Part shown: one piece after another, positions 1-64,000 of the stretch | Position numbering within the stretch: position 1 is the stretch's first letter | How the letters are laid out: each line of letters starts with the position of its first letter | From: Exiguobacterium sp. s122 | GTDB taxonomy: Bacteria; Bacillota; Bacilli; Exiguobacteriales; Exiguobacteriaceae | Assembly: GCF_018618475.1 (NCBI RefSeq) | Contig: NZ_JACSMD010000001.1 | Location: 930,001-994,000 of the forward strand | Length of the DNA stretch: 64,000 nucleotides | Reading direction: 5' to 3' | The notes under the pieces: model-generated | What the model saw: only the letters and a program-made list of their open reading frames with translations | Databases searched by the model: none | Told to the model about the DNA's origin: nothing | Program-made: the position numbers and the translations under genes

Positions 1-211
1 AGAAAAAGCGAAGTCTGCGCTCGAAGGCACAGACCTTGAAGCAATTCGTACGGCGAAAGACGAATTGTCGAACGTCGTTCAAGAGTTGACGCAAAAAGTA
101 TATGCGAGCATGGCTGAAGAGCAAGGTGCTGAAGGCGCCGAGACACAGACGGAAGCGAAAGACGACAACGTCGTCGACGCCGAGTTTGAAGATCTCGACG
201 ACCGCAAATAA
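1..211 (+). CDS. dnaK: Hsp70 chaperone DnaK, C-terminal end (partial)
   Basis: The reading frame is open from base 2 to a TAA at 209-211 and encodes the last 69 residues of a longer protein. The tail ends in the acidic motif VVDAEFEDLDD, the conserved C-terminal tail of bacterial DnaK. The preceding segment is helical and Glu/Lys-rich, as in the DnaK lid. dnaJ follows 105 bp downstream in the same direction, as in the hrcA-grpE-dnaK-dnaJ operon. DnaK is the ATP-driven cytoplasmic chaperone that works with DnaJ and GrpE. The ATPase and substrate-binding domains lie outside the window. Confidence 0.93.
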   Translation, partial: EKAKSALEGTDLEAIRTAKDELSNVVQELTQKVYASMAEEQGAEGAETQTEAKDDNVVDAEFEDLDDRK

Positions 212-230
212 TAAAACTGATGGGAGGGCG

Positions 231-260
231 CCAAAGCAGGTTTCTGCTTTGGCTCTTTCT
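231..260 (+). terminator. Hairpin between dnaK and dnaJ (partial terminator)
   Basis: A 9-bp perfect stem (CCAAAGCAG / CTGCTTTGG) with a 4-nt loop is followed by the mixed pyrimidine tract CTCTTTCT. The T run is broken, so some read-through into dnaJ is expected. Such a leaky hairpin would lower dnaJ expression relative to dnaK. Confidence 0.55.
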
Positions 261-316
261 ATGTTAAGGTAGAATCGGTAAATTCGAACTTTAAAGACGA
301 GATAGGAGAGACTGAC

Positions 317-1420
317 GTGGCGAAACGAGATTATTATGAAGTGCTTGGCCTAGATAAATCGGCCTCGGCGCAAGACATTAAACGAGCGTATCGGAAGCTC
401 GCGCGAGAATATCATCCAGACATTAACCAAGAGCCGGATGCGGCAGATAAATTCAAAGAGATCGGCGAGGCGTATGAAGTATTGTCCGATGAGCAGAAAC
501 GGGCCCAATACGACCGATTTGGTTTTGAAGGGGCGAGCCAGTTCGGTGGCGGCGACTTCCAAGGTGGATTTGGTGACATTTTCGACATGTTCTTCGGTGG
601 CGGCGGACGCCGTCAAGATCCGAACGCGCCGCGTCGAGGGGAAGACTATCAATATGTCGTCGACCTCGACTTCATGGAAAGCGTGACGGGTAAGACGGAG
701 ACAATCGAACTCGAGATTGAAGTCGAATGTGACACGTGTATGGGCAGTGGTGCCAAACCGGGGACGAAACCAGAGACGTGCGGCCGTTGTGGTGGTAGTG
801 GGGTCGAGACGGTTGAACAGAATACGATTCTCGGCCGGATGGTCAACCAACGGCCATGTAGTCAATGTCACGGGACAGGGAAGACGATTAAAGAAAAGTG
901 TCCGACGTGTCACGGTTCAGGCCACGTCAAGAAGAAGCAACGTGTGGAAGTGAAAATTCCAGCTGGGATTGACAACGGCCAACAGATTCGGATGTCTGGA
1001 AAAGGCGGTCCTGGTTTTAATGGCGGACCGGCTGGAGATTTATACGTCGTCGTCCGTGTCCGCGGTCATGAGATTTTTGAGCGCGTCGACCAACATATCG
1101 CAATGGAGATGCCGGTCACGTTCGCTCAGGCAGCACTTGGCGCCGAAATCGAAGTGCCGACCGTCCACGGAAAAGTCAGCTTGAAAGTCCCGGCCGGCAC
1201 ACAGACCGGATCGAAATTCCGTCTTCGCGGAAAAGGGATGCCGAGCGTCCGCGGTGGTGGCCATGGGGATCAATACGTGACCATCGTCGTCATGACCCCG
1301 ACGAATATGACGGACCGACAAAAAGAGCTACTTCGTGAGTTCGAAGAGATCGGTGGAGAAGCAGGTGTCGAAGAACAACATGGATTGTTCCAAAAAATGA
1401 AAAAGTTTTTTAGTCACTAA
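317..1420 (+). CDS. dnaJ: Chaperone DnaJ (Hsp40)
   Basis: This is the co-chaperone that delivers unfolded clients to DnaK and stimulates its ATPase. The J domain spans residues 1-70 with the HPD motif at 33-35. A Gly/Phe-rich linker covers about 75-105. The zinc domain has four CxxCxGxG repeats, with cysteines at 138/141, 155/158, 181/184 and 195/198. Two beta-rich substrate-binding domains follow. At 367 residues it is a normal full-length type I DnaJ. The start is GTG at 317, preceded by a good AGGAGAG ribosome site. It lies directly after dnaK and before prmA, as in Bacillus. Confidence 0.98.
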
Positions 1421-1438
1421 AAGGAGCGTGTTCAAGCG

Positions 1439-2377
1439 ATGAAATGGTCTGAAATTTGTGTCCACACGACACAGCAGGCGGTTGAAGCCGTATCGAATTT
1501 ACTACATGAAGTGGGGGCACAAGGGGTCGTCATCGAGGATGTCGAAGATTACGACCAGATGATGGCAGAAGACCATTTCGGAGAGATTTGGGACGTTTCG
1601 GGACGCGAGTCGTATCCGACCTCAGGTGTGTTCGTCAAAGCGTACGTCCCGGCGTCAAGCGATTTCCAGGACACGCTCGCCGCATTTAAAAAAGAAGTCG
1701 AGCGGTTGCGGGACATCTTGGACATCGGCAGCGGGGAAGTGACCGTTGCAGAGATGGACGAAGAAGATTGGGCCCACTCGTGGAAACAATATTATAAACC
1801 CGTCAAAATCTCGCAACAGCTTACGATCGTCCCGCTCTGGGAGGACTATGAGCCGCAACCAGAAGAGAACGTGATTCTCCTCGACCCGGGTATGGCGTTT
1901 GGGACGGGCACACATCCGACGACAATGCTTTGCATCCAAGCGATTGAGAACTACATCCAACCGGGTGACCGCTTGATTGACGTCGGGACAGGTTCGGGTG
2001 TGCTCGCCATCGCGGCCGCGAAACTCGGCGCGTCACACGTCGAGGCACTCGATTTGGATTCCGTTGCCGTCGAATCGGCGCGTCAAAACGTCGAGACGAA
2101 CGGTGTCGAGGAACGCATCACGGTCAAGACGGGCGATTTGTTGAAAGGGATGGACGGCACGTACGACCTGATCGTCGCCAATATCCTTGCGGACGTCATC
2201 TTACTCTTTATCGAGGATGCGTATGCACGCGTCAAGTCCGGTGGCTACTTCATCACGTCCGGCATCATCGGTCAAAAGCGGGCGGAAGTCGCCGAGGCGC
2301 TCCAAGCGGCTGGTTTTGTCATCGAAGAGACGCGTGTCATGGAAGACTGGGTTGCCATCATCGCGAAGAAGGGGTGA
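1439..2377 (+). CDS. prmA: Ribosomal protein L11 methyltransferase PrmA
   Basis: PrmA is an S-adenosylmethionine-dependent enzyme that methylates ribosomal protein L11 in the cytoplasm. The N-terminal part (about 1-125) is the substrate-recognition region. The C-terminal part is a class I methyltransferase fold with the SAM-binding motif DVGTGSG at 181-187 and the catalytic-loop motif NILA near 248-251. Length (312 residues) matches the family. The ATG at 1439 has an AAGGAG site 10 bp upstream and sits 18 bp after dnaJ, so it is co-transcribed with the chaperone operon, the usual position in Bacilli. Confidence 0.96.
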   Translation: MKWSEICVHTTQQAVEAVSNLLHEVGAQGVVIEDVEDYDQMMAEDHFGEIWDVSGRESYPTSGVFVKAYVPASSDFQDTLAAFKKEVERLRDILDIGSGEVTVAEMDEEDWAHSWKQYYKPVKISQQLTIVPLWEDYEPQPEENVILLDPGMAFGTGTHPTTMLCIQAIENYIQPGDRLIDVGTGSGVLAIAAAKLGASHVEALDLDSVAVESARQNVETNGVEERITVKTGDLLKGMDGTYDLIVANILADVILLFIEDAYARVKSGGYFITSGIIGQKRAEVAEALQAAGFVIEETRVMEDWVAIIAKKG

Positions 2378-2381
2378 GCGT

Positions 2382-3128
2382 ATGCAACGATACTTTCTAA
2401 ATCGCGATGCGTTCGCGAATGACCACGTCGCACTTCCAGCGGATGTCGCCCATCATATCGGAACCGTGCTCCGCGAACAACCTGGCTATCGCCTCGTCCT
2501 TCTCGACGGAGAAGGATGGGAATACGAGGCCGAGGTCGTGACGCTCGAGAAGAAGTCAGGGACAGCGCACGTAATCACGAAACGCCGAGCGACGACCGAA
2601 CTGCCGATTGATGTGACGCTCGCCTACGCGCTTCCGAAAGGCGATAAAGTCGAACTCGTCGCGCAAAAAGCGACCGAGCTCGGGGTGCATCAATTGCTTC
2701 TCTTCGAGTCGAAACGGTCGGTTGCGAAGTGGGACGCGAAAAAGGCGCCGAAAAAAGTCGAGCGTCTTCAAAAGATCATGCAGGAGGCGGCCGAACAGTC
2801 GTATCGTGCCGTCGTCCCGATGTGCCATTACGTCACACCACGGGAACTGACAGACCGGCTGGGTTCGTTCGATGCCGTCGGACTCGCCTATGAGGAAGAA
2901 GCGAAGCAAGGGGAGAAAGCGGTCTTTGCGACCATGTTACAAGCACTTCGACCTGGGGACAAACTACTGCTCATCGTTGGACCAGAAGGTGGCTTTGCAG
3001 ATGAAGAAGTGAACGAGTGGAAGGAACGTGGGGCACAGGCCTGTGCGTTCGGCCCTCGCATCTTGCGTTCGGAGACGGCGCCGCTCTATGCGCTCGCTGC
3101 CATCTCCTATGCGCTTGAATTGACGTGA
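2382..3128 (+). CDS. rsmE: 16S rRNA (uracil-1498-N3)-methyltransferase RsmE
   Basis: RsmE methylates U1498 of 16S rRNA in the 30S subunit. It belongs to the knotted SPOUT methyltransferases: the SAM-binding knot is visible as GPEGG near residue 200 and the RSETAPLYAL signature near 228. The frame is open further upstream (to 2187), but that stretch overlaps prmA. The ATG at 2382, 4 bp after the prmA stop, gives MQRYFLN and 248 residues, typical of the family. Part of the dnaK-dnaJ-prmA-rsmE operon. Confidence 0.95.
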   Translation: MQRYFLNRDAFANDHVALPADVAHHIGTVLREQPGYRLVLLDGEGWEYEAEVVTLEKKSGTAHVITKRRATTELPIDVTLAYALPKGDKVELVAQKATELGVHQLLLFESKRSVAKWDAKKAPKKVERLQKIMQEAAEQSYRAVVPMCHYVTPRELTDRLGSFDAVGLAYEEEAKQGEKAVFATMLQALRPGDKLLLIVGPEGGFADEEVNEWKERGAQACAFGPRILRSETAPLYALAAISYALELT

Positions 3129-3168
3129 AAATAGCTCTTGCCGCACGCGGCAAGAGCTATTTTTATTT
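3128..3168. terminator. Bidirectional terminator between rsmE and the protease
   Basis: A long perfect stem (AAATAGCTCTTGCCG and its complement, 4-nt loop CACG at 3144-3147) is flanked by A-rich sequence on the left and TTTTTATTTC on the right. It would therefore terminate the convergent rsmE and protease transcripts. It begins at the last base of the rsmE stop codon. Confidence 0.85.
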
Positions 3169-6100
3169 CTTCGTCAATGTGATTGTCTCTTTCGTGACGT
3201 TCCCTGCGAGATCAACCGCCTCGAACGTGAACGTGTTCTTACCAGAGACGACAGGTAGCGTGATCGTCTCGGTCCGAGAGAACGGGCGCATCTCATATGG
3301 CGCCTTGAGCGTTTGGCTGAACTTCAAATCTCCATTGACGAGTAACTTCACTTCGTCAAAGTTGTCTTTTACCGTCACGTCCAAACGGACAGACTGCTGG
3401 TTCTTGTTAATCGCTTTCGGAAGCTTCCCGAACGAGATTGTCGCGGGTGTCGCATCGACAAAGATCGTCCGTTGGAAGTTCGCAACGTTCCCAGCCGCAT
3501 CTTCAGCGACGAAACGTAACTTATGCACACCGTCGGCAAACGTCCGTGTCGTGTTGAAGTCATAGCGCTTCGTCGTCTCGTTCCATGTGAGTGGGACGTC
3601 CGTGCCATCGACTTGGAACGATTGAATCGCAGAGGCGTCTTGAATCGAACCGGCGATTGGGATGACCGAAGTCGCGTACGGTGCGAGCGCGAGCGGGGCT
3701 GTCAAGAAGACGCCTGGCTTGTCGGCGTCGTTTGAGTACGCCACCGCTTTCGTCGTCGCGTTCCCAGCATGATCCGTCACACGGACGCTAATTGAGTCGC
3801 TCTCGGCGAGCGAAGCGAACGTATGTGTCGCTGTCGTGTCAGCAGATGTCGCAACGGCTTTCCCGTTGACGAGGTACTCGACCGAACGGACGCCAGCAAA
3901 GTCGTCTTTCGCTTGGACCGTCAAGCTGTCACCTTGCCATTTCGCTGTGAAGGTCGGATCCGTGTAGTCGACCTTGACTGGGAAGCGAAGCGTCTGGGCT
4001 TGCTTCTTCATGTAATCGATACTTGCTTCGATCTCGTAGAAGTACTTACCAGCTGGTGCCGGTTTTCCGTTCAGTTGACCATCCCACTTGTAGGATGCCG
4101 AGTAGTAGTACGGGGTGTTCCGTCCGCCATCAAAGTAGTTCTTCCGCAACTCCGCATCGTGACGGAGGGTACGGACGACATTCCCGGATTCATCGACGAT
4201 GCGGTACTTCACGTCTTTCGCGTTTCGGAGCAACGAGAAGACCGGTGTCGCGGCGTCTTTCACGCCGTCCCCGTCTGGCGAGAAGGCGATCGCATCGAAG
4301 TTTAATGACTTGTCTAACTTAGCACCTAAATAGTTACCGGCTTGATCGACCATGCCGGCTGACTCATAGAATGAGCCTGACTCATAAACAGAGGCATCAA
4401 AGATTGGCGCTTTGCCCCAGTCTCCTTCAAAACCGACGAACGGTACGACAAGGTCCGGGTTACCTTCAGGGCCGTTTGAATCAGACAGGCGGATGAAGCC
4501 GTCCACGAAATATCCGTTCTCGAACACGTCTTTCGCTGAGACGAGCCCGCTCAACGTTTTCGGGTTCAACACTTGTGCGTTCGAGACGTCGACAGCGACT
4601 TTGATTTCTGTCTTCTGGTTCGGTTTCAACTTCACCGAGTTGACCGCTTTCCCGTTGACGGTCACGGTCGCGTTTTGGAGCGGTTGGGCTTCCATCGCAT
4701 TTTGGACAAGGCCAGCCGTACGCTCGATCGCTAGGTCGGTCTGAAGTGACGAGGAGACGTCATACGAGACGGCTTCATTTGACAAGTTTTTCACGACGAG
4801 CGTGAACGTCGCTTTGCTGCGATTCAGTTCCTTCAAGGCGACTTTTGCCTCTTTCGACGTCTTCTCGTACGCGACAGCAGGAGTCGAGACGGCCGCGTGC
4901 AACTGCATCAAGCCGGCACCGCCGCGACGTGGCGTATACGGGACGTTTAGTTTCAGTTGTTGATTATATGGACCGATATCGGTCACCGCTTTTGACGTGT
5001 TGATTAACAAGTTCTTCGCCATCGTCACCCGGTCGACCCCGTCGAGGGTGAACTGCTCATCGACACGTTGTAAGACGAGCGCAGCTCCACCAGCGACGTG
5101 TGGGGCCGCCATCGACGTTCCGCTCATGAGTCCATATTTGTCATCGTTCAAAGTCGAGAAGATTTGTCCGCCTGGTGCCGCGATTTCCGGTTTGAAATCG
5201 AGGTTCGGCGTCACGCCCCACGACGTGAAGTTCGATAGCGCCCCGGCCGCACGGTTAGCGACGCTAATCCGGTCCCCATTAAAGCCGATGCGGAATTGTT
5301 CACCAGCGACAAGGCGGTCGCGCAATTCGTTCCCGTCTTTTATGCTGAGCGAAGCCATCGGGATTTTCGGGTTCGACAAGGCCATGCTTACATAGTCGCC
5401 ATGACCGACCGTCCCGCGAACAATGACACCGGCTGCACCGTTCGCTTCAGCGGTCTGCTGAATGTTGGAGTAGAAGTAACTGCCGTCCCGAACGGCAAGT
5501 ACGATTTTCCCTTTGACGTCTTTGCCAGTATATTGGTCAGGTTGACCGTCACCGACGTAAACGATGTCATATTCCCCATGTTTGAAGGCGGGACCATCTT
5601 GTTTTTTCCAACCGACTTTATCCGTCCGATCGCCTGAGCGGACCGAGAACGCGTCGAGTTGGATTTGGTCGTTCTCAAGCGAGGCGACCGAGGTCGAAGC
5701 CGAGCTGACACTCGGAGAACCGACGACACCGGTGTCTGGATTATTCGCATATGGCAAATCGAATCCATTCCCGAAGTAAGCCGAGTTTCCGGCAGAGATG
5801 GACACGAACACACCGTTATCGACGGCACGTTGAACAGCTTGCTGTTCAGCAGAGTCGGCACTGACGAATCCAGCGGTCGAACCGAGGCTCATGTTGATGA
5901 CGTCGGCCCCGAGCTTGATTGCATCGTCAATCGCTTTGATGTAAATGTCTCCGTATGTTGAGGCATAGTTCGGGTCGTTACTAAAGACTTTCAGTCCGAG
6001 GACTTGGGCTTCAGGCGCGACGCCTTTCAATCCACCTGTCTCTTCGTCGCCGTTCGCGGCAACCGTTCCTGAGACGTGCATACCATGCATCGATGCCCCC

Positions 6101-6828
6101 GGTGAATCGTCACGGATGTCATCGTTCTCGTCGTAGTAATTGTAAGCGTACGGCACTTTGTCGTTTATGTATGCTCCGGCCATCCCGAATTCGCTCACGG
6201 CCGATGTAACCTCGGATTCTGAGAGCTCGGCTTTTGACTGATCACTCAACTTGAAGTCACGGTGGTCGGCATCGATACCGGTGTCGATGACGGCGACGAC
6301 CGTTCCTTCTCCGGTATAACCATAGTCGCCCCATGTCTGTTGAGACTGGACCATGCCGTTGCTCGTCACCATGTCTGGCTTCACTTCTGGACGCTCGTAT
6401 TCGTTGACGAGGTGAACAGCCGCGACTTCTGGTAGCGCTTCGACTTTTTGAATGTCGCTTGTCGTCAGCAACGTACTAAACCCGTTGAACACGGTCGTGA
6501 ACTCTTCGAGCGGTTCAGCCTTGACGCCTTTTTTCGAAATCGCGTCTTTCGCCTTCTTTTGTTCCGCTTTTACGAGACCGTGCGCTCGATCTTGTTCAGT
6601 TTTCGAGAGGGCGTTAAACTTTTTCCCTTTTTGTTTCGCCTGTTCGATCGCCGGAGCGCCGACGAGTTCAACGACGACACGTTGTTTCTCTTGTTTGTCA
6701 CTGACAGCGAGATGCTCCGTGACCGATGGTTTTGCGAGGACCGGTTCGGCGCCAAGTCCGAGTAGACCCGGTGTCAAGGCAAGACAGGTGGCAAGCGACA
6801 CGTTCACATAAAATTTAGGTTGTGGCAA
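3163..6828 (-). CDS. Large secreted subtilisin-like serine protease (S8, Vpr/lactocepin type)
   Basis: This is an extracellular multidomain peptidase of about 1221 residues. In order it has a signal peptide (1-32, hydrophobic core VSLATCLALTPGLLGLG), an I9-type propeptide (about 45-145), and a subtilisin domain. The catalytic residues are Asp182 (VAVIDTG), His248 (HGMHVSGT) and Ser572 (GTSMAAPHVAG). A protease-associated domain is inserted at about 420-515. A fibronectin-like domain, a FlgD-like segment (FSPDGDG) and C-terminal Ig-like repeats follow. There is no LPxTG anchor, so it is probably released or held non-covalently. The frame has an ATG at 6843, but GGAGG lies just inside it and is spaced correctly for the TTG at 6828, which I chose. 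It is unrelated to its neighbours and breaks the usual gene order here. Confidence 0.93.
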   Translation of the reverse strand: MPQPKFYVNVSLATCLALTPGLLGLGAEPVLAKPSVTEHLAVSDKQEKQRVVVELVGAPAIEQAKQKGKKFNALSKTEQDRAHGLVKAEQKKAKDAISKKGVKAEPLEEFTTVFNGFSTLLTTSDIQKVEALPEVAAVHLVNEYERPEVKPDMVTSNGMVQSQQTWGDYGYTGEGTVVAVIDTGIDADHRDFKLSDQSKAELSESEVTSAVSEFGMAGAYINDKVPYAYNYYDENDDIRDDSPGASMHGMHVSGTVAANGDEETGGLKGVAPEAQVLGLKVFSNDPNYASTYGDIYIKAIDDAIKLGADVINMSLGSTAGFVSADSAEQQAVQRAVDNGVFVSISAGNSAYFGNGFDLPYANNPDTGVVGSPSVSSASTSVASLENDQIQLDAFSVRSGDRTDKVGWKKQDGPAFKHGEYDIVYVGDGQPDQYTGKDVKGKIVLAVRDGSYFYSNIQQTAEANGAAGVIVRGTVGHGDYVSMALSNPKIPMASLSIKDGNELRDRLVAGEQFRIGFNGDRISVANRAAGALSNFTSWGVTPNLDFKPEIAAPGGQIFSTLNDDKYGLMSGTSMAAPHVAGGAALVLQRVDEQFTLDGVDRVTMAKNLLINTSKAVTDIGPYNQQLKLNVPYTPRRGGAGLMQLHAAVSTPAVAYEKTSKEAKVALKELNRSKATFTLVVKNLSNEAVSYDVSSSLQTDLAIERTAGLVQNAMEAQPLQNATVTVNGKAVNSVKLKPNQKTEIKVAVDVSNAQVLNPKTLSGLVSAKDVFENGYFVDGFIRLSDSNGPEGNPDLVVPFVGFEGDWGKAPIFDASVYESGSFYESAGMVDQAGNYLGAKLDKSLNFDAIAFSPDGDGVKDAATPVFSLLRNAKDVKYRIVDESGNVVRTLRHDAELRKNYFDGGRNTPYYYSASYKWDGQLNGKPAPAGKYFYEIEASIDYMKKQAQTLRFPVKVDYTDPTFTAKWQGDSLTVQAKDDFAGVRSVEYLVNGKAVATSADTTATHTFASLAESDSISVRVTDHAGNATTKAVAYSNDADKPGVFLTAPLALAPYATSVIPIAGSIQDASAIQSFQVDGTDVPLTWNETTKRYDFNTTRTFADGVHKLRFVAEDAAGNVANFQRTIFVDATPATISFGKLPKAINKNQQSVRLDVTVKDNFDEVKLLVNGDLKFSQTLKAPYEMRPFSRTETITLPVVSGKNTFTFEAVDLAGNVTKETITLTKK

Positions 6829-7155
6829 AATAAATTCCTCCATTCATTTTCTAAAGATTTAATCCATTTGTGGAAAATCATAGCGAAATAGAGATTTGAT
6901 TTCCTTTTATTTTTTGAAATTCAGGGTAATGAATTTGAACAAATTAAAAAATTCTGACAATTACTTTTGTCCTAATCATTCATGACAAGGTGGGTCTTTT
7001 TTCGTTTTACCGACTCGTATTATCTTTATTAAAAAGATGTTTGACGAAACCGATTCAATACACTTGAGATTTCCCTAAAAAGTTGATAAAGTCTGATTAT
7101 AGAAATCATATAAAACATATCAACATAGTCGGAATAAAAAGGATGAGGTGAATCG
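6829..7155. other. Divergent intergenic region between the protease and yrrT
   Basis: This AT-rich 327-bp stretch holds the start signals of both flanking genes. The plus-strand promoter candidate is listed separately. On the minus strand I see TTGTCA-like and TATGAT-like hexamers but no well-spaced pair, so the protease promoter is not assigned. A short hairpin (ATCTTT...AAAGAT) near 7022-7040 has no convincing role. No gene is seen. Confidence 0.6.
7083..7111 (+). promoter_or_regulatory. Candidate SigA promoter of the yrrT-luxS-mccAB operon
   Basis: TTGATA at 7083-7088 is followed after 17 bp by TCATAT at 7106-7111, about 45 bp before the yrrT start. The -10 is imperfect, as expected for an activated or tightly repressed sulfur gene. 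Confidence 0.45.
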
Positions 7156-7800
7156 ATGGGACTTCAGTTCATGGATATTTTTAAAGAGTGGGCGTCGCAA
7201 TACGATGAGACGGTAAACGGTCACGATGAGCAATACAAAGAAGTGTTCGCCGGATACGACGCGATGCTAGATGCGGTTGTGGAGCAATTAGACGGACGCG
7301 TCATGGAATTTGGTGTCGGGACGGGTAACTTAAGTGCTCGTATTTTAAAGCGTCACGACATGATCGCAATCGAGCCTTCTACCGAAATGCGGGAAGTTGC
7401 GGTGCAAAAGCTCGGGATTGACGTGAAGACGGGTGACTTTTTAAACTATCCGACCGATCAACCGGTCGATTCAATCGTATCGTCTTATGCGTTCCACCAC
7501 TTGACAGATGAGGAGAAGCGTCAAGCGATTGAGAGCTATGTGAATGATTTAAATTCGCCACGCTTCGTCTTACTCGATACGATGTTTGAGTCGGTTGAAA
7601 CACGGGCAGAAATTATTAATTGGGCAACTGAAAATGGGTTTTCGGACCTCGTTGAGGATTTGAATCGCGAATTCTATCCGTACACAGAAACGATTCGGTC
7701 GATTTTAGAAGACAACGGATATTCCGTACAGATGGAACAGAAAAACAAATTTGTTTGGCTCGTAGTGGCCACGAAACACACAGGAGGAACTCAATCATGA
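7156..7800 (+). CDS. yrrT: SAM-dependent methyltransferase YrrT
   Basis: A cytoplasmic class I methyltransferase of 214 residues with the SAM-binding motif [10 protein letters not shown] (residues 54-63) and IAIEPS at the end of the second strand. In B. subtilis the yrrT-mtnN-mccA-mccB operon handles conversion of methionine to cysteine. YrrT is thought to make S-adenosylhomocysteine from SAM, but its acceptor is unknown. The same first-gene position is kept here, and its stop codon overlaps the start of luxS. Start ATG at 7156 with GGATGAGGTG upstream. Confidence 0.88.
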
Positions 7801-8264
7801 AGAGTTATAAAGTCGAAAGCTTTAACTTAGACCATACAAAAGTACAAGCGCCTTACGTCCGTTTAGCCGGAGTGAAGAAGGGAACGGCCGATACGATTTA
7901 TAAATATGATATTCGCTTCATTCAACCGAACGAAGGACTCATGCCGATGCGTGCCGTCCACTCGCTCGAGCACTTGATTGCTGAGAACAGCCGCAGTCAT
8001 TCGAATCAAATCATCGATGTATCGCCGATGGGTTGCCAGACAGGCTTCTATTGGACGATGCTCAATGATGGGGATTACGACGCGATGCTCGACCTCGTCG
8101 AAGCGACACTCCGCGACGCGGCGAATGCGACAGAATTACCGGCGCAAAACCCGATTCAATGCGGAAGCGCGAACCATCACGATTTCGAGGGCGCGAAGAA
8201 GCTCGCGGCTGACATGCTCGCGAAACGTGACGAGTGGCATATCATCTTCAAGGACGAGGCGTAA
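7797..8264 (+). CDS. luxS: S-ribosylhomocysteine lyase LuxS
   Basis: LuxS splits S-ribosylhomocysteine into homocysteine and DPD, the precursor of autoinducer-2. The metal-binding residues are clear: HSLEH gives His55 and His59, and Cys122 lies in [10 protein letters not shown]. Length (155 residues) is typical. The ATG at 7797 overlaps the yrrT stop (ATGA) and follows an AGGAGGAAC ribosome site; the open frame extends further upstream inside yrrT but has no ribosome site there. In B. subtilis this operon slot holds mtnN and luxS is elsewhere. Here luxS directly feeds homocysteine to mccA, which starts at the next base. Confidence 0.97.
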
Positions 8265-9203
8265 ATGATCGTCCGTGATGTGTATGAGCTCGTTGGACGG
8301 ACTCCGCTCATCGAGTTGACGACGTTACCTGTCCCGGAAGGCGTGAAAGTGTTTGGAAAGATGGAGATGCGAAATCCAGGTGGAAGCGTCAAAGATCGTC
8401 TTGGTCTTCAATTGATTGAACGCGCGATTGAGCGAGGTCAACTCACACAGGGCGGGACGGTCGTCGAACCGACCGCCGGCAATACTGGCATCGGCCTCGC
8501 GCTCGCTTGTCAAAAGTTCGGGATTCGACTCATGACGGTCACGCCTGAGAAATTCAGTCAAGAGAAACAAGCACTCATGCGCTTGCTTGGTGCGACAGTA
8601 GTTAACACCCCGACGTCGCTTGGGATGAAAGGGGCGATTGAGCGGGCGAAAGAACTGGCAGTCGAACATGACGCGTATTTGCCTGAACAGTTCTCGAATC
8701 CTGATAATCCGGATACGTACGTCGAAACGCTCGCTTTAGAATTACTCCACGATCTTCCGCAGATTGATGTCTTTATTGCGGGCGCAGGTTCTGGCGGGAC
8801 GTTCACGGGCGTCGCGAAAACGCTCAGACCGAACGGGACGAAAACGATCGTTGTCGAGCCAGAAGGGTCGATTTTAAATGGCGGGGCACCGGGTCCTCAT
8901 AAGACAGAGGGTATCGGGGTTGAGTCGTGGCCGGTTTTTCTAGACGAGGCTTACGTCGATGGCATCTTTACAATCACAGATGAGGACGCGTTCTATTACG
9001 TGGCGCACATGGCGAAACGTGAAGGACTTCTCATCGGAAGTTCGTCTGGGGCGGCAATTGCGGCTTGTGTCGAAGAAGCCAATCAAATGACCGAAGGCGT
9101 GATTGTTACAATCTTGCCGGACAGTGTGGAACGTTATTTAAGTCAAGGGATAGTCGAGGAGGCAGAACATGCGTACAAAAACAGCGCTCATTCACGGCGG
9201 TAA
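8265..9203 (+). CDS. mccA: Cystathionine beta-synthase-type PLP enzyme MccA (cysteine synthase family)
   Basis: A fold-type II PLP enzyme of 312 residues. The PLP lysine is in NPGGSVKDRLG (Lys near 43), followed by the phosphate-contact motif TAGNTGIG and the glycine loop GSGGTFTG. By operon context it is the YrhA/MccA type, joining homocysteine with O-acetylserine to give cystathionine, rather than the housekeeping O-acetylserine sulfhydrylase CysK. The start directly abuts the luxS stop. Its last 35 bases overlap the start of mccB. Sequence alone cannot rule out sulfhydrylase activity. Confidence 0.9.
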   Translation: MIVRDVYELVGRTPLIELTTLPVPEGVKVFGKMEMRNPGGSVKDRLGLQLIERAIERGQLTQGGTVVEPTAGNTGIGLALACQKFGIRLMTVTPEKFSQEKQALMRLLGATVVNTPTSLGMKGAIERAKELAVEHDAYLPEQFSNPDNPDTYVETLALELLHDLPQIDVFIAGAGSGGTFTGVAKTLRPNGTKTIVVEPEGSILNGGAPGPHKTEGIGVESWPVFLDEAYVDGIFTITDEDAFYYVAHMAKREGLLIGSSSGAAIAACVEEANQMTEGVIVTILPDSVERYLSQGIVEEAEHAYKNSAHSRR

Positions 9204-10326
9204 AACGACGGACCCCCTTACAGGGGCCGTCACGCCGGCGATTTATCAGACGAGCACATACAAACAAGACGGAATCGGTAACTTGCGAGAAGGGTACGAG
9301 TATTCACGTACCGCTAACCCGACGCGCACGGCACTCGAGACGTTGATTGCAGACATCGAGGGCGGCGCACGTGGTTTTGCGTTCGCATCGGGGATGGCAG
9401 CCGTGTCGACGATTTTAATGCTCTTAAAATCTGGGGACCACGTCATCGTCGGTTCTGATGTATATGGAGGAACGTACCGTGTATTCAATCGAGTATTTCA
9501 ATCACTTGGCTTGGAGGCATCTTTTGTCGATACGGCCGATGAGACGGCGGTCCGCGCCGCGCTTCAGCCGAACACAAAAATGATTTACGTTGAGACACCG
9601 ACGAACCCGCTCTTAAACGTCACGGATTTGAAGCAGATGCGTCAAATCTCGGACGAGGCGGGGACGTTGTTCGTCGTCGACAATACGTTCATGACGCCAT
9701 ACTTCCAAAATCCGATCGAGTTCGGAGCGGATTACGTGCTTCATAGTGCGACGAAGTATTTAGGAGGCCATAGCGACGTCGTTGCCGGTCTCGTCGTCTC
9801 GCGCACCGAAGAACTCGGTGAAGACTTGGCGTTCTTACAAAACTCGGTCGGTGCCGTTCTCGGGCCACAGGACAGCTTCCTCGTTGTCCGTGGCATCAAG
9901 ACGCTTGCCGTCCGTATGGAAGAAATCGAATCGAACGCGCTCGCGCTCGTCGACTTCTTGACGAAACATGAAGCAGTCGGACGCGTCTTGCATCCGAGTA
10001 TCGCTAGTGAGGAAGCGAAGCGTGTTCATACGTCACAAGCACGCGGGTTCGGCGGCATGATCGCCTTTGATGTCGGATCAGCCGAAGCGGCCGAATTGAT
10101 TGTCGCGAAGACGCACTATTTCACGCTTGCGGAAAGTCTCGGTGCGGTCGAGAGTCTCATCAGTGTACCGGCACGAATGACGCATGCATCAATTCCGCCT
10201 GAACGACGCCTCGAGCTCGGGATTACAGACGGGCTTGTTCGAATCTCTGTCGGCCTTGAAGACGTAGCTGACTTGATCGAAGATTTGGAACAAGCGCTCG
10301 CTGCCGTCGAGACGATTTCAAACTAA
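9169..10326 (+). CDS. mccB: Cystathionine gamma-lyase MccB (Cys/Met metabolism PLP family)
   Basis: A fold-type I PLP enzyme of 385 residues with the family signatures YSRTANPTR, FASGMAA and the PLP-lysine motif SATKYLGGHSD near 204-214. Downstream of MccA it would cleave cystathionine to cysteine, completing homocysteine-to-cysteine conversion. The ATG at 9169 lies inside the end of mccA and has GAGGAGG just upstream, so translation is coupled. A strong terminator follows. A gamma-synthase role cannot be excluded from motifs, but the operon argues for lyase. Confidence 0.92.
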   Translation: MRTKTALIHGGKTTDPLTGAVTPAIYQTSTYKQDGIGNLREGYEYSRTANPTRTALETLIADIEGGARGFAFASGMAAVSTILMLLKSGDHVIVGSDVYGGTYRVFNRVFQSLGLEASFVDTADETAVRAALQPNTKMIYVETPTNPLLNVTDLKQMRQISDEAGTLFVVDNTFMTPYFQNPIEFGADYVLHSATKYLGGHSDVVAGLVVSRTEELGEDLAFLQNSVGAVLGPQDSFLVVRGIKTLAVRMEEIESNALALVDFLTKHEAVGRVLHPSIASEEAKRVHTSQARGFGGMIAFDVGSAEAAELIVAKTHYFTLAESLGAVESLISVPARMTHASIPPERRLELGITDGLVRISVGLEDVADLIEDLEQALAAVETISN

Positions 10327-10336
10327 ATGATTTAGG

Positions 10337-10370
10337 AAGAGAGGCAGTGCTTCGAGCACGCCTCTTTTTG
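10337..10370 (+). terminator. Terminator of the yrrT-luxS-mccAB operon
   Basis: The stem GAGGC-A-GTGCT / AGCAC-GCCTC has a 3-nt loop and one bulged A, extended by AGA/TTT pairing, and is followed by a T run (CTCTTTTTG). It lies 11 bp after the mccB stop. Confidence 0.88.
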
Positions 10371-10394
10371 TTCTGTATATAAGAAAGAAATATG

Positions 10395-10423
10395 TTGAAT
10401 GTAGATAACGCATCGACTAAACT
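10395..10423 (+). promoter_or_regulatory. SigA promoter of rarD
   Basis: TTGAAT (10395-10400), a 17-bp spacer and TAAACT (10418-10423), 25 bp upstream of the rarD start and after the mccB terminator. Confidence 0.6.
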
Positions 10424-10447
10424 GACGTTAATTGTAGGAGAGGGCAG

Positions 10448-11335
10448 GTGAATACGTTGAATAAAGGAGTCTTGACCACGGTTGGCGCATACGTCATGTG
10501 GGGGATCCTCCCGATTTATTGGAAGTTTCTACAGGAAATCCCGAGCAGTCAAATTCTCGCTCATCGAATCGTTTGGTCGTTTTTATTCATCTTGCTCGTC
10601 TTGAAGTGGACGAAACAGTGGACGGAATTCAATTATGCGTTACGTCACCGAGCGACTCGAAACGCTTTCATGTTGAACGGGTTCATCGTCAGTGCGAACT
10701 GGTTTGTTTACATATGGGCCGTGAACCATGGTTACATCATTGAAGCTTCACTCGGCTATTACATCAATCCGCTCGTCAGTATGGTGTTAGGAGTGCTCGT
10801 GTTTCGGGAATCATTAAATCGGGTCCAGTGGCTCGCTGTCGGGGTGGCCACGATTGGGGTGCTCGTCTTGACGTTTGGTTACGGTTCATTCCCTTGGATT
10901 GCGTTCATCTTGGCAAGTACGTTCGGATTTTACGGGATGGTAAAAAAGCGACGGCCGCTCGCCTCGACGGTCAGTCTCGGCATCGAGACGCTCGCGGTTG
11001 TACCGGTCGCGGTTTTGTTTCTCGCGTTCGAGACGTCGCGGGAGACGCTCACCCTCACTCCGTCTCCGATTATTTGGCTCGCCCTACTCGGGACCGGCGT
11101 CATGACGGCGTTACCGCTCTTGTTGTTCGGCTACGGAGCGCAGCACATCCCGTTCACACTTGTTGGGTTTTTGCAGTTCATCGCACCGACAATCAGTCTG
11201 GCGATTGGCGTCATCCTGTACCATGAGCCGTTCACGGCATATCACGTGTTCGCGTTCACGTGTATTTGGCTCGCCATCTTCTTCTTTAGCTGGAACAGCT
11301 GGGTCCAAACGAGAAAACGACGCCAGCTTGCTTAA
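10448..11335 (+). CDS. rarD: EamA-family transporter RarD
   Basis: An integral membrane protein of 295 residues with about ten hydrophobic segments in two EamA-like halves. The N-terminal stretch GAYVMWGILPIYWKFL and the FxxSANWFVYIWAVN segment are typical of the RarD branch (chloramphenicol-sensitive protein RarD). The substrate is unknown; family members are drug/metabolite exporters. The start is GTG at 10448, with AGGAGAG about 8 bp upstream. It has its own promoter and is monocistronic. Confidence 0.9.
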   Translation: MNTLNKGVLTTVGAYVMWGILPIYWKFLQEIPSSQILAHRIVWSFLFILLVLKWTKQWTEFNYALRHRATRNAFMLNGFIVSANWFVYIWAVNHGYIIEASLGYYINPLVSMVLGVLVFRESLNRVQWLAVGVATIGVLVLTFGYGSFPWIAFILASTFGFYGMVKKRRPLASTVSLGIETLAVVPVAVLFLAFETSRETLTLTPSPIIWLALLGTGVMTALPLLLFGYGAQHIPFTLVGFLQFIAPTISLAIGVILYHEPFTAYHVFAFTCIWLAIFFFSWNSWVQTRKRRQLA

Positions 11336-11343
11336 ATGAAAGC

Positions 11344-11372
11344 TGTTACAAGCGCGTAAAACATGATAATAT
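11344..11372 (+). promoter_or_regulatory. Candidate promoter of deoC
   Basis: TGTTAC (11344-11349), a 17-bp spacer and TAATAT (11367-11372). The -10 is good and the -35 weak. The pair of GTCAGAC repeats just downstream could hold a repressor. Confidence 0.5.
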
Positions 11373-11379
11373 GTTAGAG

Positions 11380-11399
11380 GTCAGACCTATATGTCAGAC
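11380..11399 (+). repeat. GTCAGAC direct repeat upstream of deoC (operator candidate)
   Basis: The heptamer GTCAGAC occurs at 11380-11386 and again at 11393-11399, a 13-bp period. It lies between the deoC -10 and its ribosome site, where a repressor would block transcription. No known operator consensus was matched. Confidence 0.45.
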
Positions 11400-11425
11400 T
11401 CAACGTTTAAAGGAGGAACTACACG

Positions 11426-12091
11426 ATGGAATTAGCACGTTATATCGATCACACGGCACTAAAGGCAGAAACGACGAAAGATCAAATCACGAAGCTTTGC
11501 GAAGAAGCACTTGAATACAAGTTCGCGAGCGTTTGTGTCAACCCGACATGGGTGAAGTACGCTGCAGCACAACTCAAGTCAGATGACGACGTCAAAGTAT
11601 GTACGGTCATCGGTTTCCCGCTTGGCGCGAACACGCCGGAAGTAAAAGCGTTCGAGACGAAAGATGCGATTGCGAACGGGGCAGACGAAGTCGATATGGT
11701 CATTAATATCGCGGCGTTAAAAGATGGTGACTTGGAGCTTGTCGAGCGTGACATCCGTGCAGTCGTAGAAGCGGCGAACGGCACACTTGTCAAAGTCATC
11801 TTCGAAACATGCTTACTCACAAAAGAAGAAATCAAGACGGCAGCCGAGTTGTCTGTGAAAGCTGGTGCCGATTTCGTGAAGACATCGACTGGCTTCTCGA
11901 CGGGCGGCGCGACGGTGGAGGATATTCGCCTCATGCGTGAGACAGTCGGACCAGATGTCGGCGTAAAAGCGTCGGGTGGCGTACGTGACTTCGAGGGCGC
12001 GAAAGCGATGATTGATGCTGGTGCGACGCGCATCGGGGCATCGGCTGGAATCGCCATCGTCACGGGCGGTCGTTCAGACAGCGACTATTAA
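11426..12091 (+). CDS. deoC: Deoxyribose-phosphate aldolase DeoC
   Basis: DeoC reversibly cleaves 2-deoxyribose 5-phosphate into glyceraldehyde 3-phosphate and acetaldehyde, letting the cell use deoxynucleosides as carbon. It is a TIM-barrel class I aldolase of 221 residues. The Schiff-base lysine is in [10 protein letters not shown] (about 152), and the second active-site lysine is in GVKASGG (about 181). Start ATG at 11426 follows AAAGGAGGAAC. It stands alone here, not beside deoR, nupC or pdp as in many Bacilli. Confidence 0.96.
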
Positions 12092-12101
12092 GAACTAGTG
12101 G

Positions 12102-12130
12102 TTGACCTCACGACTTAATTTCACTATAAT
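12102..12130 (+). promoter_or_regulatory. Strong SigA promoter of rpsU-yqeY
   Basis: TTGACC (12102-12107), exactly 17 bp, then a consensus TATAAT (12125-12130), 60 bp before the rpsU start. One of the clearest promoters in the window, as expected for a ribosomal protein gene. Confidence 0.85.
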
Positions 12131-12189
12131 ATGATATGACGTGTGAAACACGTTTCCTTAGTCGTGTAATTCGGAGGGAGGGAAAACTA

Positions 12190-12363
12190 GTGGAAACTCG
12201 TGTCCGTAAAAACGAATCGCTTGAAGACGCTCTTCGTCGTTTCAAACGCGGTGTTTCGAAGGATGGCACACTTGCCGAAGTTCGTAAACGTCGTCACTAC
12301 GAAAAGCCAAGCGTAAAACGCAAATTGAAATCAGAAGCTGCGCGTAAGCGTAAGAAATTCTGA
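12190..12363 (+). CDS. rpsU: 30S ribosomal protein S21
   Basis: A 57-residue, strongly basic protein of the small ribosomal subunit near the anti-Shine-Dalgarno end of 16S rRNA. The sequence [16 protein letters not shown] and the tail [11 protein letters not shown] are diagnostic for S21. The open frame begins at 12136, but the GTG at 12190 follows a strong GGAGGGAGGG site and gives the family length, so I chose it. yqeY follows after 33 bp and is probably co-transcribed, as in Bacillus. Confidence 0.97.
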
Positions 12364-12396
12364 TTCCAGTTTCATTTGTAGAGAGGGTGTTAGCTC

Positions 12397-12846
12397 ATGA
12401 GTCTTCAAGAACGCTTGACGGACGACATGAAGCAAGCCATGCGCGCCAAACAAAAAGATCGTCTCACGACGATCCGGATGGTCAAAGCGTCGCTCCAAAA
12501 TGAGGCTATCAAATTTGGCCGACAAGATCTAACTGAGGAAGAGGAACTCACGGTGCTCAACCGAGAGATGAAACAGCGCAGAGACTCCCTCCGAGAATTC
12601 GAAAGCGCTGGTCGTGAAGACCTTGCTTCTAAAGTTGCTGACGAGATTGTCGTGCTAGAAGCCTATATGCCTGAACAACTCTCTGAGGAAGAGGTCACCG
12701 CAATCGTCAACGCAGCGATTGCTCAGACGAATGCGTCGGCCCCGTCCGATATGGGTAAGGTGATGGGCGTCGTCATGCCTCAAGTTAAAGGCAAGGCAGA
12801 CGGTGGTCTTGTGAACCGAATTGTCAAACAACAATTGACGAATTAA
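12397..12846 (+). CDS. yqeY: YqeY / GatB-YqeY domain protein
   Basis: A cytoplasmic protein of 149 residues that matches the YqeY family throughout: [17 protein letters not shown] at the start, the [12 protein letters not shown] segment, and [12 protein letters not shown]. The C-terminal part resembles the tRNA-binding tail of the amidotransferase subunit GatB, so a role with tRNA is inferred; the function is not settled. It follows rpsU and is followed by a strong terminator. Confidence 0.93.
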
Positions 12847-12853
12847 CTAAATT

Positions 12854-12895
12854 GGCAGGGTCTTTTGGAAATTCCAAAAGATTCTGCCTTTTTTT
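12854..12895 (+). terminator. Terminator of rpsU-yqeY
   Basis: A long hairpin (GGCAG..TCTTTTGGA / TCCAAAAGA..CTGCC, 3-nt loop) is followed by seven Ts at 12889-12895. Confidence 0.9.
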
Positions 12896-12980
12896 GCGTA
12901 TTCTGAAACCACATTCATTCTCGTTTCGTATACACTAGAGATAAGAGGTAGCTTTGTATTTGGAAGGGGGTAGCAGTACG

Positions 12981-13493
12981 ATGACATTTGGTCTCGGAGT
13001 GATTCTGACAGTTTTTTTCGTCGGGGTCGTCCTTCTTGGAATTGAAGTGTTCGTTGCCGGTTTTGGATTGTTTGGAGTGCTCGGTATAGGTGCCGTCGTC
13101 GCTAGTCTGATTATGGCGGGCGCCACGATCGGTCAGCTATGGTTATCACTCGGTTTGGCCACGGCCATTGTGGCCGGACTTGGATTTTGGGCGTATCGAC
13201 GTTTACAATCGAATCGATCGCTCATGTACAAGGGCCTCATCTTGACGGACTCGACGTCGTCGGAAAAAGGTTACTTGTCACATGCCGACAAACAAAGTTT
13301 GCTCGGCAAAGTCGGCGTCACATTGACACCACTTCGTCCAGCGGGTACCGCTGAGATTGAAGGAGAACGAATCGATGTCGTGACAGAGGGTGGCTATCTC
13401 GATCAACAAACTAAAATTCAGGTATATAAAGTCGATTCAGGACGCGTCGTCGTCCGGAACTTTATAGAGCCGAAGGAGGATGTAACAGAATGA
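12981..13493 (+). CDS. NfeD-like membrane protein (short form, no protease domain)
   Basis: A 170-residue protein with two to three N-terminal membrane helices (about 4-75) and a C-terminal beta-rich OB-fold-like domain. The C-terminal domain carries the NfeD signature [20 protein letters not shown]. NfeD proteins pair with flotillins in the membrane. The B. subtilis partner YqeZ is about 430 residues and has a ClpP-class protease domain, which is absent here. The frame is open from a TTG at 12954, but GGAAGGGGG is correctly spaced for the ATG at 12981. It overlaps floA by 4 bp. Confidence 0.88.
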
Positions 13494-14473
13494 CACCAGA
13501 ATTATTGACCACGTTACTCATCTCAGGTGGAGGTTTGATTGCCCTAGCGGTATTCTTCACGTTTGTACCGGTAGGATTATGGATTAGCTCGTTCGCAGCA
13601 GGCGTTCACGTGTCGATTTTTACGCTCGTTGGGATGCGACTCCGTCGCGTCGTCCCGTCGAAAATCGTCAACCCGCTCATTAAAGCGGTCAAAGCCGGTC
13701 TCGGTTTGAACACGAACCAGCTCGAGAGTCACTTCCTTGCCGGCGGGAACGTCGACCGTGTCGTCAACGCATTGATTGCTGCTCACCGCGCGAACATCGA
13801 ATTGTCGTTCGAGCGTGCAGCGGCCATCGATCTTGCTGGTCGAAACGTGCTTGAAGCGGTTCAGATGTCCGTTAACCCGAAAGTGATTGAAACACCGTTC
13901 ATCGCTGGTGTGGCGATGGATGGGATTGAAGTGAAAGCGAAAGCTCGAATCACGGTCCGTGCCAACATCGACCGACTCGTCGGGGGTGCCGGTGAAGAGA
14001 CGATTATTGCACGTGTTGGTGAAGGGGTCGTTTCAACAATCGGTTCGCAAAACAATCATAAACACGTCCTCGAGAATCCAGACTTGATTTCACGCACGGT
14101 CTTGACGAAAGGTCTTGATTCAGGAACGGCGTTTGAGATTCTGTCGATTGACATTGCCGACATTGATATCGGGAAAAACATCGGTGCGGTGCTTCAGACG
14201 GACCAAGCTGAAGCAGACAAGAAGATTGCACAAGCGAAAGCGGAAGAGCGCCGCGCGATGGCGATTGCCCGCGAACAAGAGATGAAATCTTCTGTCGAAG
14301 AGATGCGCGCGAAAGTTGTTGCTGCCGAAGCCGAAGTACCACTCGCGATGGCCGAGGCGCTCCGCCACGGCAAACTCGGTGTTATGGACTACGTCAACTA
14401 CTTGAACGTCCAAGCCGATACAGACATGCGTAAAGCGATCGGTCACCCAGTCGAATCTGACAATAGAGAGTAA
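13490..14473 (+). CDS. floA: Flotillin-like protein FloA
   Basis: A 327-residue membrane scaffold protein of functional membrane microdomains. It has an N-terminal hairpin or transmembrane region (about 8-42), an SPFH/band-7-like domain, and an Ala/Glu-rich coiled-coil stretch (about 240-295, [17 protein letters not shown]). The sequence is characteristic of the FloA/YqfA group. The ATG overlaps the NfeD gene stop (ATGA), and AAGGAGG precedes it, so the two are translated together, consistent with a physical NfeD-flotillin pair. Confidence 0.96.
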
Positions 14474-14478
14474 TCGAT

Positions 14479-14937
14479 ATGGATGGACTGTGGGTACTCC
14501 TACTCGCCGCGTTCGGGATCGCCTCGGCGGTCATGAAACGGCTAGAGAAATCCTCGTCGACGACGGGAGAGCGTCCCCCAAGTTCGGACTTGAAACGCTA
14601 TCTCGATACGGTCGGCGACATGATGAAAGAAGTCGAAGGTTCGCTTGACGAACCGAAACAAGCACAAGGACAAGGACAGAAGTTGCGTCGTCGTGTCGCG
14701 GCTCCGGCGGCTCCGGAACAAACGTTAGGTCGACCATACGACCCGGACCGTCACGCGCCGAAACGGCGAGAACAACAACCGGCAGTCAGCCGGGAGTTCG
14801 AACAGACGGTGAAGATTCCGCCCCTTACGGAAGCGGAATCGACACGTCCGCAACCACGTATGTCGATGAAACAAGTGAGACAAGCGGTCGTGTGGAGTGA
14901 AATCATTCAGCCGCCCGTCTCAAAACGAAAGCGTTGA
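14479..14937 (+). CDS. Small bitopic membrane protein downstream of floA, function unknown
   Basis: A 152-residue protein with one N-terminal membrane helix (GLWVLLLAAFGIASAVM) and a long, disordered, Arg/Pro/Gln-rich cytoplasmic part. It ends in the conserved-looking motif QAVVWSEIIQPPVSKRKR. Similar SEI.PP tails occur at the C-terminus of small membrane proteins of Firmicutes, but I cannot assign a function. It starts 6 bp after floA and is the last gene of the NfeD-FloA operon, occupying the position of B. subtilis yqfB. The sporulation genes yqfC and yqfD that follow in Bacillus are absent. Confidence 0.8.
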   Translation: MDGLWVLLLAAFGIASAVMKRLEKSSSTTGERPPSSDLKRYLDTVGDMMKEVEGSLDEPKQAQGQGQKLRRRVAAPAAPEQTLGRPYDPDRHAPKRREQQPAVSREFEQTVKIPPLTEAESTRPQPRMSMKQVRQAVVWSEIIQPPVSKRKR

Positions 14938-14943
14938 ATGAGG

Positions 14944-15017
14944 CAGTGACTGGAACCGCCTTGATGTGTTGGTTTAATCCAACAATCAAGTGCGGTTCTT
15001 CTCGTTACTGCTTTTTT
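14944..15017 (+). terminator. Long compound hairpin terminator after the floA operon
   Basis: Four successive paired blocks (CAGTGAC/GTTACTG, GGAACCGC/GCGGTTCT, CTTGAT/ATCAAG, TGTTGG/CCAACA) form a near-continuous stem with loop TTTAAT at 14973-14978. It ends in six Ts at 15012-15017. Unusually long for a simple terminator. Confidence 0.8.
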
Positions 15018-15040
15018 GCTCGTGCAAGGGGCGGTCTTTC

Positions 15041-15069
15041 TTTCACGAACGGCTTGATAGTGCTAAAGT
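15041..15069 (+). promoter_or_regulatory. Candidate SigA promoter of the phoH operon
   Basis: TTTCAC (15041-15046), a 17-bp spacer and TAAAGT (15064-15069), located after the long terminator and 41 bp before the phoH start. Confidence 0.5.
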
Positions 15070-15109
15070 AGAGAGGGAACATTCTATTCAAGAGGGGGAG
15101 TATCAACCA

Positions 15110-16072
15110 TTGATTATGACTGATAAAATTCCGTTCGTCATGGAGCATGCGAACGAAGCACAAGCACTCCTTGGACCGAAAGACGAAGTGTTCGAGGCGA
15201 TCGAATCTGAGCTTTCCGTCGCATTGACACCTCGAGGAGAAGAACTCATCATTCAAGCAGACTCCGCCGATACGTTAGAGCTCACGAAACAAGTCGTTAA
15301 GACGTTGCAGCAGCTCGTCAAAAAAGGTGCGCGCTTGAACGAAAGTGATGCGATTAGCGTCATCCAACACATTCAAGTCGGAAAAGGGGACGAGTTGCTC
15401 GAACATTATGAGCGTGTCGTGTTCACGACGAGTAAAGGCAAGCCGATTCGCGCGAAGACGGTCGGTCAGAGCCGATACGTCCGTGCTATCGAGCGACGTG
15501 ATCTCGTCTTTGGAATCGGTCCGGCCGGGACAGGGAAGACGTATTTAGCGGTCGTCCTCGCAGTGCGTGCTTTGAAAGAAGGTCAAGTGAAGCGAATCAT
15601 CTTGACGCGTCCGGCCGTGGAGGCGGGTGAAAGCCTCGGCTTTTTACCGGGTGACTTGAAAGAGAAAGTCGACCCATACTTGCGCCCACTTTATGACGCT
15701 TTGTTTGATGTATATGGCATGGAACAGACGAATCGTTTGCTCGAGCGCGGGACGATTGAAGTCGCCCCACTCGCTTACATGCGGGGACGGACGCTCGAAG
15801 ATGCGTTCGTCATCTTAGATGAAGCGCAGAACACGACGAAAGAACAGATGAAGATGTTCCTGACGCGTCTCGGATTCGGGTCGAAAATGGTTGTGACGGG
15901 GGATTTGACACAAGTCGATTTACCGAAAGGAAAGGCGTCCGGGTTACAAGAGGCGCTTCGTTTATTAGAAGGGGTAGATGGGATTCATTTCGAGCACTTT
16001 ACCGCCTCGGACGTCGTCCGCCATCCACTCGTCAAGAAAATCATCAACGCCTATAGCACGGATCTTACATGA
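15110..16072 (+). CDS. phoH: PhoH family ATPase
   Basis: A cytoplasmic P-loop ATPase of 320 residues. It has a short N-terminal domain (about 1-110) and the PhoH core with Walker A GPAGTGKT and Walker B FVILDEAQN. It is related to superfamily 1 helicase cores and is linked to RNA metabolism; the exact role is unknown. The frame is open from 14990, but that would start inside the terminator. GAGGGGGAG at 15092-15100 fits the TTG at 15110 (9-bp spacing) better than the ATG at 15116. First gene of phoH-pgpH-ybeY-dgkA-era-recO. Confidence 0.94.
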   Translation: MIMTDKIPFVMEHANEAQALLGPKDEVFEAIESELSVALTPRGEELIIQADSADTLELTKQVVKTLQQLVKKGARLNESDAISVIQHIQVGKGDELLEHYERVVFTTSKGKPIRAKTVGQSRYVRAIERRDLVFGIGPAGTGKTYLAVVLAVRALKEGQVKRIILTRPAVEAGESLGFLPGDLKEKVDPYLRPLYDALFDVYGMEQTNRLLERGTIEVAPLAYMRGRTLEDAFVILDEAQNTTKEQMKMFLTRLGFGSKMVVTGDLTQVDLPKGKASGLQEALRLLEGVDGIHFEHFTASDVVRHPLVKKIINAYSTDLT

Positions 16073-16090
16073 CGAAAGGGGGGGGCACTG

Positions 16091-18172
16091 ATGCAACGAG
16101 CACGTCAATGGACGGTAGCGGCGATTTCGATCGCTTTCTTCCTCATCCTTGGGGCGATTCTTTACTTTACAGTGCGCCCGACCATCATAAGTGTCGAACC
16201 GCTCGGAATCGCCGAACAAGATATCCGTTCACCGATCACGATTGAAGATCGCGTCGCAACCGAACGGTTAAGACAAGAAGCGACGAACGCTGTCGGTAGC
16301 CAGTTCTCGCTCCGCCGTGAGTTCGCCGATCAACAAATCGCGAAAGTTGAGCAATTGTTCGCGGCATATGAGAATACGGACGACGACACGGAACTCGCTG
16401 ACATTAAAAGCCGTCTCAATTCAACCGATGCGAACGGCTTCCTCGGAGATGATGAGTTGAACGCCTTGCTCCAAGCGAGCGAGAATACGCGTAGGACAGT
16501 CGAAGACGTCACTGTGACGGCACTTCAAGAAGTCATGGGCAACCGCATCGAAACGAGCTCCGACTCGATTGCTGACGCCCGTGACCGCGCCGGGACGCTC
16601 ATCGATCAATCGCCGCTCTCGCTTGAGTTTCGGACGATCGCCAAAAGCTTGAGCGACCAGCTCATCGTGCCGAACTACGTCTTCGATTCTGAAGCGACGC
16701 GGCAAAAAGAACAAGAAGCGGTCGACGCCGTCGATCCGGTCATCATTCAAGAAGGCCAACTCCTCGTCAATCAAGGGGAAGTCGTGACGCGCGAGATTTA
16801 TCGGAAACTCGAACTGAGTGGTGCCATCGATCCGAACCGATCGTTCGCACCGTTGTTCGGAGCTTACTTACTGAGTGGTCTATTGACGGCAGGATTTTTG
16901 TTTATGCTTATCCGCTCGAAAATTAATGAACTACTGCTCCGCCCGAAAATCTTGATCACGGTATACGGTCTGCTCTTATTCCAACTCGGGCTCTTTTTCG
17001 GGGTCGGCTATATCGGGGTTGAATTCACGACATACGCATACGTCCTCGCACCGACCGCATTTGTCGTCTTGCTCCTCCGGATTTTGGTCGATGAACGGGT
17101 TGCGCTCGCATCGGCATTGATTACGATGGTCGCCGGGGCCATCGTCGTCAGTTACGGACAGAATACGAGCTTCATGACAGTCGTCTACTTTGCGACGGGT
17201 AGTTTCCTCGCCGTATTCTTAGTCGAACCGAAGATTCAACGAAAACGATTATTCTTGTCTGGCATCTTACTGGGGATTATCAATATCATTATGGTGCTCG
17301 CACTCTTATTTTTACGCAATACGCAAGTGTCGTGGGAGATGGCCGCGTACTTGTCCGGCTTCGCCGTTGTCGGGGCGCTTTTATCGATCGTGCTCACGTT
17401 TGGCTTCTTGCCGTTTCTCGAGCCATGGTTCGGTGTCTTATCGTCGGGACGTCTCGTCGAACTCATGAGTCCGACCCATCCACTCCTTCGCAAGCTGTTG
17501 ATGGAAGCGCCGGGCACGTATCATCACAGTATGATGGTCGCCAACTTGGCCGAGTCGGCATGTGAGGCCATTGGGGCTGACGGATTGCTCGCTCGCGTGG
17601 CGAGTTATTATCACGACCTCGGGAAGACCGAGCGCCCCCTTCACTTTATCGAGAATCAACAGAACGGGATCAATCCACATGACCGGCTCACGCCGGAAGA
17701 GTCGGCCGATATCATTATGGCCCATCCGTATGACGGCGCTGATTTGTTGCGACGCTATAAGTTGCCGCAGGAGATTATCGATATCGCCGAGCAACATCAC
17801 GGGACGTCACTGTTAAAATTCTTTTTTGTCAAAGCAAAAGAGACGCGCGACGTATCTGAATCACGCTTCCGCTATCCGGGGCCAAAACCGCAGACGCGCG
17901 AGGCGGCCGTCGTGATGATTGTCGATTCGATCGAGGCTGCGGTCCGGTCACAAAAACAACCGACTCCTGATCGCATTCGTCAGCTCGTCAATGCCATCAT
18001 TCGCGACAAGTTGCAAGACGGTCAGTTTGAGGATTGTGACTTGACGACGAGAGAAGTATGGCGTGTCGGCGAGAGTGCCTGTGAGACGTTGACTGGCCTG
18101 TTCCATGAACGCATCGAATATCCAGAATTAAAGAAAGAAGGCGACATGCATGCAAATCATCTCGAACGATGA
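16091..18172 (+). CDS. pgpH: 7TM-HD cyclic-di-AMP phosphodiesterase PgpH
   Basis: A 693-residue membrane enzyme that hydrolyses cyclic di-AMP, the potassium/osmotic second messenger. It has one N-terminal membrane helix, a long extracellular 7TMR-HDED domain (about 35-265), a block of seven helices (about 275-460), and a cytoplasmic HD domain. The HD-domain motifs are HHSMMVANLAE, YYHDLGKTERP (the HD pair) and EQHHGT. This is the YqfF/PgpH architecture and length. The ATG at 16091 follows a G-rich ribosome site. Its end overlaps ybeY by 23 bp. Confidence 0.96.
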   Translation: MQRARQWTVAAISIAFFLILGAILYFTVRPTIISVEPLGIAEQDIRSPITIEDRVATERLRQEATNAVGSQFSLRREFADQQIAKVEQLFAAYENTDDDTELADIKSRLNSTDANGFLGDDELNALLQASENTRRTVEDVTVTALQEVMGNRIETSSDSIADARDRAGTLIDQSPLSLEFRTIAKSLSDQLIVPNYVFDSEATRQKEQEAVDAVDPVIIQEGQLLVNQGEVVTREIYRKLELSGAIDPNRSFAPLFGAYLLSGLLTAGFLFMLIRSKINELLLRPKILITVYGLLLFQLGLFFGVGYIGVEFTTYAYVLAPTAFVVLLLRILVDERVALASALITMVAGAIVVSYGQNTSFMTVVYFATGSFLAVFLVEPKIQRKRLFLSGILLGIINIIMVLALLFLRNTQVSWEMAAYLSGFAVVGALLSIVLTFGFLPFLEPWFGVLSSGRLVELMSPTHPLLRKLLMEAPGTYHHSMMVANLAESACEAIGADGLLARVASYYHDLGKTERPLHFIENQQNGINPHDRLTPEESADIIMAHPYDGADLLRRYKLPQEIIDIAEQHHGTSLLKFFFVKAKETRDVSESRFRYPGPKPQTREAAVVMIVDSIEAAVRSQKQPTPDRIRQLVNAIIRDKLQDGQFEDCDLTTREVWRVGESACETLTGLFHERIEYPELKKEGDMHANHLER

Positions 18173-18626
18173 ACATGGATTATTGACGAGCGCGCAACGC
18201 GAACTCGTTGAAGCCATTTTAGTCCACGCCGCGAAAGAAGAAGAAATCGAGGAACCGAGTGAGCTCTCCGTCACATTTTTGACGAACGAGCTAATTCAAG
18301 AAATCAATCGCGATTGGCGTGGCAAAGACGCCCCGACAGATGTCATCAGTTTCGCATTCGACGAGATGGGGGAAGAAGAGATGGACTTTATGCTCGACGA
18401 AGACGAGCCGCGCCTTCTCGGCGACCTCATCATTTCGGTCGAACGTTGCCGCGAACAAGCGGCCGACTATGGTCACTCGTTTGAACGTGAACTTGGCTTC
18501 TTGGCGATTCACGGTTTCTTGCACCTTCTCGGGTACGATCATATGACGCCTGAAGAAGAGGAAGAGATGACGACGCGACAAGAAGAAGTGCTCGCCCACT
18601 TTGAACTGAAGCGAGGCAAGGTGTGA
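18150..18626 (+). CDS. ybeY: Endoribonuclease YbeY (16S rRNA 3'-end maturation)
   Basis: YbeY is a zinc metallo-ribonuclease in 16S rRNA processing and ribosome quality control. The zinc-binding motif HGFLHLLGYDH is present near residues 115-125. At 158 residues it is full length. The ATG at 18150 lies within the end of pgpH, and dgkA begins 4 bp before its stop, so the three genes are translationally coupled. Confidence 0.97.
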   Translation: MQIISNDEHGLLTSAQRELVEAILVHAAKEEEIEEPSELSVTFLTNELIQEINRDWRGKDAPTDVISFAFDEMGEEEMDFMLDEDEPRLLGDLIISVERCREQAADYGHSFERELGFLAIHGFLHLLGYDHMTPEEEEEMTTRQEEVLAHFELKRGKV

Positions 18627-18967
18627 GACCGTTTTGGTTCGCCGTGCAAGGGATTGTGCACGCGGCGCGGACCGAGCGGAATATGCGGATTCACCTGATT
18701 GCGAGCGTCCTCGTCGGTGTCTTCGCCGTATGGCTTGGCACGACGGTGATGGAGAACTTGCTGTTATTTGGTTGGATCATTCTCGTTATTTCGCTAGAAT
18801 TACTCAATACGGCCGTCGAACGAACCGTCGATTTAGTGACGCGCGACGTGAAACCACTCGCTAAGCAGGCGAAAGATGTAGCCGCCGGGGCCGTTCTGAT
18901 CGCCTCGTTTGGTGCGGCCGTAACGGCTCTCGTTATTTTCATACCGTATCTTCTCGCGCTCGTGTGA
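18623..18967 (+). CDS. dgkA: Undecaprenol / diacylglycerol kinase DgkA
   Basis: A small membrane kinase (114 residues, three helices). In Gram-positive bacteria the enzyme phosphorylates undecaprenol, feeding the lipid carrier pool for cell-wall synthesis. The family signature [15 protein letters not shown] is intact. The GTG at 18623 overlaps the ybeY stop. In B. subtilis cdd (cytidine deaminase) lies between dgkA and era; it is absent here. Confidence 0.95.
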
Positions 18968-19010
18968 ACGGGCGCGTCCTTATTCAAGACAATTAGAAAG
19001 CAGGTGCACT

Positions 19011-19919
19011 ATGTATCAAGAAGATTTTAAATCAGGATTCGTCTCGATTATCGGTCGCCCGAACGTCGGGAAATCGACATTTTTAAACCGTGTCATTGGC
19101 CAAAAGATAGCCATCATGTCGGACAAACCACAGACGACGCGCAACAAAGTCCAAGGGGTATATACGACCGATGATGCCCAAATCATCTTCATCGACACAC
19201 CCGGGATTCATAAACCAAAACATCGCCTCGGCGATTTCATGATGAAAGTCGCGACGAACGCCTTGCGTGAAGTCGATGCGATTCTATTCATGGTCAACGT
19301 GACAGAACCGCGTGGCGCGGGCGACGACTTCATCATTGAAAAGTTGAAGGGACTTGACACGCCGATCATCCTCGTCATGAACAAAATTGATATGATTCAT
19401 CCAGATGAGATTCCAGCCGTCATTGAACAATATAAAAACCAGCTCGATTTCGCGGCGTACGTCCCGATTTCGGCACTTCAAGGCAACAACGTCGAACCGC
19501 TAATCGGTGAAATTAAGAAGCTATTGCCGGAAGGCCCGATGTATTACCCGGCGGATCAAGTGACCGACCATCCGGAACGGTTCATCATCTCTGAATTGAT
19601 TCGTGAAAAAGTGCTCCATAAAACACGCGATGAAGTTCCGCACTCGATCGCCGTCGCCATCGAGTCGATCAAAAAACGGGAGAACTCGGAAATGGTTGAT
19701 GTCGAAGCCGTGATTATGGTCGAACGCGATTCGCAAAAAGGAATCGTCATCGGTAAAAAAGGCGCGATGCTTCGTGAAATCGGAACGGAAGCAAGACAAG
19801 ATATTGAGATGCTTCTTGGGACGAAAGTGTATTTGAACCTTTGGGTGAAAGTGCAGAAGGACTGGCGTAACAAGATGGGGCAATTGCGCGACCTCGGTTT
19901 CCGCGACGACGAGTATTGA
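19011..19919 (+). CDS. era: GTPase Era
   Basis: Era binds the 3' end of 16S rRNA and assists 30S assembly. The 302-residue protein has an N-terminal GTPase domain with G1 GRPNVGKS (15-22), G3 [13 protein letters not shown] and G4 MNKID. The C-terminal KH domain carries [17 protein letters not shown] at 19011 with AAGCAGG upstream. It lies between dgkA and recO, which starts 3 bp after its stop. Confidence 0.98.
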
Positions 19920-19922
19920 TCG

Positions 19923-20672
19923 ATGTTGCAAAAGGTCACGGGAATCGTCATCCGCACGGTCAATTACGGGGAATCGAACAAAGTCGTGACGCTGTTCACC
20001 GAAGAACTCGGTAAAGTCGCCGTCATGGCAAGAGGGGCCAAAAAGCCGGGGAGCAGGCTACACGCTTCGAGTCAACCGTTCGTCGAAGCCGTCTATATCT
20101 TTCCGGCGAGCCGCGGGCTTGGCCAATTGAAATCATCAGATGTGATTACGTCTTATCCGGAAATCCGGAAAGACGTCGAGCGGATGGCGTACGCGATGTA
20201 TTGGCTCGAACTCGTCGATAAGACCGTCGAGGACCGGGTCCCGAACCGTCCGCTCTTTCGCATCTTGAACGAGGCGCTTCAAGCGCTCAACGCCGGGATG
20301 GACCCGGATGTGATCACGCACCACTTTGAGTTGCGCATTCTACACTTGCTCGGCGTCACCCCGGTGTTGACCGGATGCATCCGCTGTAACGACGTGACCG
20401 ACCCGATGTATTTTTCCGTGACGGCCGGCGGGTTCTTATGTGCGCGTCATAACGAAGAAGGCTCGATTCGCTTGAGCGAGCGCTTGGCGAAATTGCTGTT
20501 TTGGATGAGCCGCCACGAGCTCTCCGAATTTAGCAACGTCCCGCTCACGAAAGAGACGCGGCTACTTCTCAGGCAACTATTCGACGCCTATATGGATTCA
20601 TACAGCGGGCTTCGTCTCAAGACAAAGCGCGTGCTCGATCAAATGCAACGACTTCATTTGAACGATGATTGA
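19923..20672 (+). CDS. recO: DNA repair protein RecO
   Basis: RecO promotes RecA loading in RecF-pathway recombinational repair. The 249-residue protein has an N-terminal OB fold (about 1-80, starting with GIVIRTVNYGESNKVVTLFTEE shortened here to its recognisable core) and a helical C-terminal domain. The zinc-finger-like cysteines are reduced to C.RC...FLCARH. It starts 3 bp after era. Its stop codon lies within the -35 of the downstream T-box promoter. Confidence 0.95.
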   Translation: MLQKVTGIVIRTVNYGESNKVVTLFTEELGKVAVMARGAKKPGSRLHASSQPFVEAVYIFPASRGLGQLKSSDVITSYPEIRKDVERMAYAMYWLELVDKTVEDRVPNRPLFRILNEALQALNAGMDPDVITHHFELRILHLLGVTPVLTGCIRCNDVTDPMYFSVTAGGFLCARHNEEGSIRLSERLAKLLFWMSRHELSEFSNVPLTKETRLLLRQLFDAYMDSYSGLRLKTKRVLDQMQRLHLNDD

Positions 20673-20697
20673 CTTTTTCGACAAGATTCGATACCAT
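20669..20697 (+). promoter_or_regulatory. SigA promoter of the glyQS T-box transcript
   Basis: TTGACT (20669-20674), a 17-bp spacer and TACCAT (20692-20697). The -35 overlaps the recO stop codon. Confidence 0.6.
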
Positions 20698-20699
20698 AA

Positions 20700-20922
20700 C
20701 TTACGATTAGACAAATGAATGTAGCGTGCGCAATGAAGGAAATGAGTAACTTTTTAACGATGGCAACAGCGAGTTCGGGCAGGTGGGAGCCGAGCGTCAT
20801 GTGAAAAGTGAATGGCGATTCTGGAGCGCCCACAATCCAAAGAGTGGCCTCGTCTCGAGGCAAGTAGGGTGGAACCGCGGGTAATCCCGTCCCTATGTGC
20901 ATGGCACATAGGGGCGTTTTTT
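20700..20922 (+). promoter_or_regulatory. Glycine T-box riboswitch of glyQS
   Basis: This leader senses uncharged tRNA-Gly and turns on glycyl-tRNA synthetase genes by antitermination. The T-box bulge sequence AGGGTGGAACCGCG is at 20866-20879. The specifier-loop context AATGGCGATTCTGGAGC places a GGC glycine codon at 20814-20816. The terminator (stem CCCTATGTGC / GCACATAGGG at 20891-20913 with loop ATG, then six Ts ending at 20922) is complete, and the UCCC/GGGU antiterminator pairing can be drawn. Stem I contains GAGTTCGGG...GGGAGCCGAGC. glyQ starts 32 bp downstream. Confidence 0.95.
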
Positions 20923-20953
20923 GTCGTTTCAATACTTTTGGAGGTGTCACAAC

Positions 20954-21856
20954 ATGAAACATAAGACTGTACAAGAAATCATTTTGACGTTGCAAAACTT
21001 CTGGGCGTCAAAAGGTTGCCTGACGATGCAGGCATACGATGTGGAAAAAGGAGCCGGGACGATGAACCCGATGACGTTTTTGCGTAGTCTCGGGCCAGAG
21101 CCGTGGAACGTCTGTTATACGGAACCATCACGCCGTCCGGCAGATGGCCGATACGGGGAGAACCCGAACCGCTTGTATCAACACCATCAGTTCCAAGTCA
21201 TCATGAAACCGTCACCGGATAACATTCAAGAACTGTACTTGGAGAGCCTTGAACTCATCGGGATCAACCCGCTCGAGCACGATATCCGTTTCGTCGAAGA
21301 TAACTGGGAAAATCCGACGTTCGGTGCAGCAGGACTCGGTTGGGAAGTATGGCTCAACGGGATGGAAATCACGCAGTTCACGTACTTCCAACAAGTCGGC
21401 GGAATCGAATGTGACCCAATCGCCGTCGAAATCACGTACGGTCTCGAGCGCCTCGCCTCGTACATTCAAGAAGTCGAGAGCGTATTTGACCTCGTCTGGA
21501 CAGATGGATTTAAGTACGGAGATATCTTCTATCAACCGGAGTTCGAGCATTCGAAATATACGTTCGAGCTGTCAGATGTCGACATGTTGTTCACATTGTT
21601 CGACACGTATGAAAAAGAAGCGAAACGTGCCCTTGACGAGAACCTCGTCTTCCCGGCTTACGACTATATCCTCAAATGTTCGCACACGTTCAACTTACTC
21701 GATGCGAAAGGTGCCATCTCGGTGACCGAGCGTACCGGATTCATCCAACGTGTACGGAACATGTCGCGTGCGTGCGCGGCGAAATTTATCGAAGAACGGG
21801 AACGTCTCGGTTTCCCGCTTCTGAATCAAGAGAAAGCAGGTGCCCTTGATGCGTGA
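20954..21856 (+). CDS. glyQ: Glycyl-tRNA synthetase alpha subunit
   Basis: Catalytic subunit of the heterotetrameric class II glycyl-tRNA synthetase. At 300 residues it carries the family motifs [10 protein letters not shown], the motif 2 region [19 protein letters not shown] and QYQ-like glycine-binding residues. The frame opens at 20921 inside the terminator; the ATG at 20954, preceded by TTTTGGAGGTG, is the true start. glyS overlaps its last 8 bases. Expression is under T-box control. Confidence 0.98.
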
Positions 21857-23906
21857 CCTTTTACTAGAAATCGGACTTGAAGAATTACCAGCCCAATACG
21901 TCCTCCGTTCAGAACAACAGTTAGCGGAGCGCGTCACGACTTTCTTAACTGACGCCCGCGTCAACTTCGGGACGGTTGAAGTCTACTCGACGCCACGCCG
22001 TCTCGCCGTCCTCGTCAAAGACGTCGAAGAGACACAACAAGATTTGACGGAGACGTTACGTGGACCGGCGAAAAAGATTGCCCAAGATGCTGAAGGCAAT
22101 TGGTCGAAAGCCGCAGCCGGATTCGCGCGCGGTCGCGGCCTTTCGGTCGAAGACCTCTATTTCGCAGAAGAGAAAGGCGTCGAGTATGTCTTTGCGGACC
22201 GTCACGAGGCGGGCCAAGCGACGATGTCGCTCTTGTCTGGTCTTGAACACGTCGTGCGTGGCATGACATTCCCGAAAAACATGAAATGGGGAACGAGCAA
22301 CCTCCGTTACATGCGTCCGATTCGTTGGATGATCGCCTTATTCGGAACAGACCGCATCGATTTCGAGATTGAAGGTGTCAAAACTGGCAATGTGACGCGC
22401 GGTCACCGCTTCTTAAGCACGGGTGACGTCACGATCGCTTCGCCAGACGCGTACGTATCGACGCTCGAGCAAGCATTCGTCGTTGCCTCATATGAAACGC
22501 GTAAAGCCCGAATCACGGCCCAAATCGAAGCGCTCGCGTCTGAACAAGGTTGGACGGTTCCGCTTGACGCGTCATTGCTTGAGGAAGTGACAAACCTCGT
22601 CGAGTGGCCGACAGCGCTATTCGGTGAGTATGATGCGAGTTATCTCGAATTGCCAGAAGAAGTGTTGATCACGACGATGAAAGAACATCAACGTTACTTC
22701 CCAGTCTACGTCGGCGACACGCTCAAGCAGTATTTCGTCACCGTTCGGAACGGAAACGCCGAGCACCTCGAGAACGTCGCCCGCGGAAACGAAAAAGTCA
22801 TCCGTGCTCGTCTCGCCGATGCCGTCTTCTTCTACGAGGAAGACAAAAAGACAAAGCTTGACGATCAATTGCCACGTCTCGACCGAATCGTGTTCCACGA
22901 AAAACTCGGCACGACCGGTGACAAGGTTCGTCGTGTAGAACGGCTAGCCGAAACGCTCGCGCCGCTCTTTAAAGCAGACGAAACGAAAGTCGCACGTGCG
23001 GCCCACATCCATAAGTTCGACCTCGTCAGTCAAATGGTGTATGAGTTCACGGAACTGCAAGGCATCATGGGCGAGAAGTACGCCCTCATGCAAGGCGAAG
23101 ACCGCGAAGTCGCTGCGGCTATCCGTGAGCATTACATGCCGCGGTTTGCTGGCGATGCGTCACCGGCGACTGCGACCGGAGCGACGCTCGCGCTCGCTGA
23201 CAAGCTCGATTCGATTGCCGCCTTCTTTGGAATCGGCATGATCCCGAGCGGTTCACAAGACCCGTTCGCCCTTCGCCGACAAGCGCAAGGTGTCGTTCAA
23301 ATCCTTGGAGATTGGAACGTCGATTTAACGATTGACGAGATTTTGTCAAAAGTTGTCGATTCACAGCTAGAAGCAGGACTTTATGATGCCGATAAAGAAC
23401 AAGTCAAAGCGCAATTGAAAGACTTCTTCATGCTACGCTTGAAGTATCGTCTGCAAGAGCGCCAAGTCCGTTACGATGTCATCGACGCCGTCCTCACGAC
23501 AGCGCTTTCTGTCTCGCGTTTAGACGCCCGAGCTGACGCGGTACAACAGTTCGTGTCGCGCGACGAAGCGAAGCCGTTGATTGAACAATTGACACGGGTC
23601 GGCAATATCGCCAAAAAAGGCACAGACGGAACGGTCGATGTTTCCTTGTTTGAAAACGCAGAAGAACGTGCGCTCCATGATATCGCCGAAGAGACGATTC
23701 GCCATTCGAATGAGGCAGTGGATCACGGGGACTATGAGCGTGCGCTTGGGGCACTTCGTAATCTTGAACAGCCGATTAGCGCATACTTTGAAAATACGAT
23801 GGTCATGAGTGACGTGGACGCTGTCCGCTTGAACCGTCTTCATGAGATGAAGCGCCTTGCGACGGCGATCGAACGTGTCGCCGACTTCAACGCACTCGTA
23901 CTTTGA
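21849..23906 (+). CDS. glyS: Glycyl-tRNA synthetase beta subunit
   Basis: tRNA-binding subunit that pairs with GlyQ. The 685-residue protein begins [17 protein letters not shown], which is the conserved N-terminus. It contains the HD-like region (NCKASWA... equivalent IMGEKYAL) and a C-terminal DALR-type anticodon-binding domain ending FNALVL. In-frame GTG (21840) and TTG (21846) lie just upstream, but AGGTG spacing and the conserved start favour the ATG at 21849. The ATG overlaps the glyQ end, ensuring equal synthesis. Confidence 0.96.
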
Positions 23907-23927
23907 CCAAATTAGAGGGGGTTGGCC

Positions 23928-24557
23928 ATGCAACTGAATGAACGCCAACAGAAGATTGTTGAAATCGTGAAGGAGAACGGCCCGATCACGGGTGAGCAGA
24001 TTGCGCAAGAATTGTCGCTCACTCGGGCGACGCTCCGTCCGGACCTCGCGATTTTGACGATGACGGGCATACTAGAGGCGAGACCGCGTGTCGGTTACAC
24101 GTTCGTCGGCAAGCGCAACTCGTCGATGCTTCGAGAAAAGCTCGACTCGTTGACTGTCGGGGACTTCATGTCATCGGCAAAAGTCGTCAGTGACGAGATG
24201 ACCGTCTATGATGCGGTCGTGACGCTCTTTCTAGAAGACGTCGGCTCGTTGTTCGTCGTCGGGAAAGATAGCGAACTCGTCGGGGTGTTGTCGCGAAAAG
24301 ACTTGCTCCGGGCCGCGATCGGGAATCAAGATCTTGACCAACTACCGGTCAATGTCATCATGACACGGATGCCAAACATTACTGTCTGTGAAAAAAGCGA
24401 GACGTTGATTCGAGCCGGGATGAAGTTGATTGAAAAACAAATTGATGCGATGCCGGTCGTCGAAGAAAAAGACGGCAAGCTGATCGTGCTCGGTCGTATG
24501 ACAAAGACGAACATGACAAAAGTGTTGATTGCGCTCGCTAACGATGAGTCGTTCTGA
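23928..24557 (+). CDS. ccpN: CcpN-type transcriptional regulator (HTH plus CBS pair)
   Basis: A 209-residue cytoplasmic regulator. It has an N-terminal winged HTH (about 1-60, with SLTRATLRPDLAILTMTG) and two CBS domains (about 75-205) that bind adenine nucleotides. B. subtilis CcpN (YqzB) represses gluconeogenic gapB and pckA when glycolytic sugars are present. Position after glyS and before the PPDK regulator is conserved. A TTG at 23922 is in frame; the ATG at 23928 has the better-spaced AGAGGGGG site. Confidence 0.93.
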   Translation: MQLNERQQKIVEIVKENGPITGEQIAQELSLTRATLRPDLAILTMTGILEARPRVGYTFVGKRNSSMLREKLDSLTVGDFMSSAKVVSDEMTVYDAVVTLFLEDVGSLFVVGKDSELVGVLSRKDLLRAAIGNQDLDQLPVNVIMTRMPNITVCEKSETLIRAGMKLIEKQIDAMPVVEEKDGKLIVLGRMTKTNMTKVLIALANDESF

Positions 24558-24570
24558 GGAGGAACCTGAT

Positions 24571-25377
24571 TTGACAAAGAAACAACTCGTGTTTGTCGTA
24601 AGTGACTCGGTCGGCGAGACGTGTGAACTCGTCGTACGGGCCGCTAGCATTCAGTTCCATGAAAATGCAATTGAGACGCTACGCATCCCGTTTGTCGAGG
24701 ATGAACAGACGATTCAAGACGTCGTGACGCAAGCCCGAGCGCAAGCGGCCATTATTGCGTTCACTCTCGTCAACGAGGAGCATCGGGCCTTGCTCGTCTC
24801 TCTCGGGGAGGCGCATGGTGTGAAGACGGTCGATTTGCTCGGCGACTTGCTCGATGTCTTATCGGGTGAACTTCAAGAGAGCCCGCGCGAAAAACCGGGA
24901 CTCATCTATCGCCTCGACGATGACTATTTCCGTAAGATCGAAGCGATGGAGTTCGCCGTGAAATATGACGATGGTCGCGATCCGCGTGGCTTGAAAAAGG
25001 CCGATATCGTGCTCGTCGGCGTCTCGAGGACTTCAAAAACACCGCTTTCCCAGTACTTGGCGTTAAAACGGTTCAAAGTCGCGAACGTGCCGCTCGTTCC
25101 GGAATCTCGCCCGCCCGAAGAGTTGTTTGATTTACCGCCGGAGCGGTGTGTCGGATTGATTATCTCACCGGATAAGCTCATCTCGATTCGGATGGAGCGA
25201 TTGAAATCGCTTGGTTTAAAACCGGAGGCAGACTACGCCCAACTCGAGCGGATCAATCGTGAACTCGAGTATGCGAGAGGAATCTACGAACGAATCGGTT
25301 GTGAGGTCATCGACGTGACGAATAAGGCGGTCGAAGAGACGGCTGGTATCATTTTGCGCCATCTTGGTCATTCATAA
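24571..25377 (+). CDS. yqfL: Bifunctional pyruvate, phosphate dikinase regulatory protein (DUF299)
   Basis: A 268-residue enzyme that inactivates PPDK by ADP-dependent phosphorylation and reactivates it by phosphorolysis. The family motifs are visible: VVSDSVGETCE at the start, the P-loop-like GVSRTSKTPLSQYLA (near 150) and YARGIYERIGCEVIDVTNKAVEETA at the end region. The frame is open from inside ccpN, but GAGGAGGA at 24556-24563 is spaced for the TTG at 24571. With CcpN it forms a small gluconeogenesis-control pair. No PPDK gene is in this window. Confidence 0.92.
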   Translation: MTKKQLVFVVSDSVGETCELVVRAASIQFHENAIETLRIPFVEDEQTIQDVVTQARAQAAIIAFTLVNEEHRALLVSLGEAHGVKTVDLLGDLLDVLSGELQESPREKPGLIYRLDDDYFRKIEAMEFAVKYDDGRDPRGLKKADIVLVGVSRTSKTPLSQYLALKRFKVANVPLVPESRPPEELFDLPPERCVGLIISPDKLISIRMERLKSLGLKPEADYAQLERINRELEYARGIYERIGCEVIDVTNKAVEETAGIILRHLGHS

Positions 25378-25397
25378 CGTGTCGTGAGCACTCGTGT

Positions 25398-25426
25398 TAG
25401 TAATCAGTGTTCCGAACGGGTATAAT
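25398..25426 (+). promoter_or_regulatory. Promoter of dnaG-rpoD
   Basis: A consensus TATAAT at 25421-25426 sits 80 bp before dnaG; the -35 (TAGTAA at 25398-25403) is poor. This is the likely main promoter of the replication/transcription operon. Confidence 0.55.
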
Positions 25427-25446
25427 AGAGTACTGACATTACATTG

Positions 25447-25473
25447 AAACGGAACGTGAAGCGCGTTCCGTTT
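25447..25473 (+). promoter_or_regulatory. Leader hairpin before dnaG
   Basis: A 9-10 bp perfect stem (AAACGGAAC / GTTCCGTTT) with a 7-9 nt loop lies between the TATAAT and the dnaG start. No T run follows, so it is probably not a terminator but an mRNA structure affecting stability or processing. Confidence 0.55.
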
Positions 25474-25505
25474 CGTTGCGAGTTTGGATGTAGGGAGTGG
25501 TGGAG

Positions 25506-27317
25506 TTGCCACGGATACCGGATGAAGTCATTGAGGAAGTGAAACAGGCAACAGATATCGTCGATTTGATTAGCGAACGGGTCGAATTGAAGAAACAAGG
25601 ACATCGCCTCGTCGGGCTTTGTCCGTTTCATTCCGAAAATAGTCCCTCTTTTTCGGTATCTCCGGAAAAAGGGATGTATCATTGTTTTGGTTGCGGTGCA
25701 GGCGGTAACGTCTTCACGTTCGTCATGGAGACGGAAGGTCTTTCGTTCCCGGAAACGGTGGAACGATTGGCTACGCGAGCCAACATTACTGTCGAAGGCG
25801 GGGTGCCTGGCGACGAGGAGCTCTCACGGGACCAACAGATTCGTAAACAGATGCGTGATGCCCACCGCGTCGTCGCAGAACTGTATCATGAAGTCCTCAT
25901 GAAGACGGAAGCTGGGGACGTCGGCTTATCATATTTGATCAATCGCGGGCTCCAGGAAGAGACGATCGCCGCATACAAAATCGGCTATGCGCCGGATCAG
26001 CGGCGGTTTACCGTAGACTCACTCGAACGGCGAGGCTTTGACTTGGAAGTGATGGTTGAGGCCGGCTTGATTTCAAAGTCTAGAGCCGGTGAATATTTTG
26101 ATCGGTTCGAAGGTCGGGTCGTCTTTCCGATTGCGGATCGAGACGGCACCATCGTCGGCTTCAGCGGGCGGGCAATTGACGAACGAAAGCCGAAGTACGT
26201 CAACACGTCCGACACCCCATTATTCAATAAAAGTGAATTGTTATTCGGCTTCCCACAAGCACGTGCGACGATGCGGAAACAGAAACGAGTCTTCTTAGTA
26301 GAAGGAAACGTCGATGTGCTTCAAGTCGCTCAAGCCGGGACGAAAGAAGTGGTGGCCTCGCTTGGCACCGCCTTCTCGGCCGGACATGCACGTGCGCTCG
26401 CGCGCATGGTGGACGAAGTCATTGTCTGTTACGACGGTGACAACGCCGGGCAAGAGGCGACACTCAAAGTCGTTCGCTTGCTCGAAGCGTATCCCCTCGA
26501 TGTTCAAGTGCTCCCGTTACCTGAAAAAACGGATCCGGACGATTATATTCGGACGAATGGGATTGAACAATGGCAACGGTTCATCGAGTCAGAACGGTTG
26601 TCTGTCCTCGATTTCATGAACCGGACGCTCCGTCGCGGGAAAAACTTGAATCGAGAAGGAGAACGGATTCGCTTTATTGAATCTATGCTTGAGGAAATTA
26701 GTAAAAGCGATAACTCGATTCGACGCGACTTATACGTGAAGAAGCTGGCTGATGAATTCGAGATTCCGGTGAACACGTTATTGTCCCGGATGCCAGCGGC
26801 GGGAAAGAAAGAACACGTTCCCGAGCGCGCCCCAGCGCCTGAACCTGCACGGAGACGGGCATCGAAGGCGTCGGAACCGCGTTACTTGAAAGCGGAGAAG
26901 CTGTTGTTGCGCGCGTTGCTCAGCGGGCCGGATCGTGTCCGTTACGTACGAGACCGGCTTGGGTTAGCCTATCAAGACGAGGTTCACCGGATGCTAGCTA
27001 CCGCCCTTTATGAGGTCGTGTCTGAAGAGATGACGCTCGAGGAGTTCGAACAAGTCGTGCCTGCGTTTATGGAGCGACGGTGCAACGAACGTCCGGACTA
27101 TGCGACACGTTATGCGGAAGTGCGACTCATGGCTGCGCCTGATGAGCTCAGTGAAGAGGTTTTAGATGAATACATTAAGGTCATAAACAGTTATGAGGAA
27201 CAGCGTCAAATCGAACGTGCGAAGAGGGAAATCGCGCAAGATGCCGAAAGTATTGTAGACCAGGCATCGAAATTGCAAGAACTCATTAATCGTAGTCGCC
27301 GTCTACGCGAACGATGA
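25506..27317 (+). CDS. dnaG: DNA primase DnaG
   Basis: DnaG makes RNA primers for DNA replication. The protein is about 603 residues. It has an N-terminal CHC2 zinc finger (Cys39, His42, Cys60, Cys63 in CPFH...YHCFGCGAGGN). The TOPRIM core has acidic residues in LVEGNVDVL and YDGDNAGQEA. A C-terminal helicase-interaction region follows. The open frame begins at GTG 25497; AGGGAG at 25492-25497 is best spaced for the TTG at 25506, which also gives the usual MPRIPDE-like N-terminus. Confidence 0.96.
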   Translation: MPRIPDEVIEEVKQATDIVDLISERVELKKQGHRLVGLCPFHSENSPSFSVSPEKGMYHCFGCGAGGNVFTFVMETEGLSFPETVERLATRANITVEGGVPGDEELSRDQQIRKQMRDAHRVVAELYHEVLMKTEAGDVGLSYLINRGLQEETIAAYKIGYAPDQRRFTVDSLERRGFDLEVMVEAGLISKSRAGEYFDRFEGRVVFPIADRDGTIVGFSGRAIDERKPKYVNTSDTPLFNKSELLFGFPQARATMRKQKRVFLVEGNVDVLQVAQAGTKEVVASLGTAFSAGHARALARMVDEVIVCYDGDNAGQEATLKVVRLLEAYPLDVQVLPLPEKTDPDDYIRTNGIEQWQRFIESERLSVLDFMNRTLRRGKNLNREGERIRFIESMLEEISKSDNSIRRDLYVKKLADEFEIPVNTLLSRMPAAGKKEHVPERAPAPEPARRRASKASEPRYLKAEKLLLRALLSGPDRVRYVRDRLGLAYQDEVHRMLATALYEVVSEEMTLEEFEQVVPAFMERRCNERPDYATRYAEVRLMAAPDELSEEVLDEYIKVINSYEEQRQIERAKREIAQDAESIVDQASKLQELINRSRRLRER

Positions 27318-27352
27318 ACGCGAAGGAAGTTTGGAAGGAGTTGAACTGCTAG

Positions 27353-28447
27353 ATGGCAGAGAAGAAAAAAGAGGACTTATTTAACGCCATAGAGGAACTC
27401 GAGAAATTAGGGAAGAAAAAAGGCGTCGTCTCGATGCAGGAGATTCAAGATCGTCTCAGCCACTTTGAAGTGGACTCGGACTTCGTCGACAACTTCATCG
27501 AAGACTTAGAAGGCAAAGATATCCGTGTCACAGAAGATGCGGCCGATGCGGAAGAGACACCCGCGAAAAAAGAAGATGACGAAGTCGATTTGAACGACTT
27601 GTCGGTCCCGCCCGGCATTAAAATCAATGACCCGGTCCGCATGTACTTGAAAGAGATTGGCCGCGTGGACCTTCTCAGCGCGAAAGATGAGACGGAGCTT
27701 GCGAAGCGGATCGAGCAAGGGGATGAAGAAGCGAAGAAGCGGCTTGCTGAAGCCAACCTTCGTCTCGTCGTCTCCATCGCGAAACGGTACGTCGGTCGTG
27801 GAATGCTCTTCCTCGATTTGATTCAAGAAGGGAACATGGGTCTCATTAAAGCCGTCGAAAAATTCGACTACATGAAAGGGTTCAAGTTCTCGACGTACGC
27901 GACGTGGTGGATTCGTCAAGCCATCACACGTGCCATCGCGGACCAAGCCCGGACGATCCGGATTCCGGTCCATATGGTCGAAACAATCAACAAATTGATT
28001 CGTGTCCAGCGACAATTGTTGCAAGACCTCGGACGTGAGCCTTCTCCTGAAGAAATCGCCAAAGAGATGGAACTCACACCTGAGAAGGTGCGTGAAATCT
28101 TGAAAATCGCCCAAGAACCGGTGTCGCTCGAGACACCGATCGGCGAAGAGGATGACTCGCATCTCGGGGACTTCATTGAAGACCAAGATGCGATGGCCCC
28201 GCAAGATGCGGCCGCCTATGAACTCCTCAAAGAACAGCTCGAAGACGTGCTCGACACGCTCACAGACCGTGAAGAGAACGTCTTGCGCCTCCGTTTCGGA
28301 CTCGATGACGGTCGGACGCGGACGCTCGAAGAAGTCGGAAAAGTGTTTGGCGTCACGCGTGAGCGGATTCGTCAAATCGAAGCGAAGGCGTTACGCAAAT
28401 TGCGTCACCCGAGCCGCTCGAAGCGCTTAAAAGATTTCCTCGATTAA
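27353..28447 (+). CDS. rpoD: Primary sigma factor RpoD (SigA)
   Basis: The housekeeping sigma factor that directs RNA polymerase to TTGACA/TATAAT promoters. It is 364 residues with a reduced region 1.1. Region 2 includes [21 protein letters not shown]. Regions 3 and 4 end in [21 protein letters not shown]. It follows dnaG by 35 bp, the universal dnaG-rpoD pairing. A terminator lies directly downstream. Confidence 0.99.
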
Positions 28448-28476
28448 TGAGACATTTGAATAAAGTGTGAAGTTTT

Positions 28477-28527
28477 AGAAGAAAGGGAGGAAAATGAGTG
28501 ATTTTCCTTCCTTCTTTATTGTTTTTT
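28477..28527 (+). terminator. Terminator of dnaG-rpoD
   Basis: A long A/G-rich arm (AGAAGAAAGGGAGGAAAAT) pairs with ATTTTCCTTCCTTCTT across the loop GAGTG. T-rich sequence (TATTGTTTTTT) follows. Confidence 0.85.
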
Positions 28528-28579
28528 GAGTAAAATAGTGATGGGTAGAAATTTGGAATGAACACGAGGGGGAAATACA

Positions 28580-28918
28580 ATGCGTAATCCATTGTTACCA
28601 TTTGCCGCGATTGCAATCGTTGCCATCATCGCCATGGTCTCATTATCGTATTTTGGCGTGAACCAAGCGCAACAAGCAGCAGAAGGTCCAGCGATGACTG
28701 AAATGAATCCAGAAGATTTGTATGCTGCAAAAGGTTGCACAGGTTGCCACGGTGGAAATCTTGAAGGTGGTGTCGGTCCGGCTCTTACAGGTGTAGGGGA
28801 TCGCTTGACGCCAGATGAGATCACGAACATCATCATCAACGGTAAAGGTTCGATGCCAGGTGGCCTAGCGTCGGCAGAAGAGGCAGAAGTTCTCGCGACG
28901 TGGTTGCTCGAGCAATAA
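28580..28918 (+). CDS. cccA: Membrane-anchored cytochrome c (CccA / c550 type)
   Basis: A 112-residue protein with one N-terminal membrane helix (about 5-28, FAAIAIVAIIAMVSLSYF) and an outward-facing mono-haem cytochrome c domain. The haem motif is CTGCH (about 54-58), and Met in GSMPGG is the likely sixth ligand. It would carry electrons in the respiratory chain, as B. subtilis cytochrome c550 does. Location after rpoD is conserved in Bacillus. ATG at 28580 has GAGGGGGA upstream. Confidence 0.94.
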   Translation: MRNPLLPFAAIAIVAIIAMVSLSYFGVNQAQQAAEGPAMTEMNPEDLYAAKGCTGCHGGNLEGGVGPALTGVGDRLTPDEITNIIINGKGSMPGGLASAEEAEVLATWLLEQ

Positions 28919-28925
28919 GACAGTA

Positions 28926-28957
28926 ACGTACTCTCACGCATGAGGGTACGTTTTTTT
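28926..28957 (+). terminator. Terminator of cccA
   Basis: The stem ACGTACTCTCA / TGAGGGTACGT (with a G-T pair) has loop CGCA and is followed by seven Ts. Confidence 0.9.
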
Positions 28958-29019
28958 GTTGTCCGCATCACAAAATTTCGTTAACCTAAGATAGAAGTAG
29001 TCAAAAAGGAGTTGTCTTC

Positions 29020-29736
29020 ATGCAAGAACAAGTAACGTTAGACCGTCGACTCAAACAAGTCGTCGACTTCATCCCTCAAGGTAGCGTGCTCGCCGATATC
29101 GGCTCAGATCATGCCTACGTCCCGTGTTATCTCGTCCAAAATGGTATCGTCGACCGCGCGATTGCCGGTGAAGTGAACCGAGGACCGATGGAAGCGGCAG
29201 AGGCTCAAGTCGCCTTGATTGGGGCGACGGACAAAATTGACGTCCGGCTCGGAAATGGACTCGCTGTCCTTGAAGAGAATGAAGCGACATGCATCTCGAT
29301 TTGTGGAATGGGTGGCAGTTTGATTCGTTCAATTTTAGAAGCCGGAAAGAATAAGCTCGGAGCGGTCGAGCGACTCGTCTTGCAACCGAACGTTGACGGG
29401 GAGCATGTTCGGGAATGGCTGCTCGCTTCAGGCTATGTGTTGATTGATGAGCAAATCGTCGAGGAGAACGATAAAGTATATGAAATTCTCGTCGGCGAGC
29501 GCGGCAGCGAAACCCGGTATAGCCAAAACGAAGACGTACGAAAATGGCAACTGCTCTTCGGACCTTATTTGCTCGAACGTCGCCCGGAGGCGTTTAAACT
29601 CAAATGGCGCCGGGAAGCCGACAAGTTGGACTATGTGCTCGGACAGATGCGCTCGGGTGAACAGACGGAAGCACTCCTTGAAAAACAACGGACGTTTACG
29701 ACGCTCCGGGACAAGATGAGAGAGGTGAGTGAATAA
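29020..29736 (+). CDS. trmK: tRNA (adenine-22-N1)-methyltransferase TrmK
   Basis: TrmK methylates A22 in the D-loop region of tRNAs, especially those for Ser and Leu, using SAM. The 238-residue protein has the SAM motif VLADIGSDHAYVPCYL (about 24-39), CGMGG, and LQPNVDGEHVREWL, all typical of the YqfN/TrmK family. A coiled-coil C-terminal region follows. It has AAAGGAG upstream and shares one base with the start of yqfO. Confidence 0.94.
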   Translation: MQEQVTLDRRLKQVVDFIPQGSVLADIGSDHAYVPCYLVQNGIVDRAIAGEVNRGPMEAAEAQVALIGATDKIDVRLGNGLAVLEENEATCISICGMGGSLIRSILEAGKNKLGAVERLVLQPNVDGEHVREWLLASGYVLIDEQIVEENDKVYEILVGERGSETRYSQNEDVRKWQLLFGPYLLERRPEAFKLKWRREADKLDYVLGQMRSGEQTEALLEKQRTFTTLRDKMREVSE

Positions 29737-30848
29737 TGGCAAACGGCAACCACATCATTCAACTATTCGAGGCGTTCGCTCCAAAGCACCTTGCCGTCGA
29801 AGGGGATAAGATTGGCCTTCAAATCGGTTCGCTCGATAAGGACGTTCAAAAAGTCATGGTCACGCTCGATGTGCTCGAGCCGGTCGTCGATGAAGCGATT
29901 GCGAATGGCGTTGATTTGATTATTGCCCACCACCCGCCTATCTTTAGCCCGCTCGGCCAGGTAAACGACCGAAGCGCGGCCGGACGCATTGTCATGAAAT
30001 GTGTGAAGCATGACATCGCCGTCTATGTGGCCCATACGAACCTCGATGTATGTGCTGGTGGGGTCAATGACTGGATGAGCGGGGCGCTCGGCCTTACGGA
30101 TACGAGCGTACTCATCCCGACATATAAAGAACCGGTGTACAAGCTCGCCGTCTTCGTCCCGAAAACACATGAAACGATCGTGTCTGAGGCGTTGGCAAAA
30201 GCAGGGGCCGGTCATATCGGAGAGTATGGCGATTGCCAGTTCAAGGTGGAAGGTGTCGGGCAGTTCAAACCGCTCGACAAGGCGAATCCATATCTCGGTC
30301 AAGTCGGAAAGACCGAGACGGTCGAAGAAGTGAAGATTGAGACCGTCATGACGGAAAGTCAAAAGAAGCACGTATTGCGTGCGATGAAACAAGCGCATCC
30401 GTACGAAGAAGTAGCGCACGACGTGATTCGTGATGAAATCGACGGTCCCGTGCATGGACTTGGTCGAATCGGTCGCCTAAAGAGCCCGCTTACGCTCGAA
30501 CAGTTCGCGCTCCACGTCAAAACGAGTTTCGGTGTCGAAGGCGTACGTGTCGTCGGTGACCCGGACCGGATGATTGAGAAGGTTGCCGTCCTTGGTGGGG
30601 ACGGGAACAAATATGTATCGGCCGCACATTTCAATGGCGCGGACGCTTACGTGACGGGCGATCTTTATTTCCATGTCGCCCACGACGCGATGGCGCTCGG
30701 GCTCGCTGTCGTCGATCCGGGCCACCACGTCGAGAGTGTCATGAAGCAAGGTGTCGTCGATGTGTTGCGTCGAAAATTCGATCAAGCGAAGCTCGACGTC
30801 GAATTGCTCGTATCGACGACGAACACAAACCCGTTTCGTTTCCAGTAA
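29736..30848 (+). CDS. yqfO: Nif3-like dinuclear metal protein YqfO
   Basis: A 370-residue Nif3/DUF34 family protein. The N- and C-terminal halves form the metal-binding Nif3 fold, with HHPPIF and AHTNLDV early and the conserved DPGHHVESVMKQ near the end. The middle (about 130-235) is the PII/CutA-like insertion found in Bacillus YqfO, containing HPYEEVAHD. The activity is unsettled; GTP cyclohydrolase and metal-chaperone roles have been proposed for relatives. It overlaps trmK by one base. Confidence 0.93.
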   Translation: MANGNHIIQLFEAFAPKHLAVEGDKIGLQIGSLDKDVQKVMVTLDVLEPVVDEAIANGVDLIIAHHPPIFSPLGQVNDRSAAGRIVMKCVKHDIAVYVAHTNLDVCAGGVNDWMSGALGLTDTSVLIPTYKEPVYKLAVFVPKTHETIVSEALAKAGAGHIGEYGDCQFKVEGVGQFKPLDKANPYLGQVGKTETVEEVKIETVMTESQKKHVLRAMKQAHPYEEVAHDVIRDEIDGPVHGLGRIGRLKSPLTLEQFALHVKTSFGVEGVRVVGDPDRMIEKVAVLGGDGNKYVSAAHFNGADAYVTGDLYFHVAHDAMALGLAVVDPGHHVESVMKQGVVDVLRRKFDQAKLDVELLVSTTNTNPFRFQ

Positions 30849-30853
30849 ATCAT

Positions 30854-30885
30854 AATCCCCGACCTGTCCTCAGGCCGGGGATTTG
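30854..30885. terminator. Bidirectional hairpin between yqfO and ispH
   Basis: AATCCCCGACCTG pairs with CAGGCCGGGGATT around loop TCCT. Short T-rich flanks lie on both sides, serving the convergent yqfO and ispH transcripts. Confidence 0.75.
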
Positions 30886-30888
30886 TCG

Positions 30889-31842
30889 TCACTTGCGGAG
30901 CGCCTTCACTTTAGGGAGGATGCTTCGAAGTTCTAGGAATGGCGTTTTATCGTGCGTGCTCAAGTCAGTCGGGTCGTATTGGCTCAAGAAGTCGATGACT
31001 TTTTTCGTAATCGGTGTCGGTGTCGAGGCGCCAGACGTGACCGCGACCGTCTCGACTCCTTCGAGCCAAGCGAGGTCGAGCTCGCTCAAGTCACCGATAC
31101 GATACGCGTTCGTGCCGGCAATCTCTTTTGAGACTTGGGCGAGGCGGTTCGAGTTGTTCGATTTCGGATCGCCGACGACGATGAGTAAATCACAATCTCC
31201 GGCCTGCTCAGCGACAGCTTCTTGACGAACTTGCGTCGCGTTGCAAATCTCGTTATGCACTTCGACGTGCGGGTAACGTTCTTGAATCTGTTCAATCAAC
31301 GCCGAGACGTCCCATTGGCTCATCGTCGTCTGGTTCGTGACGAGGATGTTTGTGTCGAACAAGTGCGCTGGCAATGCCTCGAGGTCTTCCTCGAACTGGA
31401 CGAGGTGGACTTTCCCCGGAGCGACACCCATTGCCCCTTCTGGTTCGGGATGGCCATGTTTGCCGATATAGATGACTTCATAGCCGACAGCCGTCTTTTC
31501 CCGAATGAGATCATGTGTGACGAGTACGTCCGGACAAGACGCATCGACAATCGTTAGCCCTTTTTCGATGGCCCGCTTTCGAACGAGCGGAGAGATGCCG
31601 TGGGCAGTGAAGACGACCGTTCCTTTGTCAATCGTTTCGAGTGCCTGCATGCGGTCGTCGCCGTCGACGGTTTTGACGCCGAGGTCTTCGAACGCCTGGG
31701 TGACGTGCCGGTTGTGAACGATCATACCGAGTATATGGATTGGCCGTGGTAAATCTGGGTTGGCCACAGCCTCGTTGGCGAGCTTCATGGCGTCGACGAC
31801 ACCATAGCAGTAACCGCGCGGGCTGATTTTTTTAATTTTCAT
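30889..31842 (-). CDS. ispH: 4-hydroxy-3-methylbut-2-enyl diphosphate reductase IspH
   Basis: The last enzyme of the non-mevalonate (MEP) isoprenoid pathway, making IPP and DMAPP with an iron-sulfur cluster. The 317-residue protein has the three cluster cysteines in GYCYGV (Cys12), DASCPDV (about 102) and NEICNATQ (about 199). Substrate-binding motifs are [23 protein letters not shown] and VTSGASTP. It lies on the minus strand, facing yqfO. GAAAGGAG precedes the ATG. ispG, the preceding pathway step, is also in this window. Confidence 0.98.
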
Positions 31843-31928
31843 TATGCGATGAACGCTCCTTTCGCGATGCTTTCATACGTCTTAGTCTAACATTGTTTCG
31901 AAAATACGAAAAGAATTGCGTGTATTCA

Positions 31929-31937
31929 TGCTATAAT
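31929..31937 (+). promoter_or_regulatory. Extended -10 promoter of the sensor kinase operon
   Basis: TGCTATAAT gives a consensus -10 (31932-31937) with the TGn extension. The -35 region lacks a good match, which an extended -10 can tolerate. The kinase starts 26 bp downstream. Confidence 0.65.
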
Positions 31938-31962
31938 TTGAAGGTTAGAAAGGAGGGACACC

Positions 31963-33726
31963 GTGGAACGTTTGAAATCATTGCTAGAAGTCCGTAAATC
32001 GTACTTCTTTCAAATCACGTTTATCATCTTCATCATTTTAGGACTCGTCATCTCCTCTTTAGCGTTTTCGGCCGATCGCGTGACGGTGTCCCGTGCCGAA
32101 GAGTTGGCGAAAGACCAGTTCGATTATGCGATTGACGGCAGTATCGAGAATATGGAAACGCGGCTCGGGAAGCTGTATGAGGACCTCGTCTACCTTGGTG
32201 CGTACCTCGGGAATGAGCCATGGATTGAAGAACGGATTCGCACCGGCTATTTGAACCAGCGCACGGGATTCACGTCCATCTTCTATTATGATTTAAGAGA
32301 AGATGCGTTCACGTGGTATTCGCAGCGGCAAGTTCCGGCGATGACGTTGAAGGCCGATCCAAAATTCACGAACGTCATCACGTCTGGCGGCAACGAAATT
32401 TATATGAGTGACCCGATTTCCATCTCTGGAGATGTCGGGACGTATTTGTATGTCCCGGTGCTAGAAGACAACCGGCCGATTGGTCTGTTCGGGGGGAGTA
32501 TCAGTGTCCTCAACTCGGATTTATATCGACGGGTATTGGAATCGGCGAATGACAATATGATTCTGTATTTATTGAACGAACGTGGAGAAGTGTTATCGAC
32601 GTCGTTCAACCTTGTCACCGATGCCGAGCGGCGTCTGTCCCGGTCGGTCATTGAAGAGACGAGAAATAAGGACTTGCGTTCAATCATGAGCACGGACACA
32701 GACGTCTATATGTATGAACCGGACGCCCGAGTCAACGGCTGGAGCGTGCTCGCCAAACATAGCACCGATTCCGTGTATGAAGCGGTCTATGCGACGCGTT
32801 GGCAATATTTAATGATCACGCTCGTCACGTTCTTTCTCAGTATCCTCGTCGGACTGCTTCTATCCAAGACGTTGACGAGCCCGCTCACGGAGCTCGTACA
32901 AAACATTAAACGACAACAATCGCTCGAACCGATTCAGCTTGAACGGACCGGTTCAAAAGAAGTCCAGACGCTACTCGACACGTATAACGACTATTCGAGA
33001 CGAATGGAAACGTCGCGGCGCGAGCAGTTGAGTCAGCAACAGCTGTTGCTCCAGCAAGAAAAACTGGCCTCGCTCGGTCAACTCGCTGCCGGGATTGCCC
33101 ATGAGATTCGGAATCCGCTCACACCGGTCCAAATCACGCTTCAAATGGTGAAAGAGGGGCATAGCAGTCAAGAGATGCTCGATTTGGCCCTCTCTGAGCT
33201 CGACCGGGCCAATCACTTGATTTCGACGATGCTCACACTCGCGAAGCCGGACCAATCGAAACGCGACGAAGAGTGGCTCGACATGGCTGAATTTGCGAGC
33301 CGGCTCGAATTTCTGCTCGACGCTGAATGTTATAAGCGTGTGACGAAATGGGAACTGATTGTCCCGAACGAGATGCCGCCGTTTTATTGCTCGAACGATA
33401 TGCTCGTGCAAATCATCTATAACTTGTTTAAAAACGCGGTCGAGGCCGTCGATTCAAAAGGAGCGGACGGAAGCGTCACCGTGACGATCCTCTTCACAGA
33501 GCGAGATTATCGATTCTTGATTGAGGATAACGGGGTCGGCATGACGAAAGCGCAAGTAAAGGCTGTCGGTTCGGCGTTCTATACGACGAAAGAAAACGGG
33601 AACGGACTTGGACTGTATATGATTCGAGAATATTTGAAGGCCGTGAACGGCCAAATGGAAATCGAAAGTGTTGAAGGAGAAGGAACGGCCATGATGATTA
33701 AAATCCCAAGGCGGTCAGACGTATGA
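31963..33726 (+). CDS. Membrane sensor histidine kinase with extracellular dCache-like domain (orphan)
   Basis: A 587-residue kinase. A first membrane helix spans about 14-36 and an extracellular sensor about 37-280; its end (GWSVLAKHSTDSVYEAV) looks like a dCache membrane-proximal strand. A second helix lies at 283-301, HAMP at about 302-355 and a Gln-rich coiled coil at 356-367. HisKA has the phospho-acceptor His380 in GIAHEIRNPLTP, and HATPase has the N box NLFKNAVEA, IEDNGVGM and GNGLGLYMIREYL. The catalytic core resembles the KinA/KinB type. No response regulator is adjacent. It overlaps the next gene by 4 bp, so the two proteins are made together. Start GTG at 31963 with AGGAGGG. Confidence 0.9.
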   Translation: MERLKSLLEVRKSYFFQITFIIFIILGLVISSLAFSADRVTVSRAEELAKDQFDYAIDGSIENMETRLGKLYEDLVYLGAYLGNEPWIEERIRTGYLNQRTGFTSIFYYDLREDAFTWYSQRQVPAMTLKADPKFTNVITSGGNEIYMSDPISISGDVGTYLYVPVLEDNRPIGLFGGSISVLNSDLYRRVLESANDNMILYLLNERGEVLSTSFNLVTDAERRLSRSVIEETRNKDLRSIMSTDTDVYMYEPDARVNGWSVLAKHSTDSVYEAVYATRWQYLMITLVTFFLSILVGLLLSKTLTSPLTELVQNIKRQQSLEPIQLERTGSKEVQTLLDTYNDYSRRMETSRREQLSQQQLLLQQEKLASLGQLAAGIAHEIRNPLTPVQITLQMVKEGHSSQEMLDLALSELDRANHLISTMLTLAKPDQSKRDEEWLDMAEFASRLEFLLDAECYKRVTKWELIVPNEMPPFYCSNDMLVQIIYNLFKNAVEAVDSKGADGSVTVTILFTERDYRFLIEDNGVGMTKAQVKAVGSAFYTTKENGNGLGLYMIREYLKAVNGQMEIESVEGEGTAMMIKIPRRSDV

Positions 33727-34658
33727 AGGGGTTCCGTCACTATTGGCTATGGCTTCCCATCGTATGGGCGATGACGATTCTGCTCATCACTTCGATTCAA
33801 CTACCGGAGCAAAAGACGAAAGATAATGAAGTCGGTTTCGTCTTCGTCAGTGACAAACATGAGCATGCGAATAAACTGCTCGCCGCTTTCGTTCGAACGG
33901 CCAATCAAAAAGGGTTCATTCCCATCCCGACGACGAGTGAAGACTCCCGCGTGCTAGAAAAAGAGAAACTCGATTCGTTGATTGACCGTGGCGTCGAAGC
34001 GATTTTTGTGACAACGCTCGATGAGACGTTCATCCGTCCTTCATTAGAGCGAGCGGAGCGGGAAGGCATCCCGATTATCGCGATTGACCGCATGATTGAC
34101 CATGATAGCGTGCTCACATCGGTCGTCTCGGACAACATCGAAATCGGGCGGATGGCAGCGAACCATATTGCCGCCAAACACGCCAATCTCAATCGCCCGA
34201 TTCGTGTCGTCGAAGTGAGAGGGACGGCAAAAGTCCGCTCCACGATCGACCGGAGCCTCGGGTTGACAGAGTATGATCAGGCACACGATGAGCTTGAAGT
34301 CGTCGCTTCCTTAACCGGGAACTTCGACACGTTCCAAGCCGAGATTGAAATGTCGCGCTGGTTAAAAGAAGAGATCCCGTTCGATGCAATCTTCTCGCAT
34401 AACGATGACAATACGTTCGGCGTCGTCCGTGCCCTTGAGAGCAGGGGATTGCTCGATAAAACCATCATCTCGGTCGACGGGGTCACCGAGATGTATCCTT
34501 TAATTCATAAAGGAGAAGTCGACGCCACCATCGTGCAGTCGCCAAACGAGATGATTGAAGTCGGGTTCAAGGCGCTCGAACAGTATTTGAGCGGGAAAAA
34601 GATTTCCCGTCATTACTATTCATCGAGCTATTTATACGAAGGACTCATAAAAGATTAA
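33723..34658 (+). CDS. Membrane-anchored periplasmic-binding-protein-like sensor (RbsB/LacI fold)
   Basis: A 311-residue protein with an N-terminal membrane helix (about 7-25) and no lipobox cysteine, so it is tethered by an uncleaved helix or a signal peptide. The rest is a type I sugar-binding fold: GFVFVSD at the first strand, PIIAIDR, the SDNIEIGRMAANHI signature, FSHNDDNTFGVVRAL and a TIVQSPNEMIEVGFKAL end. No transporter permease or ATPase is nearby. The 4-bp overlap with the upstream kinase suggests it delivers a ligand signal to that kinase. The ligand is unknown. Confidence 0.85.
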   Translation: MKGFRHYWLWLPIVWAMTILLITSIQLPEQKTKDNEVGFVFVSDKHEHANKLLAAFVRTANQKGFIPIPTTSEDSRVLEKEKLDSLIDRGVEAIFVTTLDETFIRPSLERAEREGIPIIAIDRMIDHDSVLTSVVSDNIEIGRMAANHIAAKHANLNRPIRVVEVRGTAKVRSTIDRSLGLTEYDQAHDELEVVASLTGNFDTFQAEIEMSRWLKEEIPFDAIFSHNDDNTFGVVRALESRGLLDKTIISVDGVTEMYPLIHKGEVDATIVQSPNEMIEVGFKALEQYLSGKKISRHYYSSSYLYEGLIKD

Positions 34659-34686
34659 TTGACAAATGATTAGATTCCGCTATGCT
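34659..34686 (+). promoter_or_regulatory. SigA promoter of cshB
   Basis: A perfect TTGACA (34659-34664), a 16-bp spacer and TATGCT (34681-34686), starting directly after the stop of the binding-protein gene. Confidence 0.75.
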
Positions 34687-34719
34687 AGGAAAAGTGGAAA
34701 GAAACAGGAGGTGTATCGA

Positions 34720-36066
34720 TTGAACAGCTTCCAACAGTTCAAATTGTTACCGTTTATCGTCGATGCCTTGACAGAAAAGCGCATCACCAAGCCGACCGAC
34801 ATTCAGGCCCGGATCATTCCGGCTGCCATGAACGGTCGTGACATCATCGGAAAATCACAGACCGGTACAGGGAAGACGCTTGCGTTTCTCTTACCGATTT
34901 TAGAAGCCATCAACCCGGAAGACCAATCGGTTCAAGCGATTGTCGTCGCGCCGACGCGTGAACTCGCATGGCAAATTCACGAGGAGTTAAAATCGCTCCT
35001 CATCAAACAACCGGAATTCATCAAAACGAGTTTGATTGTCGGGGGAACGGACCGCGAGCGTCAAATCGATCGCATGAAAAACCCGCCGCAACTCATCATC
35101 GGGACACCGGGACGGATTCTCGATTTGATGAAAGTCCAGGCACTCTTCCCGCACAAAGTTACACACTTTGTCGTCGATGAGGCCGATCAAATGCTCGACA
35201 TGGGCTTCTTGCCTGAAGTCGACCGCATCGCGCAAGCGTTGCCGGAAAAACTTCAAACGATGGTCTTCTCGGCTACGATTCCAGAGAAGCTCGAGCCGTT
35301 CTTGAAGAAATATTTGCACGACCCGCGTTACGCGGAAGCGAGTGCAGAACACCGTGTCGTGCCGAAAATCAAGCACCACACGATTCCCGTCCGTCACCGT
35401 GACCGTAAAGCGTTGACGGTCGAAGTCGCCAAAGCCATCAATCCGTTCGTCTGTCTCGTGTTCACGAACACGAAGCAAGAAGCGGATGAGCTCGAGACGA
35501 CGTTCCGCGAGGCGGGACTCAACGTCGGGACGCTTCATGGTGACATGCAGGCACGCCGTCGTAAGCAAGCGATTAAAGATATTAACGACGCGAAGTATCA
35601 ATACGTCATCGCGACCGACTTGGCTGCGCGTGGTATTGATATTAAAGGCGTTTCGCACGTCATCAACTTCGGCATCCCGAAAGATCTCGACTTCTACACG
35701 CACCGTGTCGGTCGGACAGGTCGTGCCGGAGCGACGGGTGAGGCGTACACGCTTTACGAAGACCACGAGAACGGTCCAATCAACCGTCTTGAAGAGCGCG
35801 GATTCTCGTTCACGCACGTCGATGTGCGCCACGATGGATCGCTTCAGCCAATCAAGACACGTAAACGTCGTACGACAGACCGGAAGATGAAAGTCTCGCA
35901 AACGGCCCACAGCCGCATGGCCGGGGAAATCAAGAAAGCGAAGAAGAAAGTCAAACCGGGCTACAAGAAGAAGTTCAAGTATAAGTTGAAAGAAACGGCT
36001 TCACGTGAGCATATGCAAAGTCAACGCAAAGAGCGTCGTGAAATCCGTAAGAAAAATAAACGTTGA
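34720..36066 (+). CDS. cshB: DEAD-box RNA helicase CshB
   Basis: An ATP-dependent RNA helicase of about 448 residues. The core motifs are in order: PTDIQARIIPA (Q motif), SQTGTGKT (I), PTRELAWQ (Ia), VVDEADQM (II, DEAD), FSATIP (III), LVFTNTK (IV), ATDLAARGIDI (V) and HRVGRTGRAG (VI). A short, very basic C-terminal tail should bind RNA. Position upstream of nfo matches B. subtilis cshB (yqfR). The frame extends upstream to 34666, but CAGGAGGTG is spaced for the TTG at 34720. Confidence 0.95.
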   Translation: MNSFQQFKLLPFIVDALTEKRITKPTDIQARIIPAAMNGRDIIGKSQTGTGKTLAFLLPILEAINPEDQSVQAIVVAPTRELAWQIHEELKSLLIKQPEFIKTSLIVGGTDRERQIDRMKNPPQLIIGTPGRILDLMKVQALFPHKVTHFVVDEADQMLDMGFLPEVDRIAQALPEKLQTMVFSATIPEKLEPFLKKYLHDPRYAEASAEHRVVPKIKHHTIPVRHRDRKALTVEVAKAINPFVCLVFTNTKQEADELETTFREAGLNVGTLHGDMQARRRKQAIKDINDAKYQYVIATDLAARGIDIKGVSHVINFGIPKDLDFYTHRVGRTGRAGATGEAYTLYEDHENGPINRLEERGFSFTHVDVRHDGSLQPIKTRKRRTTDRKMKVSQTAHSRMAGEIKKAKKKVKPGYKKKFKYKLKETASREHMQSQRKERREIRKKNKR

Positions 36067-36072
36067 CCGTTT

Positions 36073-36109
36073 AGCAGAATCGACTTCTTGGAGTCGGTTC
36101 TGCTTTTTG
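36073..36109 (+). terminator. Terminator of cshB
   Basis: AGCAGAATCGACT pairs with AGTCGGTTCTGCT (one G-T pair), loop 6 nt, followed by TTTTTG. Confidence 0.88.
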
Positions 36110-36141
36110 TGTACACTGAGAAGAGAAGATAGGAAGGGAAG

Positions 36142-37050
36142 ATGATGACATTGAAAATTGGTTCACACGTTTCAGTTTCTGGAAAGAAGATGCTCCTCGC
36201 AGGAAGTGAGGAGGCCGTATCTTATGGCGCGACGACGATGATGGTCTACACAGGTGCGCCTCAAAATACGCGCCGAAAGCCAATCGAAGACTTGAATATT
36301 GAGGCGGCCCTCGCGCATATGGCCGCGCATGACATCGAAGAGATTGTCGTCCATGCCCCGTACATCATCAACTTAGGGAATACGACAAAACCGGAAACGT
36401 TCGAACTCGCTGTCTCGTTTCTTGCCGAAGAGATTAAACGGGCAGAGGCGCTCCAAATCGCGCGTCATGTCGTGTTACATCCCGGGGCGCATGTTGGTGC
36501 TGGGGAAGAAATCGGACTCGCCCGCATCATCGAAGGCTTAAATGAAGTGCTCACGGGGAACGAAACGGTGAAAATCGCCCTTGAGACGATGGCCGGAAAA
36601 GGAAGTGAGCTCGGAAAAACGTTCGAAGAGCTCGCCACGATCATCAATGGGGTGACGCATAACGATCGTCTCTCGGTCTGTCTCGACACGTGCCACGTCC
36701 ATGACGCCGGGTATGACTTGGTGAACGACCTCGATGGCGTCATCGATCAGTTTGACCGGATCGTCGGTCTCGACCGCCTCGGTGTCATTCATGTGAATGA
36801 TTCGAAGAACGTACGCGGGGCGAAGAAAGACCGGCACGAAAACATCGGCTATGGGGAGATCGGATTTGATGCATTGAACCGCATCATCCACCATGAGGCG
36901 TTCGCCCATCTTCCGAAAATCTTGGAGACGCCTTATATCCCAATCAGCGACAAGACGAAAGTTGCGCCGTACAAGCAAGAAATCGCCATGCTCCGAGCGG
37001 CTGAATTCGATGCGGAGTGGCGGGAGCGTTTCACGCTCGCGTATCAATAA
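36142..37050 (+). CDS. nfo: Endonuclease IV (AP endonuclease)
   Basis: Nfo cuts DNA at abasic sites in base excision repair. The 302-residue TIM-barrel enzyme has family motifs [33 protein letters not shown] and [22 protein letters not shown], which supply the trinuclear zinc ligands. ATG at 36142 (or 36145) with GGAAGGGAAG upstream. It is adjacent to cshB as in Bacillus, but behind a terminator. Confidence 0.97.
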
Positions 37051-37053
37051 CGA

Positions 37054-37620
37054 ATGAATCGGCTTCGAATCGATCCGGCTACTTATGATGCCTGGTCCGC
37101 GCTGCCGGTCTATTTTCAAGAACAGAGCCCGTTCTATGTCGAAGGTGACGTCTCGACGCCGACCGCGTTCATCGAACTAATCGGTCATGGGATTGTCGCT
37201 GAGGCGGACGTATTGCTCGTCGAGACGACGTCACGGCCGGATGACCGCTACTGGTTAGAACCGTCCGCTCCGAATGGGGTGTATAGCCTCGTCGATTTGC
37301 TTGCCCTCGATTTCCATCATCCGTTGTTATACGTGGGCGCGTATGACGAGACAACAGATTATGTCACGTTGAAACGTCTATGGGATGAAGGATACCGTGT
37401 CCCATCTAAACGGTGGAGCCGGGAGACGTATGAAGCGCATCTCGCTCGTGAGCGACAAGTTGAACATCGTCTCTCCCCGACGACCGTATGCGCCATCTGC
37501 ACGTCTGATTTATCGAATCGCTATGGACCATTGGCTGTTCGATTGATGGAATGCCATATGGAGGCCGAAGCGGAGATGTGGGTCTGTCCGACATGCCATA
37601 AAGCGTTACACTGCAAATAA
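37054..37620 (+). CDS. Uncharacterised protein with C-terminal HNH-like zinc motif
   Basis: A 188-residue protein I do not recognise as a named family. The N-terminal 130 residues are acidic and mixed alpha/beta without clear motifs. The C-terminal 50 residues have CAIC (about 146), a central ECHMEAE and a final CPTCHKALHC. That is the spacing of the C-C-H-C-C-H skeleton seen in HNH/McrA-like nuclease domains. The usual asparagine and second histidine are not evident, so it may be a structural zinc domain instead. It starts 3 bp after nfo with no strong ribosome site, so it is probably translated by coupling. Link to DNA repair is inference. Confidence 0.7.
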   Translation: MNRLRIDPATYDAWSALPVYFQEQSPFYVEGDVSTPTAFIELIGHGIVAEADVLLVETTSRPDDRYWLEPSAPNGVYSLVDLLALDFHHPLLYVGAYDETTDYVTLKRLWDEGYRVPSKRWSRETYEAHLARERQVEHRLSPTTVCAICTSDLSNRYGPLAVRLMECHMEAEAEMWVCPTCHKALHCK

Positions 37621-37621
37621 A

Positions 37622-37659
37622 AAGGAACGATGTCCGTGCGGACATCGTTCCTTGTTTGT
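37622..37659. terminator. Bidirectional terminator between the HNH-like gene and the XapX gene
   Basis: A 14-bp perfect stem AAGGAACGATGTCC / GGACATCGTTCCTT (loop GTGC) has TTGTTTGTT on the right and a T-rich run on the minus strand. It serves the convergent genes on both sides. Confidence 0.88.
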
Positions 37660-37829
37660 TAAAACGGCCAGTTGGCGACCGCGAACTGATAGACTTTCAT
37701 GCCTAGAAAGACACCGAAGATCCCGATGACCCCTGGGAGAACCGGTGGGGCCGGGAGCGGTAACTTCAAGGCGGTAAAGATCATGCCACAAATGAGACCA
37801 GCGAGTAACGATAATAGGATTTCTTGCAT
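37659..37829 (-). CDS. XapX-domain (DUF1427) small membrane protein
   Basis: A 56-residue membrane micro-protein. On the minus strand the frame reads MQEILLSLLAGLICGMIF, then LKLPLPAPPVLPGVIGIFG, and ends VANWPF. The central pattern LPLPAPPVLPGVIGIFGVFLG between two helices is the XapX/DUF1427 signature. Its function is unknown; it lies next to varied metabolic genes in other bacteria. A good GGAGGA ribosome site lies 6 bp before the ATG. It has its own promoter-like TATAAT and a palindrome upstream. Confidence 0.85.
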   Translation of the reverse strand: MQEILLSLLAGLICGMIFTALKLPLPAPPVLPGVIGIFGVFLGMKVYQFAVANWPF

Positions 37830-37852
37830 CGTGATTCCTCCGTATAATGAAA

Positions 37853-37867
37853 TGAAAACGTTTTACA
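37853..37867 (-). promoter_or_regulatory. cre-like palindrome upstream of the XapX gene
   Basis: TGAAAACGTTTTACA contains the perfect palindrome AAAACGTTTT. It resembles a CcpA catabolite-response element with one extra base. It lies between a minus-strand TATAAT (37889-37884) and the ribosome site, a position suited to repression. Confidence 0.35.
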
Positions 37868-37920
37868 AATTATGACCGAATTCATTATACAACGTTCTTT
37901 TCGCTTTGAGAAGTCTAACA

Positions 37921-40086
37921 TCAGTCATCTGTCATTTTTTCATTTTCGGCTTTCAAACGTAACACTTCACGTTCCGCCCAATTCGATGGTTCTCGCTCGA
38001 ACACACTCGGGATGTTGTTCCAACGCCCGCCTGTATATTGATGGATGATGATTTGGGACTGAATCCGTTCTTGGCCCGACTCTTGCTTGATGTACACATA
38101 GCTTCCATCGGCACGTTGGCTCCGTGCTTTGACGTTATCGACGAGCTGGAGCGCCAGCATGTCTTTAATGTATGATTTATGGCCCGCATCAAGAATCGGG
38201 AACAAAATTTCGATGCGTTTCTTCATATTACGTGTCATCCAATCGGCGGAGGAGCAGTACAAATCTTCTTTCCCATTCTGATAAAAATAAAAGATTCGAG
38301 AGTGTTCCAAATAACGATCGATGATGGAGATGACGCGAATGTTCTCGGAAACGCCTTTTATGCCTGGACGTAGACAGCAAATCCCCCGGACGATCAAATC
38401 AATCTTCACACCGGCTTGAGAGGCATCGTACAGCTTCATGATAATCGATTTGTCCGTGATCGAGTTCATTTTGGCGACGATGCGCCCGTTCCCGTACTTC
38501 TCATGTAACTTAATCTCGTCCTCAATTTTTTGTAAAAAGAAATCGAGCATATCGTCAGGCGACGTCTCAAACTTATGCCACGACGGACGTTCCCCATAAC
38601 CAGACAACCAGTTGAAGAAGTTCGTCGCATCCTCTGCGAGCTCCTCGTTCGTCGTCAACAACCCGATGTCGGTGTAGAGTTTCGCCGTCGAGTCGTTGTA
38701 ATTACCAGTGCCGAGGTGGACGAAACGTTGCAAGACACCACCCTCTAAAATCCGAACGACAAGGGTGATTTTTGAGTGCGTCTTCAACTCTTTATAGCCA
38801 TAGATGACGTGGGCCCCGGCTTTCTCAAGCTGTTTCGCCCATTGAATATTCTTCTCTTCATCGAAACGGGCCTTGAGTTCGACGAGGACGGTCACTTGCT
38901 TTCCGCTCTCGGCCGCATCGGTCAACGCCTTGATAATCGGGGAGTCGCCGGAGACGCGATAAAGCGTCTGCTTGATGGCCAAGACGTTCGGGTCTTTCGC
39001 GGCTTGGGCAATGAAACGGACGACCGGGTCGAACGAGTGGAACGGATGGTGGAGCAAATAGTCTTGCTTCAACAAGCTTTTAAATAAGTCTTTCCCGGAC
39101 TCGAGTCCTTCTGGGATGAATGGGATTAATGTCTCGTTGATCATACCGTCATATTCGGTGCCAATCTTACTGTAGACGCCAAATAAGAACGTCAGGTCAA
39201 TCGGACCGTCCACGATGAAGATATCGCGGTCATGTAGGTCGAGGACATCTTGCAACATGAATAACAGTTCTTTACTAAGTGAGCGTTGCTGCACTTCAAG
39301 CCGAATCGCGACCCCGTACCGGCGTTTCTTTAGTTCTTTCTCGATTTGCTTGAGCACGTCCCGGCTGCCTTCCTCGTGGAACGGCATGTCGGCGTTTCGG
39401 GTAATCCGAAACGGCATCGTCGATTCGACCTCGTAACCCTTGAAGAGTGAATCGACGAATTGGATAATGATATCCTCGAGCAAGATGAGGTCGGTATGAT
39501 CTTCTTCTTCCGTCGGCAATTCAAGATAGCGCGGCAAGACGGCTGGCACTTGAACGAGCGCGAGCCGCTTCTTGCCTTCCTCTTTTGACGCAATCTCGAC
39601 GGCGATGTTCAATGATTTCGACAACAACATCGGAAACGGACGATACGCATCGACGGCGATCGGCGTAAGGACAGGGAAGACGTGTGTCCGAAAATACTGT
39701 TTGATGAAATCGAGTTGAGCTTTGTTCAAATGTTTCGGCCGCAAAAAGCGGACGTTCTCACTCGCAAGTTGCTTTGTCACTTTTTTATACGTCGCGTATT
39801 GCAACTCAACAAGTTCTTGCGCTTTAATCGAGATCGCCTTAATCTGCTGTTTCGGTGTCAGTCCGGCTTTGTCTTCCGGGCGGTTAAAGCCAGCGAGCAC
39901 CTCGTCTTTCAATCCGCCGAACCGTACCATATAAAACTCATCGAGGTTCGACGAGAAGATGCCGAGAAACTTGAGCCGTTCCATGAGCGGGTTGCGGTCA
40001 TCGATTGCCTCTTGAAGGACGCGTTCGTTAAAGCTGAGCCAACTGAGTTCGCGGTTGTTAAAATGATTAGTCGTATAGATGGTCAT
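37921..40086 (-). CDS. ppk: Polyphosphate kinase Ppk1
   Basis: Ppk reversibly transfers the gamma-phosphate of ATP to inorganic polyphosphate. The 721-residue protein has the four PPK1 domains: N-terminal (NRELSWLSFNERVLQEA), head, and two phospholipase D-like C-terminal domains. The phosphorylated histidine is in KTHSKITLV. The adjacent VHLGTGNYN is a catalytic-site motif. Its start overlaps the ppx stop by 4 bp on the minus strand, so synthesis and degradation enzymes are co-expressed. Confidence 0.97.
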   Translation of the reverse strand: MTIYTTNHFNNRELSWLSFNERVLQEAIDDRNPLMERLKFLGIFSSNLDEFYMVRFGGLKDEVLAGFNRPEDKAGLTPKQQIKAISIKAQELVELQYATYKKVTKQLASENVRFLRPKHLNKAQLDFIKQYFRTHVFPVLTPIAVDAYRPFPMLLSKSLNIAVEIASKEEGKKRLALVQVPAVLPRYLELPTEEEDHTDLILLEDIIIQFVDSLFKGYEVESTMPFRITRNADMPFHEEGSRDVLKQIEKELKKRRYGVAIRLEVQQRSLSKELLFMLQDVLDLHDRDIFIVDGPIDLTFLFGVYSKIGTEYDGMINETLIPFIPEGLESGKDLFKSLLKQDYLLHHPFHSFDPVVRFIAQAAKDPNVLAIKQTLYRVSGDSPIIKALTDAAESGKQVTVLVELKARFDEEKNIQWAKQLEKAGAHVIYGYKELKTHSKITLVVRILEGGVLQRFVHLGTGNYNDSTAKLYTDIGLLTTNEELAEDATNFFNWLSGYGERPSWHKFETSPDDMLDFFLQKIEDEIKLHEKYGNGRIVAKMNSITDKSIIMKLYDASQAGVKIDLIVRGICCLRPGIKGVSENIRVISIIDRYLEHSRIFYFYQNGKEDLYCSSADWMTRNMKKRIEILFPILDAGHKSYIKDMLALQLVDNVKARSQRADGSYVYIKQESGQERIQSQIIIHQYTGGRWNNIPSVFEREPSNWAEREVLRLKAENEKMTDD

Positions 40087-41615
40087 GATGTCCCTCTCTC
40101 TTCTACACGGAGTTCGATCGGCTGGTCGACGGCGCGTTCGAGGTGCTTCTTATGCCGGATTCCACGTTGTAGTTCAAAGCGTACGGTTGCAGTTGTTTTT
40201 AAGTGAAAGACGAGTCCGTCCTCCATCGTGACATCGATGCGTTCGATGATTTGTCGTTCCGTCAAATCGAGGGCATCGACGAGTTTGACAATCGAGCCGA
40301 GTAGTTCCAGACTCTTCAACATTTTCGAGTCAAACCATTCCGGAAAGCCTTCAATGTGTTGGTCGAGTAGACGACGTGATTTATAGGATGAAACGAGGGC
40401 GAGGGCAAGTCGGTCCTCATTGTTTAATCCTTTGAAGTCATTCGTCGTGATTAAATGGAACGTGTGGTCACTCTTATTGTTGTGGTCGATATACTCTCCG
40501 ACATATGCGAGACGACAAGCCCCTTCTAGTAGTCCCGGTTCATACGGTTTTGGTTTGATCGCTTTCGTCTCAATCAATCCGGTATAGATTTGGCGTGCCA
40601 TGTGGATGAGGTGGCGGTGCCGTTCTGGGTTGACGTTATATTGTTGTTCGAAGTGACGAAAGCTTTCCTCTTTCACATCGGCAAACCGGACCTCATCGTT
40701 CGCCTCCAAATAATATTCATAAAAGAGTCCTTCCCGGAGCCCGTTATTGCTCATCGTGAACTCGGGCACTTTCAAATGGCGGGCTAGCTCCCCAATCGCC
40801 GTCACGGCCGGGGCGATAATGTCGACCCGGTCTTTTGACAGCCCGTCGAGCCGGCTGAGTTGTTTACTCGATTGGCCGACGAGTTCATCGACGACTTCTT
40901 CCAGTCGATCGGCATCAATCGTATATTGATGGATGCCTTCAAGTGGAAAGTGTGACATCGATTGTTCGACGCGAACTAAGTTTCGTGCCGTCCCTCCGAC
41001 ACCGACGAGCGGCACGCCGTGCGGCTCGAGCCAATCGAGCTGTTTGAACGATTTTTTTAGAAATGAGACGAGTTGTTTTCGTTCCTCTTTCGTCATCACT
41101 TCTCCTTTCATGAAGTCGTTCGTGAGCGTGACAGCACCGAACGGAAAACTGTGATAGAAGACGAGCTCTCGGTCTTTGAAGTACGTCACTTCCATCGAAC
41201 CCCCACCGATGTCGACCGAGTAGCCATCCTCGATATACGTTGAGTTGACGATGGCCGAATACCCGTAATACGCTTCCTCGTAATCACTCAATAATCGAAT
41301 CTCCATTCCGGTCGCCTGGCGCACTTCCTCTAAAATCGCGTCCGAGTTGCTTGCGTTTCGAATCGCGGCGGTCGCGACCGGAAGTGTCTCTTTGACATCG
41401 TGATGGTCGTTCAAGCTAATAAAATGGTCTAGCGTCTCAATCAATGAGGCGATCCCTTCAGCGGAGAGCTCATTGTCTTTTGTAATATGGCTCGACAGAC
41501 GGGCGACTTCTTTTACGTTCAAGCGCTCGAAATACTGACCGTGCCCATTTACTTCAAAGATGACGTTTCGAATCGAGTTCGATCCGATATCGATGACTGC
41601 TAATTTTTTTTCCAC
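40083..41615 (-). CDS. ppx: Exopolyphosphatase (Ppx/GppA family)
   Basis: Ppx releases phosphate from polyphosphate ends; GppA relatives act on pppGpp. The 510-residue protein begins with the ASKHA phosphate motif VIDIGSNSIRNVIFE, then SVDIGGGSMEVTYF and VGVGGTARNLVR. A C-terminal HD-like helical domain (about 310-500) follows. It is the first gene of the ppx-ppk operon. Whether pppGpp is also hydrolysed cannot be told from sequence. Confidence 0.95.
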   Translation of the reverse strand: MEKKLAVIDIGSNSIRNVIFEVNGHGQYFERLNVKEVARLSSHITKDNELSAEGIASLIETLDHFISLNDHHDVKETLPVATAAIRNASNSDAILEEVRQATGMEIRLLSDYEEAYYGYSAIVNSTYIEDGYSVDIGGGSMEVTYFKDRELVFYHSFPFGAVTLTNDFMKGEVMTKEERKQLVSFLKKSFKQLDWLEPHGVPLVGVGGTARNLVRVEQSMSHFPLEGIHQYTIDADRLEEVVDELVGQSSKQLSRLDGLSKDRVDIIAPAVTAIGELARHLKVPEFTMSNNGLREGLFYEYYLEANDEVRFADVKEESFRHFEQQYNVNPERHRHLIHMARQIYTGLIETKAIKPKPYEPGLLEGACRLAYVGEYIDHNNKSDHTFHLITTNDFKGLNNEDRLALALVSSYKSRRLLDQHIEGFPEWFDSKMLKSLELLGSIVKLVDALDLTERQIIERIDVTMEDGLVFHLKTTATVRFELQRGIRHKKHLERAVDQPIELRVEERGTS

Positions 41616-41722
41616 GACACATCCCCCTCTTCACGTTAGTTTTAGTTTACACCGAAACGGAAGTAAACTCATCTTGATTTCATTGGACAGACGAGTGCCG
41701 CTCTATAGACACAGCCTCAAAC

Positions 41723-41751
41723 TTGAAGCAATTTAAAATGTTCTGTATAAT
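41723..41751 (+). promoter_or_regulatory. SigA promoter of znuCB-zur
   Basis: TTGAAG (41723-41728), a 17-bp spacer and a consensus TATAAT (41746-41751). A Zur-box-like sequence begins 12 bp downstream. Confidence 0.8.
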
Positions 41752-41763
41752 ACAGACGCTAAG

Positions 41764-41786
41764 AGAGTAGAAATGATTACGATTTA
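41764..41786 (+). promoter_or_regulatory. Zur box of the zinc uptake operon
   Basis: The right half ATGATTACGATTTA matches the Bacillus Zur consensus (AATNATTACGATTTA); the left half matches it only in part. It lies just downstream of the -10. The operon encodes zinc uptake genes and Zur itself, so autoregulated zinc control is well supported. Confidence 0.75.
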
Positions 41787-41810
41787 ATTGATGAGAGAAG
41801 GTTAACGATT

Positions 41811-42569
41811 ATGACGACACCTGTCGTGAAACTACATCACGTGTCCTATTATTATGATGGCACAGCCGCGCTCCAGGACGTGTCCATCGAGATCGGGCAA
41901 GGAGATTTCGTGGCCATCGTCGGCGAGAACGGGTCGGGAAAATCGACGCTCATTCGGTCGATTTTAGGTTTGTTGACACCCCAGAGCGGTTCGGTCGAAC
42001 TGTTTGGCCGGCCCCAAGCCCAATTTAAAGAGAAGTCCCGTATCAGTTACGTTTCCCAAAAAGCCGCCTCATTTAACTCAGGTTTCCCGGTCACGGTCGA
42101 AGAAGTGGTCGCCATGGGTCGATACGGAAGAATCGGTCTATTTAAACGATTGAACATGGAAGATCAAGCCGCCATCCAGAACGCCCTCGAGACGGTCAAC
42201 ATGTGGCAATATCGCGACCGTAAAATCGGAAGTCTGTCGGGCGGTCAGCAACAACGGGTGTTCATTGCCCGTGCGATTGTTAACCAGCCGGATTTGCTCA
42301 TTCTCGACGAACCGACGGTCGGCGTCGATCAAAAACATTTGCGTGATTTTTATGAAGTCCTGCACCTGTTGCGCGAGCACACGTCATGCACGTTCATTCT
42401 CGTCACCCATGATTTGAACGTCGTGACCGACCTTGTCACGAAAGTTGTCCATCTCGACAGAGGACGGCTGGCATGTAACTGCGGTTTGAAAGAATATAGC
42501 GAACTGAGTGAATTGACGGCCATCAAGCCGTATCCCGTCAAATTGCTCGTTCATGAAGGTTCATCATGA
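41811..42569 (+). CDS. znuC: Zinc ABC transporter ATP-binding protein ZnuC/AdcC
   Basis: A 252-residue ATPase that powers zinc import. It has Walker A GENGSGKST, signature LSGGQQQR, Walker B LLILDEPTVGVD and the H-loop VTHDLN. Similar ATPases serve Mn and Fe; the zinc call rests on the Zur box and the zur gene in the operon. The stop overlaps the start of znuB by 4 bp. The zinc-binding lipoprotein ZnuA is not encoded here. Confidence 0.93.
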   Translation: MTTPVVKLHHVSYYYDGTAALQDVSIEIGQGDFVAIVGENGSGKSTLIRSILGLLTPQSGSVELFGRPQAQFKEKSRISYVSQKAASFNSGFPVTVEEVVAMGRYGRIGLFKRLNMEDQAAIQNALETVNMWQYRDRKIGSLSGGQQQRVFIARAIVNQPDLLILDEPTVGVDQKHLRDFYEVLHLLREHTSCTFILVTHDLNVVTDLVTKVVHLDRGRLACNCGLKEYSELSELTAIKPYPVKLLVHEGSS

Positions 42570-43423
42570 TTTCGGATTTACTGACGTATAGTTTTTTACG
42601 CTACGCGTTCGTCGCCGCAGTCGTCATCGGGTTTACGGCCCCGCTGATCGGCTCGTTTGTCGTCGTTCGGCGCATGAGCCTAATCGCTGACGCCTTGTCG
42701 CACGTGACGCTCGCTGGAATCTCCTTCAGCCTGTTCCTCGGCCAATACGTCTTACTATTCTCGGACTTGAACCCGCTCTATCTCGGGACGCTCGTCTCGG
42801 TGCTCGCGGCACTCGGACTTGATTGGCTCCGCAACAAATACGTTCACTTTCAAGAGCTATCGATTCCAATCATGATGTCAGCAGGCATGGGGCTAAGCGC
42901 AATTTTCATTTCGCTCTCCCGAGGATTCTCGGTCGATTTATCGACGCTCTTGTTCGGTTCGATTTCAGCGGTCAGTCCGTCCGATATCGTGTTGATTGTC
43001 AGCGTGGCTATCGTCACCGTCGTCGTTATCACCGTGTTTTATAAACAATTGTTATTCCTGTCGTTCGATGAAGAACAAGCGAAAGTGTCGGGATTGCCGA
43101 GCACACTGTTGCATCTCGTGTTCATGTTCGTCGTCGCGCTCGTCATTGCCGTTAGTATGCGCATCGTCGGAACGCTACTCGTCTCGAGTTTAATCACGCT
43201 ACCCGTAGCGGCAGCGCTCCGGTTTACGAAAAGTTTCAAACAGACCATTCTGTGGGCGATCCTCTTCGGTGAAGTCGCCACAATCGGCGGGCTCGTTCTC
43301 GCTTATGAGCTCGATGTGGCGCCGGGGGGCGTGATTGTCCTTTTGGCCGTTGGCATTTTAGCTGTCGTCATGGGAGTCGAGAAGTTTGCGTCATTGCGGA
43401 AGAAGGAGGCTACGTATGAATGA
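42566..43423 (+). CDS. znuB: Zinc ABC transporter permease ZnuB/AdcB
   Basis: A 285-residue membrane permease with about eight helices, of the metal ABC-3 family. It begins SFLRYAFVAAVVIGFTAPLIGSF-like and has the SLIADALSHVTLAG motif characteristic of these permeases, plus SRGFSVDLSTLLFGSI. It overlaps znuC by 4 bp and zur by 8 bp, so all three are co-translated. Confidence 0.94.
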   Translation: MISDLLTYSFLRYAFVAAVVIGFTAPLIGSFVVVRRMSLIADALSHVTLAGISFSLFLGQYVLLFSDLNPLYLGTLVSVLAALGLDWLRNKYVHFQELSIPIMMSAGMGLSAIFISLSRGFSVDLSTLLFGSISAVSPSDIVLIVSVAIVTVVVITVFYKQLLFLSFDEEQAKVSGLPSTLLHLVFMFVVALVIAVSMRIVGTLLVSSLITLPVAAALRFTKSFKQTILWAILFGEVATIGGLVLAYELDVAPGGVIVLLAVGILAVVMGVEKFASLRKKEATYE

Positions 43424-43838
43424 GACAGAACAACTCAATCGGTTGCAGTCCTCGTCGTTGAAAGTGACACCGAAGCGGGTGGAAATGTATGCATACTTGG
43501 CGCAGGAAGAACGTTATGTCAGTGCCAAAGACGTGCTCGACTATATGCGAGCGAAGCATCCGACGATGAGCTTCGATACGGTTTATCGAAACTTGAAGTC
43601 GTTCGCTGAGGAAGGACTGCTCGAGGCGACCGAGTTAGGTGGGGAGAAGTCGTTTCGTGTCACATGTAGCGCGGGCCATCATCATCACCATTTGATTTGC
43701 CGCGGATGCGGCAAGACGAAATTGCTCGACCTTTGTCCGATGCGGTACGTCGAGACGCTCGATCCAGACTTTGAAGTGATTGATCATAAGTTTGAGATTT
43801 ATGGGTATTGTAAACAATGTAAGGCTGAGAGGGATTGA
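43416..43838 (+). CDS. zur: Zinc uptake regulator Zur (Fur family)
   Basis: A 140-residue DNA-binding repressor that shuts off zinc import when zinc is plentiful. It has the Fur winged helix (SFDTVYRNLKSF) and a C-terminal metal site, HHHHHLICRGCGK and a final YGYCKQC giving two CxxC pairs. Assignment to Zur rather than Fur or PerR rests on the co-operonic znuCB and the Zur-type operator. The frame is open from 43386; the ATG at 43416 follows GAAGGAGG and is the start. Confidence 0.93.
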   Translation: MNETEQLNRLQSSSLKVTPKRVEMYAYLAQEERYVSAKDVLDYMRAKHPTMSFDTVYRNLKSFAEEGLLEATELGGEKSFRVTCSAGHHHHHLICRGCGKTKLLDLCPMRYVETLDPDFEVIDHKFEIYGYCKQCKAERD

Positions 43839-43857
43839 CGTCGTCAATCCTTTTTTT
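43832..43857 (+). terminator. Terminator of znuCB-zur
   Basis: The palindrome GGATTGAC-GTC-GTCAATCC is followed by seven Ts. The zur stop codon lies in its left arm. Confidence 0.9.
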
Positions 43858-43883
43858 GCTACATCGGGGAGGGGGAAGGAACG

Positions 43884-45296
43884 ATGATTTACACGGCAAG
43901 CGAGATTAAACAGGCGGACGAACAGGCGAAAGCGCAAGGCATGCCAGAAGCCGTCTTGATGGAACGGGCAGCTTCGGCTATCGCATCTCGACTTCAGTTT
44001 TCGTCCGATGCGTCCGTGCTCGTCGTTTGTGGCACTGGGAACAATGGTGGGGACGGTTGGGTGGTGGCGCGCGAATTGGCGCAGCGTGGGCATGACGTGT
44101 TCGTCTGGTCACCGCACGGGTCACCAAAAACAGAAGCTACCGCCATGCATGCGGCGTACGCCGAGCCGTTCGTCACCATCGTGGACGATCCACCGGCGAC
44201 AGATTGGATTGTAGATGCCTTATTCGGGAGTGGATTGAGTGGGAGGGTAACCGGTAATGGACGAGACGTCATCGCTTGGCTTACACGTCAGCCTGCACCG
44301 ATCGTCTCCATCGATGTACCGTCTGGTGTCCCGAGTGACACCGCACACGATTTTGACGGACACGCCGTTCAGGCGACGTTGACGTATACGCTACATGGAT
44401 TCAAGCGCTCGGCTTTTTTGCCGAAAACGGCACCGTATTATGGGAAAGTGGAACGAATCGATATCGGGTTGCCGCATACGTCAAGTTGGCGTGTCCTAAC
44501 GGAAGCCGATTTCGATGACAGTCTGTTGACGCGAGAGCGGTTCAGTCATAAGACGACGTATGGACGTGGTCTTTTAATTGGGGGGAGCGAGTATTTAATT
44601 GGTGCGCCGTTTTTAGCAGGAAGGGCGGCGTTACGTACCGGTATCGGCTTACTCGAATTGATTGTGCCAGAGCAGGCAGCTCCCTTAAAGGCAAATCTTC
44701 CAGAAGCGATGTATACGACGGCCGACACTATTGCCGAAAAGGCGATGGATGCGGTCGCGATCGGTCCCGGTCTCGTCGAAGGCGAGACGCTCGACCGGCT
44801 ATGGAACGAAGTTCGTCAAACATCCATGCCGGTCGTCGTAGACGCCGGTGCATTATCACCAGAACGAATCGAGGCGACGGGTCCATTAATTTTGACGCCA
44901 CATCCTGGAGAGTTCGCGCGGTTGACCGGAAAGACGGTCGAAGAAATCGAGGCGGACCGTTTCGGTGTGGCGCAGGCGTTTGCGAGGCAACACGGTGTCC
45001 ACTTGATTTTGAAGGGGACGCATACGCTCATCGTCACGCCAGAAGGTACCGGCGCCGTCAATGCGGTCGAAGCATCGGCTCTTGCGAAAGGGGGGAGCGG
45101 GGACGTGCTGACCGGCATGCTACTCGCGCTGTGGGCGAGGACCAATCGAATCGAGACGTCCCATAACCCGAATGAACAAGCCGTGCTCTGGCATGCCCTT
45201 GCGGCAAAGAAAGTGACTGAATCGATTCATCCGGCGAGCGTGCTTGCGAGTGATATCATCGAGGCGATTGGGCGTATACGAAAAGAGGAATCCTGA
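43884..45296 (+). CDS. nnr: Bifunctional NAD(P)HX epimerase/dehydratase (Nnr)
   Basis: Repairs hydrated NADH and NADPH. The 470-residue protein joins an N-terminal epimerase domain (YjeF_N, about 1-200, motif CGTGNNGGDGWVVAREL and DALFGSGLSG) to a C-terminal ADP-dependent dehydratase of the ribokinase-like fold (about 215-470, motif LKGTHTLIVTP and AKGGSGDVLTG). This fused form is common in bacteria. It stands alone between terminators. Confidence 0.96.
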   Translation: MIYTASEIKQADEQAKAQGMPEAVLMERAASAIASRLQFSSDASVLVVCGTGNNGGDGWVVARELAQRGHDVFVWSPHGSPKTEATAMHAAYAEPFVTIVDDPPATDWIVDALFGSGLSGRVTGNGRDVIAWLTRQPAPIVSIDVPSGVPSDTAHDFDGHAVQATLTYTLHGFKRSAFLPKTAPYYGKVERIDIGLPHTSSWRVLTEADFDDSLLTRERFSHKTTYGRGLLIGGSEYLIGAPFLAGRAALRTGIGLLELIVPEQAAPLKANLPEAMYTTADTIAEKAMDAVAIGPGLVEGETLDRLWNEVRQTSMPVVVDAGALSPERIEATGPLILTPHPGEFARLTGKTVEEIEADRFGVAQAFARQHGVHLILKGTHTLIVTPEGTGAVNAVEASALAKGGSGDVLTGMLLALWARTNRIETSHNPNEQAVLWHALAAKKVTESIHPASVLASDIIEAIGRIRKEES

Positions 45297-45310
45297 GATT
45301 CCTCTTTTTT
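45281..45310. terminator. Bidirectional terminator between nnr and yqfW
   Basis: AAAAGAGGAATC / GATTCCTCTTTTT with loop CTGA; A-run and T-run on the two sides serve both convergent genes. The nnr stop lies in the loop and right arm. Confidence 0.88.
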
Positions 45311-45893
45311 AGCGGCTGGAGATGGAGCGATTGACTTCAAAATGATTGACATGGTGAAGTGCCTCTTTCCATGAGACGATGCGTTTTACGCCATCGGGTA
45401 ACGGTTTTCGATTGTACGGTGCATCAAACAACAGCACCGGAATCTCCGTCTGCTCATGAATCGAGATCGCATTCTCATAGCGGTCTTCCATAAAGAGGTC
45501 GAGCGACAAGTCTTTGACGACCCCGACCTTATCATGACTCCCCGTCATGATAAGTGAGTCGAGCGGCAGCGCCTGTTGCTTAATCCAATCTTCGGTCACC
45601 GCGCGGACGGCCTCGCTTCGCGCCGTCACGTAGTGAAGATGGTGCATCTTTCGCATATGCCATAAAACGTCACTCACTTCCGTATGTGGGAGCGAGCGAC
45701 GATAAATTTCTTCTTCATGTCCGTGTTCAATCATGAACTTCCAAAAATCTTGTTGCGTCATCGTCGTATACGTATGCAACTCGTATTCGGTCGCGCGCTG
45801 ATAGTCGATTGCATAGCCTAGCGCGTCGTTCATGTAATGAAAACAACTTTGCGGATCCGTGACGGTCCCGTCGAGGTCGATTCCGATATGCAT
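45309..45893 (-). CDS. yqfW: HAD-superfamily nucleotidase YqfW (5' deoxyribonucleotidase type)
   Basis: A 194-residue haloacid-dehalogenase-fold phosphatase. Motif I is IGIDLDGTVTD, motif II VTARSEAVR (Thr), motif III a Lys in HDKVGVVKDL, and motif IV FMEDRYENA. The pattern follows the B. subtilis YqfW group, annotated as putative nucleotidases, and its place near zur and ispG is also conserved. The substrate is not proven. GAGG-type ribosome site upstream; its promoter overlaps the ispG terminator. Confidence 0.88.
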   Translation of the reverse strand: MHIGIDLDGTVTDPQSCFHYMNDALGYAIDYQRATEYELHTYTTMTQQDFWKFMIEHGHEEEIYRRSLPHTEVSDVLWHMRKMHHLHYVTARSEAVRAVTEDWIKQQALPLDSLIMTGSHDKVGVVKDLSLDLFMEDRYENAISIHEQTEIPVLLFDAPYNRKPLPDGVKRIVSWKEALHHVNHFEVNRSISSR

Positions 45894-45920
45894 GTTGGTC
45901 CCTCCTTGTTCACAGAGTCT

Positions 45921-45948
45921 ATTGTAACAAAAACCCGCTCGGTTGCAA
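45921..45948 (-). promoter_or_regulatory. Promoter of yqfW embedded in the ispG terminator
   Basis: On the minus strand TTGCAA (45948-45943), a 16-bp spacer and TACAAT (45926-45921). The -35 sits in the loop and stem of the ispG terminator, and its T run forms the spacer. Confidence 0.5.
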
Positions 45949-45958
45949 CCGAGCGGGT
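45926..45958 (-). terminator. Terminator of ispG
   Basis: A perfect 26-bp palindrome (ACCCGCTCGGTT GC and its complement, 45933-45958) is followed on the minus strand by TTTTG. Confidence 0.9.
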
Positions 45959-45964
45959 GACAGG

Positions 45965-47086
45965 TTATTTTGATTGATTGGCGAGTTCTTGTTCTTCGAG
46001 TTCACGTGCGGCAAGTTTTTCGGCAACGATGGCATCGATTTCTTTCTTCAACTCTTCAACCATTGTCGCTTCCGGTACCTTCCGAATAATCTTCCCGTGA
46101 CGGAAGAGGAGTCCTTCGTTCCGGGCGCCGGCGATACCGATGTCGGCTTCACGTGCTTCCCCTGGACCATTGACCGCACAACCGAGGACAGCGACTTTAA
46201 TGTTGACGTTAATGTTTTGAATGTATTCTTCGACTTCTTTCGCGATTGAAATCAAATCGATTTCAATTCGTCCACACGTCGGACACGAGATGAGCGTCGC
46301 CGCGTTCGCAGCGAGTCCGAACGACTTGAGCACTTCTTTCGCGACTTTTACTTCTTCGACGGGGTCGTCTGAAAGCGAGACGCGCACCGTCGAACCGATT
46401 CCGAGTGAGAGAATCGCGCCGAGACCGGCCGCTGATTTGAGTGAGCCGGAGAAGAGCGGGCCCGACTCGGTGATTCCGACGTGGAGCGGATAATCGAACG
46501 TCTTCGCGGCGAGCGTGTACGCCTCGAGCGCGAGGTTCACGTCTGACGCTTTGAGCGAGATAATCGTGTTATAAAAACCGAGGTCTTCTAGGATTTTCAC
46601 GTGGTGCATCGCACTTTCGACCATCCCTTGTGCCGTCGGATACCCGTATTTCTCGAGGAATTGTTTTTCGAGCGAGCCAGCGTTAACGCCGATTCGAATC
46701 GGAATTCCTTTCGCTTTCGCCGCATTGACGACCGCCTCGACTTTTTCACGGCGTCCGATGTTACCCGGGTTAATCCGGATCTTATCGACGCCACTTTCAA
46801 TCGCTTTTAGTGCCAATTTATAGTCGAAGTGAATATCGACGACGAGCGGGATGTTGATACGGCTCTTGATTTCAGCCAACGCGTCTGCGGCCCGTTCATC
46901 CGGACAAGCGACACGAACGACTTGGCATCCGGCTTCTTCGAGACGTAAAATCTCAGCAACGGTCGCCTCGACGTCATGTGTTTTTGTCGTCGTCATCGAT
47001 TGAATGACGACTTCATCTGATCCCCCGATGATGAGGTTGCCGACACGAATCGGGCGAGTTAATGAACGATGTAGTATTTCTGACAT
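45965..47086 (-). CDS. ispG: 4-hydroxy-3-methylbut-2-en-1-yl diphosphate synthase IspG
   Basis: The penultimate MEP-pathway enzyme, a 4Fe-4S reductase. The 373-residue protein has the TIM-barrel part ([21 protein letters not shown]) and the cluster-binding end with SCPTCGR and [10 protein letters not shown]. The frame is open to 47191, but AAGGAG is spaced for the ATG at 47086 (MSEILHR), better than the ATG two codons earlier. With ispH this window holds the last two steps of isoprenoid precursor synthesis. Confidence 0.96.
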
Positions 47087-47238
47087 ATACATGATCTCCT
47101 TCTTTTGGAAAGGTTCCAATCGATATAAGATGATAGGTTTCCTATTTATCATAACGAAATGTTTATGAAAAAGCATCCGGCAAGCGTTCACTAGATGTGC
47201 TCTTTACAAAAGCTAACGTTATCTTAACAGATGCTTCA

Positions 47239-47266
47239 TAATTTTCCACCGTCTTAAGACCGATAT
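47239..47266 (+). promoter_or_regulatory. SigD-like (motility) promoter of the chemoreceptor
   Basis: TAAT (47239-47242), a 16-bp spacer and ACCGATAT (47259-47266). The SigD consensus is TAAA-N15-GCCGATAT, so this matches 3 of 4 and 7 of 8 positions with one extra spacer base. The gene is a chemotaxis receptor, exactly the expected target. Confidence 0.65.
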
Positions 47267-47304
47267 AGTGACCGAATAAAGAGTATCGAAAGGTGAGGAT
47301 CGGA

Positions 47305-48990
47305 TTGAAGTGGAAAAGAAGTTGGAGAAAACCGATATGGAAAATTGAGCGAAGGCTGCAATGGATGCTTATGCCGAGCGTCATTCTTTTCTTTTTGGCG
47401 ACGTTCGGATGGTTTGCTTTTCAAGCGGAGAGACAGGTAGCAACGGAAATCGAGAAACGATTGGACCGAGAAGCGACAGTCGTCCGCGAAGCGGTGAAAG
47501 CGACGTATGGCGCTTATGTGGCCAATGAAAAGTTGCTCGAGCGTTCGTTGAAGTCGACGTATATGCAACAAGCTTCACTTTTATCTGCGGACGGACTCGA
47601 AGCGAGTCAATATATCGTGAGCGAAGGTCAGCTCGAACACTTGACGGGGAAATCGATTCGAACACTTGACGCCGTCGCTTTGCCCGACGGTGACACGAGT
47701 TCTCGCGTCATTGAAGGACCGGATACATTCATCTCCGTCATCGCCATCCCTGAACTTCGAGCGGATTACGTTCTCGTCGTTTCGAAAGAGTCCGTGCTCG
47801 GTTCGATGTGGGCGTTACGAAAACAAGTCATCGTAATGATCATTGGATCTGTCATGTTGATTATGTTGCTGTTCAGCCGTCTGATTCAAAGCGAGTTGCG
47901 GCCCGTTACCCTCTTCTCTGAACGGCTGCGACGTGCCGTCGAACTGAGAACGTTCAAGCCGGTGAATTTGTCCGCTACATCATTTGAAATGCGGCAACTC
48001 GAGCGAGAATACAATACGCTGATTGAACTATGGAACACATCGATCAACACGTTGAGCAAGACGGCGATGGCGCTTGAATCCAGTTTGCCTACGTTCACGC
48101 ATCAACTCCAACGGAATGCGCATCAGCTGACAACGTTTCGAGAAGTCGCGACCTCATTAGAAGAAACGAGCGCATCGTATCAGTTTTATACGAGTGAGAC
48201 GACGCATCGCTTTACGGACGTCACACAACAGATTGACAAGCTCAATGACGATATTCGACACGTCGAGGAGCAAGCAGAAGCGTTAAAGGGAATGATTATG
48301 AACGAGCGGACTTCCTTTCACTCGCTACACGGTGAAAGTCAGCAATTCAAGTCGAAAGCGGATGCGATTCAAGAACGGCTATTGAACAGCGAGTCCGTCT
48401 CCAACCAAGCGGAGCACGCGCTACGGACGATTGTATCCGTCGCCTCGGCTACGAAAATGCTCGCACTCAATGCGTCGATTGAAGCGGCTCGAGCGGGCGA
48501 ACATGGGAAAGGGTTCGCGGTCGTCGCGAATGAAGTCGGTCAACTTGCAAAAGTGACGAATGACGCTTCGGTTTCAGCAGTAACGGCGATTGAAGCGATG
48601 CGGTTCGAGCGCGAAGAGACGCTAGAAGACTTAGAACGATTTAATCTAGACATCGCGCAGCTTGGAAACCAGTTGACCCGTTTAGAAGCGGGGATTGAAA
48701 AAATCGATGCAGGTGTACGTCGTCAAGTTGCGTCCTATCAAGCGATTGGTGAAACGACGCGCGCCACGGGGGAAGAGCTGACACAGATGGCACGGGCGGT
48801 CGAGCCGCTTGAAGAGATCGGGCAGGCGTTCGAAGGAAAACTCAAACAATTTTATACCGGGGTTGACGTGTTTTCGGACGCACAAACGACGTTACACGTC
48901 TCAGGGGTGGAACTTAGCGCGCAAAGTCAGCACGTGCATCACGTCCTTCAAGCATTGCAACCCGTTCAAAAAGACAACCAAGACCGTTAA
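47305..48990 (+). CDS. Methyl-accepting chemotaxis protein
   Basis: A 561-residue chemoreceptor. Two membrane helices (about 23-43 and 172-194) flank a small extracellular domain of about 125 residues. A helical signalling domain follows, with the hairpin tip [32 protein letters not shown] is not obvious. It would signal through CheA/CheW to the flagellar motor. No chemotaxis genes are nearby. The GTG at 47293 is in frame; AAAGGTGAGGA fits the TTG at 47305 better. Confidence 0.9.
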
Positions 48991-49016
48991 CGTGGTCTCG
49001 GTTGTCTTTTGTTTTT
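48969..49016. terminator. Bidirectional terminator with overlapping convergent stop codons
   Basis: AAAGACAACCAAGACC pairs with GGTCTCGGTTGTCTTTT around the loop GTTAACGT. The palindrome GTTAAC supplies the stop codons of both converging genes (TAA at 48988-48990 on plus, 48989-48987 on minus). T-rich tract to 49016. Confidence 0.88.
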
Positions 49017-49448
49017 GACGGGTGCATGAAAGAGCGGATAGGTGACATAGAAGACGATTAGCCCGAACCCGACGACGCTCCATTGTGGGGATGCATGATA
49101 AAGGACGATGACGAGAAACATCGGAACGATCGTCATCGCGACCGCGTACGGCCAGGCTTGCCGATACGGCCAAGCTTTTCCTTGTCGCACTTTTGTTACG
49201 AGTTGGACGTAAATGGCGGTAAAGGCAACCGTAATCATATAGAAGAAAAAAATCGCAAAGCCGTGTAAAAATAGCCACATCGGTGCAAAGAATTCGGGCT
49301 GTAAAAGGATGTAGTCAACAAGCGTGACGAGTAGGGTCAAGATGAGACTTGCAAGCATATACGCATGGAGCGGGGCGAGCCGAAGCCTGAGCGCTTGTTT
49401 CGTGGGAACAAGACTTTGGCGTAAAAAAGTGACAGTCGATGTAAGCAT
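48987..49448 (-). CDS. Small polytopic membrane protein, function unknown
   Basis: A 153-residue protein with four hydrophobic helices (about 28-50, 55-80, 98-118, 122-142) and basic ends. It has no motif I can name. The N-terminal pattern ([16 protein letters not shown] then a long helix) is loosely like DUF1189 membrane proteins, but it is shorter and I do not assign it. The frame opens at 49478; TTGGAG is spaced for the ATG at 49448. A minus-strand promoter is visible upstream. Confidence 0.7.
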
Positions 49449-49466
49449 AAGACGAAACTCCAATCT

Positions 49467-49494
49467 GTTATAATACAATTCTTTAAATAAGCAA
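49467..49494 (-). promoter_or_regulatory. Promoter of the small membrane protein gene
   Basis: On the minus strand TTGCTT (49494-49489), a 16-bp spacer and TATAAC (49472-49467), 19 bp before the chosen ATG. Confidence 0.6.
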
Positions 49495-49511
49495 TGAATA
49501 AGTACAGTGGT

Positions 49512-49528
49512 TTAATAAAACCTTAACA
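49512..49528 (+). promoter_or_regulatory. Partial PhoP box upstream of the phosphate cotransporter
   Basis: TTAATA (49512-49517) and TTAACA (49523-49528) are 11 bp apart, the spacing of PhoP-box hexamers. The third position (49534) does not match. It lies just upstream of a weak promoter (TTTACA 49538-49543, CATAAT 49562-49567). Confidence 0.45.
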
Positions 49529-49629
49529 TTAAACGTGTTTACATTCGCCCGGGGTAGAAGGCATAATGAGTAGGGCATTAACAACCAAGCAAACACAACC
49601 AATTCACAATCAAAAGGAGTACAAAAATC

Positions 49630-51270
49630 GTGGAATTACAAGAAATGTTATTCATGTTTTTTGGAGGTTTAGGAATCTTCCTCTTCGGGATCAAATCGAT
49701 GGGAGACGGCCTTCAAAAGTCAGCAGGAAATCGTCTGCGCGACATCCTTGATAAGTATACAACGAATCCATTTCTCGGGGTACTCGCCGGGATTATCGTA
49801 ACCGTTTTGATTCAATCGTCGTCAGGTACGACCGTCATCACGGTCGGACTCGTTAGCGCCGGCTTCATGACGCTTCGTCAAGCCATCGGTGTCATCATGG
49901 GGGCGAACATCGGGACGACGGTCACGGCGTTCATCATCGGTTTCGATGTCGGGGCGTACGCGCTTCCGATGATCGCACTCGGTGCCGTCTTGTTGTTCTT
50001 CTTTAAGAAAGAAAAGTTCCAACATCTCGGACAAGTCGTATTTGGACTTGGTGCACTCTTCTACGGACTTGAACTCATGGGTGACGGGATGCGCCCGCTT
50101 CGTTCAAGTGAATACTTCATTGATTTGACACAATCGATGAGTGACAACCCGTTCCTCGGTGTCATCGTCGGTACGGTGTTCACTGTTATCGTCCAGTCGT
50201 CTTCTGCGACAATCGGGATTCTGCAAGAGCTTTACGCGGGTGGTTCAATCGAACTCGATGCGGCCCTTCCGGTTTTGTTCGGTGACAACATCGGGACAAC
50301 GATTACCGCAATCCTTGCGTCGATTGGTGCCTCAGTGGCAGCACGTCGTACAGCAGCAGCACACGTTATCTTTAACTTGATTGGTACGGTCATCTTCTTG
50401 ATCATCTTGCCACTCTTTACGCAGTATATTTTCTGGATCACAGATTTATTGGCGATTGAGTCGAAAATGCAAATTGCCTTCGCTCACGGGACGTTCAACG
50501 TTGCGAACACGCTCATCCAGTTCTGGTTCATCGGAGCGATTGCTTGGATGGTCACAAAACTCGTACCTGGCGAAGACTCAATCGTCGATACGAAAGCGCA
50601 ACATTTAGACCCAATCTTCATTCAACAATCACCGTCGATCGCTGTTGAACAAGCGAAATACGAAGTAATTCGCATGGGTGATTTCGCGAAGCTTGGTTTG
50701 GACGAGGCGCGCAACTACATGGCGACTGGTGATAAGAAACACTCTGAAAAATCAGCACATATCGAAGAAGCGTTAAACTCGCTCAATGCGAAAATCACAG
50801 ATTACCTCGTGAAATTGGCCGCGGTCGATTTGACTGAGCAGGAATCAAAAGAGCACAAAACGTTAATGCATGCCATCAATGACATCGAGCGAATCGGTGA
50901 CCATGTGGAGAATATCATCGAGTTGATTGACTATAAGACAGCGACTCGTGTGACGCTCTCGGCAGATGCGCAAAAAGAATTAACGGAAATGTACGACTTG
51001 ACGCGGGCGACACTCGAGAAGTCGCTTCAAACACTCGCAAGCGGGGATATGAACGAAGCCCGTCAAGTGATTGAAATGGAAGCGAAGCTCGATATGCTCG
51101 AGCGTCAGTTCCGTAAAAACCACGTCGTTCGTCTCAACACGGGCGAATGTGACGGTCAAGCTGGTATGTTCTTCGTCGATATGCTCTCGAACTTGGAGCG
51201 GATCGGTGACCATGCGATGAACATTACAGAAATCACGCTTGAAGATGCCAATAACGAAATGACCGTGTAA
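49630..51270 (+). CDS. Na/Pi cotransporter family protein with PhoU domain
   Basis: A 546-residue protein. The N-terminal part (about 1-310) has two inverted Na/Pi-cotransporter repeats, each with a QSSS motif (QSSSGTTVITVGLV and QSSSATIGILQELY). The C-terminal part (about 335-546) is a cytoplasmic helical PhoU-like domain. Such YjbB/NptA-type proteins move phosphate and may export or import it. Start GTG at 49630 with AAGGAG 10 bp upstream. Possible PhoP control fits the pst operon nearby. Confidence 0.92.
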   Translation: MELQEMLFMFFGGLGIFLFGIKSMGDGLQKSAGNRLRDILDKYTTNPFLGVLAGIIVTVLIQSSSGTTVITVGLVSAGFMTLRQAIGVIMGANIGTTVTAFIIGFDVGAYALPMIALGAVLLFFFKKEKFQHLGQVVFGLGALFYGLELMGDGMRPLRSSEYFIDLTQSMSDNPFLGVIVGTVFTVIVQSSSATIGILQELYAGGSIELDAALPVLFGDNIGTTITAILASIGASVAARRTAAAHVIFNLIGTVIFLIILPLFTQYIFWITDLLAIESKMQIAFAHGTFNVANTLIQFWFIGAIAWMVTKLVPGEDSIVDTKAQHLDPIFIQQSPSIAVEQAKYEVIRMGDFAKLGLDEARNYMATGDKKHSEKSAHIEEALNSLNAKITDYLVKLAAVDLTEQESKEHKTLMHAINDIERIGDHVENIIELIDYKTATRVTLSADAQKELTEMYDLTRATLEKSLQTLASGDMNEARQVIEMEAKLDMLERQFRKNHVVRLNTGECDGQAGMFFVDMLSNLERIGDHAMNITEITLEDANNEMTV

Positions 51271-51277
51271 TGTTAAG

Positions 51278-51313
51278 CCTTCGTCCACGCTCCCGTGGAC
51301 GAAGGTTTTTTTT
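51278..51313 (+). terminator. Terminator of the Na/Pi cotransporter gene
   Basis: A 12-bp perfect stem CCTTCGTCCACG / CGTGGACGAAGG (loop CTCC) followed by eight Ts. Confidence 0.93.
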
Positions 51314-51331
51314 AGACATCTCCTGATTTCA

Positions 51332-51359
51332 TTGACAGTATGGCAATCATTCATATATT
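51332..51359 (+). promoter_or_regulatory. SigA promoter of the tRNA pair
   Basis: A perfect TTGACA (51332-51337), a 16-bp spacer and TATATT (51354-51359), 18 bp before the first tRNA. Confidence 0.8.
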
Positions 51360-51377
51360 ATTACTGTATAACAACAT

Positions 51378-51451
51378 GGCGGTGTAGCTCAGCTGGCTAG
51401 AGCGTACGGTTCATACCCGTGAGGTCGTGGGTTCGACTCCCTCCGCCGCTA
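51378..51451 (+). tRNA. tRNA-Met (CAU), elongator type
   Basis: A 74-nt cloverleaf: acceptor GGCGGTG / CGCCGCT, D arm GCTC..GAGC, and anticodon stem-loop TACGG-TTCATAC-CCGTG with anticodon CAT. The variable loop is AGGTC and the T loop TTCGACT. It closely resembles B. subtilis elongator tRNA-Met. The T stem has one T-T mismatch (positions 50-64). CCA is not encoded. Confidence 0.9.
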
Positions 51452-51458
51452 TTGATAA

Positions 51459-51532
51459 GGACCCTTAGCTCAGCTGGTTAGAGCAGACGGCTCATAACCG
51501 TCCGGTCGTAGGTTCAAGTCCTACAGGGTCCA
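51459..51532 (+). tRNA. tRNA with CAU anticodon, probably tRNA-Ile2 (lysidine type)
   Basis: A 74-nt cloverleaf: acceptor GGACCCT / AGGGTCC, anticodon stem-loop GACGG-CTCATAA-CCGTC, T loop TTCAAGT. The body (TTAGCTCAGCTGGTTAGAGCAG shortened: TTAGCTCAG...AGAGCAG) resembles E. coli ileX more than elongator tRNA-Met. I infer an AUA-reading isoleucine tRNA whose C34 is changed to lysidine by TilS. A second tRNA-Met is the alternative. CCA is not encoded. Confidence 0.85.
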
Positions 51533-51536
51533 TTGT

Positions 51537-51567
51537 AGACAGCTTTCAAAATGAAAGCTGTCTTTTT
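51537..51567 (+). terminator. Terminator of the tRNA pair
   Basis: AGACAGCTTTCA / TGAAAGCTGTCT with loop AAA, followed by TTTTG. Confidence 0.92.
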
Positions 51568-51643
51568 GTTTTCAAAGTGGAAGACGTGGGTAAATATTCG
51601 TTAGCATTTTGTTTTTTGAAAAATATGAAATGAGGCGAATGAG

Positions 51644-53113
51644 ATGGAACGAAATCATACGATGATGCAATTCTTTGAGTGGCATGTCCCAGCTGACCAA
51701 AAGCATTGGAAACGATTGAAAGAACGTGCCGAGGAATTAAAGGAAGCGGGCATCACCGGTTTCTGGTTACCTCCGGTCACGAAAGGTCAGAGTAAAGAGG
51801 ACACAGGGTATGGCATTTATGATTTGTATGATTTGGGCGAGTTTGAACAAAAAGGTACGGTCGCCACAAAATACGGAACGAAACAAGAGCTGCTCGAAGC
51901 GACGGAATACGTCCAGTCGCTCGGGATGCAAGTGTATATGGACGTCGTGTTGAACCATAAAGCCGGAGCGGACGCGACCGAAAAATTTAATGTGCTTGAA
52001 GTCGACCCGGAAGACCGGACAAAGGTGTTGTCCGAAGAACCGTTCGAAATCGAAGGATGGACGAAGTTTGACTACGAGGCGCGTAACAATAAGTACTCGT
52101 CATTCAAATGGAACTTCCATCACTTTAACGGTACGGACTATGATGCGGCGACGGAACACAGTGGCATTTTCTTCATTCTCGGGGAAAACAAGAAATGGAA
52201 CGATAACGTCGACAGCGAGTTTGGTGTCTACGATTACTTGATGTTTGCGAATATTGATTATCATCACCCGGAAGTGAAGGAAGAAGTACTCAATTGGGGT
52301 AAATGGTTCATCGAAGAGACGAAATGTGACGGCTTCCGTCTCGATGCGATTAAACATATTAACTACGATTTCGTCAAAGAGTTCAGTCAAACGATGAAGG
52401 AAGAGAAAGGGGAAAACTTCTACCTCGTCGGCGAGTTCTGGAAGTCGGAGCTCGAAGATTGCCGAGCTTTTCTCGATAACATCGATTATCAAGTCGATCT
52501 CTTTGATGTCCCACTCCATTACAATTTGCAACGGGCGTCGGTCGAAGGGGAGTCGTTCGACATGCGGACGATTTTTGATGACACGCTCGTTCAGTCCCAT
52601 CCGCTCCATTCGGTCACGTTCGTGGACAATCACGACTCTCAACCAGACGAGGCGCTCGAGTCATGGGTCGAAGATTGGTTCAAACAAATCGCCTACGGTT
52701 TGATTTTGCTTCGTAAAGACGGCTATCCATGCGTATTTTATGGAGACTATTACGGCATTAACGGGCCGCATCCGTCAGAAGGGAAGAAGGATGCGATCAA
52801 TCCGCTCCTTTACGCCCGTCGCGAGAAAGCATACGGCCAACAAGACGACTACTTTGATGATGAACACGTAATCGGCTGGGTCCGTTGTGGTGTCGAGGAG
52901 ATCGAACGCTCAGGCTGTGCCGTCCTCATCTCGAACTCGGAAGAAGCCGAGAAACAGATGTTCGTCGGGGAACATCGCGCCGGGGAGAAGTGGGTCGATT
53001 TGACGAACACGGTTGATGCCATCGTCGAGATTGACGAAGACGGAAATGGGGTATTTAAAGTGGCGGCGGGGTCAATTTCAGTTTGGGCGTTACCAGAAGC
53101 TGACGTCGAGTAA
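51644..53113 (+). CDS. Cytoplasmic alpha-amylase (GH13)
   Basis: A 489-residue GH13 enzyme that cleaves alpha-1,4-glucans. It has no signal peptide (it begins MERNHTMMQFFEWH), so it acts inside the cell on glycogen or imported maltodextrins. Conserved regions: DVVLNH (100-105), FRLDAIKH with nucleophile Asp234, GEFW with acid/base Glu264, and FVDNHDSQ with Asp331. Together with the GH57 enzyme downstream it points to internal alpha-glucan metabolism. It has a modest TGAGGCG ribosome site. No terminator was seen before sodA. Confidence 0.94.
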   Translation: MERNHTMMQFFEWHVPADQKHWKRLKERAEELKEAGITGFWLPPVTKGQSKEDTGYGIYDLYDLGEFEQKGTVATKYGTKQELLEATEYVQSLGMQVYMDVVLNHKAGADATEKFNVLEVDPEDRTKVLSEEPFEIEGWTKFDYEARNNKYSSFKWNFHHFNGTDYDAATEHSGIFFILGENKKWNDNVDSEFGVYDYLMFANIDYHHPEVKEEVLNWGKWFIEETKCDGFRLDAIKHINYDFVKEFSQTMKEEKGENFYLVGEFWKSELEDCRAFLDNIDYQVDLFDVPLHYNLQRASVEGESFDMRTIFDDTLVQSHPLHSVTFVDNHDSQPDEALESWVEDWFKQIAYGLILLRKDGYPCVFYGDYYGINGPHPSEGKKDAINPLLYARREKAYGQQDDYFDDEHVIGWVRCGVEEIERSGCAVLISNSEEAEKQMFVGEHRAGEKWVDLTNTVDAIVEIDEDGNGVFKVAAGSISVWALPEADVE

Positions 53114-53123
53114 AGCATTACAA

Positions 53124-53152
53124 TTGAGAATGCCGTCACAAATCTGTTACAT
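53124..53152 (+). promoter_or_regulatory. Candidate promoter of sodA
   Basis: TTGAGA (53124-53129), a 17-bp spacer and TTACAT (53147-53152), 46 bp before the sodA start. Confidence 0.5.
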
Positions 53153-53197
53153 TTAAAACGAACGTTGTTCACACCAAATTTAAGGGGGATTTTAGTT

Positions 53198-53806
53198 ATG
53201 GCTAAATTTGAATTACCACAACTTGATTACGCATACGATGCACTTGAACCACACATTGACGCACGCACGATGGAAATCCACCACTCGAAACACCACAACA
53301 CATACGTCACGAACGTAAACAATGCACTCGAAGGAAAAGATGTGGAGTATTCTTCACTCGAAGAATTGCTTCAAAACCTCGATTCTCTTCCTGCTGACAT
53401 TCAAACGGCAGTACGCAACAACGGTGGCGGACATTGGAATCACTCGTTCTTCTGGAAGCAATTGAAGAAAAACGAGAACGGTGCGCCAACAGGTGAACTC
53501 GCTTCAGCGATCGACGAAGCGTTCGGTAGCTTTGATGCCTTCAAAGACGAGTTCGCAAAAGCGGCAGCAAGCCGATTCGGTTCTGGATGGGCTTGGCTCG
53601 TCGTGAAGAACGGCAAACTTGAAGTCACATCGACACCGAACCAAGACTCCCCAATCATGGAAGGCGTTACGCCGATTCTTGGACTTGACGTCTGGGAGCA
53701 CGCGTACTATTTGAACTATCAAAACCGCCGCCCGGATTACATCCAAGCGTTCTTCCACGTCATCGACTGGGATCACGTTGCAAAGCTTTACGCGAACGCA
53801 AAATAA
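53198..53806 (+). CDS. sodA: Superoxide dismutase (Mn/Fe)
   Basis: A 202-residue cytoplasmic enzyme that dismutates superoxide. It carries the metal-ligand segments [12 protein letters not shown] and DVWEHAYYL, and [13 protein letters not shown]. The GGGHWNH and surrounding residues favour the manganese type, not proven. The frame opens at 53165, but AAGGGGGAT fits the ATG at 53198. sodA next to pbpA and pst matches B. subtilis. Confidence 0.98.
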
Positions 53807-53812
53807 GTATTT

Positions 53813-53846
53813 TTCCCGGGATTCTATTGAATCTCGGGATTTTTTA
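53813..53846 (+). terminator. Terminator of sodA
   Basis: CCCGGGATTC / GAATCTCGGG with loop TATT, followed by ATTTTTTAT. Confidence 0.85.
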
Positions 53847-53874
53847 TACATTTAATTATTTTGTAAACAAATTA

Positions 53875-53883
53875 TGATATAGT
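53875..53883 (+). promoter_or_regulatory. Extended -10 promoter of pbpA
   Basis: TGATATAGT: -10 TATAGT (53878-53883) with a TGn extension in an AT-rich region; the -35 position (ATTATT) is poor. Confidence 0.5.
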
Positions 53884-53961
53884 GAAAAACGAGTCAAAAT
53901 TAGAAGTTAACACCTAACATATATGTATAGAAGAAATGGATTGAGGAAGGAGACAACAGCA

Positions 53962-56019
53962 TTGGCGAGAAACCGCGTGAACGTACCAAAAAAACGGCGC
54001 AACCACCTTCCGCTACGTTTAAATTTATTGTTCTTTATCGTGTTCATCTTATTTGCGACATTGATCTTCCGCTTAGGGGTCGTTCAAATCGTGAACGGGG
54101 AATTGATTGCACGTGAAGTCCAGAAGACGGAATCGAGTAAAATCAAATATGAGGTGCCGCGCGGTAAGATCTATGATCGGAACGGTCAAGTCCTCGCGGA
54201 TACGATTTCGAACTATTCGGTCATGTATCGACGTTCGCAAGTGACAAGAGCGGATGAACGGCTCGACGTCGCCCTCAAACTTTCGGAGATTTTAGACGTA
54301 CCGGAAAAGGATCGCAAAGTGACAGAGCGTGACCGCAAGGATTATTGGATTGCCATCGATCCAGAACGGTCGCAAGAACGAGTTCAGACGTTACTCGCTG
54401 ACTTGTCAGAAGAAGAGCGGGCAGCCTTATCGAATCAGGAAGTCGATCAATTGTTGCTCGATTCAATCACAGATGAAGAAATCAACTTCGACGACGCGAC
54501 TGAAGAGATTATCGCCATCAAACATAACATGGAGAGTGGTTACGCCCTCGACCCGCAATTGATCAAAGTCGGCGCCACACCGAAAGAGATGGCGCTCATC
54601 GAAGAGAACTTAGAACTCTTACCGGGTGTCAGCATTGAACCGTACTATGAGCGGGAATATCCGTTCGGTCAGACGTTCCAAAGCTTCCTCGGCAGTTATC
54701 GTCAAATCCCGGCTGAACAGCGTGCCTCCTATCAGGCACGCGGATACGGCTTGAACGACCGTGTGGGTACGTCTTACCTTGAGCAACAATATGAAGACGT
54801 ATTGCGCGGGACACCGGCTTATGACGTCTTTACGACGTATAAAGGACAACCGGTCGGGGAGCCGACACGGGTGAGCGGGAATCCAGGGAAAGACATCGTC
54901 TTGTCGACCGATATTGAGTTTCAAAAAGAAGTCGATGAAATTTTGAAAAAGGCGATTCGGGCCGGTCGTTCTGGGAGTCCAAACTTCGACCGTGCTTTCG
55001 TCGTCGTGATGAATCCACAGACGGGCGAACTGCTCGCCTTGTCTGGGCAAGAGCTCGATTTAGAGACGAATGAATTCAAAGACGTCTCGACAGGTACCGT
55101 GCTCCGGGCGAGTCAAATCGGTTCAACAATTAAAGGGGCGACCGTCGCGTTTGGTCTTGAAGAAGGTGTCATTCGGCCAGGCGAATACATTTACGACACG
55201 CCGATTCGAATCGGTTCTTCATTGAAATCTTCGTACCGGAACATGGGGAACATTAACGACCTCGATGCGCTTGCCTTATCGTCGAACATTTACATGTTCC
55301 AAATCGCACTTCGTCTCGCGGACTACTATTCGACGGGCCAAATCGTCGGTGAAAACGTCACGCAGGCGTTCAACACGATGGAACACTACTATAAACAGTT
55401 TGGTCTCGGCATTGAGACCGGAATTGACTTGCCGTTCGAGTCGACCGGTTTCAGAAGTGTACCGGACCGTGTCACGCTTCTCATGGATATGTCCATCGGG
55501 CAGTACATCTCGTACACGCCGATTCAACTGGCGCAATACACGTCGGCGCTTGCGAACGGTGGCTACCGTGTGCAACCACACTTGCTGAAAGAAATCATCG
55601 AACCGGGATCGCTCGATGAGGATAATAAGCAAGTCGTCAGCACGTTCCAACCGAATGCACTTAATAAAGTCAACGTTCGTGACGAATATATCGAACGTGT
55701 CCGCCAAGGGTACCGCCAAGGGGTCGAGAGCGGCACATCGCGCATCTTGCAACAGACAGGGATGACGGCGGCCGGGAAGACCGGTACGGCACAAGCGATC
55801 GCCGAAGGTCCGGACGGACAAGCAAAACGGAACGCGAACGGAGAGCCGATCAAAACGTTCAACTCGAACCACGTTGGTTGGGCCCCGTACGATAGTCCTG
55901 AAATCGCTTGGGCGATCATCATGCCTGGCCTCGAAGGGGAAGGTGTCAATACGCGTGTCGCCCACGATATTATGAAAGCCTATTTCAACCTTGAAGATGT
56001 ACAAGCGCAACTCCAGTAA
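53962..56019 (+). CDS. pbpA: Class B penicillin-binding protein 2 (PbpA type transpeptidase)
   Basis: A monofunctional transpeptidase that crosslinks peptidoglycan, likely in sidewall elongation. It has a cytoplasmic basic start, one membrane helix (about 20-42), a dimerisation domain with PRGKIYDRNGQVLA, and the transpeptidase domain. The active-site motifs are STIK (Ser388), SSN (about 440) and KTGT (about 606). The open frame begins at an ATG at 53923 with no ribosome site. GAAGGAG is spaced for the TTG at 53962, giving 685 residues. Its place between sodA and pst equals B. subtilis pbpA. Confidence 0.95.
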   Translation: MARNRVNVPKKRRNHLPLRLNLLFFIVFILFATLIFRLGVVQIVNGELIAREVQKTESSKIKYEVPRGKIYDRNGQVLADTISNYSVMYRRSQVTRADERLDVALKLSEILDVPEKDRKVTERDRKDYWIAIDPERSQERVQTLLADLSEEERAALSNQEVDQLLLDSITDEEINFDDATEEIIAIKHNMESGYALDPQLIKVGATPKEMALIEENLELLPGVSIEPYYEREYPFGQTFQSFLGSYRQIPAEQRASYQARGYGLNDRVGTSYLEQQYEDVLRGTPAYDVFTTYKGQPVGEPTRVSGNPGKDIVLSTDIEFQKEVDEILKKAIRAGRSGSPNFDRAFVVVMNPQTGELLALSGQELDLETNEFKDVSTGTVLRASQIGSTIKGATVAFGLEEGVIRPGEYIYDTPIRIGSSLKSSYRNMGNINDLDALALSSNIYMFQIALRLADYYSTGQIVGENVTQAFNTMEHYYKQFGLGIETGIDLPFESTGFRSVPDRVTLLMDMSIGQYISYTPIQLAQYTSALANGGYRVQPHLLKEIIEPGSLDEDNKQVVSTFQPNALNKVNVRDEYIERVRQGYRQGVESGTSRILQQTGMTAAGKTGTAQAIAEGPDGQAKRNANGEPIKTFNSNHVGWAPYDSPEIAWAIIMPGLEGEGVNTRVAHDIMKAYFNLEDVQAQLQ

Positions 56020-56048
56020 AGAAGTCACTTCGGTGGCTTCTTTTTTTG
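56018..56048 (+). terminator. Terminator of pbpA
   Basis: AGAAGTCAC / GTGGCTTCT with UUCG-type loop TTCG (56029-56032) and a T run to 56047. It ends 3 bp before the PhoP box. Confidence 0.9.
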
Positions 56049-56050
56049 TC

Positions 56051-56089
56051 TTTACAATTCTTTTACGTTCCGTTCATTTCTCGTTAATA
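56051..56089 (+). promoter_or_regulatory. PhoP box of the pst operon (four hexamers)
   Basis: Four hexamers, TTTACA (56051), TTTACG (56062), TTCATT (56073) and TTAATA (56084), are spaced exactly 11 bp apart. That is the arrangement bound by PhoP dimers in Bacillus (TT-A-CA repeats with 5-bp gaps). pstS starts 83 bp further on. Phosphate-starvation induction of the pst operon is strongly implied. Confidence 0.88.
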
Positions 56090-56171
56090 GTAGTTTATTA
56101 GGATGTTAATTGTAGGACAGAACAACAGAGCTACAACCAAACTCAAAGGAAACTCAAGGAGGACGTCAGAA

Positions 56172-57110
56172 ATGTCTTGGATGAAAAAATCGGCACTACT
56201 CGCTTCAATCACTTCAGTAGCACTTGTAGGTGCAGCATGTGGGAACAATGAAGAAGGAAGTGGCGCAGCCGAAGGTGACGCACTTTCAGGAAAAGTCGTC
56301 ATGGACGGATCGTCAACTGTATTCCCGATCATGGAAGCTGTCGCTGAAGAATTCTCAGCAGAACAACCAGACGTTGAAGTGACGGTCGGTGTTTCTGGGA
56401 CAGGTGGTGGATTCAAACGCTTCGTAACAGGCGAGACAGACTTCTCAAACGCATCACGTGAAATTAAAGAAGAAGAAGCGGCAGAAGCGGAAGCGAACGG
56501 TGTGGAGTACACACAACTCTCAGTCGCACTTGATGGCTTATCAATCGTCGTAAACCCAGAGAACGATTGGGCACAAGACATCACGATTGAAGAACTAAAC
56601 AAGATGTGGCTCGATACGAACGTGAAGACGTGGAAAGACGTCCGCGACGAGTGGCCAGATGAAGAAATCACATTCTTCGCACCAGGTAAAGACTCAGGCA
56701 CATTCGACTTCTTTAGCGAAGCTGTTATGGATAAAGAGGACATTCGACAAGACGCGCAGTTGTCTGAAGATGACAACGTCCTCGTTACAGGGGTAGCCGG
56801 TACGAAAGGCGCAATCGGATTCTTCGGATTCGCATACTATGTAGAAAACCAAGACACAATCCGCGCGGTGCAAGTAGACGGTGTTGAACCAAACCATGAC
56901 ACAATCAACGACTTGTCATACCCGCTTTCACGTGAGATTTACACGTACGTCAACAACGCATCGTTACAAGATAAGCCACAAGTTGCAGCGTTCGCACGCT
57001 TCATGAACGAAAATGCAGCTGAGCTTTCTGAAGAAGTCGGCTATGTAAAAATGGAAGACAGCCGCTACGACGATAACGCCGCACTGATTGATGAGCAAGC
57101 TGGAGAATAA
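56172..57110 (+). CDS. pstS: Phosphate ABC transporter substrate-binding lipoprotein PstS
   Basis: A surface lipoprotein of 312 residues that captures phosphate. The signal peptide ends at the lipobox LVGAAC (Cys near 22). Phosphate-binding signatures are MDGSSTVFPI, GVSGTGGGFKRF and GKDSGTFDFF. The frame opens at 56103; AAGGAGGA is spaced for the ATG at 56172. First gene of pstSCAB-phoU behind a PhoP box. A hairpin separates it from pstC. Confidence 0.97.
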   Translation: MSWMKKSALLASITSVALVGAACGNNEEGSGAAEGDALSGKVVMDGSSTVFPIMEAVAEEFSAEQPDVEVTVGVSGTGGGFKRFVTGETDFSNASREIKEEEAAEAEANGVEYTQLSVALDGLSIVVNPENDWAQDITIEELNKMWLDTNVKTWKDVRDEWPDEEITFFAPGKDSGTFDFFSEAVMDKEDIRQDAQLSEDDNVLVTGVAGTKGAIGFFGFAYYVENQDTIRAVQVDGVEPNHDTINDLSYPLSREIYTYVNNASLQDKPQVAAFARFMNENAAELSEEVGYVKMEDSRYDDNAALIDEQAGE

Positions 57111-57124
57111 ATTGTTTCGGTGTC

Positions 57125-57151
57125 AGAAGGCGAGAGTCTCTCTCGCCTTCT
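57125..57151 (+). terminator. Intercistronic hairpin between pstS and pstC
   Basis: A perfect 11-bp stem AGAAGGCGAGA / TCTCGCCTTCT (loop GTCTC), with no T run after it. It is probably an mRNA-stabilising or partial-termination structure, raising PstS above the permease genes. Confidence 0.65.
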
Positions 57152-57194
57152 CGCCGTGCTTTCTAGTATGAAGAGGTAGGGAGCGATACACGAG

Positions 57195-58139
57195 ATGAAT
57201 CAACCACATAAGGATTTTTCGATTCGAGAGATGATTGAATCCAATAAACAAAAAAAATTTAGCACGACGAACGTCTTTGATAAAATCATGCCGTTCTTAC
57301 TATTCTTGAGCGCATTCGTGTCGGTCGTCACGACCATCGGCATCGCGTTGACGCTCGGATTTGAACTGTTCAAATTTTTCGAACGGGTCCCAGTGAGCGA
57401 GTTTTTAGGATCAACCGAATGGTACCCGCTCAGTGCCGATCCACGTTTTGGCGTCTGGGCACTCGTCGCAGGTACGTTAAAAATCACGGTCATCGCCATG
57501 ATTGTCGCCGTACCGCTCGGCCTCGCTTCTGCGGTTTATTTAAGTGAATACGCCTCAGAACGAGCACGGACGATCTTGAAGCCGATTCTTGAAGTACTCG
57601 CCGGTGTCCCGACGATCGTCTTCGGATTTTTCGCCTTGTCATTCGTGACGCCAATCTTGCAGGCACTTATCCCGGGGTTGAAGATTTATAACGCCCTTAG
57701 CCCAGGGATTGTCGTCGGAATCATGATTATCCCGATGATCGCCTCGATTTCGGAAGACGCAATGAGCGCTGTACCGAAAAAGATTCGCGATGGCGCCCTC
57801 GGTCTCGGTGCCACGCGCCTTGAAGTGGCCGTGAAAATTGTCATGCCAGCCGCCCTCTCAGGTATCATCGCTTCGATCGTGCTCGGGATGAGCCGTGCCA
57901 TCGGAGAGACGATGATTGTGACGATTGCCGGTGGTTCGCAACCGAACTTCGAGTTCAATCCGCTGAACGCGATTCAGACGATGACGGCCTATATCGTTCA
58001 AATCGCCAAAGGGGATGCGGGCTATGGGACGATCGAATACTACAGTATCTATGCGGTCGGTGCGTTATTGTTCATCTTCACACTCGTGATGAACTTGTTC
58101 GCCAACTGGGTGACGCGCCGCTTCAGAGAGGAGTACTAA
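57195..58139 (+). CDS. pstC: Phosphate ABC transporter permease PstC
   Basis: A 314-residue membrane permease with six helices and the ABC permease coupling motif EDAMSAVPKKIRDGALGLGATRLEV. It forms the phosphate channel with PstA. ATG at 57195, with AGGTAGGGAG upstream. pstA begins 2 bp after its stop. Confidence 0.96.
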   Translation: MNQPHKDFSIREMIESNKQKKFSTTNVFDKIMPFLLFLSAFVSVVTTIGIALTLGFELFKFFERVPVSEFLGSTEWYPLSADPRFGVWALVAGTLKITVIAMIVAVPLGLASAVYLSEYASERARTILKPILEVLAGVPTIVFGFFALSFVTPILQALIPGLKIYNALSPGIVVGIMIIPMIASISEDAMSAVPKKIRDGALGLGATRLEVAVKIVMPAALSGIIASIVLGMSRAIGETMIVTIAGGSQPNFEFNPLNAIQTMTAYIVQIAKGDAGYGTIEYYSIYAVGALLFIFTLVMNLFANWVTRRFREEY

Positions 58140-58140
58140 T

Positions 58141-59052
58141 ATGGCTTTACCGAACAGTGAGTTCAAGAATGGAAAGAACTATATGGACCAAGATACGGTC
58201 TCTCGTCGCATCAAGAGCCGTCTACGGTTAAATGAAATCTTTAAATATGTGTTTTTGGCGGGTCTCGTCTTCGCCTTGCTCGTCTTGTCGACGCTCATCT
58301 ATGACGTCGTCTCAAAAGGTGGCGGGTGGGTCAACCTCGATTTCTTACAGAACTTCCCGTCACGCCGTGCGGGTCAGGCCGGTCTTTATCCTGCCTTAAT
58401 CGGGACGCTTTGGCTCATGATGCTCATCGTTCCGATGGTGTTTATCGTCGGTGTCGGGGCAGCGATTTACTTGGAAGAGTATGCGCCAAGAAACCGAGTG
58501 ACTTCATTCATTGAAGTCAACATCTCGAACTTGGCGGGTGTCCCGTCAATCGTTTTCGGTTTACTCGGACTCACGTTCTTTGTCCGGACAGCAGGTTTCG
58601 GTAACTCCGTGTTGACCGGTGCATTGACGCTTGGGTTGATGAGTTTACCGATCGTCATCGTGGCGTCGCAAGAAGCGCTCCGTTCGGTCAAGATGGAACT
58701 TCGTCACGCCTCGCTCGCTCTCGGTGCCTCAAAATGGCAGACGACGTTCAATGTCGTGTTGCCGTCGGCGCTCCCAGGGATTATCACAGGTATCATCTTA
58801 GCGGTGTCTCGTGCGATTGGTGAAACGGCGCCGCTCATCATGATTGGGGCTGCGACGTTCATTTCGACGACACCGAACAACATTTTCTCTGATTTCACGG
58901 CATTGCCGATTCAAATCTACAACTGGACGAGCCGTCCGCAAGCTGAATTCCAAAACTTGGCCGCAGCCGGCATCATCGTCTTAATGACCGTGCTCATCAC
59001 GATGAACTCGGCCGCAATCTATATCCGTAACAAGTATACGAACCGACATTAA
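58141..59052 (+). CDS. pstA: Phosphate ABC transporter permease PstA
   Basis: A 303-residue permease with six helices and the EAA-loop motif [25 protein letters not shown]. The N-terminus is longer than usual; the ATG at 58141 follows GAGGAG in the pstC end, and an inner ATG (about residue 15) is a possible alternative. Partner of PstC. Confidence 0.96.
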
Positions 59053-59084
59053 GGTCGGATGCAGTAACGAGGAGGACTCTCGAG

Positions 59085-59918
59085 ATGATGAAACAAAAAG
59101 AGCTTAAAGGAGATCACAACGTGAACACTACGACGATCCAACCGACTGATGCCGTGATGCAAAAAGACAGCGCCTACGTCGTGAACAACCTCAACTTATG
59201 GTATGGGGACGACCAAGCGTTAATCGACGTCAATTTAGACATTAAAAAGAATGAAGTGACGGCAATTATCGGTCCGTCGGGTTGTGGGAAGTCGACGTTC
59301 ATTAAAACGTTGAACCGGATGGTCGAGTTGATTCCGTCAGTTCGGACGAACGGAGAAATCTTGTATCATGGCCGCAACATTTTCAATCGTGATTACCGGG
59401 TCGAAGACCTCCGTACGTCGGTCGGGATGGTATTCCAGCAACCGAACCCGTTCCCGAAGTCGGTCTATGACAACGTTGCATACGGGCCACGGACGCACGG
59501 CATTAAAAATAAGAAAGTGCTCGATGAAATCGTGGAGCGTTCGCTTCGCGGTGCCGCGATCTGGGATGAAGTGAAAGATCGTTTGAACGAGAACGCATAT
59601 GGCCTTTCAGGTGGTCAACAGCAGCGTCTTTGTATCGCACGTACGCTCGCGATCGAACCGGATGTCATTCTTATGGATGAACCGACGTCAGCGCTTGACC
59701 CAATTTCAACGCTTAAAGTCGAAGAACTCGTTCAAGAGTTAAAAGAAAAGTATTCAATCATCATCGTCACACATAACATGCAACAAGCAGCGCGCGTGTC
59801 AGACAAGACGGCGTTCTTCTTGAACGGAGAAGTCGTCGAATTCGATGAGACGGACAAAATCTTCTCAAATCCAATGGACAAGCGGACTGAAGATTACATT
59901 TCAGGCCGGTTCGGTTAA
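59085..59918 (+). CDS. pstB: Phosphate ABC transporter ATP-binding protein PstB
   Basis: A 277-residue ATPase driving phosphate uptake. Walker [11 protein letters not shown], the Q loop [19 protein letters not shown], signature LSGGQQQRL, Walker [14 protein letters not shown] and H loop VTHNMQ are all present. Two good starts exist: ATG 59085 (GGAGGACT upstream) and an inner GTG at 59121 after AAAGGAG. The first is used. Confidence 0.97.
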
Positions 59919-59933
59919 GAAGGGGAGCGCAAC

Positions 59934-60596
59934 ATGGCACAAAATCGCACATTTTTTGATACGAAGTTAATCGATTTAGAAGATAAAGTAGTAAAGCTCG
60001 CCAATCTGACGATGCGTCAGACGGCGACGGCAATCGAGGTGCTTGAAAAACATGACCTCGCGCTCGCGCAAACGGTAATCGACAATGACAATGAACTCGA
60101 TGACCTTGAGCTTGAAATCAACGACGAGGCCATCCTCCTCATTGCGAAACAGCAACCGGTCGCGACCGATCTTCGTCGTCTAATCGTCACGATGAAATCG
60201 GCGACTGACCTCGAGCGGATCGCGGATTACGCGACGAACATCGCCAAAGCAGTCACGCGTATCGAACACGTCCCGTACGTCCTCGATATTCGACCGCTCA
60301 AACAGATGGCCGAGCAGCTGATTGATATGCTCGAACTCGCGACACGCGCCTATCGTAAAGGTGAAGTCAGCCGTGTGCGTGACTTAAACGAGATGGACAA
60401 AGTGATTGACGACTTGAACTTGCAGGTCATCAAACAGTACATCGGCAATTTACCGAACATGACGATCGGTACGAACGATGTATACGAGTTTTCAAACATT
60501 GCCCGTTATCTCGAACGAATGGGCGATCACGTCACCAATTTCGGAGAACATTTGATTTTCCTCGAAAAAGGGAAGCATTATGATTTAAATCAGTAA
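59934..60596 (+). CDS. phoU: Phosphate signalling regulator PhoU
   Basis: A 220-residue all-helical protein of two three-helix bundles. Metal-binding acidic motifs are in the first (DNDNELDDLELEIND) and second repeat (YEFSNIARYLERMGDHVTNFGEHLIF). PhoU restrains the Pst transporter and the PhoR kinase when phosphate is ample. It follows pstB by 15 bp with AAGGGGAG and closes the operon. Confidence 0.96.
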   Translation: MAQNRTFFDTKLIDLEDKVVKLANLTMRQTATAIEVLEKHDLALAQTVIDNDNELDDLELEINDEAILLIAKQQPVATDLRRLIVTMKSATDLERIADYATNIAKAVTRIEHVPYVLDIRPLKQMAEQLIDMLELATRAYRKGEVSRVRDLNEMDKVIDDLNLQVIKQYIGNLPNMTIGTNDVYEFSNIARYLERMGDHVTNFGEHLIFLEKGKHYDLNQ

Positions 60597-60604
60597 CAAA
60601 AGTG

Positions 60605-60641
60605 GTAAAGGACAACAGACATGTTGTTCTTTACTTTTTTT
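60605..60641 (+). terminator. Terminator of the pst operon
   Basis: GTAAAGGACAAC / GTTGTTCTTTAC hairpin with a short loop around GACAT, followed by TTTTTTTG. Confidence 0.85.
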
Positions 60642-60713
60642 GTGCAGGAAATCACGGAGAAAAGACGAATAGTAAACTACATGCATTTTTTTTAGGAAGG
60701 GAGCCATATCTAG

Positions 60714-61481
60714 ATGGAAGAGAAAATCGTATCCTTGAAGCAACAAGGGCTTACGTTAAAACAGATTGCAGAACAATTAGACATGCCAATCGGAAAAGTC
60801 CAATATGCTTGGCGAAAATGGCGAACTCAGCATGGGGACGTTACGGCGACTGCTGCCGCACCAAAGCAACAGGCCGAAGGGAAGAAACGAATGAAAACAA
60901 GCACGAAAGCTACAAAATCAACATCAACGAAGCAAGTCGCGTCATCGCTTCAGTCCAATGCATCACATCACTCACCGCTCCTTGAACAGGCACCAGAAGG
61001 GTATTGGAAGCTTCCTGACCGTTATGATGCCGATTTGATGCATGCTGTGGTCCAATCACCAAATTCGGTGTACGTCTTTTGGGAAGTATCGGACGCCGTG
61101 AAAGAGACGCTTGCGATGCAATTTATGCGCCCGTGGGAAGATTTGCCGAAAGCGTTCCGTATTTTAGACGTCACGCTCCTCGATTATACGAGCGGGCATG
61201 CGAACCGTTCGTACACGTTCGAATTGCCTGAGATGACGAACAGCTGGTTCGTCCGTCCGCTTGATCCGAACACGACGTATGTATTCGAATTTGGCATCCG
61301 GACGATGGAAGGCGAGTTCTTACCGCTCGTCGCCTCCGATCCGCTCGATACACCACGAGCAGAAGCGGCTGGAGTCGGTCGATTCGCAGAACCGGTTCGC
61401 CGTTGGCAATACGGTGAAGTCGAATCACCAGAACTACTCGACACGTTACCTAAATACGCTGCATACCGATACGTGCGCTAA
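60714..61481 (+). CDS. Helix-turn-helix plus DUF4912 protein
   Basis: A 255-residue protein of two parts. Residues 1-42 are a helix-turn-helix (GLTLKQIAEQLDMPIGKVQYAWRKW), followed by a Lys/Thr/Ala/Ser-rich linker (about 43-95). The C-terminal part (about 96-250) is a DUF4912 domain with AVVQSPNSVYVFWEVSD. DUF4912 looks like a carbohydrate-binding beta sandwich, and it is often found next to alpha-glucan enzymes. The GH57 gene follows after 14 bp. A sugar-sensing DNA-binding role is inference. AAGGGAG upstream. Confidence 0.82.
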   Translation: MEEKIVSLKQQGLTLKQIAEQLDMPIGKVQYAWRKWRTQHGDVTATAAAPKQQAEGKKRMKTSTKATKSTSTKQVASSLQSNASHHSPLLEQAPEGYWKLPDRYDADLMHAVVQSPNSVYVFWEVSDAVKETLAMQFMRPWEDLPKAFRILDVTLLDYTSGHANRSYTFELPEMTNSWFVRPLDPNTTYVFEFGIRTMEGEFLPLVASDPLDTPRAEAAGVGRFAEPVRRWQYGEVESPELLDTLPKYAAYRYVR

Positions 61482-61495
61482 GGAGGACCTAATAG

Positions 61496-63679
61496 ATGAA
61501 ACCAGGTTATTTTTCACTCGTCCTTCATGCCCACCTTCCGTACGTCCGGCATGAAGAAGAACACCGTTTAGAAGAACGATGGGTGTACGAAGCCATCTCC
61601 GAGACATATATTCCGATATTGTGGCAAGTCGATCGCCTACAACGGCCGCTCCACTGGACGGTCAGTATCTCACCGCCGGTCGTTGAGATGCTTGCCGACC
61701 CGCTCGTCCAAGACCGCTATGTCGCCCATTTGGATGAGATGCTTGAACTGATCGCACTCGAGTTATCCGAAGAGCGGAGTGAGGCGGAAGTGAACGCCCT
61801 CCATTTTTATGAGCGTCGCTACCAAGATTTGAAAAACACGTTTTTGCATTGGGATAAAAACTTGAATCAGGCGTTCCGTACATATCGTGAGCATGGTTTT
61901 ATCGACATGGTGACGTGTACGGCGACCCACGGGTTCAACCCGCATCTGTTCACCGACCAGGCCGCACGTGCTGAGATTCGGAGTGGACTCAACTGCTTCG
62001 AACGTCATTACGGATTCCGACCAACCGGTATCTGGTTGCCAGAGTGTGCGTATACGCCTGGAGTGGACCGGATTTTGTACGAGGAAGGGGTCCGGTACAC
62101 GTTCGTCGATGAACACGCGCTCCTTGACGCCGATCCGACACCGGAAAAAGGGATTGGAGCCCCGGTCTATTCGCCGCACGGTGTGGCGCTCTTCCCGCGT
62201 GATCAAATCATCTCCGGAAAAATTTGGAGCTCGATGATTGGCTACCCGGGTCACCCGGACTATCGTGAGTTCTATCGTGACCTCGCTTATGACCGGGATT
62301 GGGATTATATCCAATCGTTCATGCACCCAGAAGGGATTCGGTTCGACACCGGCCTGAAGATGCACCGGATCACGGGTGATACGGACGCGAAAGATTATTA
62401 CGTCCGCGAATGGGCCGAGCATCAAATCGGCAATCACGCGACGGACTTTGTTCAAACGCTTGAAGCCCACCTTGAGGCGCACGGCGGTCAAACGTTCCCG
62501 CCGTTTCTCGTCACGGCTCCTTTTGACGCCGAGCTGTTTGGTCACTGGTGGTTCGAAGGACCTGAATTTTTAGGTCAAGTTGCAGAGCGACTCGAACAAT
62601 TCGGAATTGAGACGATTACACCAGCCTTGTTCCTCGAACGTCATTTCCAAGACCTCGACACTGTCCACGTGTCAATGAATACATGGGGACGGAAAGGCTA
62701 TGGCGACGTCTGGATTAACGAGCGAAACGAATGGATGTTACGACACCTTCATATGATGGAGACGCAACTCGTCAAAGACGTAGCCGATTATCGAGGAACG
62801 TCACCGCTCGTCGACCGGGCATTAAAACAATTGATTCGACACTATGTTCTTGCCGTCTCAAGCGACTGGGCGTTCATCTTGGACGGTCAGACGACCGCGC
62901 AATATGCAGCGGAGCGGTTCCGTGAGCATGCCCGCCTCTTCGCAGAACTCGAGACCGCGCTCTATGAGAACAAACTGACAAACGAGCTGCTTGATGGGCA
63001 CTTCCGAGCCTATCCGTTCTTACAGGACGGGGACATTGAAATCGACACGTTCCTTTCGCCGCATGACTACTACGTGACGAAAGAACGCGGCACGGAACCC
63101 GATGCGATTCTCATCCTGACACCCGAATATACCGGCAATCTCGTCGGCGGTCTCGGACAGCGTGTCGTCGAAGAAGTCGAGGCACGAGCGAACCAAGGCG
63201 AGACGTTGTACGTTCTCACCCCTTACAAGGAAGGGTTATTGGAGTACGAACGTCAGGGCAACGTCCATGTCTATCGTGTTCGCTTGACGAGCCCGTTCTT
63301 AGAGCATGTAATGAATCAAGTCGCCGCGCAGAATGTCAGTTATGTGAAGCTCGTACATGAACTCGTGAATGCGGTTCGATTTAAAGCGGTCCATCATTTT
63401 GACTGGATGACCATTCCAGCAGCACGTTCACTTGCGAAGTCGCTTGCTGTTCCGTTATACTCAACTATGTTGTCATTTGAAACGACGCGCAATCCCCATG
63501 GGCATGGTGGTTTGTTCGATGCGATTCATCGGATTGAGAACAGTGTCTTTGCCGAGGCGGACACCGTCTATGTCGGTTCCGACGTCTCAATCGAGAAGCT
63601 TCAATCGCGGTATGCGGTCAAAGATAACGTCACATCTTGCTTGTCGCTCGATGCCTCGCCGTACAAGCAGAACGTTTGA
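61496..63679 (+). CDS. GH57 alpha-glucan enzyme (branching-enzyme type) fused to a partial glycosyltransferase
   Basis: A 727-residue cytoplasmic protein. The GH57 barrel (about 1-420, start SLVLHAHLPYVRHEEE) has nucleophile Glu183 in WLPECAY and Asp344 in FDAELFGHWW. Helical DUF1957-type sequence follows to about 525. From about 535 a GT5-like starch synthase N-domain begins (LTPEYTGNLVGGLGQRVVEEV), but the protein stops 190 residues later, before the nucleotide-binding C-domain. No remnant follows the stop. It may be a natural short form or an eroded fusion. Function in glycogen-like glucan branching is inferred. AAGGAGG upstream. Confidence 0.88.
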   Translation: MKPGYFSLVLHAHLPYVRHEEEHRLEERWVYEAISETYIPILWQVDRLQRPLHWTVSISPPVVEMLADPLVQDRYVAHLDEMLELIALELSEERSEAEVNALHFYERRYQDLKNTFLHWDKNLNQAFRTYREHGFIDMVTCTATHGFNPHLFTDQAARAEIRSGLNCFERHYGFRPTGIWLPECAYTPGVDRILYEEGVRYTFVDEHALLDADPTPEKGIGAPVYSPHGVALFPRDQIISGKIWSSMIGYPGHPDYREFYRDLAYDRDWDYIQSFMHPEGIRFDTGLKMHRITGDTDAKDYYVREWAEHQIGNHATDFVQTLEAHLEAHGGQTFPPFLVTAPFDAELFGHWWFEGPEFLGQVAERLEQFGIETITPALFLERHFQDLDTVHVSMNTWGRKGYGDVWINERNEWMLRHLHMMETQLVKDVADYRGTSPLVDRALKQLIRHYVLAVSSDWAFILDGQTTAQYAAERFREHARLFAELETALYENKLTNELLDGHFRAYPFLQDGDIEIDTFLSPHDYYVTKERGTEPDAILILTPEYTGNLVGGLGQRVVEEVEARANQGETLYVLTPYKEGLLEYERQGNVHVYRVRLTSPFLEHVMNQVAAQNVSYVKLVHELVNAVRFKAVHHFDWMTIPAARSLAKSLAVPLYSTMLSFETTRNPHGHGGLFDAIHRIENSVFAEADTVYVGSDVSIEKLQSRYAVKDNVTSCLSLDASPYKQNV

Positions 63680-63698
63680 AAAAGAACGTGAAAACACC

Positions 63699-63727
63699 TT
63701 GCTTTTTCTATAAAAAATTGGTAGGAT
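63699..63727 (+). promoter_or_regulatory. SigA promoter of rpmG
   Basis: TTGCTT (63699-63704), a 17-bp spacer and TAGGAT (63722-63727), about 70 bp upstream of rpmG. Confidence 0.6.
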
Positions 63728-63795
63728 AATTGAGTATGCTTAGACTGTAAAGCAAAAGCACTTGATACAACATCAGTAAGATTGGAGTGAACACA

Positions 63796-63945
63796 ATGCG
63801 CGTTAAAATCACACTAGCTTGCACAGAAACAGGCGATCGCACGTACATCACGAAGAAAAACAAACGTAACAACCCTGAGCGCCTCGAATTGCGCAAATAC
63901 AACCCACGTCTCCGCCGTCACACGCTTTACCGCGAAGTGAAATAA
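63796..63945 (+). CDS. rpmG: 50S ribosomal protein L33, zinc-free (C-minus) type
   Basis: A 49-residue basic protein of the large subunit, too short for most ORF lists. The sequence [19 protein letters not shown] and [26 protein letters not shown] is clearly L33. In zinc-binding L33 the positions after ACTE and KY are cysteines (CTEC, KYCP); here they are CTET and KYNP, so the zinc ribbon is lost. Such forms replace zinc-binding L33 when zinc is scarce. ATG at 63796 with TTGGAGTG upstream. A terminator follows. Confidence 0.96.
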
Positions 63946-63951
63946 TGAGAC

Positions 63952-63982
63952 GGGCCGTCACTCATGTGGCGGCCTTTTTTTT
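63952..63982 (+). terminator. Terminator of rpmG
   Basis: GGCCG..CGGCC hairpin (with CA/TG extension) followed by eight Ts. The remaining bases to 64000 contain GAGAGGAGGAAG, a ribosome site for a gene beyond the window. Confidence 0.85.
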
Positions 63983-64000
63983 CGAGAGGAGGAAGTTGCT

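Follow-up and report, generated by a model that had tools for sequence, protein, structure and literature searches.

A tethered ribose-type binding protein and a KinD-like dCache kinase as a candidate receptor for the Spo0 relay of non-sporulating Exiguobacterium

Within a 64,000-nucleotide stretch of the Exiguobacterium sp. s122 genome (the window hereafter; positions 930,001 to 994,000 of contig NZ_JACSMD010000001.1), the gene of a sensor histidine kinase runs directly into that of a sugar-binding-type protein, and the locus raises an intriguing question. What would a binding protein held at the membrane tell a kinase that has no regulator gene beside it, in a genus that does not sporulate? 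On balance, we lean toward the reading that the tethered ribose-type binding protein and the KinD-like dCache kinase form a receptor feeding Spo0F-Spo0B-Spo0A. The pair probably reports an outside nutrient to the leftover sporulation control relay of a non-spore-forming group. The two genes and their parts are as follows.

31963..33726, + strand: sensor histidine kinase gene (GTG start, 587 aa), in the order TM, dCache, TM, HisKA, HATPase_c
32074..32796, + strand: extracellular dCache sensor (about residues 38 to 278), from the predicted fold and its PDB matches, which cover model residues 38 to 278
33073..33255, + strand: HisKA domain (residues 371 to 431) with the H-box AHEIRNPLT, from Pfam and H-box comparison
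33100-33102, + strand: His380 of the kinase H-box AHEIRNPLT
33397..33714, + strand: HATPase_c domain (residues 479 to 584), from Pfam
33723..33726, + strand: ATGA overlap (4 bp) of the kinase stop and the binding-protein start
33723..34658, + strand: gene of the putatively membrane-anchored type I (ribose-type) binding protein (ATG start, 311 aa, no lipobox)
33831..34601, + strand: Peripla_BP_4 domain (residues 37 to 293), from Pfam (2e-39)

Pfam matches HisKA (2.7e-14) and HATPase_c (3.9e-20) in the kinase, together with a dCache_1 match that reaches 1.7e-7 but scores 31.5 bits, below the cut-off of 45. This subthreshold call is backed by the predicted fold of the sensor (mean pLDDT, 83.7), whose PDB fold matches are mostly dCache sensors (Z of 13.6 to 17.1 among the best 50 listed); a dCache fold is hence predicted for it, in agreement with the original prediction of a HisKA kinase with a dCache-like sensor. 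Four KinD sensor entries occur among these best 50 (4jgr, 4jgq, 4jgo, and 4jgp, with Z of 15.0, 14.9, 14.7, and 14.4, respectively), and LuxQ is absent from them, an absence that excludes nothing. Searched alone against PDB sequences, the sensor has no match at an E value of 0.1 or better. A LytS-type His_kinase domain is not among the nine Pfam matches of the kinase (E up to 1).

The binding protein was also described as a type I protein that carries a membrane helix at its N terminus and lacks a lipobox. This helix spans residues 7 to 24 in the predicted model (pLDDT, 84.5), and a cysteine at the lipobox position occurs in 0 of the 29 rows of the alignment; with the kinase and cshB rather than sugar ABC genes as its neighbors, the binding lipoprotein of an ABC transporter was rejected as a candidate. 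We infer that the protein keeps an uncleaved membrane anchor, cleavage by signal peptidase being possible. The nearest fold to its model is 3l6u of E. sibiricum, a sister-genus homologue (38% identity in the structural alignment; E of 5.2e-57), and ribose-binding proteins come next. The binding protein of a sister-genus pair matches 3L6U at 2.8e-147. The crystallized chain begins after the membrane helix and is labeled "ABC-type sugar transport system periplasmic component", and no paper mentioning 3L6U was found in a search of openly licensed papers.

What might this protein bind? In a HMMER alignment with RbsB (chain 1drk), the residues D89, R90, R141, F164, N190, D215, and Q235, which we take to be ribose contacts, align with D122, R123, R177, F201, N227, D252, and Q272 of the binding protein. 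Six of these seven positions do not vary among the 29 rows, and the remaining one holds either F or Y throughout, which points to a working pocket. The two proteins part ways in the N-lobe loop, where the invariant residues K45, H46, E47, and A49 stand roughly opposite N13/F15/F16 of RbsB in an alignment made by eye. From these residues, the likeliest reading is that the pocket works and takes a sugar-like ligand that is not ribose. Ribose-type transport is already provided for by another ABC operon of the genome (L150), which encodes a binding protein of its own.

The pair sits between ispH upstream and cshB downstream, its originally predicted position, wherever this was checked (19 of 19 loci in the genus and 11 of 11 in the sister genus, on each side). 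These two names, like fbaA, recN, obg, rpmA, and rbs, are presumed from our reading of the sequences. Three features lie ahead of the kinase gene.

31843..31962, no strand assigned: ispH/kinase intergenic region, with a -10-like element and a ribosome-binding site
31929-31937, no strand assigned: extended -10-like element TGCTATAAT, present in 19 of 19 genus loci and not listed by the consensus promoter scan
31949-31957, no strand assigned: ribosome-binding site AAAGGAGGG in the ispH/kinase intergenic region

The consensus promoter scan of positions 31700-34850 found 3 promoters against 3.5 expected, none of them upstream of the kinase, and the scan of the same interval gave 4 terminators against 3.4 expected. 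Autoregulation of the pair by Spo0A finds no support, exact 0A boxes (consensus TGNCGAA) being present upstream in 1 of 30 loci. The 4-bp overlap, from which cotranslation had been proposed, is kept in 34 of 36 genomes; the junction was examined in 36 of the 38 family genomes, with G026 and G032 left out. As had also been claimed, no sugar ABC transporter gene and no response regulator gene adjoins the pair: the genome's 27 receiver-domain matches all lie outside the 64-kb window, the nearest about 65 kb off. An ABC ATP-binding ORF is found at positions 41811-42569 of the window.

Both the binding protein and the kinase sensor are present in all 19 genomes of the genus and all 38 of the family Exiguobacteriaceae. 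The proposed pairing would have been weakened by homologues lying mostly apart; by their coordinates, the two genes are on the same contig less than 2 kb from each other in 38 of 38 family genomes. The presence of both in every one of them rules out an accessory island, and the pair, which had been called accessory, is a lineage-specific core trait. One kinase is frameshifted and split between two frames (G026). Identity to the sister genus is 37 to 40% for the binding protein (10 rows) and 43 to 48% for the kinase (11 rows), with alignment A1 covering 29 of the 38 family genomes and A2 and A3 covering 30. Values of dN/dS against three relatives each, 0.024 to 0.048 for the kinase and 0.031 to 0.039 for the binding protein, are rough because several dS exceed 1, and they point to strong purifying selection on the pair. 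The sensor profile matches 38 of 398 Bacilli genomes, exactly the 38 family members and none of the 360 others sampled. A contig scan, sensitive to close relatives only, gave 14 loci, all from Exiguobacterium.

To which class does the kinase belong? H-boxes were read in 30 of the 36 HATPase_c matches of the genome, 20 of them with a recognizable H-box and 10 without; some of the latter resemble GyrB, ParE, or CheA. Among the 20, HEIRNP, the kind of box borne by KinA to KinE of B. subtilis, is found in this kinase only, and the other 19 carry HELRTP, HELKTP, HDLRTP, and similar boxes. A DNA pattern for H-E-hydrophobic-[RS]-N-P was run over the 38 family genomes and gave 66 matches, 38 in this kinase, one per genome, and 28 elsewhere. 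The latter exceed the 7 matches of a backward control pattern in the same genomes but sit in frames of 21 to 121 codons, too short for kinases, so a second HEIRNP kinase in some species was rejected. Many of these 28 come from a single site that recurs in sister-genus genomes. Exactly one HE[IL]RNP kinase was thus found in each of the 38 genomes, a count that applies to HE-hydrophobic-[RS]-NP boxes, as the pattern misses other H-boxes.

Beyond the family, the kinase core is matched at 1e-22 or better in 50 of 60 Bacilli genomes, and 29 of 30 fetched loci carry HEIRNP (26), HEVKNP (2), or HEVRNP (1); the kinase at one locus (L240) lies directly upstream of spo0B- and obg-like genes. A tree of 51 rows was built from this kinase, 2 sister-genus orthologues, the 19 own-genome kinases, and 29 Bacilli loci, leaving out L245, where another ORF had been picked. 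The core groups with the 29 HE[IV][RK]NP Bacilli kinases and apart from the 19 own-genome kinases with support of 100/100; since the 29 were chosen as best matches, their grouping with the query is expected, and the separation from the own-genome kinases is the informative part. The H-box, of the HEIRNPLT type, and this grouping both argue for the phosphorelay (KinA-type) class, which agrees with the KinA-like class originally predicted. The core nevertheless lies on a branch of length 1.86 and scores 113.8 bits against the KinD model, versus 151 to 217 for eight other Bacilli kinases; by these sequence measures it is divergent, which counts against a place in the relay. Its best NCBIfam models are AtoS, ZraS, and KinD, and the same three lead in all eight of the other Bacilli kinases tested, so the top rank of AtoS, which leads for all eight too, carries no special weight. 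Assignment to either equivalog was rejected, the whole kinase scoring 115 bits against a cut-off of 775 for KinD (NF053867) and 164.5 bits against 646 for AtoS (NF008468).

Where, then, is the missing regulator? The genome has 27 receiver-domain and 36 HATPase_c matches. Distances to regulators were measured for the 27 HATPase_c matches judged to be kinases, and a re-reading took in 8 of the 10 matches without an H-box and two more stretches; six of the 27 kinases, among them that of the pair, lack a regulator match closer than 3.5 kb. The kinase is therefore an orphan by position, as first described, but not in the wider sense, for Spo0F, Spo0B, and Spo0A occur elsewhere in the genome. A stand-alone receiver without an adjoining kinase, encoded upstream of fbaA-like and transaldolase-like genes, has Spo0F as the best 8 of its 183 PDB matches (9.4e-23 to 2.4e-20), and CheY-type proteins match it at 1e-14 and weaker; the 25 NCBIfam families listed for it, out of 72, include no Spo0F model. 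This receiver is present in 38 of 38 family genomes, the sister-genus copies being 45 to 50% identical. Spo0B, encoded between rpmA- and obg-like genes, has three Spo0B chains as its sole PDB matches at E up to 1 (about 5e-4), with the histidine box RHEWMN against RHDWMN in that matching. Its SPOB_a domain is found in all 38 family genomes, in 37 over the cut-off, and one Spo0B carries a stop (G027), which counts against the relay. Spo0A was sought in the own genome, where it scores 263.9 bits against a cut-off of 200 and its gene follows a recN-like gene without an adjoining kinase.

Judged by these matches, all three relay proteins are present, at recognizable gene neighborhoods, and Spo0F-Spo0B-Spo0A is a good candidate for the missing regulator of the kinase. 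Spo0F could be a target of other orphan kinases too, of which the genome has at least five, and this counts against a single input. The relay in Exiguobacterium is not new. A 2008 paper (PMC2615787) states spo0A, spo0B, a Spo0F homologue, and kinA/kinB orthologues for E. sibiricum, and the naming of both kinA and kinB there sits badly with a single KinA-type kinase. A 2012 table (PMC3533761) lists Exiguobacterium as Spo0A positive and without sporulation sigma factors.

Another question is whether known systems resemble this pair. The precedent first offered for it was XylFII-LytS, in which a sugar binding protein reportedly presents its ligand to a kinase in a Gram-positive lineage. The kinase here is of the HisKA/dCache kind, with no LytS-type His_kinase domain and no adjoining regulator, and that precedent yields to two others: KinD, with the architecture and class of our kinase, and LuxP-LuxQ, in which a binding protein acts on a dCache-like sensor. 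KinD of B. subtilis is reported to need the lipoprotein Med (Banse et al. 2011). It has the same order of parts as our kinase, sensor structures that match the kinase model, a membrane-attached partner (Med), and the same H-box class. In contrast to KinD and Med, the partner here is a binding protein of the ribose type, encoded in one operon with the kinase, and the host does not sporulate. In Vibrio, LuxP, a soluble periplasmic protein, acts on LuxQ, a hybrid kinase, so that a type I binding protein likewise works on a kinase sensor remotely like dCache. Like LuxPQ, our pair has cotranslated adjoining genes and combines a type I binding fold with an extracellular kinase sensor, whereas its binding protein seems membrane anchored.

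PMC5658362 describes the tandem-PAS sensor of LuxQ as remotely like dCache. PMC11210211 gives the KinD order as TM, dCache, HisKA, and HATPase and presents Clo1313_1973 of Acetivibrio thermocellus as an orphan kinase that influences sporulation and is predicted to carry a periplasmic binding domain. That single protein unites the binding domain with the kinase, compared to two proteins and a dCache sensor here. Together, KinD-Med, LuxPQ, and Clo1313_1973 make it plausible that a loaded binding protein acts on a dCache sensor. No description of the kinase/binding-protein pair was found in the openly licensed papers searched, and the pair combines known kinds of parts in a new way.

How might the receptor work? 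The binding protein, tethered at the outer face of the membrane, would close its ribose-binding-type pocket around a small ligand, most likely a sugar or a compound resembling one. Once loaded, it would dock on the dCache sensor and set the activity of the kinase, and the KinD-like kinase would pass phosphate to the stand-alone receiver Spo0F, from there to Spo0B and on to Spo0A. Since Exiguobacterium does not sporulate, Spo0A would control other genes, perhaps those of stationary phase or lifestyle. The pair would be the main, and perhaps the only, KinA-type input to Spo0A.

Other explanations have to be weighed against this one. The receptor pair may be real while its kinase signals to the OmpR-type regulator L081, the CheY-like L092, or several regulators, with other orphan kinases driving the Spo0 relay. 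No kinase gene turns up in the 5.5-kb surroundings of L081, and at least five other kinases lack a regulator closer than 3.5 kb, yet the H-box and core of our kinase are of the phosphorelay type and the genome's other recognizable H-boxes belong to the HELRTP kind. Moreover, L111 and the other five orphans together make up a single six-row group of the tree (90/73, weak), and L092 lies about 2.5 kb from L111; we regard this explanation as rather unlikely. The binding protein could instead work without a ligand, as a stabilizer or inhibitor of the kinase, in the way that KinD of B. subtilis reportedly depends on the lipoprotein Med. KinD also has the architecture of our kinase according to PMC11210211, but the sugar-contact positions of RbsB retained in the 29 rows point to a working pocket and make such a role improbable.

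It is also conceivable that the dCache sensor perceives a small ligand of its own and that the binding protein is merely coexpressed, for example, capturing the same compound. Most solved dCache proteins among the PDB matches listed do bind small ligands directly. Against this, the pair has no transporter gene beside it that could make use of a captured ligand, 34 of the 36 genomes examined retain the gene overlap, and the binding protein seems anchored, so we consider independent sensing quite improbable. The one frameshifted kinase among 38 genomes (G026) would fit a decaying remnant of a sporulation system, but with dN/dS of 0.02 to 0.05, kinase catalytic motifs kept in the alignment, and presence in 38 of 38 genomes, decay is extremely improbable.

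If the reading we favor is right, with the pair as a receptor feeding the Spo0 relay, 3L6U would have to be relabeled as a kinase co-receptor instead of a transport component. The pair addresses the question of what role and which inputs Spo0A has in bacteria that keep it after losing sporulation, and the question is directly testable, given one HE[IL]RNP kinase per genome and a crystallized homologue of the binding protein. More tentatively, the relay may have outlived sporulation across the whole family and been re-tasked, its one KinA-type input being a sugar receptor and Spo0A a nutrient-controlled lifestyle switch; Spo0F and SPOB_a are present in the 38 family genomes, and Spo0A in the own genome.

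The kinase gene and ispH are transcribed divergently, and the region separating them carries an inverted repeat, TTTCG-N6-CGAAA (31896-31911), which is conserved in all 13 aligned loci of the genus. This motif occurs once in the whole window, and at least one occurrence was also found in 38 of 100 shuffles; the repeat is a possible regulator site.

The kinase of one sister-genus genome (G026:C1:2472803-2473863) is found in two frames, split near the second membrane helix, while the binding-protein gene keeps an open reading frame. In another single genome of the sister genus, the match to Spo0B, a proposed downstream relay member (G027:C7:957891-958010), contains an internal stop and scores under the family cut-off.

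The genome of strain s122 also encodes an OmpR-type regulator, L081 (L151:2850-3542), on a 107-kb contig, adjoining multicopper-oxidase-like fragments; the 5.5 kb examined around it contain no ORF for a kinase.

Five further orphan kinases of this genome, lacking a regulator within 3.5 kb (L105, L107, L108, L109, and L113), carry HELRTP/HDFRTP-type H-boxes. In the kinase tree they cluster with a sixth kinase, L111, in a weakly supported group (90/73). A CheY-like receiver, L092, is located ~2.5 kb from L111. Perhaps these six kinases signal to L092, forming a second network in which many kinases converge on one receiver.
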